From Acidobacteriota bacterium (GTDB lineage: Bacteria; Acidobacteriota; Holophagae; Thermotomaculales; Thermotomaculaceae): a DNA stretch of 64,000 nt. Location of the stretch: assembly GCA_013152385.1 (NCBI GenBank), contig JAADGL010000053.1, positions 1-64,000 of the forward strand, read 5' to 3'. The position numbers and the translations under genes were made by a program. The notes below the pieces were generated by a model. That model had not been told where the DNA came from and made no database searches. It worked only from the letters and a program-made list of their open reading frames with translations. Positions 1 through 64,000 of the stretch are shown here, piece after piece (the first letter of the stretch is position 1; each line of letters begins with the position of its first letter).

Positions 1-57
1 ACTCTACCCCAGCCACCGCCCCAATGCAAGCCTTTTCTTTTATTATTTGCCTGTCCC

Positions 58-147
58 CATTCTGCATTCCATTCTGCATTCTATTCTGCATTCCCCCGCT
101 TTTTCTGGCTTTCCTTTCTGGCTTTTGTCCCCTTTCTGGCTTTTAGC
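58..147. repeat. short tandem repeats downstream of the orphan membrane gene
   Basis: Two neighbouring low-complexity arrays. The first (about 58-94) has three near-identical units around ATTCTGCATTC. The second (about 100-145) has three units around TTTCTGGCTTT at roughly 15-16 bp spacing. They lie just 3' of the leftward gene ending at 157, so they would be in its 3' region if transcribed. A related mix of AGAATAC-type and AGCCCAGAAAGGG-type words recurs at 61,255-61,310. Function unknown. Confidence 0.75.
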
Positions 148-156
148 CAATATTCC

Positions 157-864
157 CTATCTGCAAGGTTTTTTCTGCTTTAGTCCATGACCATAATAAA
201 CAGCTATAAATAGCATTATTAACAAAAAAGACGCTATTAAAAGCAGTGAAAGCAAATTTTGGAAAGAGAGAGACATTATTCCATGCCATATTTGCTGCAC
301 GCTCTGCTTCAACTGAGAGCGGTCATAGAGACGATATCTAACTACTAGAGCTGTAGCCAAGGAAGATGACATTAGAACAAGACAAACCACACCGACAGTC
401 TTACCTTTTGAATCTCCAGATGACATTATTATTAGAATTATCGTTGTAAATGCCCACAAATATATAGAAAGCAAAAATTTTATACTAGTTGTTGAGTAAT
501 CTTTGGAAAGAAGAAGGAGAAGTACCTGAACTACACCCGCTAGAAAAATCGGCAATATTCTTTCGGAACGACCATTGATCAACTCACTTACAATCTCTTT
601 TGTTCTATCTATACACTCAATTATTTGATTAAATAGATAGATTCCTATTGACCCAAGAACAAGGATCACTAAAATTGGCCCAGTTACTCCAACTATGATA
701 CCAAGAATATTCAAAACTATATTGAATAACCCGACAACAAAGTTAGATAATGACAATGATATATTAATAAATGCAATGAAAAATTTAATAATAAAAGTTA
801 TTCCAAATATGCTGACAATTATTACAATTATATCACGTAGTATATGCCTTAAATTATCATCCAT
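157..864 (-). CDS. polytopic membrane protein of unknown function, AT-rich
   Basis: 235-residue protein that I do not recognise. It has about seven hydrophobic spans, roughly residues 10-30, 35-57, 60-80, 103-121, 127-147, 155-177 and 205-227, with a charged stretch near residues 85-102. No signal peptide, catalytic motif or known domain is visible. The ATG is preceded by a GAGGTAAG-like ribosome-binding site. Base use differs sharply from the rest of the window: the gene is clearly AT-rich, with many ATA/TTA codons, while neighbours favour C/G in third positions. It stands alone between repeat-rich non-coding DNA on both sides, and about 35 bp upstream of its start lies a GTTAGCC sequence at the end of an attC-like inverted repeat. 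Lateral acquisition, perhaps as a gene cassette, is an inference. The reading frame itself is well supported by length and membrane-protein composition. Confidence 0.7.
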   Translation of the reverse strand: MDDNLRHILRDIIVIIVSIFGITFIIKFFIAFINISLSLSNFVVGLFNIVLNILGIIVGVTGPILVILVLGSIGIYLFNQIIECIDRTKEIVSELINGRSERILPIFLAGVVQVLLLLLSKDYSTTSIKFLLSIYLWAFTTIILIIMSSGDSKGKTVGVVCLVLMSSSLATALVVRYRLYDRSQLKQSVQQIWHGIMSLSFQNLLSLLLIASFLLIMLFIAVYYGHGLKQKKPCR

Positions 865-898
865 ATCTTACCTCATCTTACTTCTTGTGCAGAATTCT

Positions 899-1047
899 GG
901 CTAACGGCCTGCGGATCAGTGGCAGGAGAAAATGCGAGACTTCTCGCATTGACGACTGTCCGCTGCATACGCTTGATGAACGGCGCAAAGCGCCGGGCAG
1001 CAAGTGGATGGTAATCCGCAGGCCGATGAACGGGCGCAAAGCGTCCG
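899..1047 (-). repeat. attC-like inverted repeat with internal hairpins
   Basis: An 11-bp perfect inverted repeat (GGCCTGCGGAT at 906-916, ATCCGCAGGCC at 1013-1023) encloses two hairpins: AATGCGAGA/TCTCGCATT at about 932-951, and GGCGC-AAA-GCGCC near 982-994. The motif GATGAACGG(G)CGCAAAGCG occurs twice, at 975 and 1024. Read on the minus strand, the outer boxes are GTTCATC and GTTAGCC, each one mismatch from the integron attC consensus boxes RYYYAAC and GTTRRRY. The roughly 130-bp length is in the attC range. The minus-strand gene at 157-864 starts just beyond the GTTAGCC end, as in a gene cassette. No integrase gene is in the window and the match is imperfect. Confidence 0.4.
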
Positions 1048-1687
1048 GTCATCATATTTATTAAGCCGCTGCGATATAATTAGAAGTTCTCCCGATAAAT
1101 ACAGTGATTTGTGCCGTACAGTGATCGGTTGCCCTGCAATTTGCGGCATAATCCGGGGATTTGTCCGAATATACGCATGCGGTATAAAAACGGTTCCGAT
1201 TATCCCGGTTGAATGAATCAACCCGGCTGCCAAAATCGCGTCTAAGCACTGCCCTCCTTTTCTTTCTTACATTCAATTTATACCCGGATCGGGGTGCCGT
1301 CAAGTGGAAAAATGATAATTTTTACTTTATTTTCTTTGAATTGTGTATATTTTTTAGAAAATTGGACTGCGGAGCCCGCCATCTCCTCCCCCTCTTTCCT
1401 TTTCCCTGGCCTGCGAAGCAGCCGGGACTGGAAACTTCAATTAAAAGTATACAATTCCATATTTTCGTTCCCGGGCGGGAGCGGGCAGCTTCGGTGCCCG
1501 CGCACCAACCAGGGGAACGAGACGCGACGGATTGGGCCAGATGTGTGCGTTCGCTTCCGGAATGCAGGAGGAGCAGTACGTCGGTACGCGACGAGAAATG
1601 GAGGGAGTGAACGCGCGCAGATGGCCCGGGACTTGAGCGTCCGGCGAAAGGAGGGGGAGGCGTGCCGGTAACTGCCAATTTACCAAA
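1048..1687. other. long non-coding stretch without a convincing gene
   Basis: Short overlapping ORFs occur on both strands, but none has a good ribosome-binding site, recognisable protein sequence or consistent codon use. The first part is of mixed composition. Positions 1,300-1,375 are AT-rich, and 1,370-1,680 are GC-rich with several potential stems, such as a GCGGGCA/TGCCCGC hairpin near 1,482-1,502 inside a CGTTCCC/GGGAACG outer stem, and CGTCG/CGACG near 1,578-1,592. It also contains one copy of a 49-bp dispersed repeat (1,408-1,456). A structured RNA is possible, but I could not match it to a known class. Confidence 0.5.
1408..1456 (+). repeat. 49-bp dispersed repeat, copy A
   Basis: This segment aligns without gaps to 61,361-61,409 on the opposite strand with 9 mismatches in 49 positions. 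The best-conserved core is AGCCGGGACTGG followed by a TCAATTAA block. Both copies lie in gene-free DNA and both follow a pyrimidine-rich tract on the same relative strand. The role is unknown. Confidence 0.75.
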
Positions 1688-1815
1688 GAACCCGCATTTC
1701 ATAAAACGCAGTTTTATGAAATCGGAACTTTCTTGAAGCAGGTCATTGAGTCTGCTCAATATGAGCTGCTTCAAGAAAGTTCCGCACTGCCGGCGAAAGT
1801 CGGCAGTGCGGGTTC
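1688..1815. other. 128-bp element of nested and adjacent hairpins
   Basis: Almost every base can pair. An outer stem GAACCCG (1688-1694) pairs with CGGGTTC (1809-1815). Inside it are hairpin 1 with a 12-bp stem (1696-1707/1711-1722, loop GCA), hairpin 2 with a 19-bp perfect stem (1723-1741/1766-1784) that itself encloses ATTGAG/CTCAAT (1745-1750/1755-1760), and hairpin 3 CACTGCCG/CGGCAGTG (1785-1792/1801-1808). Hairpin 3 could extend to 11 bp at the cost of the outer stem and the base of hairpin 2, giving an alternative fold. It sits 69 bp beyond the stop of the leftward efflux operon. No T-run follows on either strand, so it is not a simple intrinsic terminator. A mobile palindromic element, a structured RNA or an operon-end processing site are all possible. 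Confidence 0.85.
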
Positions 1816-1883
1816 AGACATCTAATTTCCGAATCTCCGGTTCACTGTCACCTGTTTACCCGGTAAAGCGGCACACCGCTTTT

Positions 1884-2177
1884 CTATATTTCCTCCACCG
1901 GGACGGTGAAGATTTTGAGGCCTTCTTCCGGAAATTCTTCTTTCATTTTTTTCAGTTCCGTGGACAGAAGGCCAAGTTTTTCGCTGTCTTCGATGACAAG
2001 CAGCATGTTGTTCAGGTCCGGGTACACGGAGGTTCCCAGATGAAATCCGGTTTTGCACCCCTTCCCTTTCACTTCTTCCAGCTCGGTGAAGCCGCAGATG
2101 TCCATTTTGTCCAGAAGTCCGTGAACCGCGGTGTCTAATATGTTATTGTACACGGCGATGAGCATCCGGTTTTTCAT
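1884..2177 (-). CDS. small PII-like protein of the efflux operon
   Basis: 97-residue cytosolic protein. The predicted alternation of strands and helices, the opening KNRMLIAVYNN strand and a final strand ending in FTVPVEEI resemble the ferredoxin-like PII/CutA fold. Small PII-like proteins (for example the DUF3240 type) are known beside RND efflux genes, so I infer a regulatory or ligand-sensing role for the pump. The ATG overlaps the RND pump stop codon by 4 bp (ATGA), so translation is probably coupled. It is the last gene of the operon. No nucleotide-binding T-loop motif of classical GlnB is visible. The family call is moderate and the function is inferred from context. Confidence 0.6.
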   Translation of the reverse strand: MKNRMLIAVYNNILDTAVHGLLDKMDICGFTELEEVKGKGCKTGFHLGTSVYPDLNNMLLVIEDSEKLGLLSTELKKMKEEFPEEGLKIFTVPVEEI

Positions 2178-5100
2178 GATACCGCCTCCTTTTTCCGTTC
2201 AAACAGGTAGTATACGGTGGGCACCAGCACCAGTGTGATGAGGGTGGATACTGTTAATCCGCCGATAACGGTGATGCCCAGCTGGTTCCACATTTCAGCG
2301 CCCTGGGCCCGGCTCACCGCCATGGGCACGGTGCCGCCGATGGTGGTGATGGTGGTCATGAGCACCGGCCTGAGCCGGCTGTGCCCCGCTTCCACTACGG
2401 CGTCCACCAGTTTTCTGCCCCTGGCCCTCAGCAGGTTGACGTAGTCAATGAGAACGATGGCGTTGTTGACCACAATTCCCATGAGCATGACCACTCCGAT
2501 GAAGGAGATTAAGGACAGCGGTGTCCGGGTCAGTACGAAGGCGAGGATGACACCGGTGAAGGTGAAGGGGATGGAGAACATGATGATGAAGGGCTGTTTC
2601 AGCGATTCAAACTGCGCCGCCATGACCATGTATACGAGAATGATGCCGAGAATGAGCAGCAGTGTAAGGGTTTTGAATGCTTTGACCTGTTCTTCCACGT
2701 CTCCACCGAATTTGTAGTAGTAGCCCGGCGGCATGTTGTAGCGCGCCAGTCTTTTTTTCAGCAGTTTGGTAGCCTGCCCCAGGGAGGTGTGAAAGAGCGA
2801 GGCTTCCACTTTTACCACCCGTTCCCGGTTGATCCGTTCGATTTTCACCGGGCCGCCCCGGTCTTTGAAGGTGACCAGGTCCGCCAGTGTGATGGTCCCG
2901 CCGTTCGGGGTGGGAATTTTTATCCGCTGGAGGTCGTTGTAGCGGGTGCGGAATTCCGGTTTCAGCCGGACAAAGATGTCAAAGTCTTTGCCGCTGTCCC
3001 GGAATTTCGAGGCTTTGTAGCCGTAGAAGGATGCCCGGAGAATTCTTGCCACATCTGCCGCGGAGAGGCCGGCAAGGGCCAGTTTTGACCGGTCCAGCTG
3101 CAGCCAGATTTCCGGCCGGGGTTTTTCTACTGTTGTGGTGACGTCCACAAGGCCGGGGACTTTTTCCATGATTTTTTGAATGTCACCGGCGATTTTTCCC
3201 AGTTTTGAGAGGTCGTCGCCGTAGAGTTCCAGGGAAACCGGTTTGCCCTGGGAGGAGAAAAAGATTTTCTGGTACGCGCTCATGGCGCTGACGGAGAGTT
3301 TTTCAATTCCCGGTATTTTTTTCAGCGCGTTCCGCATGACGTTGGCGATTTCTTTGGCGGAACGCTTCCGTTTGGTTTTGTCCACGAGTTTGGCGCCGGA
3401 CTGGATGATGTAGGTGCCTTCTTCAAAGCCAAGGGCGTTTCCCGCCCCTTTTTCGGTCCGGCCCGCAAAAACGTAAGCGTGCTCTCGTTCCGGGACCAGT
3501 TTGGCGTATAAGTCCATGACTTTTTTCGCAATTCTCGCCGATTCTTCCAGCCGGACTTTCTGGTTTAATTCAATGTTGATGCTCAATTCCCCGTTGTCCG
3601 CTTCCGGGAGAAATTGTGTCCCCACCATGGGTACCAGAAACAGCACTGCCACAAAGATTACAATAGCAATCAGCACTGTCCGCCACGGATGCCCTACGCC
3701 TTTTCCCAGAAGCCGGCCGTAGGCGTCTTCCACTTTTGTGTAGAAACGGTCCACCATGTCCTGGAACCGGTGCCGCCCTTCCCCCGGCATGGAGAGAAAG
3801 CGGGAGTTGAGCATGGGGGTCAGCGACAGTGAGGTGAAGAGGGATGCCAGCAGGGTAACGGTGACAATGACTGCCAGCTGCCCGAAGATGATTTTTGTGA
3901 TTCCGGTGGTGAAAATCATGGGCAGAAATACGATGACGGTGGTCAGGGTGGAGGCGGAAATCGCCATTCCCATTTCCGACGCGCCGTTGATTGCCGCTTT
4001 TTCCCGGAAACGGGCGCCTTTTTCCAGTTTTTTCATGGTGTTTTCCACAATGACAATGGCGTTATCCACCACCATTCCGATGGCAATGACCAGTGACATC
4101 AGCGAGATGACGTTGATGGTGTAGCCCAGCAGGAACATGGCGGCAATGGCCATAATCAGGGAAAACGGGATGGTCAGGGATACAATCAGCGAGGAGCGGA
4201 AGCTGCCGAGAAAGAGAAATGTTACCAGAATCACCAGAAGGCCGCCATAGAGCAGGCTGGTTCTCAGGTTGGAAATCATGTTTTTGATGCTGTCTTTGGT
4301 GTTGATGATGGGCTGAATTCCCACATCGGACGGAAGGCGTTTTTTTACTTCCGCCAGTTTCCGCTCCACCGCTTCCACCACTTTCACAGTGTTGGCGCCG
4401 GACTGTTTCTGCACGTACATGACAAGGGATTTGTCTCCGTCGGCATAGCCTCTGCCGATTTCCTCTTTAAATCCGTCAGTTACGGTGGCAACATCCCGGA
4501 TGTACACCGGCTTTCCGTTGAAAACGGTTACCGGGGTATTTCCAATTTCTTTCGCGGATTTGAACCGCGCCGGAAGCCGGAGTTCATACTCCGAGATGCC
4601 GGTTTTGATGCTTCCCAGCGGCAGGTTCAGGTTTTCTTCCTTGATTCGTTTAATCAGGTCAAGGGGGGTCAGATGATATTCCGCCAGTTTTTCCGGGTCA
4701 AATTCCACGTTAATCTGCCGTTTCCGGTTTCCTTCGATTATCACCGCCCCGACGCCGGGGACTTTTTTCAGGTTGTCCGCAACCACGTCTTTTGCCAGCC
4801 GGTTTAACTGGGGATAACTTTCCCGGGCCGTCATTGTCATCACCAGAACCGGCGCCATGGCGGAGTTAAACTTGAAAATCATGGGTTCATCAATATCTTT
4901 GGGCAATTCCCGCTTTGCCAGGTCAATTTTGTCCCGGACATCGCTGGATGCCACATCCAGGTTTACCCCCCAGTTAAATTTGCAGGTAATGATTGAGATG
5001 TTGTCTTTGGATGTGGAAATCAGTTTGTCCAGATTGTTCACCGAGCTGAGCTCATCTTCCAGAACTTTGGTTACGTCATTTTCCACATCGGTGGCGTTGG

Positions 5101-5260
5101 TGCCGGGGTAAACGGTAATGATGCTGATGGCCGGCGGGTCAATTTTGGGCAGCAAGTCCACCGGCAGCTGAAAGTAGGACACCGCTCCCAGAAGAAGCAG
5201 CGCGAGGAAGAGCATGGTAACCGTTACCGGCCGCCGGACACTGAATTCAGGTAGTTTCAT
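2174..5260 (-). CDS. RND-family multidrug/solute efflux pump, inner-membrane subunit
   Basis: 1028-residue proton-driven exporter of the AcrB/MexF (HAE1) type, usual length for the family. It begins with a cytosolic arm and first membrane span (residues about 11-31), then the first periplasmic pore-domain pair, membrane spans near 330-540, the second periplasmic region and spans near 870-1020. The TM4 motif GMVVDNAIVIVEN carries one aspartate (VDN) rather than the paired VDD of AcrB, and the matching TM10 stretch reads GIVVNNAIVLID without the AcrB-type lysine. This is seen in a sizeable HAE1 subgroup. An AGGGGGAAGGGG ribosome-binding site precedes the ATG. It lies 12 bp downstream of the adaptor and overlaps the PII-like gene by 4 bp. 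Substrate cannot be read from the sequence. Confidence 0.95.
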   Translation of the reverse strand: MKLPEFSVRRPVTVTMLFLALLLLGAVSYFQLPVDLLPKIDPPAISIITVYPGTNATDVENDVTKVLEDELSSVNNLDKLISTSKDNISIITCKFNWGVNLDVASSDVRDKIDLAKRELPKDIDEPMIFKFNSAMAPVLVMTMTARESYPQLNRLAKDVVADNLKKVPGVGAVIIEGNRKRQINVEFDPEKLAEYHLTPLDLIKRIKEENLNLPLGSIKTGISEYELRLPARFKSAKEIGNTPVTVFNGKPVYIRDVATVTDGFKEEIGRGYADGDKSLVMYVQKQSGANTVKVVEAVERKLAEVKKRLPSDVGIQPIINTKDSIKNMISNLRTSLLYGGLLVILVTFLFLGSFRSSLIVSLTIPFSLIMAIAAMFLLGYTINVISLMSLVIAIGMVVDNAIVIVENTMKKLEKGARFREKAAINGASEMGMAISASTLTTVIVFLPMIFTTGITKIIFGQLAVIVTVTLLASLFTSLSLTPMLNSRFLSMPGEGRHRFQDMVDRFYTKVEDAYGRLLGKGVGHPWRTVLIAIVIFVAVLFLVPMVGTQFLPEADNGELSINIELNQKVRLEESARIAKKVMDLYAKLVPEREHAYVFAGRTEKGAGNALGFEEGTYIIQSGAKLVDKTKRKRSAKEIANVMRNALKKIPGIEKLSVSAMSAYQKIFFSSQGKPVSLELYGDDLSKLGKIAGDIQKIMEKVPGLVDVTTTVEKPRPEIWLQLDRSKLALAGLSAADVARILRASFYGYKASKFRDSGKDFDIFVRLKPEFRTRYNDLQRIKIPTPNGGTITLADLVTFKDRGGPVKIERINRERVVKVEASLFHTSLGQATKLLKKRLARYNMPPGYYYKFGGDVEEQVKAFKTLTLLLILGIILVYMVMAAQFESLKQPFIIMFSIPFTFTGVILAFVLTRTPLSLISFIGVVMLMGIVVNNAIVLIDYVNLLRARGRKLVDAVVEAGHSRLRPVLMTTITTIGGTVPMAVSRAQGAEMWNQLGITVIGGLTVSTLITLVLVPTVYYLFERKKEAVS

Positions 5261-5272
5261 CCCCTTCCCCCT

Positions 5273-6355
5273 TTATTTCACAATGGAGACAGGTGTGCCG
5301 GTTTTCAACAGCCCCATTCCCCGGATTACGACTTTATCCCCGGTATCAAGCCCGCTCAGCACTTCCTGCACATTTCCCTGAATCCGCCCCAGTTTCAGCA
5401 TCCGCTTCACCGCCCGGTTGTCTTTTCCGACAGTGAAGCAGTAGTACACGCCGGTGGCGGGAAGCCGCAGCAGGCCGTCCCTGTCCACCGCCGGCGCAGT
5501 GTCGGAACCCGCGATGATTTTGACTTTGCAGAACATTCCGGGACGGATGCTGCCGTCTTTGTTGTCCAGCAGAATTTCCACTTTGCCGCTTCTTGTGGCC
5601 GGGTCCAGGGAAGACGACACCGCATTTACCACAGCTTTCAGTTTCCGGTTCAGGGCGGGAATGGAAACAATTGCCGCCGCCCCTTTTTTCATCAACGGCA
5701 GCAGTTTTTCTCCGACAGAAGAAAGCACTTTTACCTGTTTCAGGTCGTCCACAACAAAAAGCGGCTTTCCGCCCCCCGCCACAGACCCGGCATCCAGCGC
5801 GCGCATGGAAACCTGCCCGTTGATCGGGGATTTAACATAATAGTCTGCCAGCCTTGCCTTCAACGCGTCATATTGCCCCTTCAACTGCTTTTTTGTCTCC
5901 GCAGTGGCTTTCAATTCCGCCTGAATTGACTCCAGCCGGTGTTTTGAAACCGCATCCTGTTCATAAAGACGCTGAAACCGTGCCGCATCCGCCTGCAAAA
6001 GAGACAGCTTTGCTTCCACCGCCCCCATTGCACCCCGGATGGAGGCCAGCTGCTGATTCACCGCCCGATGGTCCACCACAGCGAGAACCTGTCCGGCTTT
6101 CACACTGTCGCCGATATCCGCTTTCATTGCGGTTATTACGCCGCCCACAGTGGGCACCACAATGGCCCGCTTCACCGGAACGATTTCTCCGGTTCGCTCT
6201 TCACTGATATCAAAAGCCATTTCCTTTACACTCACCACTGAAACCGGCACCGCCGCCTGCTTCTCCGCAACTGCCTGCTTGTTTCCGCCGCATGCCGCGG
6301 CGAGAAGCAGTACGCTCAATCCTATCCACCCGATTCTGCTCATTCTGCCAGCCAT
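5273..6355 (-). CDS. RND efflux periplasmic adaptor (membrane fusion protein), lipoprotein
   Basis: 360-residue adaptor that would bridge the RND pump to the TolC-like channel. The N-terminus is a lipoprotein signal with lipobox LAAAC, predicting lipidation at Cys22. A biotinyl-lipoyl half with the GDSVKAGQVLAVVD motif follows, then a coiled-coil hairpin (about 95-165), the second lipoyl half (VKSPINGQVS), and beta-barrel and membrane-proximal domains to the end. I chose the ATG at 6,355 rather than the longer frame to 6,415: a GGAGGAGGG site sits just upstream, and this start puts the signal peptide at the N-terminus. The start overlaps the end of the TolC-like gene by 16 bp, indicating translational coupling. 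Confidence 0.93.
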   Translation of the reverse strand: MAGRMSRIGWIGLSVLLLAAACGGNKQAVAEKQAAVPVSVVSVKEMAFDISEERTGEIVPVKRAIVVPTVGGVITAMKADIGDSVKAGQVLAVVDHRAVNQQLASIRGAMGAVEAKLSLLQADAARFQRLYEQDAVSKHRLESIQAELKATAETKKQLKGQYDALKARLADYYVKSPINGQVSMRALDAGSVAGGGKPLFVVDDLKQVKVLSSVGEKLLPLMKKGAAAIVSIPALNRKLKAVVNAVSSSLDPATRSGKVEILLDNKDGSIRPGMFCKVKIIAGSDTAPAVDRDGLLRLPATGVYYCFTVGKDNRAVKRMLKLGRIQGNVQEVLSGLDTGDKVVIRGMGLLKTGTPVSIVK

Positions 6356-7641
6356 GGAAATCCCTCCTCCATATTTTCGGAAAGTAAACGCAGCCGCAGT
6401 CCGGCCGCCCGCCATTCGTCCTCGGCACTGTAAAATCCGGCTTCCGCCTCAGCCCGGAGGGTAATGGCATCGGATAAGTCCACCGACGAAATCAAATGTT
6501 CATTGAATTGGAGCTGTGCCACCCGATAATTTTCATTTGCCGCTTTCAGCCGTCCTTTCAGTGCCGTTACTTTCTTTGCCAAAGCCTGAAACCGGTCTTC
6601 TTCACTGCCGAGCTGTTGACGGATTAACGCTTTCGTGTCCCGCTGCCGGAACTTCGCCGCCTCAGCCTGCAATAGTTCGCTTCTTCGCTGATAGTGGCGT
6701 TGAAATCCGTCAAACAGTTTTAATTTCACCCCCACAAGAAAGGAGGTATTGGAATGGTTGTACACAAAATTATCACTGGTATCCGTGTATTGAACCCGGA
6801 CAAAAAAATGCGGCAGAAAAGCGGAACGGATTTTCTTTGCATTCAACTGATGAATTGTCTCGGAAACTCCGAGAAGTTTCAATTCTTCCCGGTTTTCCAG
6901 TGCCTTTGCCTCGAATTGGCCGCCAGTTCCCGGTTCCGGCAACGGCGCCAGCTTTTTCGCGTCCACATCCGCCCCTGTCAGGCGGGACAGGGCCCGTTCC
7001 GCGGACTGGAGTCCCGCCCGCGCCATGGCGAGCTTCGCGTCCAAACCCGCCGCCAGCGCTTCCAGCCGGTACACATCAGAAGCCGCCACCAGCCCTTCCC
7101 GGTGAAACGCCTTCACCTGCTTTAAATGTTCCGCAGCCGAATGACGGGCGGTTTCCAGCGCGGTGAGCTGTTCCTCCGCTTTCCTTGCGGCTTCGTAAGC
7201 GGCCAGCAGATCCAGGCCGGTCTGACGGATCATTGCGCGGGTTTTGAGCGCCGCCGCGGTATTCCCGGCCCGCGCGGACCGCATCACCGACTTTCTGCCG
7301 CCGAAATCAAAGAGAAGATAATCCAGCGTAATGCTTCCTCTGGTAACATTTTTCTCCGTAAGTGGATATACCAGCGGTTGCGGTGAAAAAGTACCGGCCG
7401 GAATATAGCTTGCCACCGTTTTATCAAAACTCACCCGGGCCCCTTCGGCGTCAAGTTGCGGCAGATAAGCGGAACGAGCCGCCTTCACAAGAGAACGGGC
7501 CGCTTTCTGTCCCGCCCGGGCAGCCTGAATCTGAAGGTTATTATTCACAGATCGGCGGAAAAGCGAGGCAAAATCCACCGCATTTGCCGCAGACACCCCG
7601 AAAATCCATAACAACACCGAAAAAACGGCTGCTTTTCTCAT
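6340..7641 (-). CDS. TolC-like outer-membrane efflux protein
   Basis: 433-residue outer-membrane channel subunit of the TolC/OEP family. A signal peptide with AxA cleavage near residue 21 (SAANA) is followed by two repeats of long alpha-helical coiled-coil segments rich in Ala, Leu, Glu and Arg, separated by short stretches that would form the beta-barrel. Length matches the family. The start ATG overlaps the tetR stop by 4 bp and its end overlaps the adaptor start by 16 bp, so it belongs to the same regulated operon. It would supply the trimeric exit duct for the RND pump. Confidence 0.92.
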   Translation of the reverse strand: MRKAAVFSVLLWIFGVSAANAVDFASLFRRSVNNNLQIQAARAGQKAARSLVKAARSAYLPQLDAEGARVSFDKTVASYIPAGTFSPQPLVYPLTEKNVTRGSITLDYLLFDFGGRKSVMRSARAGNTAAALKTRAMIRQTGLDLLAAYEAARKAEEQLTALETARHSAAEHLKQVKAFHREGLVAASDVYRLEALAAGLDAKLAMARAGLQSAERALSRLTGADVDAKKLAPLPEPGTGGQFEAKALENREELKLLGVSETIHQLNAKKIRSAFLPHFFVRVQYTDTSDNFVYNHSNTSFLVGVKLKLFDGFQRHYQRRSELLQAEAAKFRQRDTKALIRQQLGSEEDRFQALAKKVTALKGRLKAANENYRVAQLQFNEHLISSVDLSDAITLRAEAEAGFYSAEDEWRAAGLRLRLLSENMEEGFPWLAE

Positions 7642-8234
7642 TGAAACGCCTCCACACCCTTAAAATAGAAAGAATAAAGAATCTCCACATCCCGTTCAAC
7701 ATCCGTTTCCCTTCCGAACAGCATATTAAAAGTCATTAAATTTCCAATAAATTCATGAAAAAGATAGGACAGAAGCCGGCGTTCCTTCTGAATTCCCATT
7801 TCCGCCAGGAGCTTTTCCAGCCGTGTCATTACCCAGTCAAGATGCTCCCGGATAAACCGGCCGTGTGCACTGGCTGCGGAGGGAAATTTGCAATCGGCAA
7901 TCTTCACCTCATTGGCATACATCGTCAACAAAGCCATATTTTCCCGATAAAATATCAATGCCCTGCGAATCATATTGCGGAGCTTCTCTTCCGGGCCGCC
8001 GGGGCCGCTGAGAATCTCCTCCTCCTCCCGGTGAATTCCCCGCACACTTTCCTCAACCACCTTCACTAAAAGCCCCTCTTTGCTGTCAAAATAATTGTAA
8101 AGCGTCCCTTTGGCAACGCCGCAGAATGCCGCCAGCTTGTCCATGGTGAATTCGGAAAATCCGTTTGTCCCAATCCATTCCCGCGCCTTCTCTAAAATGG
8201 CTCGGCGTTTATGCTCCTCCACATTCAAAACCAT
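7638..8234 (-). CDS. TetR/AcrR-family transcriptional repressor of the efflux operon
   Basis: 198-residue repressor. Residues about 10-55 form the TetR DNA-binding domain with the characteristic helix-turn-helix TMDKLAAFCGVAKGTLYNYF. The rest is an all-helical ligand-binding/dimerisation domain. It is the first gene of the efflux operon, with a GGAGGA ribosome-binding site and a 4-bp overlap with the TolC-like gene. Upstream lies a near-consensus promoter whose spacer and flanks hold three TGAC/GTCA palindromes, so autoregulation of the whole operon is likely. Induction by a pump substrate is the usual behaviour of the family, but the ligand is not predictable. Confidence 0.92.
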   Translation of the reverse strand: MVLNVEEHKRRAILEKAREWIGTNGFSEFTMDKLAAFCGVAKGTLYNYFDSKEGLLVKVVEESVRGIHREEEEILSGPGGPEEKLRNMIRRALIFYRENMALLTMYANEVKIADCKFPSAASAHGRFIREHLDWVMTRLEKLLAEMGIQKERRLLSYLFHEFIGNLMTFNMLFGRETDVERDVEILYSFYFKGVEAFQ

Positions 8235-8280
8235 ATTCCATCCTCCCGAAGATGATTTCAGACAGGTAATCCATGCACTT

Positions 8281-8335
8281 TGACCAAAGCGGTCACAAAT
8301 ATGACCGTTAAGTCATTATACTGACTATCGAGTCA
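8281..8335. promoter_or_regulatory. three operator-like palindromes upstream of tetR
   Basis: TGACC-n5-GGTCA (8281-8295), ATGAC-n6-GTCAT (8301-8316) and TGACT-n4-AGTCA (8322-8335) share TGAC/GTCA half-sites. Their TGAC motifs start 21 and 20 bp apart, about two helical turns, so bound dimers would lie on one face of the DNA. The third lies inside the promoter spacer and the second overlaps the -10 box. They are probably sites for the TetR encoded next door. Confidence 0.75.
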
Positions 8336-8342
8336 ATGTCAA
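8315..8342 (-). promoter_or_regulatory. sigma70-type promoter of the tetR-efflux operon
   Basis: On the minus strand, TTGACA (plus 8337-8342), a 16-bp spacer and TATAAT (plus 8315-8320), both boxes fully consensus. Transcription would start near 8,308, about 74 nt before the tetR ATG. Such a strong promoter with operators on it fits a normally repressed operon. Confidence 0.85.
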
Positions 8343-8503
8343 CCGTATTATCGCCCCGGCTGTAAACTATTTTTCACATGTAAAATAAACTGTAATATTT
8401 TTATTACATGAATGAAAAACTCTTCTTATTTATTTTCTATATATTATATATTTGGCAAAGCTCTTGCATTAACAAACGGCATCTTTGATGTACGGAGGTT
8501 ATA

Positions 8504-9019
8504 ATGACACTGACAGAAGTTTTGGTTACCATCGGAATTTCTTCCATCGTTACCCTTGGCGGCACGGGGCTGGCACTGCATCCCCGAAAAATGAGGATGG
8601 AGGCCGCGGCCATGCGGCTTTTCGGAATGATGAGCCGTTCCCGCTCCACCGCCATGGCCACAGGGGGATACGCCGGTGTTTTCATGGAGAAAAACAGGGA
8701 AAGCGGTAAAACCACTTTCTGGCGGGTTGTTGACGGAAACAGCAACGGGCTGAGGCGCCGGGAAATTGAGAACGGAATTGACAAAAAAATCGGGAAGGGA
8801 TTTACGCTGGAAAAAGATTATCCCGGAGTCCGAATGCGGTATTCCGGGCTGACAGGGGGAATTATATCTTTTTCTCCGGCTTTTAAATCATCCAGCGGTT
8901 CGGTTTATTTCTTTACCGAAGACCCGGCGGAGGGCAAAATCAGAATTAAACTCTACGGGTTATCCACCCTGACCCATCCGGTACGGGTTTTCCCCGACGG
9001 CAGGGAGAAACCGCTGTGA
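8504..9019 (+). CDS. FimT/GspH-like pseudopilin without a visible leader
   Basis: 171-residue protein. The first 20 residues form a type IV pilin-like hydrophobic helix with Glu5 (MTLTEVLVTIGISSIV), as in mature prepilins. A spacer and a beta-rich C-terminal domain typical of GspH/FimT minor pseudopilins follow. Normally a short basic leader ending in Gly precedes the helix. Here the initiator Met takes that place, and an in-frame stop at 8,486 with no alternative start between rules out a longer leader. A good GGAGG site precedes the ATG at 8,504. It overlaps dprA by 4 bp (GTGA). FimT proteins in some Gram-negatives bind DNA during natural transformation, which matches the DprA partner. Function here is inferred. 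Confidence 0.75.
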   Translation: MTLTEVLVTIGISSIVTLGGTGLALHPRKMRMEAAAMRLFGMMSRSRSTAMATGGYAGVFMEKNRESGKTTFWRVVDGNSNGLRRREIENGIDKKIGKGFTLEKDYPGVRMRYSGLTGGIISFSPAFKSSSGSVYFFTEDPAEGKIRIKLYGLSTLTHPVRVFPDGREKPL

Positions 9020-10044
9020 TTCGGGAATGGCTGATGCTGCACCGGGCACAGGGCTTTTCCCTCCGGACAAAGAAAACCGCCCTGATGAAACATAACGGAG
9101 AGGTTTCCGAAACCCTGCGCTTTTTAAAGAAGAAAGGATTGTCCACAGATGAAGCATCGGATAAGCACGTTATCCAGGAAATAAAGAAGCTGGGCGGGTG
9201 GATTATTACTTTTCCGGATGATGATTACCCGCCCCTGCTCCGGGAAATTTCCGATCCCCCCCTTTGCATTTTCGGCATCGGAGAACGCTCGGCACTTTCC
9301 CGGCCGGCAATCGCTTTTGTGGGAACCCGCCGGGCCACTCAATACGGATTCAACGCCTGCGCAAAACTGATTCGGGAACTGTCTCCCGCCAGGCCGGTGA
9401 TTGTCAGCGGAATGGCTTCGGGAATCGATACCCGTGCCCACATTGCCGCGCTGGAAAACAGTTTACAGACAATCGCGGTTCTCGGAACCGGGTTGAATGT
9501 CATCTATCCCAGAGAAAACCGGAATCTTTTTCAGCGGATTACTGAACATGGCGCCGTCATTTCCGAATGCGACCCGGACACAAAACCGGAGCCCTTCCGC
9601 TTCCCGATACGAAACCGGATTATCAGCGGAATCAGCGAAGGGCTTGTGATTGTGGAAGCCAGAGAAAAAAGCGGAACCCTGATTACCATGCGCCTCGCGC
9701 TGGAACAGAACCGGGAGGTTTTCGCGGTGCCGGGACGGCTCTTTGACCAGGCTTCGGCTTCTACAAACCGGGCCATCCAGAGGGGGGAAGCCAAACCGGT
9801 AAGCAGGGGGGCCGATATTCTGGAGGAGTTGATTGCGTTTGACATCCTCGGAAAATCTGATACAGTCGTTCCCGAATCCGCGCCGGGGCTCCTCGGGCTT
9901 CTTGAAGAAAATGCCAGAAGCATTGATGAGCTTGAGGCGTTGAGCGGCCTTCCGAGAAGTCAGGTGCTCATGGAAATCACCATGCTGGAAATGGACGGCC
10001 GCATCGAAAAGAACGGGGCAAACCAGTTCAGAAAGAGAGAGTAA
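9016..10044 (+). CDS. dprA: DNA-processing protein DprA
   Basis: 342-residue DprA/Smf protein that loads RecA on incoming single-stranded DNA in natural transformation. Visible elements are an N-terminal helical region, the Rossmann-like core from about residue 95 with GTRRATQYG, SGMASGIDTRAH, VLGTGLNVIYPRENRNLF and EKSGTLITMRLALEQNR motifs, and a C-terminal winged-helix domain (about 285-342). The GTG start overlaps the pseudopilin stop. The end overlaps topA (TAATG). The dprA-topA order is common in many bacteria, and the upstream pseudopilin is the unusual part. Confidence 0.95.
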   Translation: MIREWLMLHRAQGFSLRTKKTALMKHNGEVSETLRFLKKKGLSTDEASDKHVIQEIKKLGGWIITFPDDDYPPLLREISDPPLCIFGIGERSALSRPAIAFVGTRRATQYGFNACAKLIRELSPARPVIVSGMASGIDTRAHIAALENSLQTIAVLGTGLNVIYPRENRNLFQRITEHGAVISECDPDTKPEPFRFPIRNRIISGISEGLVIVEAREKSGTLITMRLALEQNREVFAVPGRLFDQASASTNRAIQRGEAKPVSRGADILEELIAFDILGKSDTVVPESAPGLLGLLEENARSIDELEALSGLPRSQVLMEITMLEMDGRIEKNGANQFRKRE

Positions 10045-12356
10045 TGGCAAAAAAACTGCTGATTGTCGAGTCACCCGCAAAATCACGGACCATTTCAAAA
10101 TACCTGGGAAAGGATTTTCAGGTGGAAGCCACCATGGGCCACATCATTGATTTACCCAAGTCAAAACTGGGTGTGGATCCGGAAAACAATTTTGAACCCC
10201 AGTATGTCGTAATCCCTGAAAAGAAGAATGTAGTCACTTCCCTGAAACGGAAGGCAGCATCTGCGGAAGAAATCTTCCTCGCAGCCGACCCGGATCGGGA
10301 GGGAGAAGCCATCTGCTGGCACCTGCACAACCTTTTAAAGAAAAAGGGGCGGATTATTCACCGGGTTCTCTTTAATGAGATTACAAAAACCAGTATCAGA
10401 AAAGCGGTGGAAAACCCCGGCGAAATCGACTTGAACAAGTTTAACGCCCAGCAGGCCCGGCGTATCGTGGACAGGCTGGTGGGGTATAAAGTGTCTCCGC
10501 TGCTCTGGGAAAAAGTAAAACGGGGGCTGTCCGCGGGACGGGTTCAGACTGTGGCGCTCCGAATCATCTGTGAACGGGAAAAAAAGATTCGTGCTTTTAA
10601 TAAAGAAGAATACTGGTCTGTGACCGGGCACTTTATTACCGGAAAAGGCGATGAAATTATCGCGAAACTGGGCCGCGTCAACGGCAAGAAGGTCCGTTCC
10701 GGAAATGCGAAAAGCGCTTTTACCGTCACCTCGAAGGAACAGGCGGAAGAGATTCTGTCCCAACTGAAAGCCGGGAATTTTACCGTTTCCGCGCTGAACA
10801 AAAAGGAAAAGAAACGGCGCCCGCTGCCACCCTTCATCACCAGTAAACTGCAGCAGGAAGCCTCCCGCGCGCTGGGATTTTCAGTTAAAAAAACCATGAC
10901 CACCGCCCAGCACCTCTATGAAGGAAAAGACGTCGGCCAACAGGGGCCGGTGGGGCTCATCACATACATGAGAACCGATTCCACCCGCATTGCGGCGCAG
11001 GCGCTGGACGAAGCCCGGGATTTCATCAGTGAAACCATGGGGAAAAATCAGATTCCCGCCCGGCCCAACATTTTTGCCGCCAAATCCGGCGCTCAGGATG
11101 CCCATGAGGCCATCCGCCCCACCATGGTTCACCTGTCACCGGACAAAATCAAAAAGTACCTGACCCGGGATGAACTGGCACTGTACACCCTGATCTGGAA
11201 ACGCTTTGTGGCATCCCAGATGATTCCCGCCGTTTTACACGAAACCACCGTGACCATCAGCTCCGGAATCTATGATTTCATCGCCGGCGGTACTACACTT
11301 GTGGAACCGGGCTTTACAAAGATATACAATCCCGGAATCGCAAAAGACAAACTGCTGGCTCCGATTTCAGAAGGAGAAAGCCTCACGGCAAAGGAACTGA
11401 TTCCCGAACAGCACTTTACCACTCCACCGGCCCGCTTCACCGAAGCCACGCTGGTGAAAGAGCTGGAAAGCAACGGCATCGGGCGGCCCAGTACTTACGC
11501 ATCCATCATTTCGGTGATTCAGAATCGGGAATATGCCGAACAACGGGAAAAGAAATTTTATCCCACCGCACTGGGAGAACTGGTCAATGATATTCTGGTC
11601 AAAGCTTTTCCCGATATTTTTGACATCCGCTACACCGCAGAACTGGAAAATCAACTGGACAGTATCGGACAGGGCGAAATGGATTGGCAGGAACTTCTGA
11701 AAACCTTTTATCAGCGTTTTTCCGGTGAACTGAAAAATGCCAGTGACAATATCGCGAATGTCAAACGAAACGGGCTTCCAACCGACGAAAAGTGCGGGAA
11801 ATGCGGTTCCCCGATGGTGATTAAAGTCGGGCGCTACGGCCTGTTTATGGCGTGCAGCAACTATCCGGAATGCAAAAATACCCGGGATATCAGCAGCGAT
11901 AATGAAGAAAGCCAGACAGAAGAAACTTGTCCCAAGTGCGGAAAACCCCTTGTCTTAAAATCCGGACGCTACGGCAAATACTTTCAGTGCAGCGATTATC
12001 CGGAATGCGATTACCGGAAATCAAAGAAAAACGGAGAAGTCAAACAGTTGGAGCGGAACTGCCCCAAGTGCGGAAAACCCCTCGTGGAACGGAAAGGGCG
12101 GTATGGAACCTTTGTTTCCTGTTCCGGCTATCCGGAATGCCGCTACATTGAGAACGGCAAGAAAGAACTGGATATTCCCTGTCCCAAATGCGGGGAAGGA
12201 AAGGTGGTGCAGCGGAGAACCCGGAGAGGCAAAACGTTTTACGGTTGTTCCCGGTATCCCGACTGTGATTTTGTTTCATGGACCCGTCCCGGAACAGAGA
12301 AGAAAAAAGAAAGCGGAAAAAAAGGGAAAAAAAGCACCGCTCCGAAATCAGACTAA
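10044..12356 (+). CDS. topA: DNA topoisomerase I
   Basis: 770-residue type IA topoisomerase that relaxes negative supercoils. The Toprim domain is at the N-terminus (LLIVESPAKSRTISKYLG, with the acidic DPDREGEA metal site). The catalytic tyrosine is Tyr308 in YMRTDSTR. The gate and clamp domains are complete. The C-terminus carries four C4 zinc fingers in tandem (about residues 583-745: CGKCG, two CPKCGKP and CPKCGEG units, each closing with CSxYPxC), then a lysine-rich tail. Translationally coupled to dprA through a TAATG overlap. A new promoter follows before rpmE. Confidence 0.97.
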   Translation: MAKKLLIVESPAKSRTISKYLGKDFQVEATMGHIIDLPKSKLGVDPENNFEPQYVVIPEKKNVVTSLKRKAASAEEIFLAADPDREGEAICWHLHNLLKKKGRIIHRVLFNEITKTSIRKAVENPGEIDLNKFNAQQARRIVDRLVGYKVSPLLWEKVKRGLSAGRVQTVALRIICEREKKIRAFNKEEYWSVTGHFITGKGDEIIAKLGRVNGKKVRSGNAKSAFTVTSKEQAEEILSQLKAGNFTVSALNKKEKKRRPLPPFITSKLQQEASRALGFSVKKTMTTAQHLYEGKDVGQQGPVGLITYMRTDSTRIAAQALDEARDFISETMGKNQIPARPNIFAAKSGAQDAHEAIRPTMVHLSPDKIKKYLTRDELALYTLIWKRFVASQMIPAVLHETTVTISSGIYDFIAGGTTLVEPGFTKIYNPGIAKDKLLAPISEGESLTAKELIPEQHFTTPPARFTEATLVKELESNGIGRPSTYASIISVIQNREYAEQREKKFYPTALGELVNDILVKAFPDIFDIRYTAELENQLDSIGQGEMDWQELLKTFYQRFSGELKNASDNIANVKRNGLPTDEKCGKCGSPMVIKVGRYGLFMACSNYPECKNTRDISSDNEESQTEETCPKCGKPLVLKSGRYGKYFQCSDYPECDYRKSKKNGEVKQLERNCPKCGKPLVERKGRYGTFVSCSGYPECRYIENGKKELDIPCPKCGEGKVVQRRTRRGKTFYGCSRYPDCDFVSWTRPGTEKKKESGKKGKKSTAPKSD

Positions 12357-12364
12357 AAAGTTCT

Positions 12365-12392
12365 TTGCAATGCGGGGTTGTTGCACTATAAT
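12365..12392 (+). promoter_or_regulatory. promoter for rpmE-prfA-prmC-murA
   Basis: TTGCAA (12365-12370), a 16-bp spacer and a consensus TATAAT (12387-12392) lie directly after the topA stop. Transcription would start near 12,399, giving a leader of about 30 nt to the rpmE ATG. Confidence 0.8.
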
Positions 12393-12428
12393 GTGAACCC
12401 TGAGTGGATCTTTAAGGAGGATTGTGCA

Positions 12429-12638
12429 ATGAAAAAGAACATTCACCCGGAATATAATGAAGTGACCGTCACCTGTGCATGTGGCAACACGTTCAAGACC
12501 CGGTCAACCAAAAAAGAAATTTCGGTGGAAATATGCTCGGCCTGTCATCCCTTTTTCACAGGGAAACAGAAACTCATTGATGCCGCCGGCCGTGTTGAGA
12601 AATTCAAACGCCGCTATGGAAACAAGGGGAAAAACTGA
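12429..12638 (+). CDS. rpmE: 50S ribosomal protein L31 (zinc-binding type)
   Basis: 69-residue L31 with the family core [12 protein letters not shown] and the cysteine-containing CACG and [10 protein letters not shown] segments of the zinc-ribbon form, ending in a basic KFKRRYG tail. The start at 12,429 is fixed by the AAGGAGG site and by homology at the N-terminus. It sits 9 bp before prfA. The cysteine form binds zinc and, in bacteria that also have a cysteine-free paralogue, is replaced under zinc starvation. Confidence 0.96.
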
Positions 12639-12647
12639 GCACCGCAG

Positions 12648-13730
12648 ATGTTTGACAAACTTGCGGACATCGAAAATGATTTTGAAAACCTGACACGAAA
12701 AATGAGTGATCCTGAGGTAGCTCAGGATCATTCTCTTTTTCGCAGACTTTCCAAACAACGTTCGGAACTGGAACCTCTGGTCGCCGCTTACCGGGATTAC
12801 ATGCAAATCAAGGAGCAGATTGCCGATACGAAAGAAATGATTTCGGATTCCGGCAGTGACAGGGAAATGAAAGCGCTGGCGGAAGAAGAACTGCTCTCCC
12901 TGAAAGAGAAACTGACTGCCCTTGAAGAGAAACTGAAAGTCCTGCTCCTTCCAAAAGACCCCAATGATGAAAAGAACGTGGTTCTGGAAGTCCGGGCCGG
13001 TACCGGCGGCGATGAAGCCGCACTATTTGCCGCTGAAATTTTCCGCATGTACAGCCGGTACGCGGAAAAACGGAACTGGAAACTGGAAATCATGGATATC
13101 AACCAGACCGGTGTCGGGGGCTTAAAAGAAGTGGTTGCAGTGATTGAAGGCCGCTACGCATACTCCCGGCTGAAATACGAAAGCGGTGTTCACCGGGTTC
13201 AGCGGGTCCCGCAGACAGAATCCGGCGGCCGCATCCATACCTCCGCCGTAACGGTGGCTGTGCTGCCGGAAGTGGACGCTGTTGAAGTCAACGTCAGTGA
13301 CAAAGACCTGCGTATTGACCGCTACTGTTCCTCCGGCCCCGGGGGCCAGTCGGTAAATACCACCTATTCCGCCATCCGGATCACCCACATTCCCAGCGGC
13401 CTTGTGGTCACCTGCCAGGATGAAAAATCACAGATTAAAAACAAAGAAAAAGCCATGCGGGTCCTTCGTTCCCGGCTTTACGAAATGGAACAGGAAAAAC
13501 AGCAGGCTGAAATCGCGAAAGACCGGAAAAATCAGGTGGGAAGCGGAGACAGAAGTGAAAAAATCCGTACCTACAATTTTCCACAGAGCCGGGTCACCGA
13601 CCACCGGGTCGGGAAAACCATCCATCAACTCACCGCTTTTCTGGACGGTGAACTGGACGAAATCATTGACGCTCTCATTGCTCACTACCAGACCATCGCC
13701 ATGAAAGAAGCCTCGGCTTCCCGGGGATAA
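12648..13730 (+). CDS. prfA: peptide chain release factor 1
   Basis: 360 residues. It recognises UAA/UAG stops and triggers peptide release. The GGQ motif is at about residues 230-232 in [15 protein letters not shown]. The stop-reading PxT tripeptide is in RVPQTES, confirming RF1 rather than RF2 (SPF). The N-terminal coiled coil is present. The ribosome-binding site before the ATG is weak, and the gene is probably helped by the translation of rpmE 9 bp upstream. Followed by prmC, which methylates the GGQ glutamine. Confidence 0.97.
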
Positions 13731-13742
13731 ACCGCCGGAAAG

Positions 13743-14600
13743 ATGAATCGGGACGACACGACCCGCCTGCACCTGAAAAATGCGGTAAAAACGCTGGGAA
13801 ATGCCGGAATTCCGCTTGCCCGAAATGAAATCACTCAAATTATCAGCCATTTTTTCTCTATCCCCCGTTACCGGGCCGTAACCGGAGATTTCCGGCTCTC
13901 TTCCCCTCAATGGCAGCAGTTCCAAAAAGCCATTCAACAGCGCAGTTCCCGTATTCCCCTGCAATATATCCTCGGCAGCTGCAGTTTCTGGAAACACGAA
14001 TTTACCGTTACACCGGATGTACTGATTCCCCGGCCCGAAACCGAACATCTTGTTGAAACCGCTCTGAACTATCTGCCGAAAAACGGAAATGAGGTTGTGG
14101 TGGACTGCTGCACCGGTTCCGGCTGCGTGGCAATTTCCCTGGCGTGGGAGCGGCCGAATACCCGGGTCATCGGCTGTGACATTTCTTCCGCAGCACTGAA
14201 AGTTGCCGAAGAAAACAGGACAAAAATCGGTGTAGACAATTGCTCTTTTCTCACATCGGATATGCTTCAATCATTGAAAGCCGGATCCGTGGACATCATC
14301 ACGGCAAATCCGCCCTATGTTTCCCCCGCCGATGCCCCGTCACTTGAGGCAGAGCTCTCTTTTGAACCTGCCGCCGCCCTGTTTTCACAGAAAAACGGCC
14401 TGAATCATATCCGCACCCTTTTGCGGCAGGCACCGGAAATACTTAAAAAAAACGGCTGCCTGATGTTTGAATTCGGGTATAATCAGGGGGAAGCTGTTCG
14501 GAAACTGGCAGAAAATGACGTTTCCGGAAGAATCCGCCAATTTACGATTATTAAGGATTTAAACGGTTATGAGCGAATTGGATTTCTCCGTTATGCCTGA
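13743..14600 (+). CDS. prmC: release-factor glutamine methyltransferase PrmC/HemK
   Basis: 285-residue SAM-dependent methyltransferase that modifies the Gln of the GGQ motif in release factors. It shows an N-terminal helical substrate domain, the SAM-binding VVDCCTGSGCVAISLAW motif, GCDISSAAL, and the catalytic NPPY at residues 189-192. The prfA-prmC pairing, 12 bp apart, is classical. Its 3' end overlaps the start of murA. Confidence 0.96.
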   Translation: MNRDDTTRLHLKNAVKTLGNAGIPLARNEITQIISHFFSIPRYRAVTGDFRLSSPQWQQFQKAIQQRSSRIPLQYILGSCSFWKHEFTVTPDVLIPRPETEHLVETALNYLPKNGNEVVVDCCTGSGCVAISLAWERPNTRVIGCDISSAALKVAEENRTKIGVDNCSFLTSDMLQSLKAGSVDIITANPPYVSPADAPSLEAELSFEPAAALFSQKNGLNHIRTLLRQAPEILKKNGCLMFEFGYNQGEAVRKLAENDVSGRIRQFTIIKDLNGYERIGFLRYA

Positions 14601-15855
14601 CAAATTGACAATCCGGGGAGGAATACGCCTGACCGGGAGTGTTGAAATTTCCGGTGCCAAAAATGCCGCACTTCCCCTGATTGCCGCATCCATTCTGTCC
14701 GAAGACGGCCTGGAACTGAACAATGTTCCGGATGTGATGGATGTCCGGACCCTTTTGAAAGCAATGGAACGCCTCGGTGCCATCGTAGATTTCCAGTCGG
14801 AAAGCGGCAGATTGATTTTGAATACCAAAAATGTCCGGCCGGATGAAATCCCCTACGACATTGTCAGAAAAATGAGGGCATCTGTCCTTTTAATGGGCCC
14901 GCTCCTGGGACGGTTCCGGGAAGCCCATGTGTACACCCCCGGGGGCTGTGCCATCGGCGCCCGGCCCATTGACGAACACATACAGGCATTCCAGAAACTC
15001 GGTGCGGATTACCGGATTGAATCCGGTTTTGCCATTCTCCGGGCACCGAAAATCAAAGGCACGCAAATCCTCTTTGATCGGGTAACGGTGACCGGAACAG
15101 AAAATGCCATCATGGCGGCGGTACTGGCGGAAGGTGAAACCATCATCGAACATGCCGCCAATGAACCGGAAGTGGCGGATTTGTGCCATTGCCTGATAAA
15201 AATGGGGGCGGAAATTGACGGCATCGGTACCAGCCGCATCATGATTCAGGGGGTCAACTCCCTTTCCCGCGCCACCCACCGGGTGATTCCCGACCGAATT
15301 GAAGCCGGAACCTACATGATGGCTATTGCCGCAAGCGGCGGCAGCGGAAACCTCTGCGGTGTAAACCCGGAACACCTCCGGATTCCTATCGAAAAACTGG
15401 TAGAAGCCGGGGTGACGGTAACAACCGGAGAAAATACCATTTCGGTGAAAGCCCACCATGACATTCACCCGGTGGATGTGGAAACGTCTCCCTATCCGGG
15501 GTTTCCGACTGATCTCCAGGCCCAGTTTATGGCGCTGATGACTCAGGCGGACGGCGTTTCTTTTGTTAAAGAAACAATTTTTGAAAACCGGTTTCAGCAT
15601 GTTCAGGAATTGAACCGGCTGGGGGCACGGCTGAAAATTGACGGAAACCGGGTCATTGTCCGGGGAGGCACGCCGCTTCAGGGAGCGGAAGTCATGGCAA
15701 CCGACCTTCGCGCCAGCGCTTCACTGGTCATTGCCGGGCTCACCGCATCCGGCACAACAACGGTTCACCGTATCTATCATCTGGACCGGGGATATCACAA
15801 GTTTGAAACAAAACTCCGCAATCTCGGTGCCGATATTTGCCGGATTTCAGAATAG
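14569..15855 (+). CDS. murA: UDP-N-acetylglucosamine 1-carboxyvinyltransferase
   Basis: 428 residues. First committed step of peptidoglycan synthesis, adding enolpyruvate to UDP-GlcNAc. The SGAKNAALPL motif opens the protein, and the catalytic loop has Cys127 in TPGGCAIGARP. This is the residue alkylated by fosfomycin, so the enzyme is expected to be sensitive. Two starts are possible: ATG 14,569 (AAGGA upstream, 32-bp overlap with prmC) and ATG 14,593 (8-bp overlap, poor site). I prefer the first. The 3' end faces the leftward AmgK-like gene with only 2 bp between stop codons and no terminator. Confidence 0.97.
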   Translation: MSELDFSVMPDKLTIRGGIRLTGSVEISGAKNAALPLIAASILSEDGLELNNVPDVMDVRTLLKAMERLGAIVDFQSESGRLILNTKNVRPDEIPYDIVRKMRASVLLMGPLLGRFREAHVYTPGGCAIGARPIDEHIQAFQKLGADYRIESGFAILRAPKIKGTQILFDRVTVTGTENAIMAAVLAEGETIIEHAANEPEVADLCHCLIKMGAEIDGIGTSRIMIQGVNSLSRATHRVIPDRIEAGTYMMAIAASGGSGNLCGVNPEHLRIPIEKLVEAGVTVTTGENTISVKAHHDIHPVDVETSPYPGFPTDLQAQFMALMTQADGVSFVKETIFENRFQHVQELNRLGARLKIDGNRVIVRGGTPLQGAEVMATDLRASASLVIAGLTASGTTTVHRIYHLDRGYHKFETKLRNLGADICRISE

Positions 15856-15857
15856 AT

Positions 15858-16733
15858 TCAAATGATTGCCGATTCCATCAGATTCCGCCACTTTTCCGTT
15901 TCGTTTTTTAACCCGAGTACACGCAGATGTGACAATACATGGCGCATGGCAAGGGGGACAGAATCCCGAAACCATTTTTTGCCTGTTTTATAACCGAACC
16001 AGGAAAAGGTGCCCAGGGCTTTCAGGTTCCGCTGCAATGCGGCCCAGCGCAGCGCGGGAGAGCCGGCCGCCGGTTCCAGTTCCGGAATCATCTCCCCCAA
16101 ATCCAGATAATTGTCAAAAAGAAGGGAAACATTGTCATAAAACTCCGGAGCCGGCCGGGTATCCTGAAAATCAATGATACAGACTTCCCCGTCCCGGACC
16201 AGTATATTCCGGAAATGATAATCCCGGTGGGACAGCACCCACTTTCCCCCTTCCAGTACACGGGCAATTTCGGCGCAAAGGGGAACAAGCCAGGAAATAT
16301 CAAGATTCCTGAAAATTGTATCCCCCGCATGGTTCAGAAAAAAATCCAATTCCTGTTTCAGCCTGATTTTCTGCCCCCCGGCATTTCCGGCATCAAGGTT
16401 TCGGATGAGAGAAATAAACCGGTAAACCGAACGAACAAAATCGGATTTCTCTTCAGCAGTTCCCAATTGATGAAACCAGTTTACACCATCGGTGTTTCCC
16501 CAATCTTCCAGGTACATTTCCATCCGGGCTCTGTCGTACCGGAGAATTTCCGGTACCGGAATGCCGGCGGCACGGTAACGGGCACTCCAAAAGAGATAGT
16601 TATCAAAAGATTCTTCCCCGTCAATCGGGTATTTTGCCAGAATGTGCCCGTGGCCCCGGTAATAGCTGCGGCCGGACGCATCCCCCTTCAACTTTCCGTA
16701 CCCATCCGGTATCCCGAACCGACCATCATTCAT
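15858..16733 (-). CDS. AmgK-like sugar kinase (aminoglycoside phosphotransferase fold)
   Basis: 291 residues. Protein-kinase-like APH fold: the N-terminal GDASGRSYYR segment resembles the DASFRRYFR of AmgK, the catalytic loop HRDYHFRNIL is at 169-178, and the metal site IDFQD at 187-191. AmgK phosphorylates the anomeric carbon of MurNAc/GlcNAc so that MurU can form UDP-MurNAc, recycling cell-wall sugars without MurA. A MurU-like gene lies one gene upstream in the same operon, which supports this over antibiotic resistance or choline kinase. The start at 16,733 has a GGGGGAGAAG site and overlaps radC by 8 bp. The longer frame to 16,814 lacks support. Exact substrate is inferred. Confidence 0.78.
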   Translation of the reverse strand: MNDGRFGIPDGYGKLKGDASGRSYYRGHGHILAKYPIDGEESFDNYLFWSARYRAAGIPVPEILRYDRARMEMYLEDWGNTDGVNWFHQLGTAEEKSDFVRSVYRFISLIRNLDAGNAGGQKIRLKQELDFFLNHAGDTIFRNLDISWLVPLCAEIARVLEGGKWVLSHRDYHFRNILVRDGEVCIIDFQDTRPAPEFYDNVSLLFDNYLDLGEMIPELEPAAGSPALRWAALQRNLKALGTFSWFGYKTGKKWFRDSVPLAMRHVLSHLRVLGLKNETEKWRNLMESAII

Positions 16734-17394
16734 ACGCTTCTCCCCCGAGTTCTTCCCGCTCCGCCAGCGAAATGAACCCTGCCGGAGAAAAAATAAGATG
16801 ATCCCGAAGCACAAGCTCCATCAAACGGCACGCCTGGTTTAATTTTTTTGTAATCAGCAGATCCTCCCGGCTGGGAGAAAGGTTGCCGGAAGGGTGATTG
16901 TGGGCCACAATAATGGATGCGGCCTCCAGTTTCAATGCCTTTTTCAGAATTTCGGAAATAAATACCGGCGCGGCACTGTGGTTTCCCCGGAACATTTGTT
17001 CAAATTCAATTAAAGCACCCTGGGAGTCCAGAAACAGCGCATAAAAACGTTCGCTTCCGTCCACCGGAAGATATCCTCTGAGAAAAGCGTAGACCTCTTT
17101 CGGAGAGGTAAAGCGGTTTTCCCGGAGTTTCAACTGACTCTCGTAGTAGCGCCGGGAAAGCTCCATAACGGCGGCAAGTGTGGCCGCCTTGGCTTTTCCC
17201 AGCCCTTTGACAGTCAGCAGGCTCTCTACTTTCCGGTCAAAGAGTGCGGATAAGCCTCCACAGCCTGCCACAAGCTCCTCCGACAGCTCCACAACACCCT
17301 TTCCCGCTCTGCCGGTCCGGATCAAAATCGCCACAAGCTCACCGTCCGTTAATGCCTCCGGGCCCAGTGCCAACAATCTCTCCCTCGGTTTCAT
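16726..17394 (-). CDS. radC: RadC/JAMM-domain protein
   Basis: 222 residues. An N-terminal helix-hairpin-helix region (about 1-75, SLLTVKGLGKAKAATLAA) is followed by a JAMM/MPN+ metalloprotease-like domain with the zinc signature HNHPSG at 165-170 and the downstream Ser and Asp of SPSRED. The cellular role of RadC is unresolved despite its name. Here it is sandwiched between MurU-like and AmgK-like genes with 4-bp and 8-bp overlaps, which is an odd place for it and suggests it is only co-transcribed. Confidence 0.93.
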   Translation of the reverse strand: MKPRERLLALGPEALTDGELVAILIRTGRAGKGVVELSEELVAGCGGLSALFDRKVESLLTVKGLGKAKAATLAAVMELSRRYYESQLKLRENRFTSPKEVYAFLRGYLPVDGSERFYALFLDSQGALIEFEQMFRGNHSAAPVFISEILKKALKLEAASIIVAHNHPSGNLSPSREDLLITKKLNQACRLMELVLRDHLIFSPAGFISLAEREELGGEAYE

Positions 17395-18212
17395 GCCAGT
17401 ATTTCTCCTTCAATCCGGGTCCCGGAAGCCACTTCCCCTTTCATCAGAATGCTGTCGATCAGTTCTGCCCCGGACCTGACAATTCCGCCGCCGTACACAA
17501 CGCTTCTGTCAATTTCCGCTCCGGGCTCCACCGTTGCACCGGGATAAATGAATGTATCTTTCCCCGTTACAAAACGGTGGGCGGCAAGGAGCCCTTTTCT
17601 TGTTCCGCAGTCAAACCAGTCTCCCTGGAAAACCTCTCCGCCCAGCTTTCCCGCCGCAATCAGTTCCCGGTACAGCGGTACAATGGATGAATGTTTCACC
17701 ATCGGCAGGATTTCAGGGGACAGAATCTGACAGCCGGTAAAGAAAAAGTTTCCGGAACCAAGGCCGGTAACGCGCCCCCTGCTAAAATCAAGCCCCGTCG
17801 CATCGGATTTGTCCAGACGGGGCATCAAAAGCAGGGTTATCAGATTGCTGCCGGCTTTGTGCCGCTCCCGCAGGCGGCGCGTGAATGCGCCGTCTCCGAA
17901 AAACAGGGCATCCCCGTTCACCGTCAGCATGTCTTCATTGAAAAATGAACCGAGGGCGCTGAGATAGCCGCCGGTTCCCAGAATTTCCGTTTCCCTGAAA
18001 ACAGACAGGTTTCTTGATTTTCCATAAGAAACAATCTGTTCTGCCAGATGATGGGCATTGATGCCGATTTCTCCAATCCCCGCTTCCCGAAGCATTCTCA
18101 GGCTGTAATCCGCCAGCGGCTGCCCGGCCAGTTCCACCAGTACTTTGGGCACATGGTGGGTAATGGGCAGAAGCCTCGTTCCGAACCCGGCGGCAAGAAT
18201 GAACCCTTTCAT
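17391..18212 (-). CDS. MurU-like NDP-sugar nucleotidyltransferase
   Basis: 273 residues. The Rossmann-type pyrophosphorylase motif GFILAAGFGTRLLPITHHVPK at the N-terminus identifies the family (MurU, RmlA, ManC, GlmU N-domain), and NGDALFF carries the metal-binding Asp. The last 50 residues contain hexapeptide-like turns (YPGATVEPGAEIDRSV), so it is longer than Pseudomonas MurU. With the AmgK-like kinase downstream it likely makes UDP-MurNAc from MurNAc-1-phosphate. A general sugar-1-P nucleotidyltransferase is the alternative. I chose the ATG at 18,212, because the extension to 18,269 needs a TTG start and adds non-family residues. It overlaps radC by 4 bp. Confidence 0.78.
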   Translation of the reverse strand: MKGFILAAGFGTRLLPITHHVPKVLVELAGQPLADYSLRMLREAGIGEIGINAHHLAEQIVSYGKSRNLSVFRETEILGTGGYLSALGSFFNEDMLTVNGDALFFGDGAFTRRLRERHKAGSNLITLLLMPRLDKSDATGLDFSRGRVTGLGSGNFFFTGCQILSPEILPMVKHSSIVPLYRELIAAGKLGGEVFQGDWFDCGTRKGLLAAHRFVTGKDTFIYPGATVEPGAEIDRSVVYGGGIVRSGAELIDSILMKGEVASGTRIEGEILA

Positions 18213-18269
18213 GACAAACGGCGCATTTCCCGGTTTTTCCGCCCCCGATTCCCCGCTGGGCCGTAACAA

Positions 18270-19019
18270 TCAGAAGACAATCTCATCGCCGTCACTCAGA
18301 ATATGAACATTCAAACCGTGAATCTCTTCACGGATCCGGCCCGAAAACTGTGGTTTCAGATGATAGATAAATACATCGGCATCTGTTCCCAGCTTTTTCA
18401 GCTCCCCGCCCAGCATGGAACTGGAAAGATGATGGCTGATTCCGGCAAGGGCGTCCATATCCGACGGAAACGAACATTCCGTCACCACGCCTTTCAGCAG
18501 AGGCTGTTTTTTCAGCCATTCCCATACAGCATCGGTTTTCCCGGTATCAGAAGTATAGGCAAACCCGATCTTTCCTTTTTGGATATAACAGCCGGCAGAA
18601 CCCTTAACATGATTCACAGGGAGCGGCGTCAGCAAGTAATCTCCGACATTCACTTCATAATAATATTCAACTCTTTTATAGACCAATGCCGGAAACTCCC
18701 CTGCGGGAATTTTCTCAAAATCCGGCCATACCACCCCGTTAAATACATATTCTCTCAAATAGCGGATGGTGGTTTCGGTGGCATAGACGGTGACGGATTT
18801 TCCATACAGCGCCCGGTTATCCACAAGAAGCGGCAGTTCCCCGATATGGTCCATGTGAATGTGGGAAATGAAAACATCATGAATCTTCAATTGCTCTTCG
18901 AGGCTCAACCCGGTACAGACAGACCCGCAGTCCACCGCCAGCTTTCCGTCAATCAAAAATGTCGTCAGCATGTTCCGAATTGTCTTCCCGCCGGAAGTAC
19001 CCACCGCTTTAATTTTCAA
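18270..19019 (-). CDS. class II 3',5'-cyclic-nucleotide phosphodiesterase (metallo-beta-lactamase fold)
   Basis: 249 residues. The metal-binding HIHMDHIG (His53, His55, Asp57, His58) follows an N-terminal GTSGGKTIRNMLTTFLID, and later blocks TSDTGKTD and TECSFPSD resemble the yeast PDE1/CpdP class II family rather than RNase Z. It would hydrolyse cAMP or a related cyclic nucleotide. The only sensible start is TTG at 19,019, overlapping the HD-GYP stop by 11 bp, because the next Met would remove the first strand. Coupling to a c-di-GMP-type phosphodiesterase is notable. MBL-fold assignment is firm, and the substrate is inferred from family resemblance. Confidence 0.75.
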   Translation of the reverse strand: MKIKAVGTSGGKTIRNMLTTFLIDGKLAVDCGSVCTGLSLEEQLKIHDVFISHIHMDHIGELPLLVDNRALYGKSVTVYATETTIRYLREYVFNGVVWPDFEKIPAGEFPALVYKRVEYYYEVNVGDYLLTPLPVNHVKGSAGCYIQKGKIGFAYTSDTGKTDAVWEWLKKQPLLKGVVTECSFPSDMDALAGISHHLSSSMLGGELKKLGTDADVFIYHLKPQFSGRIREEIHGLNVHILSDGDEIVF

Positions 19020-20106
19020 CCGCGACCTCCCGCTCCAGTCGATTGAGAAATGCTTTCACCACTTCAGGGTCAAATTGTGTACCGGACATCCGCTGCAATT
19101 CATCCCTGGCCGCGTCATGGCTCAGCCCCTTCCGGTACGGGCGGTCCGTTGTCATGGCATCATAGGTATCGGCCACTGCGATAATCCTCGCAAACAGGGG
19201 AATCTTTTCTCCCTTCAGCCCTTTCGGGTATCCGCTTCCATCCATTTTTTCATGGTGGTAAAGTATGCCATCCACAACATTCTTCAGAGAATGAATTTTC
19301 TGCACAATTTCAGCACCGAAAACCGTGTGCTGTTTCATCGTCTCAAACTCATCATTTGCCAGCGGGCCGTCCTTATTCAAAATATTGTCCCGAATTCCGA
19401 TTTTCCCGATATCATGCAAAATTCCGGAAAGCGCCAGCCACTTCTTTTCGGCGGATGGCAGTTTCATTTCATCTGCAATCCACAGGGAATACCGGGTCAC
19501 CCGCCTGGTATGCCCGGCCGTGTACCTGTCACGTTTTTCAATGGCATCCGCCAATGCCAACGCAGTTTCCATAAAAGTTTTCTCCAGCTCTTTAAACAGT
19601 TTCGCGTTTACCAGTGCCGTCGCGATGGGAATGCACATCATTTCCACCGAACGTAAGTCCCGCCCGGTAAATACTCCTCCGTTCTTTTTGTTGATCAGCT
19701 GAACCACTCCCACGACCTTATCCCGAAATAAAAGCGGCACGGAAAGAATCGTCTTCGTCTGAAAATGTGTCTTTTCATCCACTTTTACGGACCAGAATTC
19801 GGAATGTTCTGCGTCTTCAATGATAACAGGAGCGGATATCTTTGCTGTGTGACCTGCGACACCTTCTCCGATTTTCAAGCGGATTTCTTCCACAATTTCA
19901 CTGTTTCCTCCGCTGAAAACTCTGAAAAACAGCTCCTCTCCGGCTTCGTCCAGCTCCCAGATGGAACTTCGTTCCGCATCCAGAGTTTCCTCCAGATATG
20001 ACATGGCATTCAGCAGAATATAATCCAGTTCCAAAGAAGCATTGAGCTTTTCCCAGATGGTCAGAAGTTTTTCGTAAAATCCTGCATTGAGCCCTTCAAT
20101 CCTCAT
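19009..20106 (-). CDS. GAF-HD-GYP phosphodiesterase
   Basis: 365 residues. A GAF sensor domain spans about 15-160 and a full HD-GYP domain about 180-355, with HDIGKIGI and the diagnostic HHEKMDGSGYPKG motif intact, so it should be an active phosphodiesterase for cyclic di-GMP (or cGAMP in some lineages). It has no membrane span, so it is cytosolic and senses an internal small molecule or redox state through GAF. I start it at the ATG 20,106, which overlaps the upstream stop by 11 bp. The longer frame to 20,151 has no initiation support. It is directly coupled to the class II phosphodiesterase. Confidence 0.9.
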   Translation of the reverse strand: MRIEGLNAGFYEKLLTIWEKLNASLELDYILLNAMSYLEETLDAERSSIWELDEAGEELFFRVFSGGNSEIVEEIRLKIGEGVAGHTAKISAPVIIEDAEHSEFWSVKVDEKTHFQTKTILSVPLLFRDKVVGVVQLINKKNGGVFTGRDLRSVEMMCIPIATALVNAKLFKELEKTFMETALALADAIEKRDRYTAGHTRRVTRYSLWIADEMKLPSAEKKWLALSGILHDIGKIGIRDNILNKDGPLANDEFETMKQHTVFGAEIVQKIHSLKNVVDGILYHHEKMDGSGYPKGLKGEKIPLFARIIAVADTYDAMTTDRPYRKGLSHDAARDELQRMSGTQFDPEVVKAFLNRLEREVAVEN

Positions 20107-20869
20107 AATCGCGGTACCAGCCCGGCAGCGCCCCCGAAGTCCGGGCCTCATCCAACAACTTTTCCTTACTTTTCTTCAATTTCTGAAGATGAGCTTTCGC
20201 ATTATCAATCAGCTTTTGCAATTTCTGCATCTTTCCCGCCAAAGCTCTCTTTTCCATCTCATCGTCCGTCTGGAGACGGCGGGCCATCATGGCATTCATC
20301 TTTAACTGCATCTTCTTCAAATCCTTGAGAACACCTGCCTGAAGCTCTTTATTCTCCTCGAATTTCTCACGCCAGTAATCTTCTCCGTGGCCGTTATCGT
20401 CTACAATCCCGGTGGACATCCCCGGTTCTTCTTCCAGAGTTGTGTTCCCGTTTTCAGCCTGTTGATTTTTGTCAGCCTCTGAATTTTTCTCATCTGCAGC
20501 TGCTTCCGATACAATTCCCCTCTTCACCGTCTCGTTGGTAATCACCAGCGGCACCCGATGCTTCACCACTTCTTTCGGTGGAGACGAAACCGGCTTCTTA
20601 CAGACAGGATGCGTCGTTTTATGGACCGGGGGCATCACTTTTTCATGAACCGGCTTCTTTAGATTTGCCTGTTCTGTCGCAGCCATATCCACAAATCGAG
20701 TCGGGAAAATAATCTTTTTCCCTTTCAGCGTCTCTGCCGTCACACGTTTTCCCGAAAAATCCGGCTTTTTGACCAGCTCCAGCACAGCCCCGTTTTTTAA
20801 AACAAGTCTGTAGGCACCAAAAGCCGGTACCATCATGAAAAAAATTAACAAGACCATCAATTTCTTCAT
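20096..20869 (-). CDS. secreted coiled-coil protein of unknown function
   Basis: 257 residues and not recognised. The Sec signal peptide is residues 1-19 (cleavage after AFG). A short beta-rich region follows (residues 20-60, YRLVLKNGAVLELVKKPDF), resembling small bacterial domains that read a key or label and often precede low-complexity linkers. A Lys/Pro/Glu-rich linker (about 65-150) and a long heptad-patterned helix (about 165-245) complete it. An AGGAGG site precedes the ATG at 20,869. First gene of the leftward operon, it overlaps the HD-GYP gene by 11 bp. Periplasmic or envelope scaffolding is a guess. Confidence 0.75.
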   Translation of the reverse strand: MKKLMVLLIFFMMVPAFGAYRLVLKNGAVLELVKKPDFSGKRVTAETLKGKKIIFPTRFVDMAATEQANLKKPVHEKVMPPVHKTTHPVCKKPVSSPPKEVVKHRVPLVITNETVKRGIVSEAAADEKNSEADKNQQAENGNTTLEEEPGMSTGIVDDNGHGEDYWREKFEENKELQAGVLKDLKKMQLKMNAMMARRLQTDDEMEKRALAGKMQKLQKLIDNAKAHLQKLKKSKEKLLDEARTSGALPGWYRDYED

Positions 20870-21035
20870 CGTTTTCCTCCTGAAAAGGACAAGCAAAACA
20901 ACTGTCCCCGTCCACATTTAATTCTTTTTTTATTTTACCATATTCATTTCCCGAACATGATTCCCGGATTATGCATTGAAACCTTTCACCGAAAAAAAAC
21001 GTAAAAACCACCATCAAACCCGGGGGGGGATTTAT

Positions 21036-22982
21036 ATGAAAAAACTACTTCTGTTTCTTCTTCTCGCCAGCTTGCCCGCCATGGCGCTGGATTATGGCAT
21101 TTCAGTCAAACTTAACCCGAAAGGAAAAACAATTTCAGGAACCGAAACCATTGTCTGGCAAAACACCACCGATACCGCCACGGATATCCTGCCACTTCAT
21201 CTTTACATGAACGCTTTTTCCAACAACCGGTCCATCTTTGCGGTGGAGTCCGGCGGGAAACATCGGGGAAACCGGATGGATGTAAAAGAAACAAAAGGGT
21301 TCGGCTACTGTAAAATCATCAAAGTTCTGGTTAATGGCGAAAATGCCATGGACAAATTCCGGTACATTTCCGACGTTCCCGACCCTGAATCACTGGGTGT
21401 CTTCTGGAAAGACGAAATCTCAAAAAGAATCCGGCCGGACAAAACCATCGGCATCATCCGGCTTTCCAAACCACTTGAACCCGGTGAAACCGTTACCCTT
21501 ACCATTACATTCGAAACAAAATTCCCAAGGGTGTTTGCCCGGACAGGGTATTGGAAAACCTTCTTCATGGGCGGGCAATGGTTTCCGAAAATTGCTGTAT
21601 TTCAGGGTAAAAAAGGATGGAACTGCCATTTTTTCCATTACAGAAGTGAATTTTTCGCTGATTTTGCCCACTACACCGTCGCGTTGACGGTTCCTCAAAA
21701 CTACGTTGTCGGCGCAACCGGCTACCTGAAAACCGAGACAAAACAGGGAAACACAAAAACCCTGACATTCTCCGTAGACAATGTCCATGATTTCGCCTGG
21801 ACAGCCTGGGACCACTGGAAAGTCGCCACAGACAACTGGAAACATGTCAAACTTTTTCTTTTGTATCCACCGGGACATGAAGGCACGGTACATCGGCAGC
21901 TTGAAGCACTGAAAGCCGCTTTTTCCGGTTACGCGGAACTCTGCGGAGAAGACTATCCCTACAAAAAATTCACACTGGTGGACCCGCCTGCACAGGCGTC
22001 CGGCGCAGGAGGCATGGAATATCCGATGCTGGTCACCGGAATGTTTCCCTCCATACTCATTCCCAGTGAAGTCAGAATGCCGGAAATGGTGATTGTTCAT
22101 GAATTCGGACACAACTATTTTTACGGAATGCTGGCCTCCAATGAATTTGAAGACGCATGGATGGATGAGGGAATGAACTCCTTCGGTACCGCTTACGCAA
22201 TGGACCGTCATTACAAATATGACGTGGATTTTCCTTTTCTGAAAATGGACGGATTTGATGAGGCAAGAATGGGATACGGTGCTTATAAAGGGCCGGATTT
22301 CCCGGGGAAAGCGGCATGGGAATTCTCTCCAGCAGGAAACGGGTACAGCAATCTGAGCTATAACAAGCCAACCATCTACCTGCGTACATTGGAAAACATG
22401 CTGGGAAAAGAAAAATTCCTGCAGATCTTCCATACCTATTTCACAGAATACAAATTCAAACACCCCACACCGCAGGATTTTCTGACGGTTGTTAAAGAAA
22501 CAGCGGGAGACCGGGCCGAAGATTTTGTCCGCAGAATGCTCTACACCCGTGACAAAATTGATTTCGCCGTCACAGAAGCAACATCACGTAAAACGCCTCC
22601 CTTTCTCGGATTGAAAGACTTCAAACCCATTCATCACGACAGGGAGAAAGAAAAAATAAAAACCGGCTATCAGAATACAATCATCGTGGAAAACCGCGGA
22701 GATTTTCAATATCCGGTCTCTGTTGAAGCCAGATTCAAAAACGGTTCAAAAAAAATGTTCACATGGGACGGGAAAGGAGGATGGCATCGATTCGAATTTA
22801 ACAGCACATCTCCGATGACAGTTGCCATTGTTGACCCGAACCGCATCTATGCCTGTGACATCTCCCTTAAAAACAATGCCGTCACCCTGGACCCCCGAAC
22901 CGGAAGCAGCATGAACAAACTGGCACTGTTTATATCGCAGCTGGTTCAGATGGTCTTCAACATCTCTTCCCTTTCCATTTAG
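21036..22982 (+). CDS. secreted M1-family (gluzincin) metallopeptidase
   Basis: 648 residues. Signal peptide MKKLLLFLLLASLPAMA. The N-terminal beta domain of M1 aminopeptidases is followed by a GGMEYP block (the counterpart of GAMEN) and the zinc site HEFGH at 355-359 with the third ligand Glu378, 19 residues later (WMDEG). The C-terminal half is beta-rich (about 530-630). Likely a periplasmic or surface-anchored aminopeptidase degrading peptides. The start at 21,036 is set by the signal peptide and the G-rich site upstream. Followed after 11 bp by a membrane-protein gene in the same direction. Confidence 0.9.
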   Translation: MKKLLLFLLLASLPAMALDYGISVKLNPKGKTISGTETIVWQNTTDTATDILPLHLYMNAFSNNRSIFAVESGGKHRGNRMDVKETKGFGYCKIIKVLVNGENAMDKFRYISDVPDPESLGVFWKDEISKRIRPDKTIGIIRLSKPLEPGETVTLTITFETKFPRVFARTGYWKTFFMGGQWFPKIAVFQGKKGWNCHFFHYRSEFFADFAHYTVALTVPQNYVVGATGYLKTETKQGNTKTLTFSVDNVHDFAWTAWDHWKVATDNWKHVKLFLLYPPGHEGTVHRQLEALKAAFSGYAELCGEDYPYKKFTLVDPPAQASGAGGMEYPMLVTGMFPSILIPSEVRMPEMVIVHEFGHNYFYGMLASNEFEDAWMDEGMNSFGTAYAMDRHYKYDVDFPFLKMDGFDEARMGYGAYKGPDFPGKAAWEFSPAGNGYSNLSYNKPTIYLRTLENMLGKEKFLQIFHTYFTEYKFKHPTPQDFLTVVKETAGDRAEDFVRRMLYTRDKIDFAVTEATSRKTPPFLGLKDFKPIHHDREKEKIKTGYQNTIIVENRGDFQYPVSVEARFKNGSKKMFTWDGKGGWHRFEFNSTSPMTVAIVDPNRIYACDISLKNNAVTLDPRTGSSMNKLALFISQLVQMVFNISSLSI

Positions 22983-22993
22983 GAGGCATTCCG

Positions 22994-23758
22994 ATGAAAG
23001 CATTGAAATCCGTTATCAGGCAGCATAAACTGGTCACTATTCTCTACCTGCAGGAACTTGCGCTTTTCCTCATTATATTTATCCCATTGGCAAGCTGGTT
23101 CCACGCCGCAGCGTCCCGAACCTATTTCGGCACCTTTTTTACAGTGGACTTCTTCCCGGAAATTCTGGGAAAGGGCGGTGGCGTCGTTGTGGCAACAACC
23201 TTCATTCTATTAACTCTTCTCTTTTTCTTCCTCTTTCGAATCTTTCTGATGGGAGGAATTTTCGATTCCCTTATGGGGAAATACAACGGATTCCCCCACC
23301 TGCTGAAAGAAAGCGCGAAACACTTTTACCGTTTTCTGCTGCTGTTTATTGCGTACAGCATTCCACTGCTGATACTCACCGGCCTCACCGCAAAACTCAC
23401 AGGCTCCATTGCGCACAATTCTCCCAATCAGGCAATGCCGGTAATCATGATGATTGTCAGCCGCTGCATTGCCATAATTTTTTCAATCTTCTTCTCCTAC
23501 TGGCATACAGGCGCCCGGTTCAAAACCATCCTGGAACACAAAACGCGGTTCAGTTTTGCCATGAAAGGGAAACAATTCCTCGGATTCGCCGCTTACCAGC
23601 TGATTTCCGTATTGTTCCTCCTGTTGTTTGCCTGGCTCAGCGTTAAATGCCTGACCCATCCGGGAACCGGGCTGATGATTGCCGGTTTCCTTGTAATGCA
23701 AATCGGCCTCTACGGACGGAACCTGTTCAAGCTGGCATCCTACAAACTGCTCAGCTGA
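22994..23758 (+). CDS. polytopic inner-membrane protein of unknown function
   Basis: 254 residues with about five hydrophobic spans (approx. 15-37, 68-93, 112-135, 150-172, 198-245), each separated by short charged loops. No recognisable motif. An AGGAGG site precedes the ATG. It follows the metallopeptidase by 11 bp and is ended by a strong hairpin, so the two form a transcription unit. A role linked to the peptidase, or merely co-transcribed, cannot be decided. Confidence 0.75.
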   Translation: MKALKSVIRQHKLVTILYLQELALFLIIFIPLASWFHAAASRTYFGTFFTVDFFPEILGKGGGVVVATTFILLTLLFFFLFRIFLMGGIFDSLMGKYNGFPHLLKESAKHFYRFLLLFIAYSIPLLILTGLTAKLTGSIAHNSPNQAMPVIMMIVSRCIAIIFSIFFSYWHTGARFKTILEHKTRFSFAMKGKQFLGFAAYQLISVLFLLLFAWLSVKCLTHPGTGLMIAGFLVMQIGLYGRNLFKLASYKLLS

Positions 23759-23778
23759 CCATCGCTTTAGAAAGCGAG

Positions 23779-23815
23779 GGGCTCCCGCAGCCAAAATCAA
23801 CTGCGGGGGCCCTTC
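23779..23815 (+). terminator. hairpin after the peptidase/membrane-protein unit
   Basis: A 12-bp stem GGGCTCCCGCAG (23779-23790) / CTGCGGGGGCCC (23801-23812) with one T-G wobble and a 10-nt loop is followed by TTCCTGTTT. It is 20 bp after the stop codon. The U-tract is modest, so efficiency is uncertain. Confidence 0.65.
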
Positions 23816-23838
23816 CTGTTTCAAAAACATTAAAACTA

Positions 23839-23867
23839 TTGACAAATCACCCTGCCGGCATTATGAT
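23839..23867 (+). promoter_or_regulatory. strong promoter upstream of the LRV-like gene
   Basis: TTGACA (23839-23844), a 17-bp spacer and TATGAT (23862-23867). The predicted start is near 23,874. An intrinsic-terminator-like hairpin lies only about 25 nt further on, before the gene. Confidence 0.8.
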
Positions 23868-23873
23868 AAGTAT

Positions 23874-23923
23874 CAGGTAGAGATACCTCCTTGCAATTGG
23901 CAGGTTTATCCTGCCTTTTTTTT
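23874..23923 (+). ncRNA. candidate short RNA or attenuated leader
   Basis: Between the promoter start and the T-run at 23,923 lies a roughly 50-nt transcript with two possible stems: AGGTA/TACCT (about 23876-23889) and the terminator stem. It could be an independent small RNA or a leader whose termination controls the downstream gene. No known class matches. Confidence 0.45.
23899..23923 (+). terminator. intrinsic terminator within the leader
   Basis: GGCAGG (23899-23904), loop TTTAT, CCTGCC (23910-23915) and eight consecutive T residues. It is a textbook factor-independent terminator, placed 15 bp before the ATG at 23,938. It could end transcripts from upstream, or act as an attenuator for the promoter at 23,839. 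Confidence 0.85.
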
Positions 23924-23937
23924 CGAAAAGGGGTCAT

Positions 23938-25698
23938 ATGAATCTTTTAAACGCATTGACAGAACAGGAAAAATCTTATTTTCTGCTACTTAACTCCATG
24001 CGCAAACAAAACCCCAACGAAAAAGAATTCTCTTTTGTCAAAACCATCGTTCAATTCTCTTCTTCTCCGATCCTGCTTTCCCTGATTATCTCCTGCCCCA
24101 AATGGTATCACACGGTGGAAATCAAAGAAGCCTTAAGCGAAAACGATGTAATTCCTTCAAATTTCAATAGTTATCTCCACAAAGTCCTCGGCGTTATTGA
24201 TGTATTCCGGGAACTGGGCACCACAGATTCTAAAACCAGATCGGAACTGATGGCAGAAGCTAAAAATGAAATCTCCAGTTTAAGAGAAACAGACCGGGAA
24301 TTTCTGAAACGGCTTATCTCGGGAAAAGTGGAATACGGCCCCTGCGATGAACCGGACGAAGACTTCGAACTTCGGGTGGAGCATACACACCACGAGCTCT
24401 TTCTGACAGACCAGTCATTTTCATTCACTGAAATGACTGCTGAAGAAAAACTCCTGAAAGCACGGAACTCCACCGATTCGAAAGAGCTTCAGGCATTGCT
24501 CTGGGACGGGCACCCTGAAATCTGCAAAACAGCAATTCAAAACCGTTATCTGGCGGACGCGGAACTGTTTACCGCGGCCCGTCAACTGGAAAATCCGGAA
24601 ACACTGAAAACGATCTATAACTTCCCCCGCTGGTTTTTCAAAGATGAAACGCGGTCTCAACTTCTGGATAATCCGGCCCTGCCCGCTGATATCCGGTCTG
24701 CAATTCAAATCAGCCGGGAAATCATCAGCCTCTTTGAAAAACTCTCAAAATTAAAACATAATGTCGGAGAACGGAACAGCACTGCCATTGAAATTGCCGA
24801 GAAACTCAAACAGGTGCCGGAACTGGAACTCCAGTACATCACCGTTGCGGTAAAACGAAAATGGCCTTCACTTCTCAGCATCATCAAAGCCTTTTATCAT
24901 TTCAGCCAGAAACGCTCCGCATCCGGCCAACCAGCTGAGATTGTCTTTGAAGAAACAGAAAAACTTTCATCCGGCAGCATTAACCAATTAATTCAAATTG
25001 CTGCCACTTCCAAAGACGAAAAGGAAATTGCCGTACTGCTGCAACATCAAAATCTCAATGTTTTTCGAAATCTGCTGCAGAATCCCACGCTTACCGAAAG
25101 CATGCTGGGCAGCGTTATTCATACAATGGGTAGCGACAAACTGCTGATTCTGGAACACAGCCGCTGGGGAAAACTGCACAGCATTCAAAACCGCATGATT
25201 CACAACCCGAATATGCCCGGCGACAAAACTCTCGTCATTGTCTCCCAGCTGAAAACAATGAAAGATCTCCTGGACGTTCTACGGGACAAAAAAATCAAAT
25301 CCGTTGAGGTAAAAAACCAGGCCTTCTCGCAATTGAGCCGTCAATTTTCTCAGTTGCCGCTGGCGGAAAAAGTATCCACTATTCTGGACACAAACGGTGA
25401 GATTTTCAGAGAACTGTGGGGAATCATTTTCCGTGATGAAGAACTGTTACAGGCACTGGTGGAAAGCAAATCCGCGTCCCCTGAAATTTTATCCCGGATT
25501 ATTCATTCCCGCCTGACTCCGCTTTCCGTACTCGGCAGAATCATTGAATTGAAATTGTGTCTTGACAATCCCGGTGTGGTATTGGAATTTTTCAACAATC
25601 CCAAGGTAAATCCGGACCTTCTCACTGCACTCACGGACGCTGTGGACAATAAAATGCGTGAACACTTAAAATCCCGCGGCCTGATTCATGGAAAATAA
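23938..25698 (+). CDS. helical repeat (LRV-like) protein of unknown function
   Basis: 586 residues, no signal peptide, not recognised by name. Roughly from residue 170 onward it carries recurring units of the form L-x-NP-x3-L-x2-L, for example LLDNPALPADIRSAI, LLQNPTLTESMLGSVI and FFNNPKVNPDLLTALTDA. These resemble leucine-rich variant or HEAT-type helical repeats that form protein-binding solenoids. The N-terminal 160 residues are helical and acidic. Such proteins occur in Deltaproteobacteria and Acidobacteria, often with unknown partners. The start is supported by AAGGGG 8 bp upstream. A terminator hairpin sits just ahead of the gene, and the next gene follows after 39 bp. Confidence 0.75.
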   Translation: MNLLNALTEQEKSYFLLLNSMRKQNPNEKEFSFVKTIVQFSSSPILLSLIISCPKWYHTVEIKEALSENDVIPSNFNSYLHKVLGVIDVFRELGTTDSKTRSELMAEAKNEISSLRETDREFLKRLISGKVEYGPCDEPDEDFELRVEHTHHELFLTDQSFSFTEMTAEEKLLKARNSTDSKELQALLWDGHPEICKTAIQNRYLADAELFTAARQLENPETLKTIYNFPRWFFKDETRSQLLDNPALPADIRSAIQISREIISLFEKLSKLKHNVGERNSTAIEIAEKLKQVPELELQYITVAVKRKWPSLLSIIKAFYHFSQKRSASGQPAEIVFEETEKLSSGSINQLIQIAATSKDEKEIAVLLQHQNLNVFRNLLQNPTLTESMLGSVIHTMGSDKLLILEHSRWGKLHSIQNRMIHNPNMPGDKTLVIVSQLKTMKDLLDVLRDKKIKSVEVKNQAFSQLSRQFSQLPLAEKVSTILDTNGEIFRELWGIIFRDEELLQALVESKSASPEILSRIIHSRLTPLSVLGRIIELKLCLDNPGVVLEFFNNPKVNPDLLTALTDAVDNKMREHLKSRGLIHGK

Positions 25699-25737
25699 AA
25701 TGAAACTCAATCTGCACAAATTGGAGTTCACACCCGC

Positions 25738-27768
25738 ATGACAGCAAAAAAAAAGCAGAAATCAACAAAAAGAACAGAAAATAAAAAACCGTATTGGATT
25801 TTTAAACCCGCACTGCTTTTTCTTGTTATGTTTGCAGTGGGACTTCTGATCTACGCACCGGAATTACGGGGAAATTTTATCTTTGATGACGGATTCTATG
25901 TTCAGCACAATCACTACCTGAAAAACTTTTCAGCCCTGACGCACTGGCATCAGTTCCGCCAGAGCCGGCCCCTATACTGGTTCTCCTTTTATCTCGGGAA
26001 ACAAATATGGGGAAACAATCCGGCCGGATTCAAAACCGTAAACCTCATCTTCCATATTTTCAGCGCCTATATCCTCTTTTTCTTTCTGCTTCGTCTTCTG
26101 GATCTGAAAGGAATCTATGACCGATGGTTCGCGCTGGCGGCTTCAATGCTTTTTCTTGTCTCTCCACTCGCCACAGAAGCTGTTTCCTATATCTCAGGGA
26201 GAAACAACGGTATCGGGGGATTTTTCTTCATTCTGGGATGTTTTCTCTATTTGAAAACTCTCAAGTCAACTGACAGGCGGAAAAAACAATTTATCTTTTT
26301 TTCCGGTTCTATCCTGAGTTTCATCACAGCCTTTCTATTCAAGGAAGTCTATATCGTTTTTGTACTATTCTATCCTTTACTTTACCTGTGGGTCCGGCCA
26401 TTTAAGAAAAAATACCTGTTATTGGGTGCCGGCACCATCATGACTTTCTCCATAGCAGTACTGGTTCTTTCATTTACGGTGAACATTTCTCCATTTAACC
26501 GTATCCAGTCACTCATTAAAAATAACAGCCGTCATTTCAACAGCAAACCTCTCGCCACAAATGCTTACGCAGTCGCATATTCCATGAGGTTATTTGCATT
26601 CCCGAACAATCTCAACATTGACCACGACCTCCCGGTACTTTCAAGTCTTCGCTCACCAAAGGCTATCGGCGCCATCGCTGTTATTCTGGGCATTGGCCTG
26701 ATATTCTTTTTTCTGCGCAAAAAACTTCCCCTATCCTTTCCCGCTTACATCTCATACCTTCTTCTTATTGCGCCTACAAACTCATTTATCCTCCGTCACG
26801 GGGCATGGATGATTGACCCGTTAAGCGAACGGAACCTCTATGCCTGCGCCATATTCTTTTCCATTATTGCGGCCGAAATCCTGACCGTGTTCATTCAAAA
26901 AGAAAAAAACCGACGCGTGGCGCTTACGCTCTTGCTCGTTTTATTTGCCTCCAGAACTTTTGCCCGGAACATGGATTTTCAAAACAATATTGCACTATGG
27001 CAATCTTCGCTTCAATATTCACCACAACGGGCCCGGCCGAACTACAACCTGGCAATTGCACTGAAAAATGCAAATCGCATTCATGAAGCCATTCCATTTG
27101 CCAGAAAAGCTGTTTCCATCAGCCCGGAAAGCCAATGCTACGGACTATATGCAGATCTCCTCTTAAAGACAGGACAAAAAAAGAAAGCCGAAGAAACTTT
27201 ACTGGATGGCATTTCCTCCGTTGAAAAAGAGCAGGGACTGCTCCTAAACCAGCTGGGGCAAATCTACTATTCAAACGGACAATTCACAAAAGCCAAACAA
27301 TATCTGGAACAGGCAATTCAACAAAACAAAGGGATGATACAGGCAAGATTAACGCTGATGCTCATCCAACTGGATGAAGGCAACCTGATTGCGGCACAAA
27401 AAAATATCACCGATACCAAACGGTACATTCGTCACGCTGCACGAAAATTCCGTGGTGAACAACAAGTCACCAACGACAGTAAAGCAATGCTGGCATTCGG
27501 GGCAGGACTGCTGAAATTTCAGTCCGGTGTCCCGCAGGCGGGAATTCGGTTCTGCCAAAAGGCAATTAAACTGAGCCCGCAGTTTACCGAGCCTATGATC
27601 AAACTGGGCGAATACTATTACAAGACAAAACAATACAGAAAATCATGGAAACAGTTTCTGCGCGCCTCCCGGACACCGGGGTTTAAACGATACCGTTCCG
27701 GCGCCGCCCCTTACATGAGAAACCTGCAGAAACTACTGAAAAACCCCAAGCTGAACCCGGGACTCTGA
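25738..27768 (+). CDS. TMTC-like membrane glycosyltransferase with TPR domain
   Basis: 676 residues. The N-terminal 420 residues have about ten membrane spans, with an early luminal/periplasmic loop holding FIFDDGFYVQHN, the acidic FDD motif typical of GT-C glycosyltransferases such as the TMTC/O-mannosyltransferase family. The C-terminal 250 residues form TPR repeats (for example ARPNYNLAIALKNANRIHEA, QLGQIYYSNGQFTKAKQYLEQA). This architecture matches bacterial TMTC-like proteins that may glycosylate exported proteins from a lipid-linked donor, which would suit the many secreted proteins encoded next to it. Enzymatic activity is inferred. Confidence 0.78.
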   Translation: MTAKKKQKSTKRTENKKPYWIFKPALLFLVMFAVGLLIYAPELRGNFIFDDGFYVQHNHYLKNFSALTHWHQFRQSRPLYWFSFYLGKQIWGNNPAGFKTVNLIFHIFSAYILFFFLLRLLDLKGIYDRWFALAASMLFLVSPLATEAVSYISGRNNGIGGFFFILGCFLYLKTLKSTDRRKKQFIFFSGSILSFITAFLFKEVYIVFVLFYPLLYLWVRPFKKKYLLLGAGTIMTFSIAVLVLSFTVNISPFNRIQSLIKNNSRHFNSKPLATNAYAVAYSMRLFAFPNNLNIDHDLPVLSSLRSPKAIGAIAVILGIGLIFFFLRKKLPLSFPAYISYLLLIAPTNSFILRHGAWMIDPLSERNLYACAIFFSIIAAEILTVFIQKEKNRRVALTLLLVLFASRTFARNMDFQNNIALWQSSLQYSPQRARPNYNLAIALKNANRIHEAIPFARKAVSISPESQCYGLYADLLLKTGQKKKAEETLLDGISSVEKEQGLLLNQLGQIYYSNGQFTKAKQYLEQAIQQNKGMIQARLTLMLIQLDEGNLIAAQKNITDTKRYIRHAARKFRGEQQVTNDSKAMLAFGAGLLKFQSGVPQAGIRFCQKAIKLSPQFTEPMIKLGEYYYKTKQYRKSWKQFLRASRTPGFKRYRSGAAPYMRNLQKLLKNPKLNPGL

Positions 27769-27861
27769 CACAAAACTAAGGTCGAGTCGAAGGAGGCATG
27801 GTTGAGTGAAGAAAAGAAATTAACCTCTTATCTCCCCTTCCCACACGCAGTTTCACTCATA

Positions 27862-30414
27862 CTATTCTGTTCCGTGGGCCAGAGTCGGGGGAATAATCTC
27901 GCAATACACCTCATCCGGGTCTTCGTAAATCACATAGGGAATCACAAAGGTATCGGTATAAAGCTCAATTGAAGTTATTTTTGAAAGTTCATCCGCTGTA
28001 AAAATATCCTTAAGATTTACTTCTTTCAACTCAAAAGCATTCAAATTTACCCGCTTTGTGTCCCCCACCTGCTGTCCGTTTACATCATAAGCAAAAATCG
28101 GCAATTCATTTACCGCATACGGTTTCTGATTGTAAAACACGGCAATGGTATCCAAACCATCCCGTTGGATCACCGGAAACAGCTCATCCGCTGTCTGATA
28201 ATATTTTAAAAAAGGAAAAGAAACCAGCGTTCCCTTGCTATGGTCTCCGGTCATATAAAAACCGGTCACCGGGCCGCTTCTCACCGTCACACCGATACGG
28301 ACAAGGTGCGAAAAATCAACCCCAGCCGGAGCCAGGTCTTCCAGGACACCCACCCATTTGCGGTGTTTCCCGAGCAGAAGACTGCTGGTAACACTGGAAT
28401 TATCATCCATCACCCATTTAAAATTCAATGTGACAGATACCGCATCATCATCCGGAGCCACAAACACCACTCCGTTCCAGCCATTGGCAGCATCATTCAA
28501 CAGATTGTAAGGAATGAAAAAAGACAGCTCATCTCCAACCTGATCTGCCGGTACCGGAAAAACCCACTTATCCGAACTCACAGCGGGAACATAACTCAAT
28601 TCCTTATGATTCAACGTCCCATACAAAGCAGAAGCCGTGACAGGCTCATTCGACTGAAAGCGAATGTATGAAACGTCGGCCTGGGAAACACCGGGGAAAA
28701 ATCCCTCAAAGAGCCCGACCTTTTTCTCATACGGATTCAGGTGAAATGTTACCGTTGAAAGCTCAGTTCCATCACTCCCATACAAAGTAGCCTCCACTGC
28801 CGCAGGGTAAAAACGGGACGGATTCAACAAAACAATTCCATACCACCAATAGTCCACCTCCACCGGAACGTGGGACAAAACCAGATCAGTAGCCGGGTTT
28901 TCCGCTTTCATGAAAGACATGGACCCATCTCCACCGGAGAGGTAGAAACTGTAAACCGGATAATTATCCGTCATGGAGTTCAATTTCATCCATTGAGGAG
29001 ATTCCCCTTTTGCCGTTACAACCAGAGGAATTTCGCGAAAAGAGGGGCCGGTAATCGTTTCAGTACCGTTATCCAGTGAAAAACTGTTGCCGTCACGAAC
29101 CCCAACCGCCCTGAAATCACTGTCATTCCGAACGGTGTTTCCATCCGAAACCGGCCAGAATCCGGCAACAACGAAATTGTCCCAATATGCGTCATCGGGA
29201 ATGGTATGAGAAATCACACTGGTGTAGCCGGCTTTCTCAATCCCGAACTGATAATTTTCATTATAAAAATTGTTATTCTCAGGTGAAATTTTCAGAAACC
29301 GCCGGGAAAAATCCGTGCCGGTAAATGTCTTCAACGGATACCGGTAAATGGTATACCCCATATCCTCCAGATAGTTCTCATTTTCATCATACAGCTCAGC
29401 CTCAAAAGGATGATTGGATGAATTGCTCAACCGGCTGTTGCAATAGAGGGACAAGGTGAACGATTCTTCCGGTTCCATGGAAAAGACATACCAGTCATCA
29501 TTGAGAATCCGGCCGATAAATCCGCCAGGAAGCGGGGAAGCTGCTGAAAAAGAATTGTCCGGTTCCGCAGAATCATCCTCGGTGGTGTTATAACCGGCTG
29601 AGACAAGCGCCAAAACGTTATCATGGGTCACATAGGGGTTGCCATCGGGATTCCCGGGAATCACCGTCTCGGGATACCAGCAGAAATCAGGATGATACGT
29701 AAGCGAGTCTCCTGTCCAAACTCCCGAAATCGGCTCACCGTTAGAAAGTGTCAAATCATAAGTATAACTGAAAGTTTTATAATTTGAATTTACATCATCC
29801 GGCATCACCCCGTCCGTGGAAGTTAATACAGTTAGAGTAACATGACGAATATCGCCATCATCCGTCCAATCCATCGTGTAACTGTAAATCGGCCACGTCC
29901 AGACCTCTTCCGTAGGATCGGAATCCATGAGAAGTGGAATACCGTTATCACGGAGGTTTGCCTGCAACTCTGTTTGAAATGTCAGAGGGTCAAGAGAGCC
30001 GCCGTCGGTACCACGAAAAATCGTTCCGGTTGCTCCCTGATAATACATGGTCCAAAGCCCTTTCAGGTCACCCACATAAAAGGTATATCCCTTAGAATTG
30101 ACGGTTTCCGTCGGCTCCGCCTCCGAAACCGCCGCGGCAGACCAGCCATTGCAATGTCCATTCCATGCGGCACCATCCGGTTTATGGTGGTGAAGCAATT
30201 CCCAATGTGTTGTCTTGCCATCCAGATTAAATCTCGCATCATATTTCTCCGTTGTAGAAGGATGATCGCGGTATCCTTTTCCTGTGGCAAGCATCCCCTC
30301 AGACATCGGCCACCAGTATCCATTCCAGGGTTTCGCCAGGGTCACTTCCTCATGGCCGGCAAAAACTCCGGAAGACGACAGAATCAACAGAGTGAACAGA
30401 GTAATCTTTTTCAT
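27862..30414 (-). CDS. large secreted protein with GHCNGW Cys site and WW modules
   Basis: 850 residues. Signal peptide 1-19. The N-terminal 270 residues contain a WNGHCNGWSAAA motif with Cys88 at the start of a helix, as in papain-like and transglutaminase-like enzymes. The closest resemblance I can name is the bacterial transglutaminase-elicitor type, so a cysteine protease or protein-crosslinking activity is inferred. Residues about 290-400 look like a pre-peptidase C-terminal type beta domain. From about 500 onward come repeated beta modules, the first with YWWYGIVLLNPS, related to modules in two nearby secreted proteins. Its start overlaps the small secreted protein upstream by 4 bp, so three secreted-protein genes form one unit. 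Confidence 0.75.
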   Translation of the reverse strand: MKKITLFTLLILSSSGVFAGHEEVTLAKPWNGYWWPMSEGMLATGKGYRDHPSTTEKYDARFNLDGKTTHWELLHHHKPDGAAWNGHCNGWSAAAVSEAEPTETVNSKGYTFYVGDLKGLWTMYYQGATGTIFRGTDGGSLDPLTFQTELQANLRDNGIPLLMDSDPTEEVWTWPIYSYTMDWTDDGDIRHVTLTVLTSTDGVMPDDVNSNYKTFSYTYDLTLSNGEPISGVWTGDSLTYHPDFCWYPETVIPGNPDGNPYVTHDNVLALVSAGYNTTEDDSAEPDNSFSAASPLPGGFIGRILNDDWYVFSMEPEESFTLSLYCNSRLSNSSNHPFEAELYDENENYLEDMGYTIYRYPLKTFTGTDFSRRFLKISPENNNFYNENYQFGIEKAGYTSVISHTIPDDAYWDNFVVAGFWPVSDGNTVRNDSDFRAVGVRDGNSFSLDNGTETITGPSFREIPLVVTAKGESPQWMKLNSMTDNYPVYSFYLSGGDGSMSFMKAENPATDLVLSHVPVEVDYWWYGIVLLNPSRFYPAAVEATLYGSDGTELSTVTFHLNPYEKKVGLFEGFFPGVSQADVSYIRFQSNEPVTASALYGTLNHKELSYVPAVSSDKWVFPVPADQVGDELSFFIPYNLLNDAANGWNGVVFVAPDDDAVSVTLNFKWVMDDNSSVTSSLLLGKHRKWVGVLEDLAPAGVDFSHLVRIGVTVRSGPVTGFYMTGDHSKGTLVSFPFLKYYQTADELFPVIQRDGLDTIAVFYNQKPYAVNELPIFAYDVNGQQVGDTKRVNLNAFELKEVNLKDIFTADELSKITSIELYTDTFVIPYVIYEDPDEVYCEIIPPTLAHGTE

Positions 30415-30824
30415 TCATCCACACTCCCCGAAAGCTCAAAACTCCCGGTTGCAGTTTTCGTATGTCTTTCGCCTGTTTTTCTATACTTTAGAACTGCGGA
30501 AAATGGATAAAACCCCGACCTTAACTCCACTGAGATCTGCAACGGATCTTTCAGAACAACCCATTTTTCTTTACCCTGAAACCGAACAAGGCGCCGGATT
30601 TTGATAACCTTTCCATTTTTCAGCAACATCTGCGCTTTTTCCCTGCCAAAAAGGAAAAAACGATATAGTTGGTTCACTTCTCTCACCTGCCAACGGAGAG
30701 AAATCATTGTTCCGTCCGGAGTTAAACTTTTACCCTTTATCGTCAACGCAGTCTTCGCAGAAACCGGTACGGAGACAATCACTGTCAACAGAAAAAGAAA
30801 AAGGAATGTCTTGTTTAGTTGCAT
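30411..30824 (-). CDS. small secreted protein of unknown function
   Basis: 137 residues. Signal peptide 1-23 (cleavage VSAKT). The remainder is a beta-rich domain with alternating hydrophobic residues and many Lys/Arg. No motif recognised. The ATG at 30,824 shares a base with the upstream stop (TGATG) and the end overlaps the large secreted protein by 4 bp, so it is tightly co-translated. An accessory or chaperone role for its neighbour is possible but not shown. Confidence 0.7.
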   Translation of the reverse strand: MQLNKTFLFLFLLTVIVSVPVSAKTALTIKGKSLTPDGTMISLRWQVREVNQLYRFFLFGREKAQMLLKNGKVIKIRRLVRFQGKEKWVVLKDPLQISVELRSGFYPFSAVLKYRKTGERHTKTATGSFELSGSVDE

Positions 30825-31270
30825 CACCAGCTCCTGAAAGGATTATGCATCGGATTCGACTGTAAAACCCACTTTCCGTTTTCCACAATCCACGTTTGTT
30901 TTATGGCAACACCATTCAATTTTGCGATCTGAAAAGTCGTATCAAAACGAATGGTCACAGTCGCTTTTTTCCCATTTTTATCATACTCAATCCCGTCAAT
31001 CCTGGGATTGCTGATTTTCAAACTCATTAACCCGTAATACTGCTGCTGGGTCAGTTCCCGCTTTGTTTTTTCAGAGAGAAAGTCATTATACAAATCCACC
31101 TGTTTCCCGCCATATTTAAAGGTATACCGGCCTGCCTCACGGGCATGCCAGAATGCGGTTACCCGTTTCTCCAGTGCTTTTGGCCCGGTCTGAACCACAC
31201 AGGCCATACCTGCAAGAATGAGGACAGTGCCAAGCAATATGCCGCATTTCTTTTTCCATCTTCCAGTCAT
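30824..31270 (-). CDS. small membrane-anchored or secreted protein, NTF2-like region possible
   Basis: 148 residues. A basic start, then one hydrophobic segment (about 10-25) that could be a signal peptide or anchor. The Cys after it lacks a proper lipobox. The remaining 110 residues have a helical start (VTAFWHAREAGRYTF) and a series of strands ending WIVENGKWVLQSN, reminiscent of NTF2/SnoaL-like folds. I chose the ATG at 31,270 because GGGAGAAAG precedes it. First of three tightly packed leftward genes. Confidence 0.65.
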   Translation of the reverse strand: MTGRWKKKCGILLGTVLILAGMACVVQTGPKALEKRVTAFWHAREAGRYTFKYGGKQVDLYNDFLSEKTKRELTQQQYYGLMSLKISNPRIDGIEYDKNGKKATVTIRFDTTFQIAKLNGVAIKQTWIVENGKWVLQSNPMHNPFRSW

Positions 31271-31311
31271 TTCTTTCTCCCGGTTCGCAAAATTCTGACA
31301 GCCATACAAAC

Positions 31312-31336
31312 AAAAAGAGGGGGCAAATGCCCCCTC
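31312..31336 (-). terminator. intrinsic terminator of the 632-aa-class secreted protein gene
   Basis: On the minus strand, GAGGGGGC-loop-GCCCCCTC (plus 31317-31324/31329-31336) followed by TTTTTGTTTG. It lies 28 bp past the stop of the gene ending at 31,365 and before the next leftward gene. Confidence 0.85.
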
Positions 31337-31364
31337 CTCCGTTATCCTGAAAATTCAGGTGTTA

Positions 31365-33260
31365 TTATTTCTGAAAAAGCGGTGCGCCAAAGAACCAACC
31401 GGGCTGGTCGATGCGAGGCAGCGTACCCTGGCCCTGATTCCCGTCACCGAGCATGCCGAAACCGTCAATTGAAATCCATGTGTTTGCAATTGTCGGCGTG
31501 GCTTTCGCAACTACCCAGAAAGGCTCATCGCCAAAAGTAGTATCGCTTTTGGTCACCGGCGTCGGGCTGAATGACGGATCAGACAGCAAGGTCACCAGAA
31601 TACCGGATTTCGGCAGTGTACCTACGTTGGCGGTATAAACGTCACCATCCTGCTCAATGAGGTAGAGGGTAACATCTGCATCCTGGTCTGTTACACCGGG
31701 GAACCCACCTGCGAAAGTTTCATTAAAGTAGGTTACGTTGGTTACCGCAAGACCTGCCCACCACTGGCCGTTGAGAGCCGGGAAGTAGGTGAAATACTCA
31801 TAAGAAGGATAGTAAACAACCGGCTGAGTCGCCTCATCCGGGCATGCCACGAAGTTCAACGGATAATCGGTGAGGATCACAGAGTTACCGGTTCCGCAGG
31901 GGAAGGGACTCCAGGAAATCTTCACATAAGCCGTAACCGGACCTGCAGCCGTGTAACGGCCCATGGTCACATCACCAACGTTGATCTGAGCAGCGTGAGT
32001 GGTGCTGGGGTTGGTTACGGTCCAACTCATGGACTCATACAGGTCATAATTGTCCACGCAGGCATCCTTACCGGAGGTATCGCAAACACCGTCAGCCGGA
32101 ATAAAACCATTCGCATTGTTCAAATTCGAATATTCCGGTGTATTGGTGGTAAGATCCACAGGTGCTCCCGGAGTTCCGGGATTCTGGTTCAAGGTCAGTG
32201 TGGTTGCAGGGGTACCGTTCACGGTCAGGGAAGCGCTGTTGATGTACACACCGTCAGTTGCAGACAACGTGCTCAGCGGGTTACCCGCAGCATCTACAAT
32301 TGTCATGGTAATGACAGAATCCTGCGGCAGCATACCGGCTTCATCTTCAGTCAGATATACACGGCAGATTTCAGGATTACCATCACCATCCTGGTCGGAA
32401 ATCTGGTTATACAGATCCAACGTGCCCAGACGATACAGATCGTGGCAGTCATATGTGCCGCTGGCCTGGCTCTGGCCCTCTGTATAAACGTAGCACTGGC
32501 AGAGCAGTACATCGTCGGTGGAGAGGGAGCACTTGTCATAGTGATGATCCACAACAAAGTTGTGAGTGCTGCCGGTTCCGCCATAGGCGATAGCCGGGTT
32601 CGCAGGGCTGTAAGACACACCAAGCTGAGTGCCGTTGATACCGCCGTCCCACGTGGTCAGGGAGATTACGTTAAACGCGTTCTGCGGGAACTGGTCTACG
32701 CCGTTCGGATGAGCGGTGTAGTTTACGCAGACCGGAACACCCTGAGTCTTGGTTCCGACAGTCTGAAAATTATCGTCATACAGTGTCGGGGTAAATGCAT
32801 TACCGTCAATCAGCACTGTGGAACCGAGGCGGAACCATGCCTGGTTGGTCGGGTTCGGCAGAGTTGTCCCGTTGTGCGGGTTGGAGCGGATAATCACTTC
32901 AATGTAATTGGATCCGCGGGCGCCACGGGCGAGAACCTGTCCCGGCTGCCACATGGGCAGTGCGGAGGTACCGGCGGTACCGTCTACTTCCAGCTCAACC
33001 CAGTAGTTGTTAGCATCGTCTGTGCCATCAAGATCGTGGCAGAGAACAGCCGCGTCGGTCAGCTCAATCTTCACTGTGATCGGAGTGGTGGTTGAAGCAG
33101 ACTGATAGTCCTGGTCGTTAGTAACAATGAAACGCATGGAACCCACGCGCTCACAAGCTCCGTCATGGTTGACGGACGGCGTTTCAGTTTCAACGTTCAC
33201 GGTAGCGAACACGGAAACTGTCAGCACAGCCATAAAGATGGTTGTTAAGAGTTTTTTCAT
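31365..33260 (-). CDS. secreted beta-rich protein with C-terminal WW module
   Basis: 631 residues, not recognised as a named family. Signal peptide MKKLLTTIFMAVLTVSVFA. Most of the mature part is acidic, Thr/Asn/Asp-rich and beta-strand-like, with scattered cysteines in spaced pairs (for example VCDTSGKDACVDNYDLYE), suggesting disulphides or metal binding. The last 150 residues carry the WW module (YFPALNGQWWAGLAVTNV) seen in both flanking secreted proteins. Strong promoter, GGAGGT site, long leader and own terminator point to high expression, so a surface-layer or abundant exoprotein is plausible. Codon use is more C/G-biased than in its neighbours, as in highly expressed genes. Confidence 0.75.
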   Translation of the reverse strand: MKKLLTTIFMAVLTVSVFATVNVETETPSVNHDGACERVGSMRFIVTNDQDYQSASTTTPITVKIELTDAAVLCHDLDGTDDANNYWVELEVDGTAGTSALPMWQPGQVLARGARGSNYIEVIIRSNPHNGTTLPNPTNQAWFRLGSTVLIDGNAFTPTLYDDNFQTVGTKTQGVPVCVNYTAHPNGVDQFPQNAFNVISLTTWDGGINGTQLGVSYSPANPAIAYGGTGSTHNFVVDHHYDKCSLSTDDVLLCQCYVYTEGQSQASGTYDCHDLYRLGTLDLYNQISDQDGDGNPEICRVYLTEDEAGMLPQDSVITMTIVDAAGNPLSTLSATDGVYINSASLTVNGTPATTLTLNQNPGTPGAPVDLTTNTPEYSNLNNANGFIPADGVCDTSGKDACVDNYDLYESMSWTVTNPSTTHAAQINVGDVTMGRYTAAGPVTAYVKISWSPFPCGTGNSVILTDYPLNFVACPDEATQPVVYYPSYEYFTYFPALNGQWWAGLAVTNVTYFNETFAGGFPGVTDQDADVTLYLIEQDGDVYTANVGTLPKSGILVTLLSDPSFSPTPVTKSDTTFGDEPFWVVAKATPTIANTWISIDGFGMLGDGNQGQGTLPRIDQPGWFFGAPLFQK

Positions 33261-33740
33261 CAAACATTACCTCCATATAAAATTTTCCGAAACGCTTCTT
33301 CACAAAAGAAATTTGGTTTTCCTGACCTCCTACCACCTCCCTTTACCATAGTTCGTTACGTGTTAATTACCATAAATTTCCCAGATTTTCCGTTTCCTTA
33401 TCAATCCCATCATAACTGGATTCAATATAATCCATTGATTTCAGACTGTCAACAAAAAACTTTTGTTTTTCCATGATTATTGCCCAACAGGTGACCAAAG
33501 TCACTTTTTTCGCTTTCCGGCCGCCGGACCCCATCATGATTTTACCCCATCCTTCTGTAACAAGGCACATTTTTTCTTTTTCCTGCCATACGAATTTCAG
33601 ATAAACGGATATCGGCCGGCCCGGGATCCGGAACTAACCCGGGTGAGACGTGTCACAAATACCCTTTTCTACTGGCAGCGCGGCTTTCTTTGCTATATAT
33701 TAATGATGGACGGAAAAAATTGAGAGTCCGGGAGGTACGT
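33261..33740. other. divergent intergenic region
   Basis: 480 bp between two outward-facing secreted-protein genes. It holds a strong leftward promoter at 33,424-33,452 and a leader of about 155 nt. I found no convincing rightward promoter, though a TATATT-like box occurs near 33,697. A small ORF at 33,367-33,570 on the minus strand has no support as a gene. Confidence 0.6.
33424..33452 (-). promoter_or_regulatory. promoter of the secreted beta-rich protein gene
   Basis: On the minus strand, TTGACA (plus 33447-33452), a 17-bp spacer and TATATT (plus 33424-33429). Predicted start near 33,417, giving an untranslated leader of about 155 nt, long enough to hold regulatory or stabilising structure. 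Confidence 0.8.
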
Positions 33741-36700
33741 ATGCGAAAGATTGTTGAAACTCTACTTGTAATTCTTTTTAGTTTTGCCGGGGGAATTGCG
33801 GTTCATGCCGATTCCTTCACACAACTTATTAACACCCAATACACGGTTTCCGGCAACCAGAGTACTGTTTTTTATTTTCATGGTTTAAAATTTGTGTCCC
33901 CGGCTCTCGGGGATTTCGACGGAGACGGAGACCTGGACCTGATTGTGGGGAATGGGGATGATTATCTGACATATTTCCGGAATGACGGCTCGGCTACCAA
34001 ACTGGACCCCGGTGCCATTTCTCCGACTATTATAAAGATTCCGGGAGAAACGCGGCTGGTTCCCTATCCCGGAGATCTGGACGGAGACGGGGATCTGGAC
34101 CTCGTGGTCGGAACCGCCAGCGGTAAAATTTACTTTGTTGAAAATACGGGTGTAACAAACGGGATGCCGGACTTTGTTCTGGATACAACGCCAATTGTCA
34201 CTGCCATCTCATACTGTCATCCGGCACTGAATGACGCGGACGGAGACGGAGACCTGGATCTTTTTGTCGGCCAGGGAACAGCAGTGGCGTATTACAGAAA
34301 TGACGGAACGGCAACATCCCCCAGCTTCACATTGGTGCAAAGCAACATCCTCTCCACAACTTCCATTAATAACCTCTCTCCCTGTTTTGCCGACATTGAC
34401 GGAGACGGAGAAGCGGAAATGTTCTGTGGACAGTATAACGGTCAAATTGCCTATTACGATAAGGTAGTGAACGGATCTACTTTCTCATATAATCTGGTAA
34501 GTTCTTCTTACGGCGGAATTACCGTAGGAGAATTCAGCACCTGTTTTTTCGCTGATACGGATAATGACAGTGATCTGGATATCGTATGCAGTGACAGCGG
34601 CGGAAAACTGCGGCTTTATACCTCATCGGGGGGGACAACGCCCACGTATTCACTGGCCAGTGATAATTTTGCGTATTTTGACCTGGGGAACAACAACTCC
34701 TATAAACTCATTGATATGGACGGAGACGGCGATCTGGATATGCTGGCAACCAACGGGAAAGTCATTGCCTATTTTAAAAATATCGGTACGGACCCGGCAA
34801 ATCCGAATTGGGAGCTTGTCACTGCAAACCTGGTTTCCACAACCTATGACGGCCTTTCACTGGATACATGGGATTATGACCGGGATGGTGATCTGGATAT
34901 TATTTTCGGGAACAGCAGCGGCGGTATCGGCCTGCTGGAAAATACCGGGACCGCATCTTCTCCCGTTTTTACCGAAATTTATGCCGGCTACCGTTACACA
35001 GCCGAATCTCTGTTTGACGGCTTGAAGATTGAAGCACCTTATTCTTCCATTCAGATGGTTGATATTGACGGAGACGGAGACAAAGATGCCATTATCCTTT
35101 CCGGATGGGGCACCTCCGCCTATTACCGGAATGATGACATTAACCTGAATCAGGGCGGGACAGACGACACTCTTGACCCCTGGCAGCCGGGAAATTTTGT
35201 CCTGATCAAACACGGTGCCTCCGCCTCTTCCAGCTATTTCCCGTTCGGAACCGGAACCAACGGAAGGCTGGCGGTATGGGATCTTGACGGAGACGGAGAT
35301 CCGGATTTCCTCAGCACAAATATCAGTTCGGGAATTTCGCTTTTCCGGAATTCGGGGACTCCGGAAAATGCCAGTTTCTCTGTGGAAACAACAAACTATG
35401 CCGGCATAAATTTTGACCCGGAAGATGCCAACCGGCCCACTGTAAATATTGATATGGCAGATTTGGACGGAGACGGCTGGCCGGACCTTATCCTCGGCGG
35501 CGCCAGTGGCGGACTGGAAATCTATTTGAACAATGCGCCCGATGATACTGTCGCCCCGGATGCCCCGGGGAATTTTACAGCTGTCGCAGTCCGGGACGAC
35601 CGGGTAAAACTGCAATGGGACCGCGTTACGGATATCGGCGGCACCGGTGTGGCAAAATATGTTATTAAACGGGACGGGGTGGTGGTACACGAAATCCCCA
35701 CACCCTGCCCGCTGACACTCATTGATACCGGGTTGACCCAGACCACCACATATAATTATGAAATTACCGCGGTGGACCGGGCAGGAAATGAATCCACCGC
35801 CGCTACCGCCAGTGCAACTACCGGGTTACCGCCTCAGCTGGATCATTTTAATTTTATTATTCCCAGCGGTTTGGAGAATGCGACATTTGACGTCACTGTA
35901 CAAGCCATTGACAACTACGGTTATCTATTCGATTCATTTAATGACACAGTGACACTGACACCGTCCAGCGGCAGTATCAGCCCGACATCCGTAGATCTGG
36001 TAAACGGACAGGCCACTGTAACATTGACTTTTTCAGATGCCTCTGCGACAGATGAAGTTACCCTTACCCTTACGGCTGAAAACGGTTCTGTCTCTACGCC
36101 AAGCGGAGAAATCCATCTGGATATTATCCCGCCGGACACCCCGTCGCTGACTCAGGCCAATCCGCTGGATGAAACTGACGTTCAGCTGGTATGGAGCAGT
36201 GTATTCGATTACGGCGGGTCCCCTTCCTACTATATTGATATTTACCGTAACGGTACCAAAATAAAAACTGTGGACGGAAGCCTGATCAGTTGGACAGACA
36301 ATACCGTCCGTTCGGAAACAACCTACAGTTACAAAGTACAGGCCAGGGACGATGCCGGAAATCTCTCGGCATTTTCAAATATCCTTCAGGCCACCACGCC
36401 GGCACCGGCCAATGATGAAACCGCTCCGTCCATTCCCCAGGGGCTGTACAAAATTTCAGCCGGAACCACTTCCATATCTATTGGATGGAACCCGTCCACC
36501 GATACCGGTGGATCCGGGCTCTACGGCTACGAAGTTTTCCGCAACGGAACGCAGGTCGGCAGCGTCACAACCAATTATTTTTCAGACTCCGGACTGCAGG
36601 AAAGTACCGATTACACTTATTTTGTCCGGGCAGTGGACAATGCGGGAAATCGTTCCAACTTAAGCTCCGGCCTGACTGTTACAACTGCAGGCGGAACCGC

Positions 36701-39605
36701 TGACACCACCCCGCCATCGACGCCCACCGGCCTTGCCGGGACCGTAACTTCCGATACGTCTGTACATTTAAGCTGGAATGCATCCACCGATACCGGCGGA
36801 TCCGGATTGAGCGGATATCAGGTTTTCCGAAATGACTATGGAAGTTATACCACTGTTCTTAAATTTGTTTCCGCACCGACACGGGTTTTTGACAATGACG
36901 GCCTGAAACCGGGAACCCAGTACCGCTACCGTATCCGTGCGGTGGATGGTGCCGGGAATGTTTCCACTTACTCCAACGAAGTAACTGTCACAACCACAAA
37001 CAGTGCGGTGGACACGGAACCACCGTCCATTCCCACCGGCCTTACCGGAACAGCACAGTCGGCTCAGGATATTTTTCTGCAGTGGAACCCCTCCACAGAC
37101 AATAAGGGAGTCGCGTCCTATGAAGTTTATCAGAATATCTCAGGGGGGCCCTTCGGCGACTCTCATTATCTTCTGAAAACCGTGGCCGCTCCCATGGTCA
37201 GTACACATATTACGGAAGATAAGGACGGCAATGCGCTGACACCTGCGACGGAATATTACTTTTCAGTCCGGGCAGTGGACACTTCCGATAACAAATCGGA
37301 TTTCAGCGCCGCTGCAACCGTAACAACCCCGGATGTGGCAAATGACACGACCCCTCCCGCCCCGCCTGCAAACCTGCATTTTGCAGAAGTCAGAAGTTTC
37401 CATATCGTCATTACGTTTGATGCGGCTGTGGACAACACCGGCGGAAGCGGAATCCGGCAGTATCATATTTACAGGAACGGCTCACCGGTTGCGGACATTT
37501 CCACCACCACCTACGAAGATACGGATGTCACGGAAGACCAGAGCTACAGCTACTACGTTGTTGCCGAAGATTTCGCAGGTAATCTGTCAGACCCCACAGA
37601 CACCATCACCACAACGGTTCCGGTGGAAGACCTCGTGGCACCGACCACACCTTCCGGGCTCAGTGCTGATATCAGCAGTACGGAAGTCACGTTGAATTGG
37701 AACATGAGTGTGGATGACGGCTCCGGTGTGGATTATTATGAAATTTACCGCACATATTCCAGCACTCCGTTCAAGGGGAAAACAACACCCATTGCCACCA
37801 CACCCTTCACCAGCTGGGCAGATAAGACCGTCACAGCCGGTTCCAGCTATCAATACAAGGTTCGGGCACTGGACCGGGCGGGGAACGCCTCTTCTTTCTC
37901 CCTGCTTAACGTGAATGTGCCGGAACAGAGCACCACCGACAATACAATCTATTTTCCTCATCTGGTTTCCGACAGCATGTGGTGGACCGGGTTTGCATTG
38001 GTAAACACCAGTGACTCCCCCGCCAACATCGGCTTTGAATTTTATTCGGCAACAGGAGAACCGGTTGCCACCCTTCCGGCATATACGGTTCTGGATGCGG
38101 GCCAGAAACTGGTTTTCACCATCCATGACCTCTTTGACGGGAATGTCCCGGCGGGAGCGGCATGGTGGAGAGTTACCTCCGACCAGCCACTCAATGGGTT
38201 CGAACTCTTCGGGACCAACGATGCGGAAGAAATGGTGGGTGTCAAAATTTCCAAGACACCTTCCAGCAAACTGCTCTTCCCCGCTGTCAAAGTAGATGAT
38301 ACCTATTGGACAGGGATCTCGCTGATCAACACCGGAGACTCGGACGGGACCGTAACTTTTTATGCTTACGACAAAGACGGAAACGAACTCAGCGGAACAA
38401 AAACCTGGCCATTGCCCGCACACGGTAAAATTGTGGATATCGCTCAGAACTTTTTTGAGGACCAGAGCCTGCCTGCAGGAACCGCAATCATTGAAGTGGT
38501 TTCGGACCGGCCGTGTATCGGATTTGAACTCTTCGGAACCCATGGAGACGAATCACAGGGAATCAGCAGCGGACTCGCCGGGCTGAGTGCGGTTCCGCTC
38601 AATGCAGACAGTGCCTTTCAACAGGCACCGAACATAAACAATAAGGCTGTCCCCGGAATTAAAGGCGGGGACACGCCCAACAACTTGACCGCCATTGTCC
38701 TCAATGCATCTTCCGTTGAACTGGATTGGGAAGTTCCGGATACCGGAGCACCGGATACGTATCAGGTATGGACCGCAACCGTCTCAAGCACCCCATTCGG
38801 GGACAGAGTGGATCTTGATACAGAACTGGGCGAAACAACATCCACAAGCTACATCGCCGGCGGACTTCAGGCAAATACGGAATATACTTTTGTGGTGGTC
38901 GGCGTTACCCAGGGAACACAATCCACACCCAGTAACAGCGTTACGGTTACCACACCGGCTGAAAGCGTACCGGAAGTATTCGCTTACATGGCACCCCGGC
39001 TGGAAGAGCTGAACGGCGGCGTTACCGAACTGCATATGGTAAACACCAGCAGTGAAAATGCATCCGTGACCCTGTCTTCCATTGACAACTCGGGGAAAGT
39101 GGTGGAAAGTACTGCCGTAACCATTCCGGGACAGGGAGAACTCGCCGTAAATGCAGGAGAAACCTTTACCATCACCACACAAATCAGCGGAATCCGCGTG
39201 GAATCAGACAGGAAACTCGTAGCATATGAGGTATTTGACAATGAAACAAGCGGCTACTATGACACTCTGTACATGTTCAGCAGAGGGATGAATAAAATTT
39301 ATTTCAGTCATATCGCACCCCAGACTGACTACTGGAACTCCTTCATTGCCATATGGAATCTCTCGGAATACTCAAACCTTGTAGATTTGATATTACACAA
39401 ACCGGATGGCAGTATTCTTTCCACCGTAAGTATTACAATTCCGGCAGGTGCCGTCTCTTCCGGTGAAATCCATGACTATGTTCCGGATGATGATATGGTA
39501 AAACAGATCGGATGGATTGAGGCTGTGGGACAATATCCTGTCAACGGCTACCTCGCATTCGGGCCGAAAAACGGTAAAACACTTGCCGCTATTGAAGCGG
39601 AATAA
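33741..39605 (+). CDS. giant secreted FG-GAP/fibronectin type III protein with WW modules
   Basis: 1954 residues. Signal peptide ends near residue 24 (VHADS). Residues about 45-600 contain some ten FG-GAP/VCBS repeats with calcium-binding DGDGDLDL loops, predicting a beta-propeller. Residues about 600-1390 carry some seven fibronectin type III domains (SWNASTDTGGSGL style, typical of bacterial cell-surface and polymer-binding proteins) with one Ig-like insert. Then come two WW modules (from about 1402 and 1510), another fn3 (about 1650-1740) and two more WW-related modules (from about 1746 and 1851). There is no sortase, PEP-CTERM or T9SS tail. GGGAGGT precedes the ATG at 33,741. Likely an adhesin or matrix protein. 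Confidence 0.88.
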   Translation: MRKIVETLLVILFSFAGGIAVHADSFTQLINTQYTVSGNQSTVFYFHGLKFVSPALGDFDGDGDLDLIVGNGDDYLTYFRNDGSATKLDPGAISPTIIKIPGETRLVPYPGDLDGDGDLDLVVGTASGKIYFVENTGVTNGMPDFVLDTTPIVTAISYCHPALNDADGDGDLDLFVGQGTAVAYYRNDGTATSPSFTLVQSNILSTTSINNLSPCFADIDGDGEAEMFCGQYNGQIAYYDKVVNGSTFSYNLVSSSYGGITVGEFSTCFFADTDNDSDLDIVCSDSGGKLRLYTSSGGTTPTYSLASDNFAYFDLGNNNSYKLIDMDGDGDLDMLATNGKVIAYFKNIGTDPANPNWELVTANLVSTTYDGLSLDTWDYDRDGDLDIIFGNSSGGIGLLENTGTASSPVFTEIYAGYRYTAESLFDGLKIEAPYSSIQMVDIDGDGDKDAIILSGWGTSAYYRNDDINLNQGGTDDTLDPWQPGNFVLIKHGASASSSYFPFGTGTNGRLAVWDLDGDGDPDFLSTNISSGISLFRNSGTPENASFSVETTNYAGINFDPEDANRPTVNIDMADLDGDGWPDLILGGASGGLEIYLNNAPDDTVAPDAPGNFTAVAVRDDRVKLQWDRVTDIGGTGVAKYVIKRDGVVVHEIPTPCPLTLIDTGLTQTTTYNYEITAVDRAGNESTAATASATTGLPPQLDHFNFIIPSGLENATFDVTVQAIDNYGYLFDSFNDTVTLTPSSGSISPTSVDLVNGQATVTLTFSDASATDEVTLTLTAENGSVSTPSGEIHLDIIPPDTPSLTQANPLDETDVQLVWSSVFDYGGSPSYYIDIYRNGTKIKTVDGSLISWTDNTVRSETTYSYKVQARDDAGNLSAFSNILQATTPAPANDETAPSIPQGLYKISAGTTSISIGWNPSTDTGGSGLYGYEVFRNGTQVGSVTTNYFSDSGLQESTDYTYFVRAVDNAGNRSNLSSGLTVTTAGGTADTTPPSTPTGLAGTVTSDTSVHLSWNASTDTGGSGLSGYQVFRNDYGSYTTVLKFVSAPTRVFDNDGLKPGTQYRYRIRAVDGAGNVSTYSNEVTVTTTNSAVDTEPPSIPTGLTGTAQSAQDIFLQWNPSTDNKGVASYEVYQNISGGPFGDSHYLLKTVAAPMVSTHITEDKDGNALTPATEYYFSVRAVDTSDNKSDFSAAATVTTPDVANDTTPPAPPANLHFAEVRSFHIVITFDAAVDNTGGSGIRQYHIYRNGSPVADISTTTYEDTDVTEDQSYSYYVVAEDFAGNLSDPTDTITTTVPVEDLVAPTTPSGLSADISSTEVTLNWNMSVDDGSGVDYYEIYRTYSSTPFKGKTTPIATTPFTSWADKTVTAGSSYQYKVRALDRAGNASSFSLLNVNVPEQSTTDNTIYFPHLVSDSMWWTGFALVNTSDSPANIGFEFYSATGEPVATLPAYTVLDAGQKLVFTIHDLFDGNVPAGAAWWRVTSDQPLNGFELFGTNDAEEMVGVKISKTPSSKLLFPAVKVDDTYWTGISLINTGDSDGTVTFYAYDKDGNELSGTKTWPLPAHGKIVDIAQNFFEDQSLPAGTAIIEVVSDRPCIGFELFGTHGDESQGISSGLAGLSAVPLNADSAFQQAPNINNKAVPGIKGGDTPNNLTAIVLNASSVELDWEVPDTGAPDTYQVWTATVSSTPFGDRVDLDTELGETTSTSYIAGGLQANTEYTFVVVGVTQGTQSTPSNSVTVTTPAESVPEVFAYMAPRLEELNGGVTELHMVNTSSENASVTLSSIDNSGKVVESTAVTIPGQGELAVNAGETFTITTQISGIRVESDRKLVAYEVFDNETSGYYDTLYMFSRGMNKIYFSHIAPQTDYWNSFIAIWNLSEYSNLVDLILHKPDGSILSTVSITIPAGAVSSGEIHDYVPDDDMVKQIGWIEAVGQYPVNGYLAFGPKNGKTLAAIEAE

Positions 39606-39606
39606 G

Positions 39607-39639
39607 AAAAAAGGGGGAACCGGCCGGTTCCCCCTTTTC
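39607..39639. terminator. perfect palindromic terminator after the giant protein
   Basis: GGGGGAACCGG/CCGGTTCCCCC (39613-39634) flanked by A-run and T-run, so it can work in both directions. It begins two bases after the stop codon. Confidence 0.9.
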
Positions 39640-39748
39640 ATTCATTTGATAACAGAAATTTCACATTTCACCATCATCCGTATATCAACTTGCCTGTTAT
39701 TGCCTGCTGAAAAAGGCCTTCGCTAATATTTCTTACATTTAACACCAT

Positions 39749-39785
39749 GGAAAGAGCCCCCGGGTTCGGGGGCTCTTTCCATTTT
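39749..39785. terminator. second terminator-type hairpin between convergent genes
   Basis: A 14-bp stem (GGAAAGAGCCCCC with GGGGGCTCTTTCC, 39749-39780), then ATTTTAAT on the plus strand. It probably serves the leftward fadL-like gene ending at 39,810 or insulates the two units. A third of the intergenic space is otherwise unremarkable. Confidence 0.75.
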
Positions 39786-39809
39786 AATAAAAAATAATGT
39801 GAATAAGCA

Positions 39810-41132
39810 TCAGAAACGGTGATGATAGCTGATTGAAAACCCGGTCTGGCTGAGATCGTAAAGGCCGGAAGTATCCAAATGTTCAATATATCCCGGCATC
39901 AGCGGGTTTATCTGATATTCCTGGCCCGGGACATCATGATCATGAAAACTTTTGAACTGAAGTGCCAGGCTCCAACCGTTTCCCTTGTCCAAATATGAAA
40001 TTCCCAATGAAATCCAGAATTTCTCACTGGTGGGCATTGCGGGACTCATATCTCCATAGGGGATGCTGTCCGAACCGTAGCGCATTCCACCCATCAGATG
40101 AATTTTCCGGGTTGCGACATAGTCCAATGAAAATCCGTAAACCGTCATGTCCGACCACTTTTCCGTCATACCGCGGTCAATGGCAGAAGGCGTGGATGCA
40201 GTATAATCAAAAAAAGGAACGGCAATATCCGAAAACATGTAGGTTCCCAGATCCATTTCAATTACCCAGCGGTTACTGGGCCGGAAACTGATACCCAGTG
40301 TTGCACTGGCCGGCATCTGGAAAACCGTACTCATCGTTGCACCGATATTTCCGAATTCACGATTGAAGGACTCAACCGCATTGGGGATATCCAACAATGT
40401 ATACTGATGAAAAGAAACAGGCTTGTTGGAAAAAGAAAAATCGGTTTCACTCTTATAGACTACGGAAACCGACCACCGCTTGAACACGTCCCAGCTCATG
40501 CCGATGGTGAAACCGGTTCCGGTATCGGATTCGTCAATACCGCCGACAGCCTCATAGAAGCCCAGCAGATTGTTGTCTTCCCCCCCAAGGTAATTGTAGT
40601 ACGGGGCAACCATATTATTCTCGTACTTCAACGTGGTGTTGCTGTAGTCCAGTGACATCCCGATTCTAAAACGCTCACTCAACCGATACCCTGCACCGAA
40701 AGAAAGTGTGTTTGTCATCAGCTGAAAACGCGAAGCGGCAAAGCGGCCGGGAAAACTGCTTCCCCACGCGTTATCCAGAATCGCCGGTGTGGTAAGGCCG
40801 AACCCCAAAGTTAAATTTTCTCCCATCGGAAGGGTAAAAAACATGCTGACCGGAAGCAGAATCTTTTTTGCCGCATCATATTCATTCCCACTTTCGGTGG
40901 AATATGCCAGACTGGGAAACTGCAAACCGAGAGTTCCTTCAAAATCCCTGTGCCGGACCAGTGAAAGGCCGGCCGGATTATAAAACAATGCGGACCCGTC
41001 TCGAACCGAGTCCACCAGTATCCCGGCCTTCCCGGTACCGGATGCCCCCTGATCCACCAGAAACATGGAATCCGCCCGGGAAATTCCGGGCAATACCAGC
41101 AGTACTGCAATGATGACAAACATTTTTTTCAT
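39810..41132 (-). CDS. FadL/TodX-family outer-membrane transport protein
   Basis: 440 residues. Signal peptide ends at SRADS. The N-terminal FLVDQGASGTGKAGILVDSVRDGSALFYNPAGLSL is the family signature (the GxxxAFVVVADDASALFYNPAGL hatch region of FadL). The remainder is a series of amphipathic strands ending with Phe (SISYHHRF), as needed for outer-membrane insertion. It would import long-chain fatty acids or other hydrophobic compounds. It overlaps ackA by 4 bp, in a unit with a 3-hydroxyacyl-CoA dehydrogenase, which suits lipid or aromatic catabolism. Confidence 0.9.
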   Translation of the reverse strand: MKKMFVIIAVLLVLPGISRADSMFLVDQGASGTGKAGILVDSVRDGSALFYNPAGLSLVRHRDFEGTLGLQFPSLAYSTESGNEYDAAKKILLPVSMFFTLPMGENLTLGFGLTTPAILDNAWGSSFPGRFAASRFQLMTNTLSFGAGYRLSERFRIGMSLDYSNTTLKYENNMVAPYYNYLGGEDNNLLGFYEAVGGIDESDTGTGFTIGMSWDVFKRWSVSVVYKSETDFSFSNKPVSFHQYTLLDIPNAVESFNREFGNIGATMSTVFQMPASATLGISFRPSNRWVIEMDLGTYMFSDIAVPFFDYTASTPSAIDRGMTEKWSDMTVYGFSLDYVATRKIHLMGGMRYGSDSIPYGDMSPAMPTSEKFWISLGISYLDKGNGWSLALQFKSFHDHDVPGQEYQINPLMPGYIEHLDTSGLYDLSQTGFSISYHHRF

Positions 41133-42340
41133 GTAGTTTTGCTCTCCTTCACGATTTTTTCCGTATCCAGCGCAATGACCAGTTCCTCATCGGTGGGAAT
41201 GACAAACACATCCACCCGTGATTTTTCAGAACTGATTTTCCGTGCCTTGCCGCTTTTTTCTTCATTTTTCTTTTTGTCCAGCGTAATCCCGAGAAAATCC
41301 AGGCCTTCACAAACCGTTTTTCTTAAAAAAGAACTGTTTTCCCCGACTCCGGCGGTAAAAATCAGAGAATCCAAACCACCCATAGCTGCCGCATAGGCTC
41401 CGACATATTTTCGAATCCGATAACAGTACACATCCATGGCAAGTTTTGCCCGCTTGTTGCCGGCTTCCATTTCTTCTTCCAGATCCCGGACATCTCCGGA
41501 CAAACCGGAAATTCCCATAAGCCCACTGTGCTTATTCAGGAGGGAATCCGCTTCCGATTTTGACAGTTCCTGCAGCCCCATGATATAAAGAATGATTGCC
41601 GGGTCCATGTCCCCGCAGCGACTGCCCATCACAAGGCCTTCAAGGGGGGTAAATCCCATGGAAGTGTCCACCGACTTCCCATCCACAATAGCAGCCATAC
41701 TGGCCCCGTTGCCAATATGGGCAGTAATGATTTTTTTGCCTTTTGCGCCGTCTTTATAAAATTTGGTGAGATGTTCACTGACATACCGATGGGAAGTTCC
41801 GTGAAATCCGTAGCGGCGGATCTGGTAGCGTTTATAAAACACATAGGGCAAAGCATAAATATATGCCTTCTTCGGCATGGACGAATGGAAAGCCGTGTCA
41901 AACACCCCGACATGCGGCCGACCCGCCAGTACCCGTTCCGCCGCTTCAATCCCCTTCAGGTTCGGCGGGTTGTGCAGAGGGGCCAGTTTGAAATTTTCCC
42001 GGAGTTTATCCTTTACCTCCTTGGTAATCAGCATGGAATTTTTAAACTCTTCGCCTCCGTGAACCACCCGATGGCCCACCGCGTCAATTTCATCAAAAGA
42101 TTTTAGAATCTTTAAATCCTTGTCTTTCATCAGTTCCAGAACCGCACCGATGGCAGCTGTATGGTCCAGAATTTCCTTTGTCAGTTTCTTTTTCTTTCCA
42201 TTGCTGGTGGCAATGGAAATAATTGAAGAAGCCATACCGATCCGCTCCACAGAGCCCTTCGCCAGTTTCTCTCTGTTTTTTGTGTTAATTAACTGATACT
42301 TCACACTGGAAGAACCGCAATTCAATGTTAAAATAATCAT
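41129..42340 (-). CDS. ackA: acetate kinase (acetokinase family)
   Basis: 403 residues. MIILTLNCGSSSVKYQLI and the substrate-site motif GFHGTSHRYVSEH identify the acetokinase family, and GVGENSSFLRK near the end completes the ATP site. It converts acetyl phosphate and ADP to acetate and ATP. No phosphotransacetylase gene is adjacent. Propionate or butyrate use cannot be excluded, but length and motifs match AckA. Overlaps both neighbours by 4 bp, so hbd-type dehydrogenase, ackA and fadL-like are one operon. Confidence 0.93.
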   Translation of the reverse strand: MIILTLNCGSSSVKYQLINTKNREKLAKGSVERIGMASSIISIATSNGKKKKLTKEILDHTAAIGAVLELMKDKDLKILKSFDEIDAVGHRVVHGGEEFKNSMLITKEVKDKLRENFKLAPLHNPPNLKGIEAAERVLAGRPHVGVFDTAFHSSMPKKAYIYALPYVFYKRYQIRRYGFHGTSHRYVSEHLTKFYKDGAKGKKIITAHIGNGASMAAIVDGKSVDTSMGFTPLEGLVMGSRCGDMDPAIILYIMGLQELSKSEADSLLNKHSGLMGISGLSGDVRDLEEEMEAGNKRAKLAMDVYCYRIRKYVGAYAAAMGGLDSLIFTAGVGENSSFLRKTVCEGLDFLGITLDKKKNEEKSGKARKISSEKSRVDVFVIPTDEELVIALDTEKIVKESKTT

Positions 42341-43212
42341 GACGACACCTTTTTCCCGTCTTTGTCGTATTTAAAAAACCCTTCAAGGGTTTTCATTCCG
42401 AGCTTCTGCTCCCGCACATGACGCCTGAGCAGCGGACAGGGACGATATTTCGCCTCACCGAGCTCATGAAACAGGGATTCCATCCAGCCCAGCAAAACAT
42501 CCAATCCGATAAAATCAGCCAGCGCCAGCGGCCCCATGGAGAGATCAAATCCGAGGCGAATCGCCTTGTCAATGTCCTCTGCAGATGCCAGCCCCTCCAT
42601 TAAAACGTGCATCGCTTCATTGAGAAGGGGCAAAATCACCCGGGTGGTCACATAACCGGGATATTCGAAAACTTCAATATACTGGCGGTCCAGCGTGTTC
42701 AAAAGCTTTCTCGTGGCATCAACTGTTTCGGAACTGGTCCGATGCCCTTTCACCACTTCCACCACCGGCACTTTATAAACCGGATGCAGAAAATGAAGCC
42801 CGATGAGCCGTGCCGGATTCCGCAGAACTTTGGAAACTTCGGTCACACTGATGGTCGTTGTCGTCATAATCAGCAGTGCCTCATCGTCACTGATCATATC
42901 CAGCTTTTTCATCAGATCGCGCTTTTCTTCCAGCTCCTCTCCCTTGGATTCAAAAAATACCGAAGCCTGAGCCAGATCCGCTTTTACTGTTGTTGTAACA
43001 ATCCTGCTCAACGCCGCACGTTTCTCGTTTTCCGTCATTCCCCACTTTTCGATTTCCCGGTCTATTGAAAATGACATGCCATCAATCGCACTCTTAAGCG
43101 CCGCACGGTTTTCATCATAAATTATGACATCCAAGGCATTTCGGGCCAGTGTCAGCGCGATTCCCTGGGCGATGGTTCCCGTGCCGACCAGTGCAACAAG
43201 GTTTTGTTTCAT
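42337..43212 (-). CDS. 3-hydroxyacyl-CoA (3-hydroxybutyryl-CoA) dehydrogenase
   Basis: 291 residues. The N-terminal Rossmann motif VALVGTGTIAQGIALTLA binds NAD, and the second domain has the catalytic His in GLHFLHPVYKVPVVEVV. In most family members this reads HFFNP. Here the Asn is His, an uncommon change near the active site. C-terminal helical dimerisation domain is complete (GPLALADFIGLDV). Likely acts in beta-oxidation or the butyrate/crotonyl-CoA pathway, reducing acetoacetyl-CoA or oxidising 3-hydroxyacyl-CoA. Start ATG at 43,212 with GAGGGG upstream; the longer frame would need TTG. Confidence 0.9.
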   Translation of the reverse strand: MKQNLVALVGTGTIAQGIALTLARNALDVIIYDENRAALKSAIDGMSFSIDREIEKWGMTENEKRAALSRIVTTTVKADLAQASVFFESKGEELEEKRDLMKKLDMISDDEALLIMTTTTISVTEVSKVLRNPARLIGLHFLHPVYKVPVVEVVKGHRTSSETVDATRKLLNTLDRQYIEVFEYPGYVTTRVILPLLNEAMHVLMEGLASAEDIDKAIRLGFDLSMGPLALADFIGLDVLLGWMESLFHELGEAKYRPCPLLRRHVREQKLGMKTLEGFFKYDKDGKKVSS

Positions 43213-43229
43213 AATCAACCCCTCACCGA

Positions 43230-43276
43230 TAAAACTTCACCGGCATTGTAGCATACCGCCTGCGCTGTGTTATGAT
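43230..43276. promoter_or_regulatory. divergent promoter region between the dehydrogenase operon and polA
   Basis: Plus strand: an extended -10 TGTTATGAT (TATGAT at 43271-43276) with a TTGTAG 19 bp upstream would start polA transcription near 43,283. Minus strand: an extended -10 TGCTACAAT overlaps the same TTGTAG and could serve the dehydrogenase operon. Both are suggestive rather than strong. Confidence 0.4.
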
Positions 43277-43334
43277 TTTCAGGACAGATTATGAATTCAT
43301 GAAGATGAAATCCGGGATAACAAAAGGAGACATC

Positions 43335-45974
43335 ATGGCTGAAAAATTGTATCTTATCGATTCATACGCCCATATTTTTCGTTCTTATTATGCAATTCGA
43401 AACCTGACCAACAACGCCGTATTCGGTTTCACCCGAACCCTGATGATGCTGATTCAGCAATTCCAGCCCCGCTACATGGTGGCAGTGTTCGATTCCAAAG
43501 GCCCCACTTTCCGCCATGAAATGTATCCGCAATACAAGGCCAACCGGAAAAAGATGCCGGACGATCTCCGGGAACAGATTCCCCTTGTTCACGAAGTAGT
43601 GGATGCCTTCGGGCTGCCCAAAACCGAACTTTCCGGATTTGAAGCCGATGACCTCATCGCCACCCTTGCCCACGAGGGGCGGAAAGCCGGATTTGAGGTT
43701 TACATCGTATCCTCCGACAAAGACCTGTTTCAACTGGTCGGGAACGGTGTATACATGCTGGACCCCAGGAAAGAATACCTGATCATGGACGAAAAAGCCG
43801 TGGCTGAAACCTTCGGGGTACCGCCGGAAAAAGTCGCCGAAGTACTGGCACTGATGGGAGACAGCTCCGACAATGTCCCCGGTGCAAAAGGTATCGGCCC
43901 CAAAACCGCAATCCAGCTGATCAAAGCCTTCGGCTCCATTGAAGGCATTTACAGTAATCTTGACCAGCTGAAAGGGAAAAAACGGGAGAATCTGGAACAA
44001 AGCCGGGAACTGGTAAAATTGTCACGGGAACTGGTCACCCTGAGGCCCGCCCCCGAACCTCCCATTCCACTGAACGCCTGCCGGTTCACACCGCCCGAAC
44101 CGGAACAGCTGATTCCGGTATTCAAAAAACTCAACTTCCACGCCCTTCTCAAAGAAATCGGTGGCGCTGAGCCCCGGGAAAACATCAAAACCGATTACAG
44201 GGTGTTGAATACACCGGACGAAGTGGATGAACTGGCCCGGGAACTGGCCCGGAAACCTTTTTTCGCATTTGATTTTGAAACCTGCTCACTGGACACCATA
44301 GCACCGGAAATTGCGGGAATTTCTTTCTCTGCGGAAGCGGGAAAAGCAGTGTATATCCCGTTTGTGTCAAGAGGACAAACGCTGCTGGACTGCAAAAAAA
44401 CCCTCCGGAAACTGAAATCTGTCCTGGAAAACCCGAAAATCGGAAAAATCGGGCATAACATTAAATATGAATATGAAGTTCTGCATGCAAAAGGCATTCA
44501 CCTCACAGGTATCCGGGATGATTCAATGGTTCAAAGTTATCTTTTAAACGCCGGAATGCGCCACCACAGCCTGGACGAAACCGCCGCACGGGTACTGAAC
44601 CGCCGCACAACCACTTTTAAGGAACTCACCGGCGGACTCAGCTTTTGTGAACTCCCGGTGGAAAAGGTGGTGGACTATGCCTGCGAAGACTCCGACATCG
44701 CCCTGCAGCTCGCGGAATACTTCCGCCCCCGGATTGAAGCGGAAGGCCTCATGCCCCTCTACGAGGAAATTGAACGGCCACTGATTCCGGTGCTGGGGGA
44801 AATGGAACAGGCGGGTGTCCTTGTGGATCGTGACTTTCTCCGGCAGCTTTCCGCTGAATTTTCCGGTAAACTCCGGATACTGGAACAACAGATTTACAAA
44901 GCTGCCGGAGTGGAATTCAACATTAATTCCCCGAAACAGATGGGCTTTATCCTCTTTGAAAAGATGGGACTGCCGATCCTGAAAAAAACCAGAAAAACAA
45001 AAAGCTATTCCACCAGCCATGAAGTCCTGGAAGAACTGGCCGCAAGTCACGATATCGCACGGCTCATCGTGGAATACCGGATGTTCTCCAAACTCAAATC
45101 CACTTACGTGGACGCATTGCCTGAAATGATTCACCCGAAAACCGGCCGGATTCACACCTCATACAACCAGACTGTTGCCGCCACCGGCCGCCTGTCTTCC
45201 TCCGACCCCAACCTTCAGAACATCCCTATTCGTTCCAAAGAGGGAATACGAATCCGGGAAGCATTCATCGCACCACCGGGAATGCAGCTTCTTTCCGCCG
45301 ACTACAGTCAGGTGGAACTCCGGGTACTGGCACATCTCTCAAAAGACGAAACCCTGATTCAGGCGTTTCGGGATGGAGAGGACATTCACACCCGTACGGC
45401 TTCCGAACTGTTCAATGTACCGCTTGAAGCCGTCACTTCAGAGCTCCGCAGCCGGGCCAAGGCAATTAACTTCGGTGTTGTATACGGAAAACGGGAATTC
45501 TCCATGGCAAAAGAACTGGGTATCAGCGTAAAAGAAGCCCGGGACTTCATTACCCATTATTTTGAACGGATGCCGCGGGTCAAACAGTTCATTGACGAAA
45601 TAATCGAAACAACGAAAAAAACCGGGGAAATTTCCACACTGTTCGGCCGGAAACGGAAAATTCCGGAAATCAACAGCAAAAACGGAAATCTCCGCCAAAG
45701 CGGAGAACGGATGGCGGTGAACACCCCCATCCAGGGAACCGCCGCCGATATCATCAAAAAAGCGATGATCACCATTCACAACCGCCTTGAAACGTCGGCA
45801 CTCAACGCGCGCATGATCATGCAAGTCCATGATGAACTGATTTTTGAAGTTGCCGACGCCGATATTGAGCCTCTGAGCCGGCTGGTCACCGAAGAAATGG
45901 AACAAATCGTTGACATGGCTGTACCGCTGAAAGTAAATATCGGTATCGGGCCGAACTGGGCAAACACAAAATAA
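43335..45974 (+). CDS. polA: DNA polymerase I
   Basis: 879 residues with all three modules. The 5' nuclease (residues 1-290, PTFRHEMYPQYKANR) is complete. The 3'-5' exonuclease (about 300-480) has DFETCSLD (motif I) and YACEDSD (motif III), but motif II reads NIKYEYEV where E. coli has NLKYDRG, so a catalytic Asp position is Glu. Proofreading may be altered, which is a guess. The polymerase domain has DYSQVELR and QVHDELIFE. The start at 43,335 is fixed by AAAGGAGA upstream. Confidence 0.96.
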   Translation: MAEKLYLIDSYAHIFRSYYAIRNLTNNAVFGFTRTLMMLIQQFQPRYMVAVFDSKGPTFRHEMYPQYKANRKKMPDDLREQIPLVHEVVDAFGLPKTELSGFEADDLIATLAHEGRKAGFEVYIVSSDKDLFQLVGNGVYMLDPRKEYLIMDEKAVAETFGVPPEKVAEVLALMGDSSDNVPGAKGIGPKTAIQLIKAFGSIEGIYSNLDQLKGKKRENLEQSRELVKLSRELVTLRPAPEPPIPLNACRFTPPEPEQLIPVFKKLNFHALLKEIGGAEPRENIKTDYRVLNTPDEVDELARELARKPFFAFDFETCSLDTIAPEIAGISFSAEAGKAVYIPFVSRGQTLLDCKKTLRKLKSVLENPKIGKIGHNIKYEYEVLHAKGIHLTGIRDDSMVQSYLLNAGMRHHSLDETAARVLNRRTTTFKELTGGLSFCELPVEKVVDYACEDSDIALQLAEYFRPRIEAEGLMPLYEEIERPLIPVLGEMEQAGVLVDRDFLRQLSAEFSGKLRILEQQIYKAAGVEFNINSPKQMGFILFEKMGLPILKKTRKTKSYSTSHEVLEELAASHDIARLIVEYRMFSKLKSTYVDALPEMIHPKTGRIHTSYNQTVAATGRLSSSDPNLQNIPIRSKEGIRIREAFIAPPGMQLLSADYSQVELRVLAHLSKDETLIQAFRDGEDIHTRTASELFNVPLEAVTSELRSRAKAINFGVVYGKREFSMAKELGISVKEARDFITHYFERMPRVKQFIDEIIETTKKTGEISTLFGRKRKIPEINSKNGNLRQSGERMAVNTPIQGTAADIIKKAMITIHNRLETSALNARMIMQVHDELIFEVADADIEPLSRLVTEEMEQIVDMAVPLKVNIGIGPNWANTK

Positions 45975-46151
45975 AAATGAAAAACGCCCCGGGGCATCTT
46001 TCCTGCCATTCAGGAGAGCGGCAGGGGATTTCCCGCCCCCCTTCCGTTGAACGCAGCACACGCAGCTTTTTCCAAAAACCGGGATTTTCTTTCTTTATTC
46101 CCTCTCATGGCGTAAAATTTTCATGAACAATTCCAATCGGGAGGAATACCC

Positions 46152-46595
46152 ATGTCCACAATCAAAATCGGCATCATTATTTGTGACAGATACCGGAACT
46201 GCGCGGGAGGCAAATGTTTCCGTTCCCTCAAAAAACGGGAAGGGGCATTCGGCCGCTACAAAGGACAGGATGTAGAAATTGTCGGGTACACCGGCTGCGG
46301 AGGATGCCCCGGTGGAAATATTGAATACGCGCCGGAAGAGATGAAAAAAAACGGGGCAAGCGTCATTCATCTTGCCACCGGGTTCGTGGTGGGGTATCCC
46401 CCCTGTCCTTACATTGCTCATTTCAAACAATACATTGAAGAAGCATTCGGACTGGAAGTTGTAGTGGGCACACATCCCATCCCGGAAAAGTATGTTCTTG
46501 TCCATGAAAAACTGGGAACATGGAATTCGCCGCAATGGCAGGAATGGATTCGGCCTACTTTCCCGGAACAATCCATTCGAAAAGATTATGATTGA
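46152..46595 (+). CDS. CGGC-domain cysteine-rich protein
   Basis: 147 residues. The KIGIIICDRYRNCAGGKC N-terminus and the GCGGCPGGN motif match the CGGC domain family, predicted to bind metal or iron-sulphur through its conserved cysteines. A PPCPYI motif follows in the middle. No membrane signal. GGGAGGAA precedes the ATG. Biochemical function is unknown for the family. Stands alone between polA and the leftward tRNA. Confidence 0.88.
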   Translation: MSTIKIGIIICDRYRNCAGGKCFRSLKKREGAFGRYKGQDVEIVGYTGCGGCPGGNIEYAPEEMKKNGASVIHLATGFVVGYPPCPYIAHFKQYIEEAFGLEVVVGTHPIPEKYVLVHEKLGTWNSPQWQEWIRPTFPEQSIRKDYD

Positions 46596-46784
46596 CAGCT
46601 GTCCGGCAATACAGAAAATTCGTCTCTGACAATTTCAGAATAAATCTAACGTCATGGCATCCGGATGGGAAGGGGAGAGAAGTCATCGCATGCGGTGAGA
46701 CCGGCACCCGGTTCTGTTTCTCCTTTTCTGCCGTCATTATTTTCAGATTTTAAATTTATTTGGATAGGAAATTGAAAAGAAAAA

Positions 46785-46861
46785 TGGTCGGAGCGAGAAG
46801 ATTTGAACTTCCGACCCCACCCACCCCAAGGGTGTGCGCTACCAGGCTGCGCCACGCTCCG
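46785..46861 (-). tRNA. tRNA-Pro(GGG)
   Basis: 77 nt including an encoded CCA. Acceptor stem CGGAGCG/CGCTCCG, D-arm GGCGCAGCCTGGTAGCGC, anticodon stem CACCC/GGGTG with loop TTGGGGT (anticodon GGG), and T-arm GTCGG-TTCAAAT-type. All arms fold. Confidence 0.96.
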
Positions 46862-46898
46862 ACCGGTACAGTTCATTATAGTGGGCGTGCCGTAAATT

Positions 46899-47501
46899 TC
46901 AATGCTTTTCTGGTTGAATGATGCCGGAACCGGCAATATTTTTCTCATCGGACATCGGGAAAAGAAGGTTTTCCACCGGAATGTCAGGTTCCAAACCGGC
47001 AGCCAGAACAAGCAGTGTATCTTCGCCGGGTTTTACTGAAGAAGAACGGCTGCGAATATAATGCTGAACCACAAGCTCACGGCGGACAACTTCCTCCAGC
47101 AGAGAAAGTGAGACATGACAGGCGTGAAGGCAATCCTTGTCCAGAAACCGAAATCCCCGGTTCAAATCCATAACTCTCATTGCCTGTCTGACGATTCGAG
47201 GATGAAATGAAAATCTGCCGAATTTCGTTGCCGCCTGGTAAAGCTTCTCTGATGCAATTATCCGTTGGATCTGCTGTTTATTCTTATTTGTGAGCGGGGA
47301 CGGCAAACAAGTTCCCGACTGCAGATATACCCACGCCCGCACTTCCGACAATGTGACCGGACGCTTCCCGACTACAAAGGCAAGCCGATCAATTCTCATC
47401 CATCCGCCACAGGCAAAGAAGAGGAGAAAAAAGATTGGAAAACTAAACTTCCATGATGTCAGCTTGCTTCTTCTTCGAGATTTCAGTAATGGTTTCCACA
47501 T
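46899..47501 (-). CDS. SurA N-domain-like envelope protein without PPIase domain
   Basis: 200 residues. A long basic N-terminus precedes a hydrophobic segment [13 protein letters not shown] (about 19-31), a signal or anchor with only a poor lipobox. The mature part begins RIDRLAFVVGKRPVTLSEVRAW, typical of the SurA/PpiC N-terminal chaperone domain, followed by helices. No parvulin domain is present. It may help outer-membrane or secreted protein folding, but this is inference. The only in-frame ATG that retains the signal is 47,501, which lies 59 bp inside frr, an unusually long overlap, so the start is uncertain. Confidence 0.6.
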   Translation of the reverse strand: MWKPLLKSRRRSKLTSWKFSFPIFFLLFFACGGWMRIDRLAFVVGKRPVTLSEVRAWVYLQSGTCLPSPLTNKNKQQIQRIIASEKLYQAATKFGRFSFHPRIVRQAMRVMDLNRGFRFLDKDCLHACHVSLSLLEEVVRRELVVQHYIRSRSSSVKPGEDTLLVLAAGLEPDIPVENLLFPMSDEKNIAGSGIIQPEKH

Positions 47502-48000
47502 ATTTGTCTGTCAGTTTCTGAATTTCATCCTCGCATTTACGCTCATCGTCTTCAGAAATCATCTTTTCTTTTAACAATTCTTTTGCCTGGTCTCTGGCTT
47601 CTCTCCGAATATTCCGGACCGCCACTTTGCACTGCTCTTCGTACTCCTGAATTTTTTTACCCAGTGTTTTACGGCGTTCCTCTGTCAGCGGAGGAATCGG
47701 TACCCGAATAATTTTCCCGTCATTGTTTGGATTCAGCCCAAGGTCCGAGCTTTGGATTGCCTTTTCAATAACAGAGATGGTTCCGGCATCAAAAGGTGAA
47801 ATCACAACCAGTGTGGCATCCGGAGACGACAGGGTCGCCAACTGATTCAATGGCATTTCAGAACCAAAATAATCCACACGAATCCCGTCAAAAATAGTGA
47901 CCGAGGCACGCCCCGTTCGAAGTGAAGACAGCTCTTTTTTAAACACTTCCACGGTTTTTTTCATGTGGGATTCCGCATCCTGCAATACTTCCTTAATCAT
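47443..48000 (-). CDS. frr: ribosome-recycling factor
   Basis: 185 residues, standard length. It splits post-termination ribosomes with EF-G. Family features include [30 protein letters not shown] and a basic helical C-terminus. The ATG at 48,000 follows an AAGGAGGT site and overlaps pyrH by 8 bp. The longer frame to 48,105 is only pyrH shadow. The pyrH-frr pairing is common in bacteria, here without the usual rpsB/tsf in the window. Confidence 0.96.
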
Positions 48001-48739
48001 CTGGACCTCCTTCCTTCCTGACTCTGGTGCCAACATGTTCGCCCAGGACAATTTTGGCGAGATTGCCGGGCTGAAGCATACTGAAAACGATAATTTCCAA
48101 TTCATTTTCCATACTGAGTGAAATTGCGGTGGAATCCATCACCCGCAATCCCTGCTTCAATACGCTCATATAATCCACTTCTTTCAGAAAACGCGCATCC
48201 GGATCAATGACCGGATCCGCAGTATAAACCCCATCCACCTTGGTCGCCTTCAAGAGCACTTCCGCGGAAATCTCGTTTGCACGGAGAGATGCTGCGGTAT
48301 CTGTCGTAAAAAACGGATTTCCGGTCCCGGCACCGAATATTACAATCCGTCCTTTTTCCAGATGCCGGATTGCCCGGCGCCGAATGAAAGTTTCCGCAAC
48401 CGCCCGGATTTCCAGCGCGGAAAGTACGCGGGTGGGAATTCCTTCCTTTTCAATCGCATCCTGAAGAGAAAGACAATTAATCAGGGTCGCCATCATTCCC
48501 ATATAATCGCCGGTTACCCGGTCCATTCCTGCTTCACTTCCGGAAACACCGCGGAAAATGTTGCCCGCACCGATAACAATCCCGATCTGTACCCCCATCC
48601 GGTGAGTTTCGGCAATCTCTTTTGCCAGGCGACGAACAATTTTGTTGTCAATCCCGAAACCTTTATCCCCCATCAGAGCTTCTCCGCTCAATTTCAGCAG
48701 AACCCGCTTGTAAACCGGTTTTCTTTCTTCGTATTTCAT
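47993..48739 (-). CDS. pyrH: UMP kinase
   Basis: 248 residues. Amino-acid-kinase fold: [15 protein letters not shown]-terminus, GAGNIFRG, and DGVYTADP typical of bacterial UMP kinases. Converts UMP to UDP for RNA and sugar-nucleotide supply. I start at ATG 48,739, which matches the family N-terminus, although the ribosome-binding site upstream is poor. The longer frame to 48,781 would add non-family residues. Confidence 0.95.
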
Positions 48740-48843
48740 ATTGTTACGATACCAGATCGCACAGACACATTGCAAGCCCATTGTCGGCCTGAATAAAACT
48801 CAAAGAGAAAAAATCACGGATTGAGGTACTATTGAGAAATCTG

Positions 48844-50547
48844 TTATTTTCTTTTCTCACCCGGAACAGTCAGGATAATTGGCAGAACTACAGGAAAACT
48901 GTTCATTCTTTTTCGGAAATAACTGCGGAGGGCGGACCGGATTTTCGGACGTACAGCTTCCCAGTTCAACCGGTCTTTCCGCTTTAACTCGGAAAACCGC
49001 CTGCGGACCCTGTCACGAATCTGGGCCATTTCCTCCTCATCATCGGACAAAAGCAGGAAACCCCGGGTAATCACTTCAACATCTCCCACCAGTTCCGCGG
49101 ATGTTTCATCCACCAGAAGCGTCACCACAATTAATCCGTCTTCCGATAAACGGCGCCGGTCCCGCAGGGCGATATCTTCCAGTTCTTCGAAGCGGTCTCC
49201 CTCAATAAACCGGCGGTTAACTTCAATGGAATCAATTTTACGAACCCTGTCGCCCGCCAGTTCCAGAATGTCCCCGCTGTCCACCACTGCCACCCTTCGC
49301 CGCTCCAGCCCCATCTCCTTTGCCAGAGCGGCATGATGAACCAGCTGCATCCGGTCGCCGTGAATCGGAACAAAATTGTGAGGCATCAACAGGCTGAACA
49401 CCAGTTTCAATTCCTCCCGGCTGGCATGCCCGGACACGTGGACTTCGGAAATTTCTTCATAATGAACTTCCGCTTCCATCCGATAAAGGCTGTTGATAAT
49501 CCGCATAACAGACTTTTCATTTCCCGGAATGGTTTTGGCTGAAATAATAATCGTGTCTCCGGGATAAATTTCCACCTGTTTTGTTTCCCCCCGGACAATC
49601 CGGGACAAAGCGGACATGGGTTCCCCCTGAGAACCGGTGGTGATTATGATCAGGCGATGTTCGGGAATGTCCCGAATCTCTTCTTTATTGGCCATAACAC
49701 CGGCAGGTACTTTCAAATAACCCAATTGGCGGGCAACCGACATTGAGTTTTCCAGGCTCCTGCCGAGAAGCACAACCCGGCGGTTCAATTCTTTTGCGAT
49801 AGTGACAATCTGCTGAATCCTGTGAATATGGCTTGAAAAACAGGCCACAATCACCTTCTGTCGGCTGGCTTTGATAATTGCCCGCAGGGAATCCCCCACC
49901 GTCCGTTCGGAGAGCGTATACCCCTCTTTCGCGATATTGGTGGAATCCGACAGCAGAAGATTAATTCCCCGGCGGCCCCATTCGGCAAACCCGGCAAAAT
50001 CAAAATTCTTTCCGTCAATCGGAGTCTGATCCACTTTGAAATCACCGGTATGAAAAGCGGTTCCCGCCGGAGTTTCAATAACCAGTGCCACGCAGTCCAC
50101 AATACTGTGGGTAACCCGAAGCAGATGCACTTTAATCTCACCGAAACTCAGCGTATCCCCCGCAGCAACCTCATGAAGCTCCACTTTATGGTTAAACCGG
50201 TGTTCCTCCAGTCGTTTCCGGATAAACCCGCAGGTAAGACGGGTTCCATAAATATCCATATCCCTGTCCAGGTCCCGGCAGAGAAAAGGGACACCGCCGA
50301 TATGGTCTTCATGGCCGTGGGTAATCACGGCACCGGCAATAAGGCCGGAAACCCCGACTTCGTTCAAAACCGTGTAATCGGGGACAATGAGATTGACACC
50401 GGGCTGATCGGTGTCCGGAAACATGACACCGGCATCGACAAGTATTGCGGTATCATTATAGCGGTACAGCGTCGCGTTCATACCGAACTCTCCGACTCCG
50501 CCAATGGGAAGAATCTGCAATGTATCAGGATTATAATTGTATGCCAT
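48844..50547 (-). CDS. rnj: ribonuclease J
   Basis: 567 residues. Metallo-beta-lactamase/beta-CASP ribonuclease with 5'-3' exo- and endonuclease activity. Zinc motif THGHEDHIGG (His77-Asp81-His82), second metal-site block HTGDFKVDQ, and beta-CASP motifs DSTNI, SSHIHRI and SGHASREEL are intact. The C-terminal domain is present. It overlaps rsmA by 17 bp. With RNase Y upstream it suggests mRNA decay of the J/Y type rather than RNase E based. Confidence 0.95.
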   Translation of the reverse strand: MAYNYNPDTLQILPIGGVGEFGMNATLYRYNDTAILVDAGVMFPDTDQPGVNLIVPDYTVLNEVGVSGLIAGAVITHGHEDHIGGVPFLCRDLDRDMDIYGTRLTCGFIRKRLEEHRFNHKVELHEVAAGDTLSFGEIKVHLLRVTHSIVDCVALVIETPAGTAFHTGDFKVDQTPIDGKNFDFAGFAEWGRRGINLLLSDSTNIAKEGYTLSERTVGDSLRAIIKASRQKVIVACFSSHIHRIQQIVTIAKELNRRVVLLGRSLENSMSVARQLGYLKVPAGVMANKEEIRDIPEHRLIIITTGSQGEPMSALSRIVRGETKQVEIYPGDTIIISAKTIPGNEKSVMRIINSLYRMEAEVHYEEISEVHVSGHASREELKLVFSLLMPHNFVPIHGDRMQLVHHAALAKEMGLERRRVAVVDSGDILELAGDRVRKIDSIEVNRRFIEGDRFEELEDIALRDRRRLSEDGLIVVTLLVDETSAELVGDVEVITRGFLLLSDDEEEMAQIRDRVRRRFSELKRKDRLNWEAVRPKIRSALRSYFRKRMNSFPVVLPIILTVPGEKRK

Positions 50548-51304
50548 TCGCCTTTACCTCCCTGTAAAGGGCCAGAAGCTGAGAAACAGACAACTGATCC
50601 GCACGGACAGACCGGGGAATATTAAGTTGTTGAAAAATCTTCAATATCCCGGCATCCTTTTTTTTCATAATATTTTTATACAACATTTTCCGTCTGTTTT
50701 CAAAAATCCTTCGGCAGAAACGGAAATATTCATCCTCCGGCTCCACCTCAAATTCTTTTTTCCTGGTAAAATGGACCACCGCGGAATCCACCTTCGGCGG
50801 CGGGCTGAAACTGGCCGGCTTCAGAGTCATGGCAATCCGGGTATCAAAAAAAGGCGTTACAGCCAGGTTCAGGGGCCCGGATTCACTTACGATCTTATCT
50901 GCCACTTCCCGCTGGTACATCAGAACCATTTCCGGAATCTGTTTTATATTCCGGCAGAACCGGAAAGTCAGTGGAGACGCAATATTATAGGGAAGATTGG
51001 AAACCACGGCACTCTGCCCCCAACTCTCCGGCATGTTTTTCATAATTTTCAGTGCATCCCCGTGGATCAGTTCCAGCCGGCCATCAAATTTCCGTTTCAG
51101 GCCGGGAATCAGTTCCCCGTCCCGTTCCACCACCCGCAGTACCCTGCTCTGCCGTATGAGAAACGCTGTCAGAATTCCGTCTCCGGGACCAATCTCAACA
51201 ACAGCCCCCTTCCAGCTAAGAAAACCGGCAATCCGCTCTGCTGTTTCCGGATTTGTGAGAAAATGCTGTCCGAAATGTTTCTTTCGCTTTATTCGGGAAT
51301 CCAT
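50531..51304 (-). CDS. rsmA: 16S rRNA dimethyladenosine transferase
   Basis: 257 residues (KsgA). It dimethylates two adjacent adenosines near the 3' end of 16S rRNA. FGQHFL opens the protein, VEIGPGDGIL is the SAM site and NLPYNIASP is the adenine-methylase motif IV. The ATG at 51,304 overlaps the upstream 91-aa gene by 16 bp, and its end overlaps rnj by 17 bp, so all are translated as a chain. Confidence 0.95.
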   Translation of the reverse strand: MDSRIKRKKHFGQHFLTNPETAERIAGFLSWKGAVVEIGPGDGILTAFLIRQSRVLRVVERDGELIPGLKRKFDGRLELIHGDALKIMKNMPESWGQSAVVSNLPYNIASPLTFRFCRNIKQIPEMVLMYQREVADKIVSESGPLNLAVTPFFDTRIAMTLKPASFSPPPKVDSAVVHFTRKKEFEVEPEDEYFRFCRRIFENRRKMLYKNIMKKKDAGILKIFQQLNIPRSVRADQLSVSQLLALYREVKANGIQL

Positions 51305-51564
51305 TCTGTTAATTTGTTTACCACCTGGTGAATTTGTTTCGGGCTGGTCAGATTAAATTTGGAATGTGCCCGGTACTGGCCTTTCCGCTTCTGGTAGCGG
51401 ACAAGGCGAACCTTTAAATCACCGAATTCGCCATCCCGCCCCATCTCCCGGTACAGGTACATCACAGTGGACCATGCACCTTTGGAAAGAATAAATTTAT
51501 CTTCTTCTTTTAAAACCAGTTCACCTTCGTCATATCGTTCAATCGAAATTTCTTCAAGTTCCAT
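51289..51564 (-). CDS. conserved 91-residue protein of unknown function
   Basis: Small soluble, charged protein: an N-terminal acidic helix/strand (ELVLKEEDKFILSKGAW), a central strand pair, and a distinctive KVRLVRYQKRKGQY...SKFNLTSPKQ stretch before a final helix ending in TEWIPE. I have a general memory of similar short proteins in Deltaproteobacteria and Acidobacteria, but no assigned function. A PC4-like nucleic-acid-binding fold is possible. It lies 1 bp from the ymdB-like stop and overlaps rsmA by 16 bp, so a role in RNA metabolism is an inference from place only. Confidence 0.75.
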   Translation of the reverse strand: MELEEISIERYDEGELVLKEEDKFILSKGAWSTVMYLYREMGRDGEFGDLKVRLVRYQKRKGQYRAHSKFNLTSPKQIHQVVNKLTEWIPE

Positions 51565-51565
51565 T

Positions 51566-52348
51566 TCACTTCCCTTCTTCGGACTTTATCATAATCCTTT
51601 CAATGGAAGCCCGCCCGTTGTCTTCCATCGTCACTTCGCAACCGCAAAACCAGTATCGCCCCTTTGCCGGGGTCAAATGTTCATTGATTCCGGTCCGCAT
51701 CCGGCGAATCGCCGCATCCATCTCCACTCCGATAACCGAATTCACCGCCCCGGTCATTCCGGCATCGGTGAGAAAAGCGGTTCCGCCCGGCAGAATCCGT
51801 TCATCCGCCGTTTGGACATGGGTATGCGTCCCGATCACAGCTGTCAGCTTTCCATCAAATTCATGGGCAAACGCCGCCTTTTCCGCTGTGGCTTCTCCGT
51901 GAAAATCCACCAGTACAATATCTGTTTCATTTGCTTTCAGAAACCGGTCCATGGTCCGGAAAGGGCAGTCCACCGGCGGCATAAATGCCCGTCCCAGCAT
52001 ACTGACCACTGTCACGGACCGGTTTTCCGGAAGACGGACAGTAATAAAACCGTTTCCCGGAACCTCCGGCGGATAATTCATCGGCCGCAGCACATACGGC
52101 AGCTCTTCCAACAGTGTCCGGGCTTCTTTTTTATCAAAAATATGATTTCCGGAAGTAAAACACCGGACACCCGCAGCTGTCATTTCACCGACAGTATCCC
52201 TTGTAATCCCGAATCCATGAGCCAGGTTCTCGCAGTTTGCCACCACAACATCCGGCTTGCGGCCGGAAAGAATGCGCGGCAATTCTTTCTGAACCGCTTT
52301 GCGGCCTGTACGGCCGACAATATCGCCAATGAACAGAATCCGAATCAT
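51566..52348 (-). CDS. YmdB-family metallophosphoesterase
   Basis: 260 residues. Calcineurin-type phosphoesterase with FIGDIVGRTGRKA, NCENLAHGFG, TSGNHIFDKKEA, DFHGEATAEKAA and GTHTHVQTADERI motifs, all metal ligands present. In Bacillus YmdB hydrolyses 2',3'-cyclic nucleotides and influences RNase Y-dependent decay. Here it lies 18 bp downstream of rny, the same functional partnership. Confidence 0.92.
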   Translation of the reverse strand: MIRILFIGDIVGRTGRKAVQKELPRILSGRKPDVVVANCENLAHGFGITRDTVGEMTAAGVRCFTSGNHIFDKKEARTLLEELPYVLRPMNYPPEVPGNGFITVRLPENRSVTVVSMLGRAFMPPVDCPFRTMDRFLKANETDIVLVDFHGEATAEKAAFAHEFDGKLTAVIGTHTHVQTADERILPGGTAFLTDAGMTGAVNSVIGVEMDAAIRRMRTGINEHLTPAKGRYWFCGCEVTMEDNGRASIERIMIKSEEGK

Positions 52349-52366
52349 TTAAATACCCGTTACCGG

Positions 52367-53938
52367 CTATTTGGCGTATTCCACAGCCCGGGTTTCCCGA
52401 ATCACCGTCACCTTAATCTGTCCCGGATAATCCAGTTCTTCCTCTATTTTCTTTGCAAGGCCTTTGGACAGCCAGAACACCTTATCATCATCCACTTCGT
52501 TGCTTTTGACAATCACGCGAATCTCACGGCCCGCCTGAATAGCATAGCTCTTGGACACCCCTTCAAAGGAACGGCCCAACTCTTCCAGTTTTTCCAGCCG
52601 CCGGATATAGGTTTCAAGAATTTCACGGCGGGCACCTGGCCGTGCCGCGGACAGGGCATCAGCCGACTGCACAATCACCGCTTCCAGTGTTTTCATTTCC
52701 ACATCGCCGTGATGTGCCTGCACACAGTGAATCACCGGCTCCTTCTCACCGAATCTTCTCAACAAGTCCACACCGATTTCCACATGGGTGCCTTCAATCT
52801 CTTTATCAATGGCTTTTCCAATATCATGGAGCAGCGCCCCCCGCTTGGCAATCTTCACATCCGCACCCAGTTCCTGTGCCATATAGGTGGCAATGTATGC
52901 CACTTCCTTGGAATGGTGAAGGATGTTCTGGCCATAACTGGTCCGAAACTTCAAACGGCCAATAAGCTTAATCAGTTTGGGATGAATCTCACCGACACCG
53001 AGCTCATAAACGGTATTTTCACCTTCTTCCTTAATCTGGGCATCCAGCTCCATCTTCACCTTTTCAACAATCTCTTCAATACGGCCCGGATGAATCCGTC
53101 CGTCGGAAATCAGGCGTTCCAGTGAAAGGCGGGCCACTTCCCTGCGAATGGGGTCAAAAGATGAAACAATCACCGCTTCCGGTGTGTCGTCAATGATCAG
53201 ATCCACTCCGGTGGCAGCCTCCAGCGCACGGATATTCCGGCCTTCCCGGCCAATAATCCGTCCTTTCATGTCATCACTGGGCAAATCCACCACAGAAACC
53301 GTAGCTTCAGTGACATAATCGGACGCGGATTTCTGAATTGCCAGACCGATAATTTTTTTTGCTTTCTGAATGGCAGTAGTTTCCGCCTCTTCTTCCATCT
53401 TCTTCACTCTTTTGGTCACACTCTTCCGGGCTTCTTCTTCCACCAGTTTCATCATTTCATACTTGGCGGATTCACGGGTCAGGCCGGAAATTCGTTCCAG
53501 AGTCTCAATCTGCTCATCTCTTATTCTCTGAACTTCCTGCTCCTTCTGGGCAATGGAAAGTGCCTGCCGTTTCAGATTTTCCTCTTTGGCATCCAGTGAT
53601 TGTTCCTTGGAATCCAAAGTCGTCATCCGTTTTTCTACAAGGTCTTCTTTCCGGAGAAGCCGCTTCTCCATTTCATGAATTTCTTTTCTTTTCTCGGTGG
53701 TTTCCCGCTCAACCTCTTCTTTGACCTTCTGCTTCAGCTCTTTTGCTTCCAGTTCGGCACGGCGTCGGATCTGGTCCGCTTCCCGGTTTGCCAGGTCCAG
53801 TGCCTCTTTCGCCTTCTGCTCCGAAATTTCCAGCAGGTGGCTTTCTTTCTTTTGTCTGGTTTTATAGTAAGCAATCAGGCCGAGATTGGTCAGGAACAGC
53901 ACAACCACTGCAACAATCAGTGCTATTTCTACTACCAT
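52367..53938 (-). CDS. rny: ribonuclease Y
   Basis: 523 residues. N-terminal membrane anchor (about 1-22), long coiled coil (about 25-185), KH domain (around [21 protein letters not shown]) and HD domain ([20 protein letters not shown]). It begins decay of many mRNAs by endonucleolytic cleavage. The ATG at 53,938 follows GGAGGAG; upstream codons overlap the 6S region and are not used. Forms an RNA-metabolism cluster with ymdB-like, rsmA and rnj. Confidence 0.96.
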
Positions 53939-53979
53939 AATCTCCTCCAAATACCATTCCAACACACCTGGATGGAGGA

Positions 53980-54148
53980 ACAAGTGGCCCCGTGAAATCG
54001 TGTGACGGAAAATAATGAACCTGGCCTACCAGGTGGGCACATCAGCCTGCCCTTCGGGTTTCCCGCTCAAGGCGGGCCTGCTCTCCCGGGCAGCGTCACG
54101 TTCCCGCATTATTTCCGTTGGCTCAATATCGCCCCGTCATCACGGGTT
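53980..54148 (-). ncRNA. ssrS: 6S RNA
   Basis: It lies directly after zapA, the classical location. On the minus strand, CCCGTGA and TTTCACGGG form the outer stem; CGGAAATAATG pairs with CATTATTTTCCG beyond it; a short ACCTGG/CCAGGT hairpin sits on the 3' side of the central bubble, and a GC-rich terminal stem holds GCTGCCC/GGGCAGGC. This is the 6S layout, a promoter mimic that sequesters the housekeeping RNA polymerase. Boundaries are approximate to about 10 nt. Confidence 0.82.
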
Positions 54149-54445
54149 TCACAGGACCCGCTTTTCTGTCAGAGAACTCTCAATCATTCCGATTATGCTC
54201 TCAAGCTTGGAAGCAAACTGCGGTTGATCCGCTTTCCGGCATTCCTTCATCAGTTTAAAATAATCATCCACAACCGTCATGGATGCCATGACCAGAAGGC
54301 GGTAAAAATCCACACTCCCGGTTGCTTCCGCCAATTCCTTCATCCTGGATTCGAGAAAATGGGCCATCTCCGTCACGTAACTTTCATCGTAGCGTGAGGA
54401 GATTTTATACTCCTTCCCGTAAATACGAAGGTTATAAATTGCCAT
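54149..54445 (-). CDS. zapA: cell division protein ZapA
   Basis: 98 residues. N-terminal globular domain (AIYNLRIYGKEYKISSRYDESYV) and C-terminal helix for tetramer/coiled-coil formation. ZapA bundles FtsZ filaments. ATG at 54,445 has GAGAGGGAAG upstream and overlaps the ZapB-like gene by 14 bp. The longer frame to 54,502 is shadow. Followed at once by 6S RNA. Confidence 0.9.
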   Translation of the reverse strand: MAIYNLRIYGKEYKISSRYDESYVTEMAHFLESRMKELAEATGSVDFYRLLVMASMTVVDDYFKLMKECRKADQPQFASKLESIIGMIESSLTEKRVL

Positions 54446-54662
54446 CTTCCCTCTCCACCAGCGTGTCAATTGAGTTAATAATTCTGCCAATACGGCTTTC
54501 AACTTCCTTCAAATGCGAGGATTTTCCAAGAGCACCCTCAAGCTCCGTCTGCAACAATTCAACCTGCTTCTTCAGCTCGGTATTCTCTTCTTTAATTGTC
54601 TCATACTCCCGAAGCAACTGTGAAACTTTTTTTTCAAGCAGTTGAATCAGGCGGTTCATCAT
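54432..54662 (-). CDS. small coiled-coil protein, ZapB-like
   Basis: 76 residues, almost entirely a heptad-patterned helix (NRLIQLLEKKVSQLLREYETIKEENTELKKQ). Size, composition and position beside zapA suggest a ZapB-type Z-ring associated protein, but coiled coils match many families by chance. It overlaps the pheT stop by 4 bp and zapA by 14 bp. Confidence 0.7.
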   Translation of the reverse strand: MMNRLIQLLEKKVSQLLREYETIKEENTELKKQVELLQTELEGALGKSSHLKEVESRIGRIINSIDTLVEREDGNL

Positions 54663-56710
54663 CGAAGTACCGCTCCGAACTTATCAATAAACGCAGCCAC
54701 AATCTTCTGATGCAGCTGATTAATTTCTTCATTATTCAAGGTTTGATCATCCGATTGAAACACAAAATTCACTGCGATACTGACCTTTCCAGCTGGAACA
54801 CCCTTCCCCTCATACCGGTCAAAAAGCCGGACATCTTTGAGATAAGGCACATCCAGACTTGTCAGGAATGTTTCCATATCGGAATATCGAATCGCCCTGT
54901 CCACAAGAAACGCGGAATCCCGCTCTGTGCTGGGCATCATGGAAAAAGGCCGAAAACGAAGGGTTTTTCCGGATTTCCGAATGAAATCGCTTAAATCCAG
55001 CTCCATCGCCACCAGAGGATGGTCCACATCAAAATGAGCCAGAACATCATCGGACAACTGCCCGAGATACCCGACAGTATGCCCATCCATTTTTATCACT
55101 GCTGAAAATTTCGGGTCAAATGCCGGAGAATCGCAATCTTCATAACTGACAACCGGATTTCCCAACACTTTCCGTTCAATCCGGGTCAGCAGGCCTTTTA
55201 AAAGAAATTCATCCGCCTGAACTTCCCTGCCGTTCCACGCGCGGTGATGAACCCCTTTCACGGCAAGTGCAGCCACAGAAATCCGTTCATCCGCCTGCGT
55301 GCCTTTTGGAAAGTACACCCGCCCGGTCTCAAACAACTTCAATGCCAGATTGCCCCGTTTCAGATTCAACGCGGCAACCGCTGTCAAAGTCGCCAGCACA
55401 GAGGTGCGCATGGTACTTGTATTTTCTCCCAGCGGATTGGCAATCTGCACCATCTCCATCTGAGAAGGGCGCAGAACACGGTTATCTTCAGGAGAACAGA
55501 AAGAATAAGAAATCGCCTCATAAAATCCCGCTGCCGAAAACACCTCTTCCACATGGTGCAACACCTTTTCGGAAGGGGGCGTTACCCGGCCGGGGCTTTC
55601 AATGCCCGGAAGTGTTGACGGCATCCGGTTGTACCCGTACATCCGTGCCACTTCTTCAATCAGATCAATCTCGCGGGTCACATCAAGACGGTTGGAAGGC
55701 ACCTGCCAGACAGTCCCGGCGGAATCCTTCCGGAGCTTCGAAAACCCCAGCCTGCTCAACGTATCGTCCACAAAATCATCTTCGATTTTCAGCCCGGCAA
55801 TTCTTTCCAAGCTACCGGACTTCAGCAGTACCTTCTGTGCCTCAAACGGCTTCGGATATTCATCAACCGGTTCCGGAGCCACTTCGCCGCCGGCAAACTC
55901 CGCCATCATAGCCGCCGCCCGGTTGGCCGCCTTCATTGCAATTTCAATATCGGCGCCCCGCTCAAAGCGATGGGAAGAATCAGTATGAACCGCCAGCCGT
56001 TTCGAGGTTTTCCGGACACAGACCGGATCAAACCACGCGGATTCAATTACCACATCCGCCGTATCTTCCCGAATTTCAGAATTCTCTCCGCCCATAATGC
56101 CCGCCAGTGCCACCGGACGTTCGCCGTCGGCAATTACCAGGTCATCCGCAGTAAGCTTCCGTTCCACGCCGTCCAGTGTCACCATTATTTCACCGGCAGC
56201 CGCCCGGCGGACCACAATACGGTTCCCCCGGAGAAAACGGCTGTCAAAAGCATGGAGGGGGTGGCCCAGTTCCCAGAGAACAAAATTCGTAACATCCACC
56301 ACATTGCTGATGGGACGGATTCCGGCTTCCGACAAAAGTTCCTGCATCCATCGGGGCGAAGGCCCGATTTTCACATTTCTGACATAACGGGCAACATAGC
56401 GCCCACAGAGATCCGGAGCCTGAATATCCACCGAAATTTCCTCTCCGGTCGCAGGGCCGGTTTCCTGAAAAGACAATTCCTCCGGTAAAATCAGCGTCCC
56501 GTTCCCCGAAGCCGCCAACTCCCGGGCCAGGCCCACATAATTCATGGCATCGGGCCGGTTTGTGGTCACATCAATATCCAGAATAACAGCATCGCCTTCC
56601 CGGCGGATCTCATCCACCGTCAAGCCCTGGTCTGTTAACACCTCCGCAATCCCTTCGGCATTCAGCTTTGTTTCGATATATCTTCTCAACCAGCGTACAC
56701 TGAAATCCAT
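54659..56710 (-). CDS. pheT: phenylalanyl-tRNA synthetase beta chain, short form
   Basis: 683 residues, about 110 shorter than usual. The N-terminal MDFSVRWLRRYIETKLNAEGIAEVL is followed directly by the B1/B2 region (ILDIDVTTNRPDAMNYVGLARELAA). The EMAP-II/tRNA-binding domain normally inserted after about residue 40 is missing. The rest, including the B5 domain and C-terminal anticodon-binding ferredoxin-like domain (RFRPFSMMPSTERDSAF), is complete. Paired with pheS 22 bp upstream. The enzyme should still charge tRNA-Phe. Confidence 0.95.
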   Translation of the reverse strand: MDFSVRWLRRYIETKLNAEGIAEVLTDQGLTVDEIRREGDAVILDIDVTTNRPDAMNYVGLARELAASGNGTLILPEELSFQETGPATGEEISVDIQAPDLCGRYVARYVRNVKIGPSPRWMQELLSEAGIRPISNVVDVTNFVLWELGHPLHAFDSRFLRGNRIVVRRAAAGEIMVTLDGVERKLTADDLVIADGERPVALAGIMGGENSEIREDTADVVIESAWFDPVCVRKTSKRLAVHTDSSHRFERGADIEIAMKAANRAAAMMAEFAGGEVAPEPVDEYPKPFEAQKVLLKSGSLERIAGLKIEDDFVDDTLSRLGFSKLRKDSAGTVWQVPSNRLDVTREIDLIEEVARMYGYNRMPSTLPGIESPGRVTPPSEKVLHHVEEVFSAAGFYEAISYSFCSPEDNRVLRPSQMEMVQIANPLGENTSTMRTSVLATLTAVAALNLKRGNLALKLFETGRVYFPKGTQADERISVAALAVKGVHHRAWNGREVQADEFLLKGLLTRIERKVLGNPVVSYEDCDSPAFDPKFSAVIKMDGHTVGYLGQLSDDVLAHFDVDHPLVAMELDLSDFIRKSGKTLRFRPFSMMPSTERDSAFLVDRAIRYSDMETFLTSLDVPYLKDVRLFDRYEGKGVPAGKVSIAVNFVFQSDDQTLNNEEINQLHQKIVAAFIDKFGAVLR

Positions 56711-56732
56711 GGTGCCCTCTTTGTCGAAACCT

Positions 56733-57758
56733 TCAATTGAACTGAGACAGAAATCTCAGGTCATTGTCAAAAAACATCCGGATATCGGAAATTCCGTACT
56801 TGAGCATTGCCACCCGTTCCACACCCAGTCCGAAGGCAAAACCGGAAACCGTCTCCGGATCATAGCCCACATTACCAAATACCACGGGATCCACCATTCC
56901 GGCACCAAGGATTTCCAGCCAGCCGCTGTTTTTACACACCCGGCAGCCTTTTCCACCGCACATAATACAGCTGACATCCACCTCCGCGCTGGGTTCGGTA
57001 AACGGGAAAAAACTGGGCCGAAGCCGCATCTTCGTTTGCGTCCCGAAAAGCTTTTTCAGAAAATGCTCCAACGTCCCCTTCAAATCGGTAAACGTAACAT
57101 GTTCACCCACCACCAGGCCTTCCACCTGGTGAAACATGGGAGAATGCGTAATGTCCGCGTCCTTCCGGTAAACCCGCCCCGGCATAATCGCCTTAAACGG
57201 CGGCTTCCGGTTTTCCATCAGATGAATCTGCACATTGGAAGTATGGGTACGGAGGACCACATCATCCGAAATATAAAACGTGTCCTGCATATCCCGCGCC
57301 GGATGATCTTTTGAAATCCCCAGCGCCTCAAAATTATAAAAATCCGTTTCGATTTCCGACGCGCCGGCCACCTCATATCCCATCCGCTCAAAAATACGAA
57401 TCAAATCACGATTTACAACATTCAGGGGATGAAGTGCTCCCAGCTCCGGAGCAATACCGGGAAGTGTCAGGTCAATCCCGCCTTCACGGGAATTCGCCTC
57501 ACCGGATTTCAGCGCTTCAAACTTTTCAGCCAGTGCGGTTTCCACCGCCTGCTTCAGGCGGTTCACCGCCTGACCCAGTTCCGGCCTCAGCTCCTTTGGA
57601 ACCGAACGAAGGTCGGTGAGAAGCTCTTTAACAATCCCGCGTTTTCTTCCCAGATACCGATTTTTCAGTTCTTCCAGGGCATTCAGGCCTTCCACATGGC
57701 CCAACGCCTCATTGAAGGTGTCCCTGACTCCCTGAATCCGAGCTTTCAGGTCACTCAT
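56733..57758 (-). CDS. pheS: phenylalanyl-tRNA synthetase alpha chain
   Basis: 341 residues. N-terminal helical arm for tRNA binding (about 1-90), then the class II catalytic domain with motif 2 (VLRTHTSNVQIHLM and RVYRKDADITHSPMFHQVEGLV) and motif 3 (GFAFGLGVERVAMLKYGI). In operon infC-rpmI-rplT-pheS-pheT, as in many bacteria. Separated from rplT by 11 bp. Confidence 0.96.
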   Translation of the reverse strand: MSDLKARIQGVRDTFNEALGHVEGLNALEELKNRYLGRKRGIVKELLTDLRSVPKELRPELGQAVNRLKQAVETALAEKFEALKSGEANSREGGIDLTLPGIAPELGALHPLNVVNRDLIRIFERMGYEVAGASEIETDFYNFEALGISKDHPARDMQDTFYISDDVVLRTHTSNVQIHLMENRKPPFKAIMPGRVYRKDADITHSPMFHQVEGLVVGEHVTFTDLKGTLEHFLKKLFGTQTKMRLRPSFFPFTEPSAEVDVSCIMCGGKGCRVCKNSGWLEILGAGMVDPVVFGNVGYDPETVSGFAFGLGVERVAMLKYGISDIRMFFDNDLRFLSQFN

Positions 57759-57769
57759 TTGTACCCGGC

Positions 57770-58126
57770 TTAGCTCAGAGCGTCTTTGGCCTTTGTTGCC
57801 AGCTCGGCAAATGCCTCCGGATTGGAAACCGCCAGCTCGGCAAGAACCTTGCGGTCCAGTTCAATCCCGGCCTGCTTCAGGCCATTCATGAAAGTACTGT
57901 ACTTCAAATCATGAAGTCTCGCGGCAGCATTAATCCTCACAATCCACAGAGACCTGAAATCCCGTTTCTTCCTGCGCCGGTCCCGGTAGGAAAAGGCCAG
58001 TGCCCGCTCCACGGATTCCTTCGCAGTACGATACAGTTTACTCCTGCCGCCGTAATAGCCCTTTGCCAGCTTTAAAATCTTCTTTCTTCTGTTTTTTCTT
58101 TTGGTTCCTCTTTTTACCCGTGTCAT
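57770..58126 (-). CDS. rplT: 50S ribosomal protein L20
   Basis: 118 residues, typical length, very basic N-terminus ([20 protein letters not shown]) and C-terminal globular domain. Needed early in 50S assembly. An AGGAGAAAG site precedes the ATG. No L20 autoregulatory leader mimic could be seen ahead of the operon, whose leader is only about 25 nt. Confidence 0.96.
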
Positions 58127-58167
58127 ATCTTTCTCCTGCTTTCCGTCAAAAAACGATATTCGGATGC

Positions 58168-58365
58168 TCAGCCGTAAGGCAGCATCTTTTTCAGCACCAC
58201 GCTGTCCCCGGCAGAAGCCAGAAATCCCTTGCGCAGATTCCGTTTCCGTTTCTTGGCCTTTTTAGTCAAAATGTGGCTTTTATTGGCATGGTTCAAAATA
58301 ATCTTGCCACTGCCAGTCGTCTTCGTCCGCTTTGCTGCACCTCTGTGGCTTTTCAATTTCGGCAT
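58168..58365 (-). CDS. rpmI: 50S ribosomal protein L35
   Basis: 65 residues, [21 protein letters not shown]-terminus and basic C-terminus ending KKMLPYG, standard for L35. I begin at ATG 58,365 with a GGAGGAACT site; the longer frame to 58,461 is part of the infC shadow. Confidence 0.96.
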
Positions 58366-58405
58366 AGTTCCTCCAAAATTCGGGAATATAGTTCCCGGAA
58401 AATTC

Positions 58406-58966
58406 TCAGTTCTTTCCGGAAGGCCTCGGTACAAAAATCTGCACCATATGAATCCCCTCAAAGGACGGCCCCTTTTCCGGATATCCGTATTCCTCCAGAT
58501 CCTCTTTCAAGCGCTGGAGAATTGCAAATCCCTTATCTTTGTGCGCCAGCTCCCGGCCCCGGAAACGAACCGTGACCTTAACCCTGTCGCCCGCCTCCAG
58601 GAAACGGATCACATGTTTTTTCTTAAAATTGTAATCATGTTCGTCAATCATCGGACGAAACTTCATTTCCTTCACCTGGATGCGTTTCTGTTTCTTCTTC
58701 GCCTGCTGGGCCCGCTTCTGCTCGGTGTACAGATACTTACCGTAATCCATAATCCTGCAGACCGGCGGCTTTCCGTTGGGTGCCACCTCCACCAGGTCCA
58801 GACCTTTGCTCTGCGCAATACTGAGAGCTTCGTCCAGGCTCAGGATTCCAAGCTGTTCGCCGTCCTCCGAAACCACCCGAAGCTCTTTTTCCCGAATGTT
58901 TTCATTGATCCGGGTTCCACCACGCTTACCGTTGCCCCTTGAATTTTTACTAACTGAGCGGTTAAT
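58406..58966 (-). CDS. infC: translation initiation factor IF-3, probable ATT start
   Basis: 186 residues. [13 protein letters not shown] begins the N-domain and the linker and C-domain follow ([25 protein letters not shown]). No ATG is near the 5' end. The strong GGGGAGG site is 7 nt before an ATT at 58,966 and only 1 nt before an in-frame GTG at 58,972, so ATT fits far better. An AUU start is the known basis of IF3 autoregulation, because free IF3 rejects non-standard start codons. Promoter directly upstream. Confidence 0.92.
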
Positions 58967-58997
58967 AGACACACCTCCCCAATAAAGTCAGTGTTTC

Positions 58998-59026
58998 ACT
59001 ATAGACGGAACATTCCCCGTTGTCAA
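58998..59026 (-). promoter_or_regulatory. promoter of infC-rpmI-rplT-pheST
   Basis: On the minus strand, TTGACA (plus 59021-59026), a 17-bp spacer and TATAGT (plus 58998-59003). The -35 box overlaps the thrS stop codon. The start near 58,991 gives a leader of about 25 nt. Confidence 0.85.
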
Positions 59027-60963
59027 GGCAAATCCAATGATTTTGACCGGACAAGTGAAGTAACTTTCCGAATAAATTCATCGACCGGGACAGCCCCTTC
59101 GTCTCCTCTTCCCCGCACCCGGACCGAAACCGTTCCGTCTTCTGCCTCTTTCTTTCCGATTACCAGCATATAAGGAACTTTCTGCATCTGAGCTTCCCGT
59201 ATTTTATACCCCATCTTCTCACTGCGGTCATCAACGGAAACCCGGATTCCTGCGGCAATCAGCTTATCCGCAACCTCTCCGGCATACGGCACATTATCAT
59301 CGGTAATGGGAATAACCGAAACCTGCACCGGCGCCAGCCAGAGGGGAAACGCCCCGGCGTACTGCTCCACCAGCATACCAAAAAACCGTTCCCATGAACC
59401 GAAAATCGCCCGATGAATCATAAAAGGAGTATGCTCTGCACCGTCCGACGCCACATAGGTCATCCCGAAACGTCTGGGAAGATTGAAATCGAACTGAATT
59501 GTCGTTGCCTGCCACTTGCGGCCCAGGCAATCGTAAAGTTTCACATCAATCTTCGGACCGTAAAAAACCGCCTCTCCCTCCATGCGCTCGAACTCAATCC
59601 CCTTCTTCGCCAACGCCTGAATCAGTGCATCCTCCGCCATATCCCATTCTTCATCCGTTCCGGCGTACTTCTGCTTATTCCGGCTGTCCCGAACCGACAA
59701 TTCAAACTTATACTTCTCAAAACCGAACACCCGGTAAATATCCAGTGCCAGATCAATCAGCTTCTCAATCTCCCCGTGAACCTGCTCCGGTGTACAGATA
59801 ATGTGGGCATCATCCTGAGTAAACCCGCGCACCCGAAGCATCCCGTGAAGCGCCCCGCTCTTCTCATAGCGGTACACCGTTCCGTTCTCAGCATACTTAA
59901 TGGGAAGCTCCCGGTAAGACCGGCGTTTATTCTTATAAATCATCACATGGAACGGACAATTCATCGGCTTGACAATATACTCTTCATCATCAATGGACAA
60001 ACTGTACATATTCTCCCGGTAAAAATCATAATGTCCCGAAGTTTTCCACAACTCACTTCGTGCCAGATGGGGTGAAATTACCCATTGATAGCCGCGTTTC
60101 ACCAGCTCATGGTACAGATAATCCTCAATCTGCTTGCGGACCGTCACCCCTTTCGGGTACCAGAACACAAAACCGCCGCCGACCTTCTCTTCAAAGGCAA
60201 AAAGCTCCAGCTCCTTCCCCAGGCGGCGGTGATCCCGCTTCTTTGCCTCTTCCAGCATCAAAAGATACTCTTCCAGCTCTGCCTTCCTGAAAAAAGCGGT
60301 ACCGTAAATCCGCTGCAACATTCGGTTCTTCTCATCCCCCCGCCAGTAAGCGCCGGCAATGGACAAAAGCTTGAATGCCTTGATAAAAGAAGTATTGGGC
60401 AGATGCGGCCCCCGGCAGAGATCCACCCAATCCCCCTGACGGTAACAGGTAATCGTCTCCCCGGCCGGCAACTCTTTGATAATCTCTACCTTATAAGCTT
60501 CGCCCATCTCCTCAAACATTTTCAAAGCAGCTTCCCGGGTCACCTCTTCCCGTCGGATTTCCAGTTTTTCTTTGGCGATTTTCTTCATCTCGCCTTCAAT
60601 CTTCACCAGATCCTCCGGAGTAAACGGCGCCTCCCGGTCAAAATCATAATAAAACCCGTCCTCAATCACCGGGCCGATGGTAACCTTCGTTTCCGGAAAA
60701 ATCCGCTGAACCGCCTGCGCCATCAGATGCGCACAGGAATGGCGAAGCACCTCCAGTGCATCCGGAGATTTTTCAGTCAGAATCTCCAGCGAGCCGTCCT
60801 CTTTCAACGGCAGCGACATATCAATCAAACTGTCATTAAACCTGGCCGCCACAGCCATCCGGGCCAACCCGGAAGAAATGCCGGCCGCCACATCCATCGG
60901 AGACGTACCCCTATCAATATCAAGGACATTTCCATCCGGAAGCGTAACGTGTATCTTGTCCAT
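59023..60963 (-). CDS. thrS: threonyl-tRNA synthetase
   Basis: 646 residues with the full domain order: TGS (1-61), N-terminal editing domain with HSCAHLMAQAV and CRGPHLPNT, class II catalytic core (RSELWKTSGHYDFYRENMY, zinc ligands in MNCPFHV and the His of MIHRAIFGS), and an anticodon-binding domain at the end. Charges tRNA-Thr and edits Ser-tRNA. Lies 38 bp after tRNA-Val, probably one transcript. thrS-infC order is common. Confidence 0.97.
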   Translation of the reverse strand: MDKIHVTLPDGNVLDIDRGTSPMDVAAGISSGLARMAVAARFNDSLIDMSLPLKEDGSLEILTEKSPDALEVLRHSCAHLMAQAVQRIFPETKVTIGPVIEDGFYYDFDREAPFTPEDLVKIEGEMKKIAKEKLEIRREEVTREAALKMFEEMGEAYKVEIIKELPAGETITCYRQGDWVDLCRGPHLPNTSFIKAFKLLSIAGAYWRGDEKNRMLQRIYGTAFFRKAELEEYLLMLEEAKKRDHRRLGKELELFAFEEKVGGGFVFWYPKGVTVRKQIEDYLYHELVKRGYQWVISPHLARSELWKTSGHYDFYRENMYSLSIDDEEYIVKPMNCPFHVMIYKNKRRSYRELPIKYAENGTVYRYEKSGALHGMLRVRGFTQDDAHIICTPEQVHGEIEKLIDLALDIYRVFGFEKYKFELSVRDSRNKQKYAGTDEEWDMAEDALIQALAKKGIEFERMEGEAVFYGPKIDVKLYDCLGRKWQATTIQFDFNLPRRFGMTYVASDGAEHTPFMIHRAIFGSWERFFGMLVEQYAGAFPLWLAPVQVSVIPITDDNVPYAGEVADKLIAAGIRVSVDDRSEKMGYKIREAQMQKVPYMLVIGKKEAEDGTVSVRVRGRGDEGAVPVDEFIRKVTSLVRSKSLDLP

Positions 60964-61001
60964 GGCGTTCCCCTATGCGTTGGGTGGTTGATAAAAAAAA
61001 A

Positions 61002-61076
61002 TGGTAGGCACGGGCGGGATTGAACCGCCGACCCCTTCCGCGTCAAGGAAGTGCTCTCCCCCTGAGCTACGTGCCT
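61002..61076 (-). tRNA. tRNA-Val(GAC)
   Basis: 75 nt including an encoded CCA. Acceptor stem AGGCACG/CGTGCCT, D-arm GCTCAGGGGGAGAGC, anticodon stem CTTCC/GGAAG with loop TTGACGC (anticodon GAC), T-arm GGCGG-TTCAATC-CCGCC. Located 38 bp upstream of thrS. Confidence 0.96.
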
Positions 61077-61088
61077 CCACTGCCAGAA

Positions 61089-61118
61089 AAAATACCAGAC
61101 TCCGCCCTGATCTGTCAA
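61089..61118 (-). promoter_or_regulatory. promoter of tRNA-Val and thrS
   Basis: On the minus strand, TTGACA (plus 61113-61118), an 18-bp spacer and TATTTT (plus 61089-61094), ending 13 bp before the mature tRNA 5' end. No attenuator is visible between tRNA and thrS. Confidence 0.65.
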
Positions 61119-61971
61119 CAAAAAACCGCATCACCTGCGGGAGAACCGGGGGATAAGAAAGAGAAAACAAAGCCAGAGAGAAAAGACAAGGGAAAATACT
61201 CACCCCCGAGGCTACCGGATACGCTGCAGAAAAAACCCAACACAACCGCCAAAGGCCAGACAATTAAGCAGAATACAGAATACCGGGACCTGCACAGAGC
61301 CCAGAAAGGGAAAAAACATTCTTCATGGACCAGACACGCCGCCCCATCCTGAAACTGAGAAATTGCATACCATTAATTGAGGTCCCCAGTCCCGGCTACT
61401 GCGCAGGCTGAGAAAAAAAGAAAACAACCCCGAAGAGCCGAATTTAAATGTACGAAAACTCCTGGCACTACTCAATTTTCAGTTTCCAACCGTATTCGCT
61501 TCACAAATCCGTTTCACTCCCTCGCTAAAATTTTTCGGAACACCCTCTCCCCTGATCAAGTTTTTTTGTTGACAGAGGCCTTGGGATGGGTGTCCACGGG
61601 TTACCGGTGTCCTTGTTTTTTGCCGCAAACATTCTGCTTGCCGGGATTGATATATTAAAAGTTTTTGTACTTTTCCTGTGGTTTTAAACGATGGGAAATT
61701 TTGATTTCCGAATTTCCGGGGAACTTGAGGGGACAGTGGAATAATGATCCCAAAAACCGCTGCTTTCCAGCCGGAATTAAAGGTGATTTTGTTTTGCACC
61801 GCGGAAATTTTTCGTCCGAAGCACCTGAACCTCCCGGGAGTGGTATACAACGGCTGCCCGGCCGGGGGTCGCGCACCACCGGTAAATCTGATACAATAAG
61901 GCGCATTTTCGGTGCCCCGGAGAAATTCCGGACACTTTAAGCACATGAAAATCAACTGAATTGGAGGATAT
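61119..61971. other. long non-coding region upstream of ahcY
   Basis: About 850 bp without a convincing gene. It includes the 49-bp dispersed repeat copy B and tandem-like words around 61,255-61,310. Short ORFs on both strands lack start sites and family resemblance. I looked for an S-adenosylhomocysteine or SAM riboswitch before ahcY and did not recognise one. A TACAAT at about 61,893-61,898 may be the -10 box of the ahcY promoter, but no clear -35 accompanies it. Confidence 0.5.
61361..61409 (-). repeat. 49-bp dispersed repeat, copy B
   Basis: The reverse complement of 61,361-61,409 aligns gap-free with 1,408-1,456, with 40 of 49 positions identical. The preceding pyrimidine-rich stretch is also similar in character. 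No ORF spans either copy. Confidence 0.75.
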
Positions 61972-63225
61972 ATGACATACAAAGTAGCAGACCTGAGCCT
62001 CAGTGAACAGGGGCGCCTGAAAATTCACTGGGCAGAGTCCCGGATGCCGGTAATGATGGCGCTTCGGGAGAAGTACAGCAAGACTCAGCCTCTGAAAGGC
62101 TACCGGATTGCCGGATGCCTGCACGTAACAAAAGAAACGGCGGTGCTGGTGGAAACGCTCCGTGCCGCAGGTGCCGAGGTTTCCTGGTCCGGCTGCAATC
62201 CGCTGTCCACGCAGGATGATGTGGCGGCAGCACTGGCAGCAAACGGAACTTCCATTTATGCCTGGCACGGCATGAATACGGAAGAGTTTTACTGGTGCAT
62301 TGACAAGACTCTGGAAACCAATCCGAATCTGACACTGGATGACGGCGCGGATTTGATTTTCACCATTCACAATAAGCATCCGGAAAAGGCCGGGTCTGTA
62401 ATCGGCGGAACGGAAGAGACCACCACCGGGGTTCACCGGCTCCGGGCAATGGGGAAAGCCGGCAAGCTGCTGTATCCGGTCTTCGCGGTGAATGACGCGG
62501 AAACCAAATGGGATTTTGACAATATTTATGGAACCGGACAGTCCACGCTGGATGGAATTCTCCGGGCAACCAGTGTTCTGATTGCGGGGAAAACCGTTGT
62601 GGTGGCCGGGTACGGCCATTGCGGAAAGGGTGTTGCCATGCGGGCAAAGGGCCTGGGGGCCAATGTGATTGTAACGGAGGTCAAACCCACTGCGGCGCTG
62701 AAGGCGACACTGGAAGGAATGCGGGTCATGACAATGGATGAAGCCGCCCCTCTGGGAGATATTTTTGTCACCGCCACCGGTGTTAAAGATATTCTTGTTA
62801 AACGTCATTTTGAGGTCATGAAAGACGGTGCAATTGTATGCAACACCGGACATTATGACTGTGAAATTAATATTCCGGATCTGGAAGATGTTTCAAAGTC
62901 CAAATCGGAAATCCGGATGAACAATGAAGAGTATGTAATGAATGACGGCAGACGAATTTTCCTTCTTGCCAAAGGACGCCTGGTAAACCTTGCCGCAGCC
63001 GAAGGACACCCGTCAGAGGTAATGGATATGAGTTTTGCAAACCAGTTCCTCGCCATGATCCGCCTGACGCAGGAAGGAAAGGGCATGGAGCGTATTGTTC
63101 ATCTGCTGCCGGTGGAACAGGATCAGGAAATTGCCGGAATCAAGCTGAGTACGATGGGATTCTCTATTGATAAGCTGACAGATGAACAGATTGCCTATAT
63201 TAATGATTACGCGCAGGGAACCTGA
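61972..63225 (+). CDS. ahcY: S-adenosylhomocysteine hydrolase, archaeal/thermophile type
   Basis: 417 residues. Cleaves SAH to adenosine and homocysteine. HWAESRMPVMMALRE and CLHVTKETAVL form the substrate domain, and VAGYGHCGKGVAMRAKGLGANVIVTE is the NAD-binding motif. The protein lacks the approximately 40-residue insertion and the KPDHYRY tail of most bacterial and eukaryotic enzymes, as in archaeal and some thermophilic bacterial forms. GGAGGATAT precedes the ATG. Ended by a bidirectional terminator. Confidence 0.95.
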   Translation: MTYKVADLSLSEQGRLKIHWAESRMPVMMALREKYSKTQPLKGYRIAGCLHVTKETAVLVETLRAAGAEVSWSGCNPLSTQDDVAAALAANGTSIYAWHGMNTEEFYWCIDKTLETNPNLTLDDGADLIFTIHNKHPEKAGSVIGGTEETTTGVHRLRAMGKAGKLLYPVFAVNDAETKWDFDNIYGTGQSTLDGILRATSVLIAGKTVVVAGYGHCGKGVAMRAKGLGANVIVTEVKPTAALKATLEGMRVMTMDEAAPLGDIFVTATGVKDILVKRHFEVMKDGAIVCNTGHYDCEINIPDLEDVSKSKSEIRMNNEEYVMNDGRRIFLLAKGRLVNLAAAEGHPSEVMDMSFANQFLAMIRLTQEGKGMERIVHLLPVEQDQEIAGIKLSTMGFSIDKLTDEQIAYINDYAQGT

Positions 63226-63244
63226 TTTTTCTGCCATATGAGAA

Positions 63245-63279
63245 TAATAAAAAACCCCGCTAAAAGCGGGGTTTTTTAT
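63245..63279. terminator. bidirectional intrinsic terminator
   Basis: AATAAAAAACCCCGC-loop-GCGGGGTTTTTTATT, symmetrical with A-run and T-run, between convergent ahcY and the FmdB-type gene. It can end transcription from both sides. Confidence 0.93.
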
Positions 63280-63319
63280 TATTCATTCATGAACAGGCAC
63301 CGCCTGCCGGCTTTCAGGC

Positions 63320-63529
63320 TCAGGTGAAGCCGCCGGAACCGCAGCTGCTGTACGAGGCACCGGCAGACGAAGCGCCGGAAGACCCCGCGGACGCGATGGA
63401 TGAAACTTTCCGTTCCACGTTGGTGCTCCCGCATTTTGTACAGGGAACAGAATCCGCCTGGGAACTGCTGAACACCAGTTGTTCAAAGTCGGTGTTACAG
63501 TCGTTGCAATGGTATTCATAAATGGGCAT
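63320..63529 (-). CDS. FmdB/CxxC_CxxC-type zinc-ribbon protein
   Basis: 69 residues. MPIYEYHCNDC and VPCTKCGS provide two CxxC pairs for zinc, followed by a Ser/Gly/Ala-rich tail with one more Cys pair region. FmdB-family proteins are widespread small putative regulators without firm function. Lies 29 bp downstream of trxA on the same strand, probably one transcript. Confidence 0.9.
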   Translation of the reverse strand: MPIYEYHCNDCNTDFEQLVFSSSQADSVPCTKCGSTNVERKVSSIASAGSSGASSAGASYSSCGSGGFT

Positions 63530-63558
63530 TTCGCGAACCTCCCTGAAAAAAGCGGAAA

Positions 63559-63891
63559 TCAGCTTTCCAGCGCCCCTTTGATAAATTGTTCAAGGTGCGG
63601 TTTCGGCATGGCGCCGATTGCCCGGTCTACCAGCTGTCCGTCTTTGAAGAGCAGAAGCGTCGGGATACTGGCGATGCCATACTGACGGGCAGCGTCCTGA
63701 TGTTCGTCCACGTTTACTTTGCCAACCTTGAGTTTACCGGCATATTCTGTCGCCAGTTCTTCCAGAACCGGTGCAATCATCCGGCACGGCCCGCACCAGG
63801 GTGCCCAGAAGTCCACAACAGTAACACCGCTTCCGTTCAATACTTCGGTTTTAAATGTTTCGTCTGTGAGATGAACAATGTTGTCAGCCAT
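63559..63891 (-). CDS. trxA: thioredoxin
   Basis: 110 residues. Active site WCGPC with Cys33 and Cys36, the buried Asp of VVDFWAPWCGPC and the cis-Pro of SIPTLLLF are all present. A cytosolic disulphide reductant. AGGAGGAAT precedes the ATG. First gene of a pair with the zinc-ribbon gene. The promoter would lie at 63,892-64,000, where I see no clear boxes. Confidence 0.97.
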   Translation of the reverse strand: MADNIVHLTDETFKTEVLNGSGVTVVDFWAPWCGPCRMIAPVLEELATEYAGKLKVGKVNVDEHQDAARQYGIASIPTLLLFKDGQLVDRAIGAMPKPHLEQFIKGALES

Positions 63892-64000
63892 TCTATATTC
63901 CTCCTGAATATTGGTTCCTTTTCCGCAAACAGTCTATTCGACCGTTCATATGATAATGGAAATCCCGCAAAGTTACAATTGAAAGACGTGTCCCGAACCC

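Follow-up and report, generated by a model that had tools for sequence, protein, structure and literature searches.

Within the window (the whole stretch of DNA analysed, 64 kb), an RND efflux operon ends in a gene for a PII-like small protein on the − strand (1884-2177; Pfam P-II score 23.9 against a cut-off of 25 bits), and convergent with this operon, about 66 nt past the stop of its last gene, lies a module of 128 bases (1688-1815, + strand) in which an outer stem encloses three hairpins. The outer stem pairs GAACCCGC (1688-1695) with GCGGGTTC (1808-1815) over 8 bp, so that the stem described by the initial annotation is present but is longer than the 7 bp given there. Reading along the + strand, hairpin 1 (1696-1722) has 12 bp (arms 1696-1707/1711-1722) around a 3-nt loop, GCA; the middle hairpin (1723-1784) has a perfect 19-bp stem (1723-1741/1766-1784) topped by an apical inner hairpin (1743-1764); and hairpin 3 (1786-1807) has 9 bp (arms 1786-1794/1799-1807) with a longer alternative form (1782-1794/1799-1811) that rivals the outer stem for pairing. 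These three hairpins, including the competition between the third and the outer stem, agree with the earlier description. The middle hairpin carries an apex (1745-1757, + strand; here TTGAGTCTGCTCA) that is near-invariant in an alignment of 39 copies, with consensus TTGAGCTTGCTCA. Elsewhere in the window, a 6S RNA is found on the − strand (53983-54160, 78.8 bits).

The minimum free energy of 1670-1830 folded as RNA is −82.5 kcal/mol (z = −12.0 against dinucleotide shuffles, which give −35.6 ± 3.9), none of 200 shuffles was as stable as the module, and the z score for a DNA fold is −16.5. When 128-nt stretches along the 64 kb are compared, the module and a region at about 897-1060 are the two most stable. 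This latter region, the most stable 128-nt place of all, holds a second closed multi-hairpin element with outer stem CGGCCTGCGGAT/ATCCGCAGGCCG, which has a partial relative in a genome of the same genus (G002:C21:3954-4042). As the initial annotation had stated, the module lacks a U-tract and resembles no RNA class that could be named: of 38 copies, none has four consecutive T after the outer stem on the + strand and three do on the opposite strand, which led us to reject an intrinsic terminator, and an Rfam scan returned nothing over threshold near the site, its only hit there being a sub-threshold match to F6 sRNA (E = 0.13).

A BLAST search with the module sequence found no second convincing copy in the genome it comes from; the only clear relatives were in the three other genomes of the genus. 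The apparent single copy would suit an accidental cluster of palindromes. The initial annotation had named a search of this and related genomes with a covariance model as a check, and such a model, built from 15 copies (133.3 bits for the match at 1683-1818), returned dispersed copies in all four genomes of the genus (G000 to G003), with about nine here and about 5, 10 and 25 in the sister genomes. Of the copies here, about eight are diverged ones that BLAST had missed, on contigs C4, C18, C68, C50, C53 (two), C59 and C62; most of them form a GC-rich subfamily with outer stem AAGCCGCG... and middle stem AGGCTGCTGCCGCCGAAG..., the outer 5′ arm GAACCCGC being replaced by AAGCCGCG or CGCGGC. These counts are lower bounds, because contig ends, where repeats typically fall, hold many of the copies, several of them at a distance of no more than about 250 nt. 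Across the rest of the class, 89 genomes, the same model found no copy. Pattern and model matches fall on contigs named as uncultured Acidobacteriota (QMQE01, PFTO01, JAADJC01), and collections of plasmids and phages gave no match to the module; a single match to the apex pattern in IMG/VR, of 26 nt and without the fold, was taken as chance.

The cloverleaf-like fold is conserved among these copies to a greater degree than their sequence. In alignment A1, 93.8% of stem cells pair, compared with 36-52% when partners are slid, and the paired substitutions that the initial annotation had proposed to look for are present: 30 cells are changed on both sides (12.3 ± 2.3 in shuffles), and such a change is seen in 12 pairs. 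As these shuffles leave the relatedness of the copies in place, the strongest evidence for the fold comes from direct comparison of the middle stem, which occurs in at least seven variants (GGAACTTTCCCCGAAGCG, GGAAGCTAAAACGAAAG, GGAGGCGAAAACGGAAG, GGAAGCAAAAATGAAAG, GGGCTATTCCCCCGGC, GGGGAATTGCGCCGCC and AGGCTGCTGCCGCCGAAG), every one matched by its own complement on the opposite arm; the apex TTGAGCTTGCTCA hardly varies. The initial annotation would have regarded a single copy lacking both conservation and paired changes as an accident; what we find is the reverse on each count. With homologues bearing paired changes in four genomes and no U-tract in 38 copies, an accidental palindrome cluster or intrinsic terminator is scarcely credible, and accidental palindromes were discarded as a candidate on the copies and the covariation. 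The module is one copy of a real family of structured repeats, confined to a single genus of uncultured Acidobacteriota, that is apparently undescribed, our literature search having found no described element with its architecture.

The module is also the last (3′) part of a compound repeat, in which a module A is followed by a companion module and then by the three hairpins. The companion (1392-1657, + strand, about 270 bp), whose structure was derived from folding and an alignment of 15 full copies, has an outer stem (1392-1403/1646-1657) around three domains (approximately 1405-1426, 1466-1518 and 1521-1641); it lies upstream of many copies of the three-hairpin module. The four genus genomes together contain about 65 matches to it, and a search of 17 other genomes gave none. 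Module A (1053-1365), the upstream part of the longest form, occurs at six places in three genomes, and at three loci (L070, L081 and L099) homology to it runs on into the companion and the hairpin module; a promoter scan places a leftward promoter-like site inside it (1303-1275). The companion also precedes other tails, among them a solo hairpin 3 (L128, L129) and a different multi-hairpin module (CAGTTCCTGTTCCC...GGGGACAGGAACTGA), which takes the place of the three hairpins at L125, L124, L119, L114, L116 and L117. We additionally observed a fragment of the companion (the GGCCTGCG...GTATACAATT part, about 76-79% identity) at 61351-61423 (− strand) of the window. The three-hairpin module itself is bracketed by degenerate direct repeats of the general form AACYGTCAATTTGCC: on the + strand, AACTGCCAATTTACCA upstream (1670-1685; family consensus AACTGTCAATTTGCCA) and AGACATCTAATTTCCGAA downstream (1816-1833; family consensus about AACCGTCAATttgCC). 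Being degenerate and common to different loci, these repeats look like part of the element. Many copies in G003 (e.g. L089, L087, L094) have periodic CTTTGTGTCCTTTGTGCCCTTGTGCC repeats immediately downstream.

With neighbouring genes called by codon score, copies of the module are intergenic and near gene 3′ ends, and in 23 of 33 cases the gene downstream is in convergent orientation, its stop often being 5-66 nt away. Several sites are orthologous: the place beyond the efflux/PII-like operon is occupied in G000, G002 and G003, and further sites lie at what we take, from flanking DNA, to be the ends of hemB (G001/G002) and of a butyrate-kinase-like gene (G001/G003). At one orthologous site a full element in G002 corresponds to a solo hairpin 3 in G000 and G003, which shows that hairpins are gained or lost as modules. 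Identity is only 53-54% for two orthologous pairs, whereas the best pairs within genomes reach 0.97 (G003) and 0.955-0.991 (GC-rich copies here). Judged from sequence, these subfamilies of 97-99% identity indicate recent copying or conversion, and the combination of diverged orthologues with similar paralogues can be read as concerted evolution or as insertion more than once at preferred sites. We found no clean empty site carrying a target duplication.

Mismatches in the stems bear on which molecule carries the fold. In an alignment scored so that both mismatch types count equally, G-T outnumbers A-C by 149 to 46; of the 36 copies that differ, 33 have more G-T, and the G-T share of 76% exceeds the 58% expected from composition; when distinct events only are counted the numbers are 48 and 28, and the excess over composition is not significant (p = 0.36). 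Domain 3 of the companion has the same wobble bias (64 G-T, 9 A-C). As far as such comparisons can indicate, the bias leans toward strand-specific folding, as RNA or as single-stranded DNA. A DNA cruciform kept by the host and bound, for instance, by a nucleoid protein, by gyrase or by a recombinase, the protein-bound reading offered initially, would account for the intergenic position of the copies and for a fold and apex that persist while stem sequence changes; it predicts no G-T excess, because both strands would be used equally, and apart from the apex the stems are too variable for a sequence-specific duplex site. We therefore consider a cruciform quite improbable.

The main rival to a mobile element is a strand-specific RNA role, in which transcription of the + strand would yield a fold that acts in one of two ways: as the 3′ domain of a multi-copy non-coding RNA to which the companion also belongs, or as a 3′-end stabiliser or processing site for the transcripts of neighbouring genes. 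The wobble bias of both modules speaks for such a role, as do the frequent convergence with a nearby downstream gene and the apex, which we take to be a G(CUUG)C tetraloop. Against it, the wobble excess loses significance when counted by distinct events, and a single-stranded DNA fold, if strand-specific, predicts the same bias; moreover, the promoter scan found no sigma-70-type promoter pointing into the module, there is no U-tract or Rfam family, copy number varies, and subfamilies turn over. An RNA function is thus a serious candidate that we nonetheless judge rather unlikely. Of the initial suggestion of a structured RNA at the end of the efflux operon, the wobble bias and the tetraloop apex keep the RNA conceivable; the module is convergent with the operon and off its coding strand.

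On balance we favour, as somewhat the more probable account, a non-autonomous structured interspersed repeat of REP/BIME-like character, whose spread by a Y1/HUH transposase acting in trans we infer. The folded single strand would be recognised by an enzyme of the RAYT/TIRYT type, and reading of a single-strand fold by the transposase is our proposed reason for the retention of fold and apex over sequence; inserted elements would be tolerated beyond gene 3′ ends, where their transcripts could also shield mRNA 3′ ends. Y1_Tnp proteins are encoded in three of the four genomes of the genus (G000, G002 and G003) and in none of five sister-genus genomes, which also have no element; in the fourth genome (G001, 88% complete) the element is present and a Y1 gene was not detected. 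The enzymatic step is an inferred one because none of the Y1 transposase genes found in the genus is flanked by the element. Fragments of Y1 genes at contig ends (G000:C28 and G002:C21) have one identical stretch in common. A search of all four genus genomes for RVT_1 revealed no reverse transcriptase, and an origin from a retron or group II intron was rejected on this result. Of the three readings first offered, the non-autonomous mobile element fits best, being multi-copy, dispersed and genus-restricted with recent subfamilies, although no mobilising enzyme is tied to it. Its weak points are the presence of copies at orthologous sites and the wobble bias, both of which a host RNA function would explain just as well.

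REPs, tagged REPs (GTAG, CGTC) and repeats associated with TIRYT transposases, including an Acidobacteria-specific TIRYT group, have been described (PMC3733652), as have families of stem-loop repeats (PMC2267715). Like REPs and BIMEs, the module is a palindromic repeat dispersed over intergenic sites, frequently those of convergent genes, and it forms mosaic clusters and species-specific subfamilies; as in REP/RAYT systems Y1 transposases occur in its genus. A consensus of about AACCGTCAA beside its 3′ end recalls the CGTC tag, although only 14 of 38 copies have CGTC itself just past that end. However, a REP is a single hairpin of 20-40 bp at high copy number, whereas the module is a closed four-stem fold of 128 bp in roughly 5-30 copies, and differs from RAYT-associated REPs in that no Y1 gene flanked by it was found. 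TIRs of TIRYT transposases are reported to carry the motif GGGGWSAS (PMC3733652), and hairpins GGGGACAGGCACC...TGCCAGTCCCC upstream of the companion at three loci (L133, L126, L128) fit this motif.

In general features the module also resembles ERIC/IRU, bcr1, NEMIS and BOX, which are intergenic, have conserved secondary structure and no coding capacity, and fall into the same size class of about 100-160 bp; to our knowledge, an outer stem closing three hairpins, in mosaic with a second closed three-domain module, has not been described for any of them. It is short, non-coding and multi-copy with 8-bp inverted-repeat ends, as MITEs are, but no autonomous partner with matching ends was present in the loci read and no short target-site duplication was found. 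Integron attC sites are similar in length (about 130 bp) and in being recognised as a folded single strand; the module differs in lacking cassette arrays, its neighbours being ordinary chromosomal genes, and the attC core GTTRRRY was not seen in it by eye. In being multi-copy, intergenic and of common secondary structure, it belongs to the general class of structured intergenic interspersed repeats.

Across 396 Acidobacteriota genomes, the model matched only this genus and one distant genome, G243, where the match is weak and the architecture alike. Two copies there (L153 and L159) have the same stem order with letters almost wholly different, a shortened copy lacks the middle hairpin, and no further members appeared in 39 genomes of G243's family. 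L153 and L159 also have ATCTGTG-type repeats at a place similar to that of the periodic repeats in G003. Common descent of these copies and the genus element is possible. Doubtful, though worth stating, is the broader idea of an ancient class of cloverleaf mobile elements in the Acidobacteriota, with an outer stem closing three hairpins, strand-specific folded mobilisation and nested hairpin modules, whose distant members would share this architecture, a CCCGC/GCGGG outer stem, a CCGGCGAAGCCGG-like hairpin 3 and almost no other sequence.

The family is a clear example of a bacterial interspersed repeat that inherits its folding plan and not its sequence, subfamilies in sister species having exchanged most stem letters by paired changes with the fold and one apex retained. 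Such repeats are points at which draft assemblies of uncultured Acidobacteriota break, and repeat numbers are consequently underestimated. Inheritance of fold over sequence also makes the identity of the molecule that reads the element testable, be it a transposase acting on single-stranded DNA or RNA machinery.
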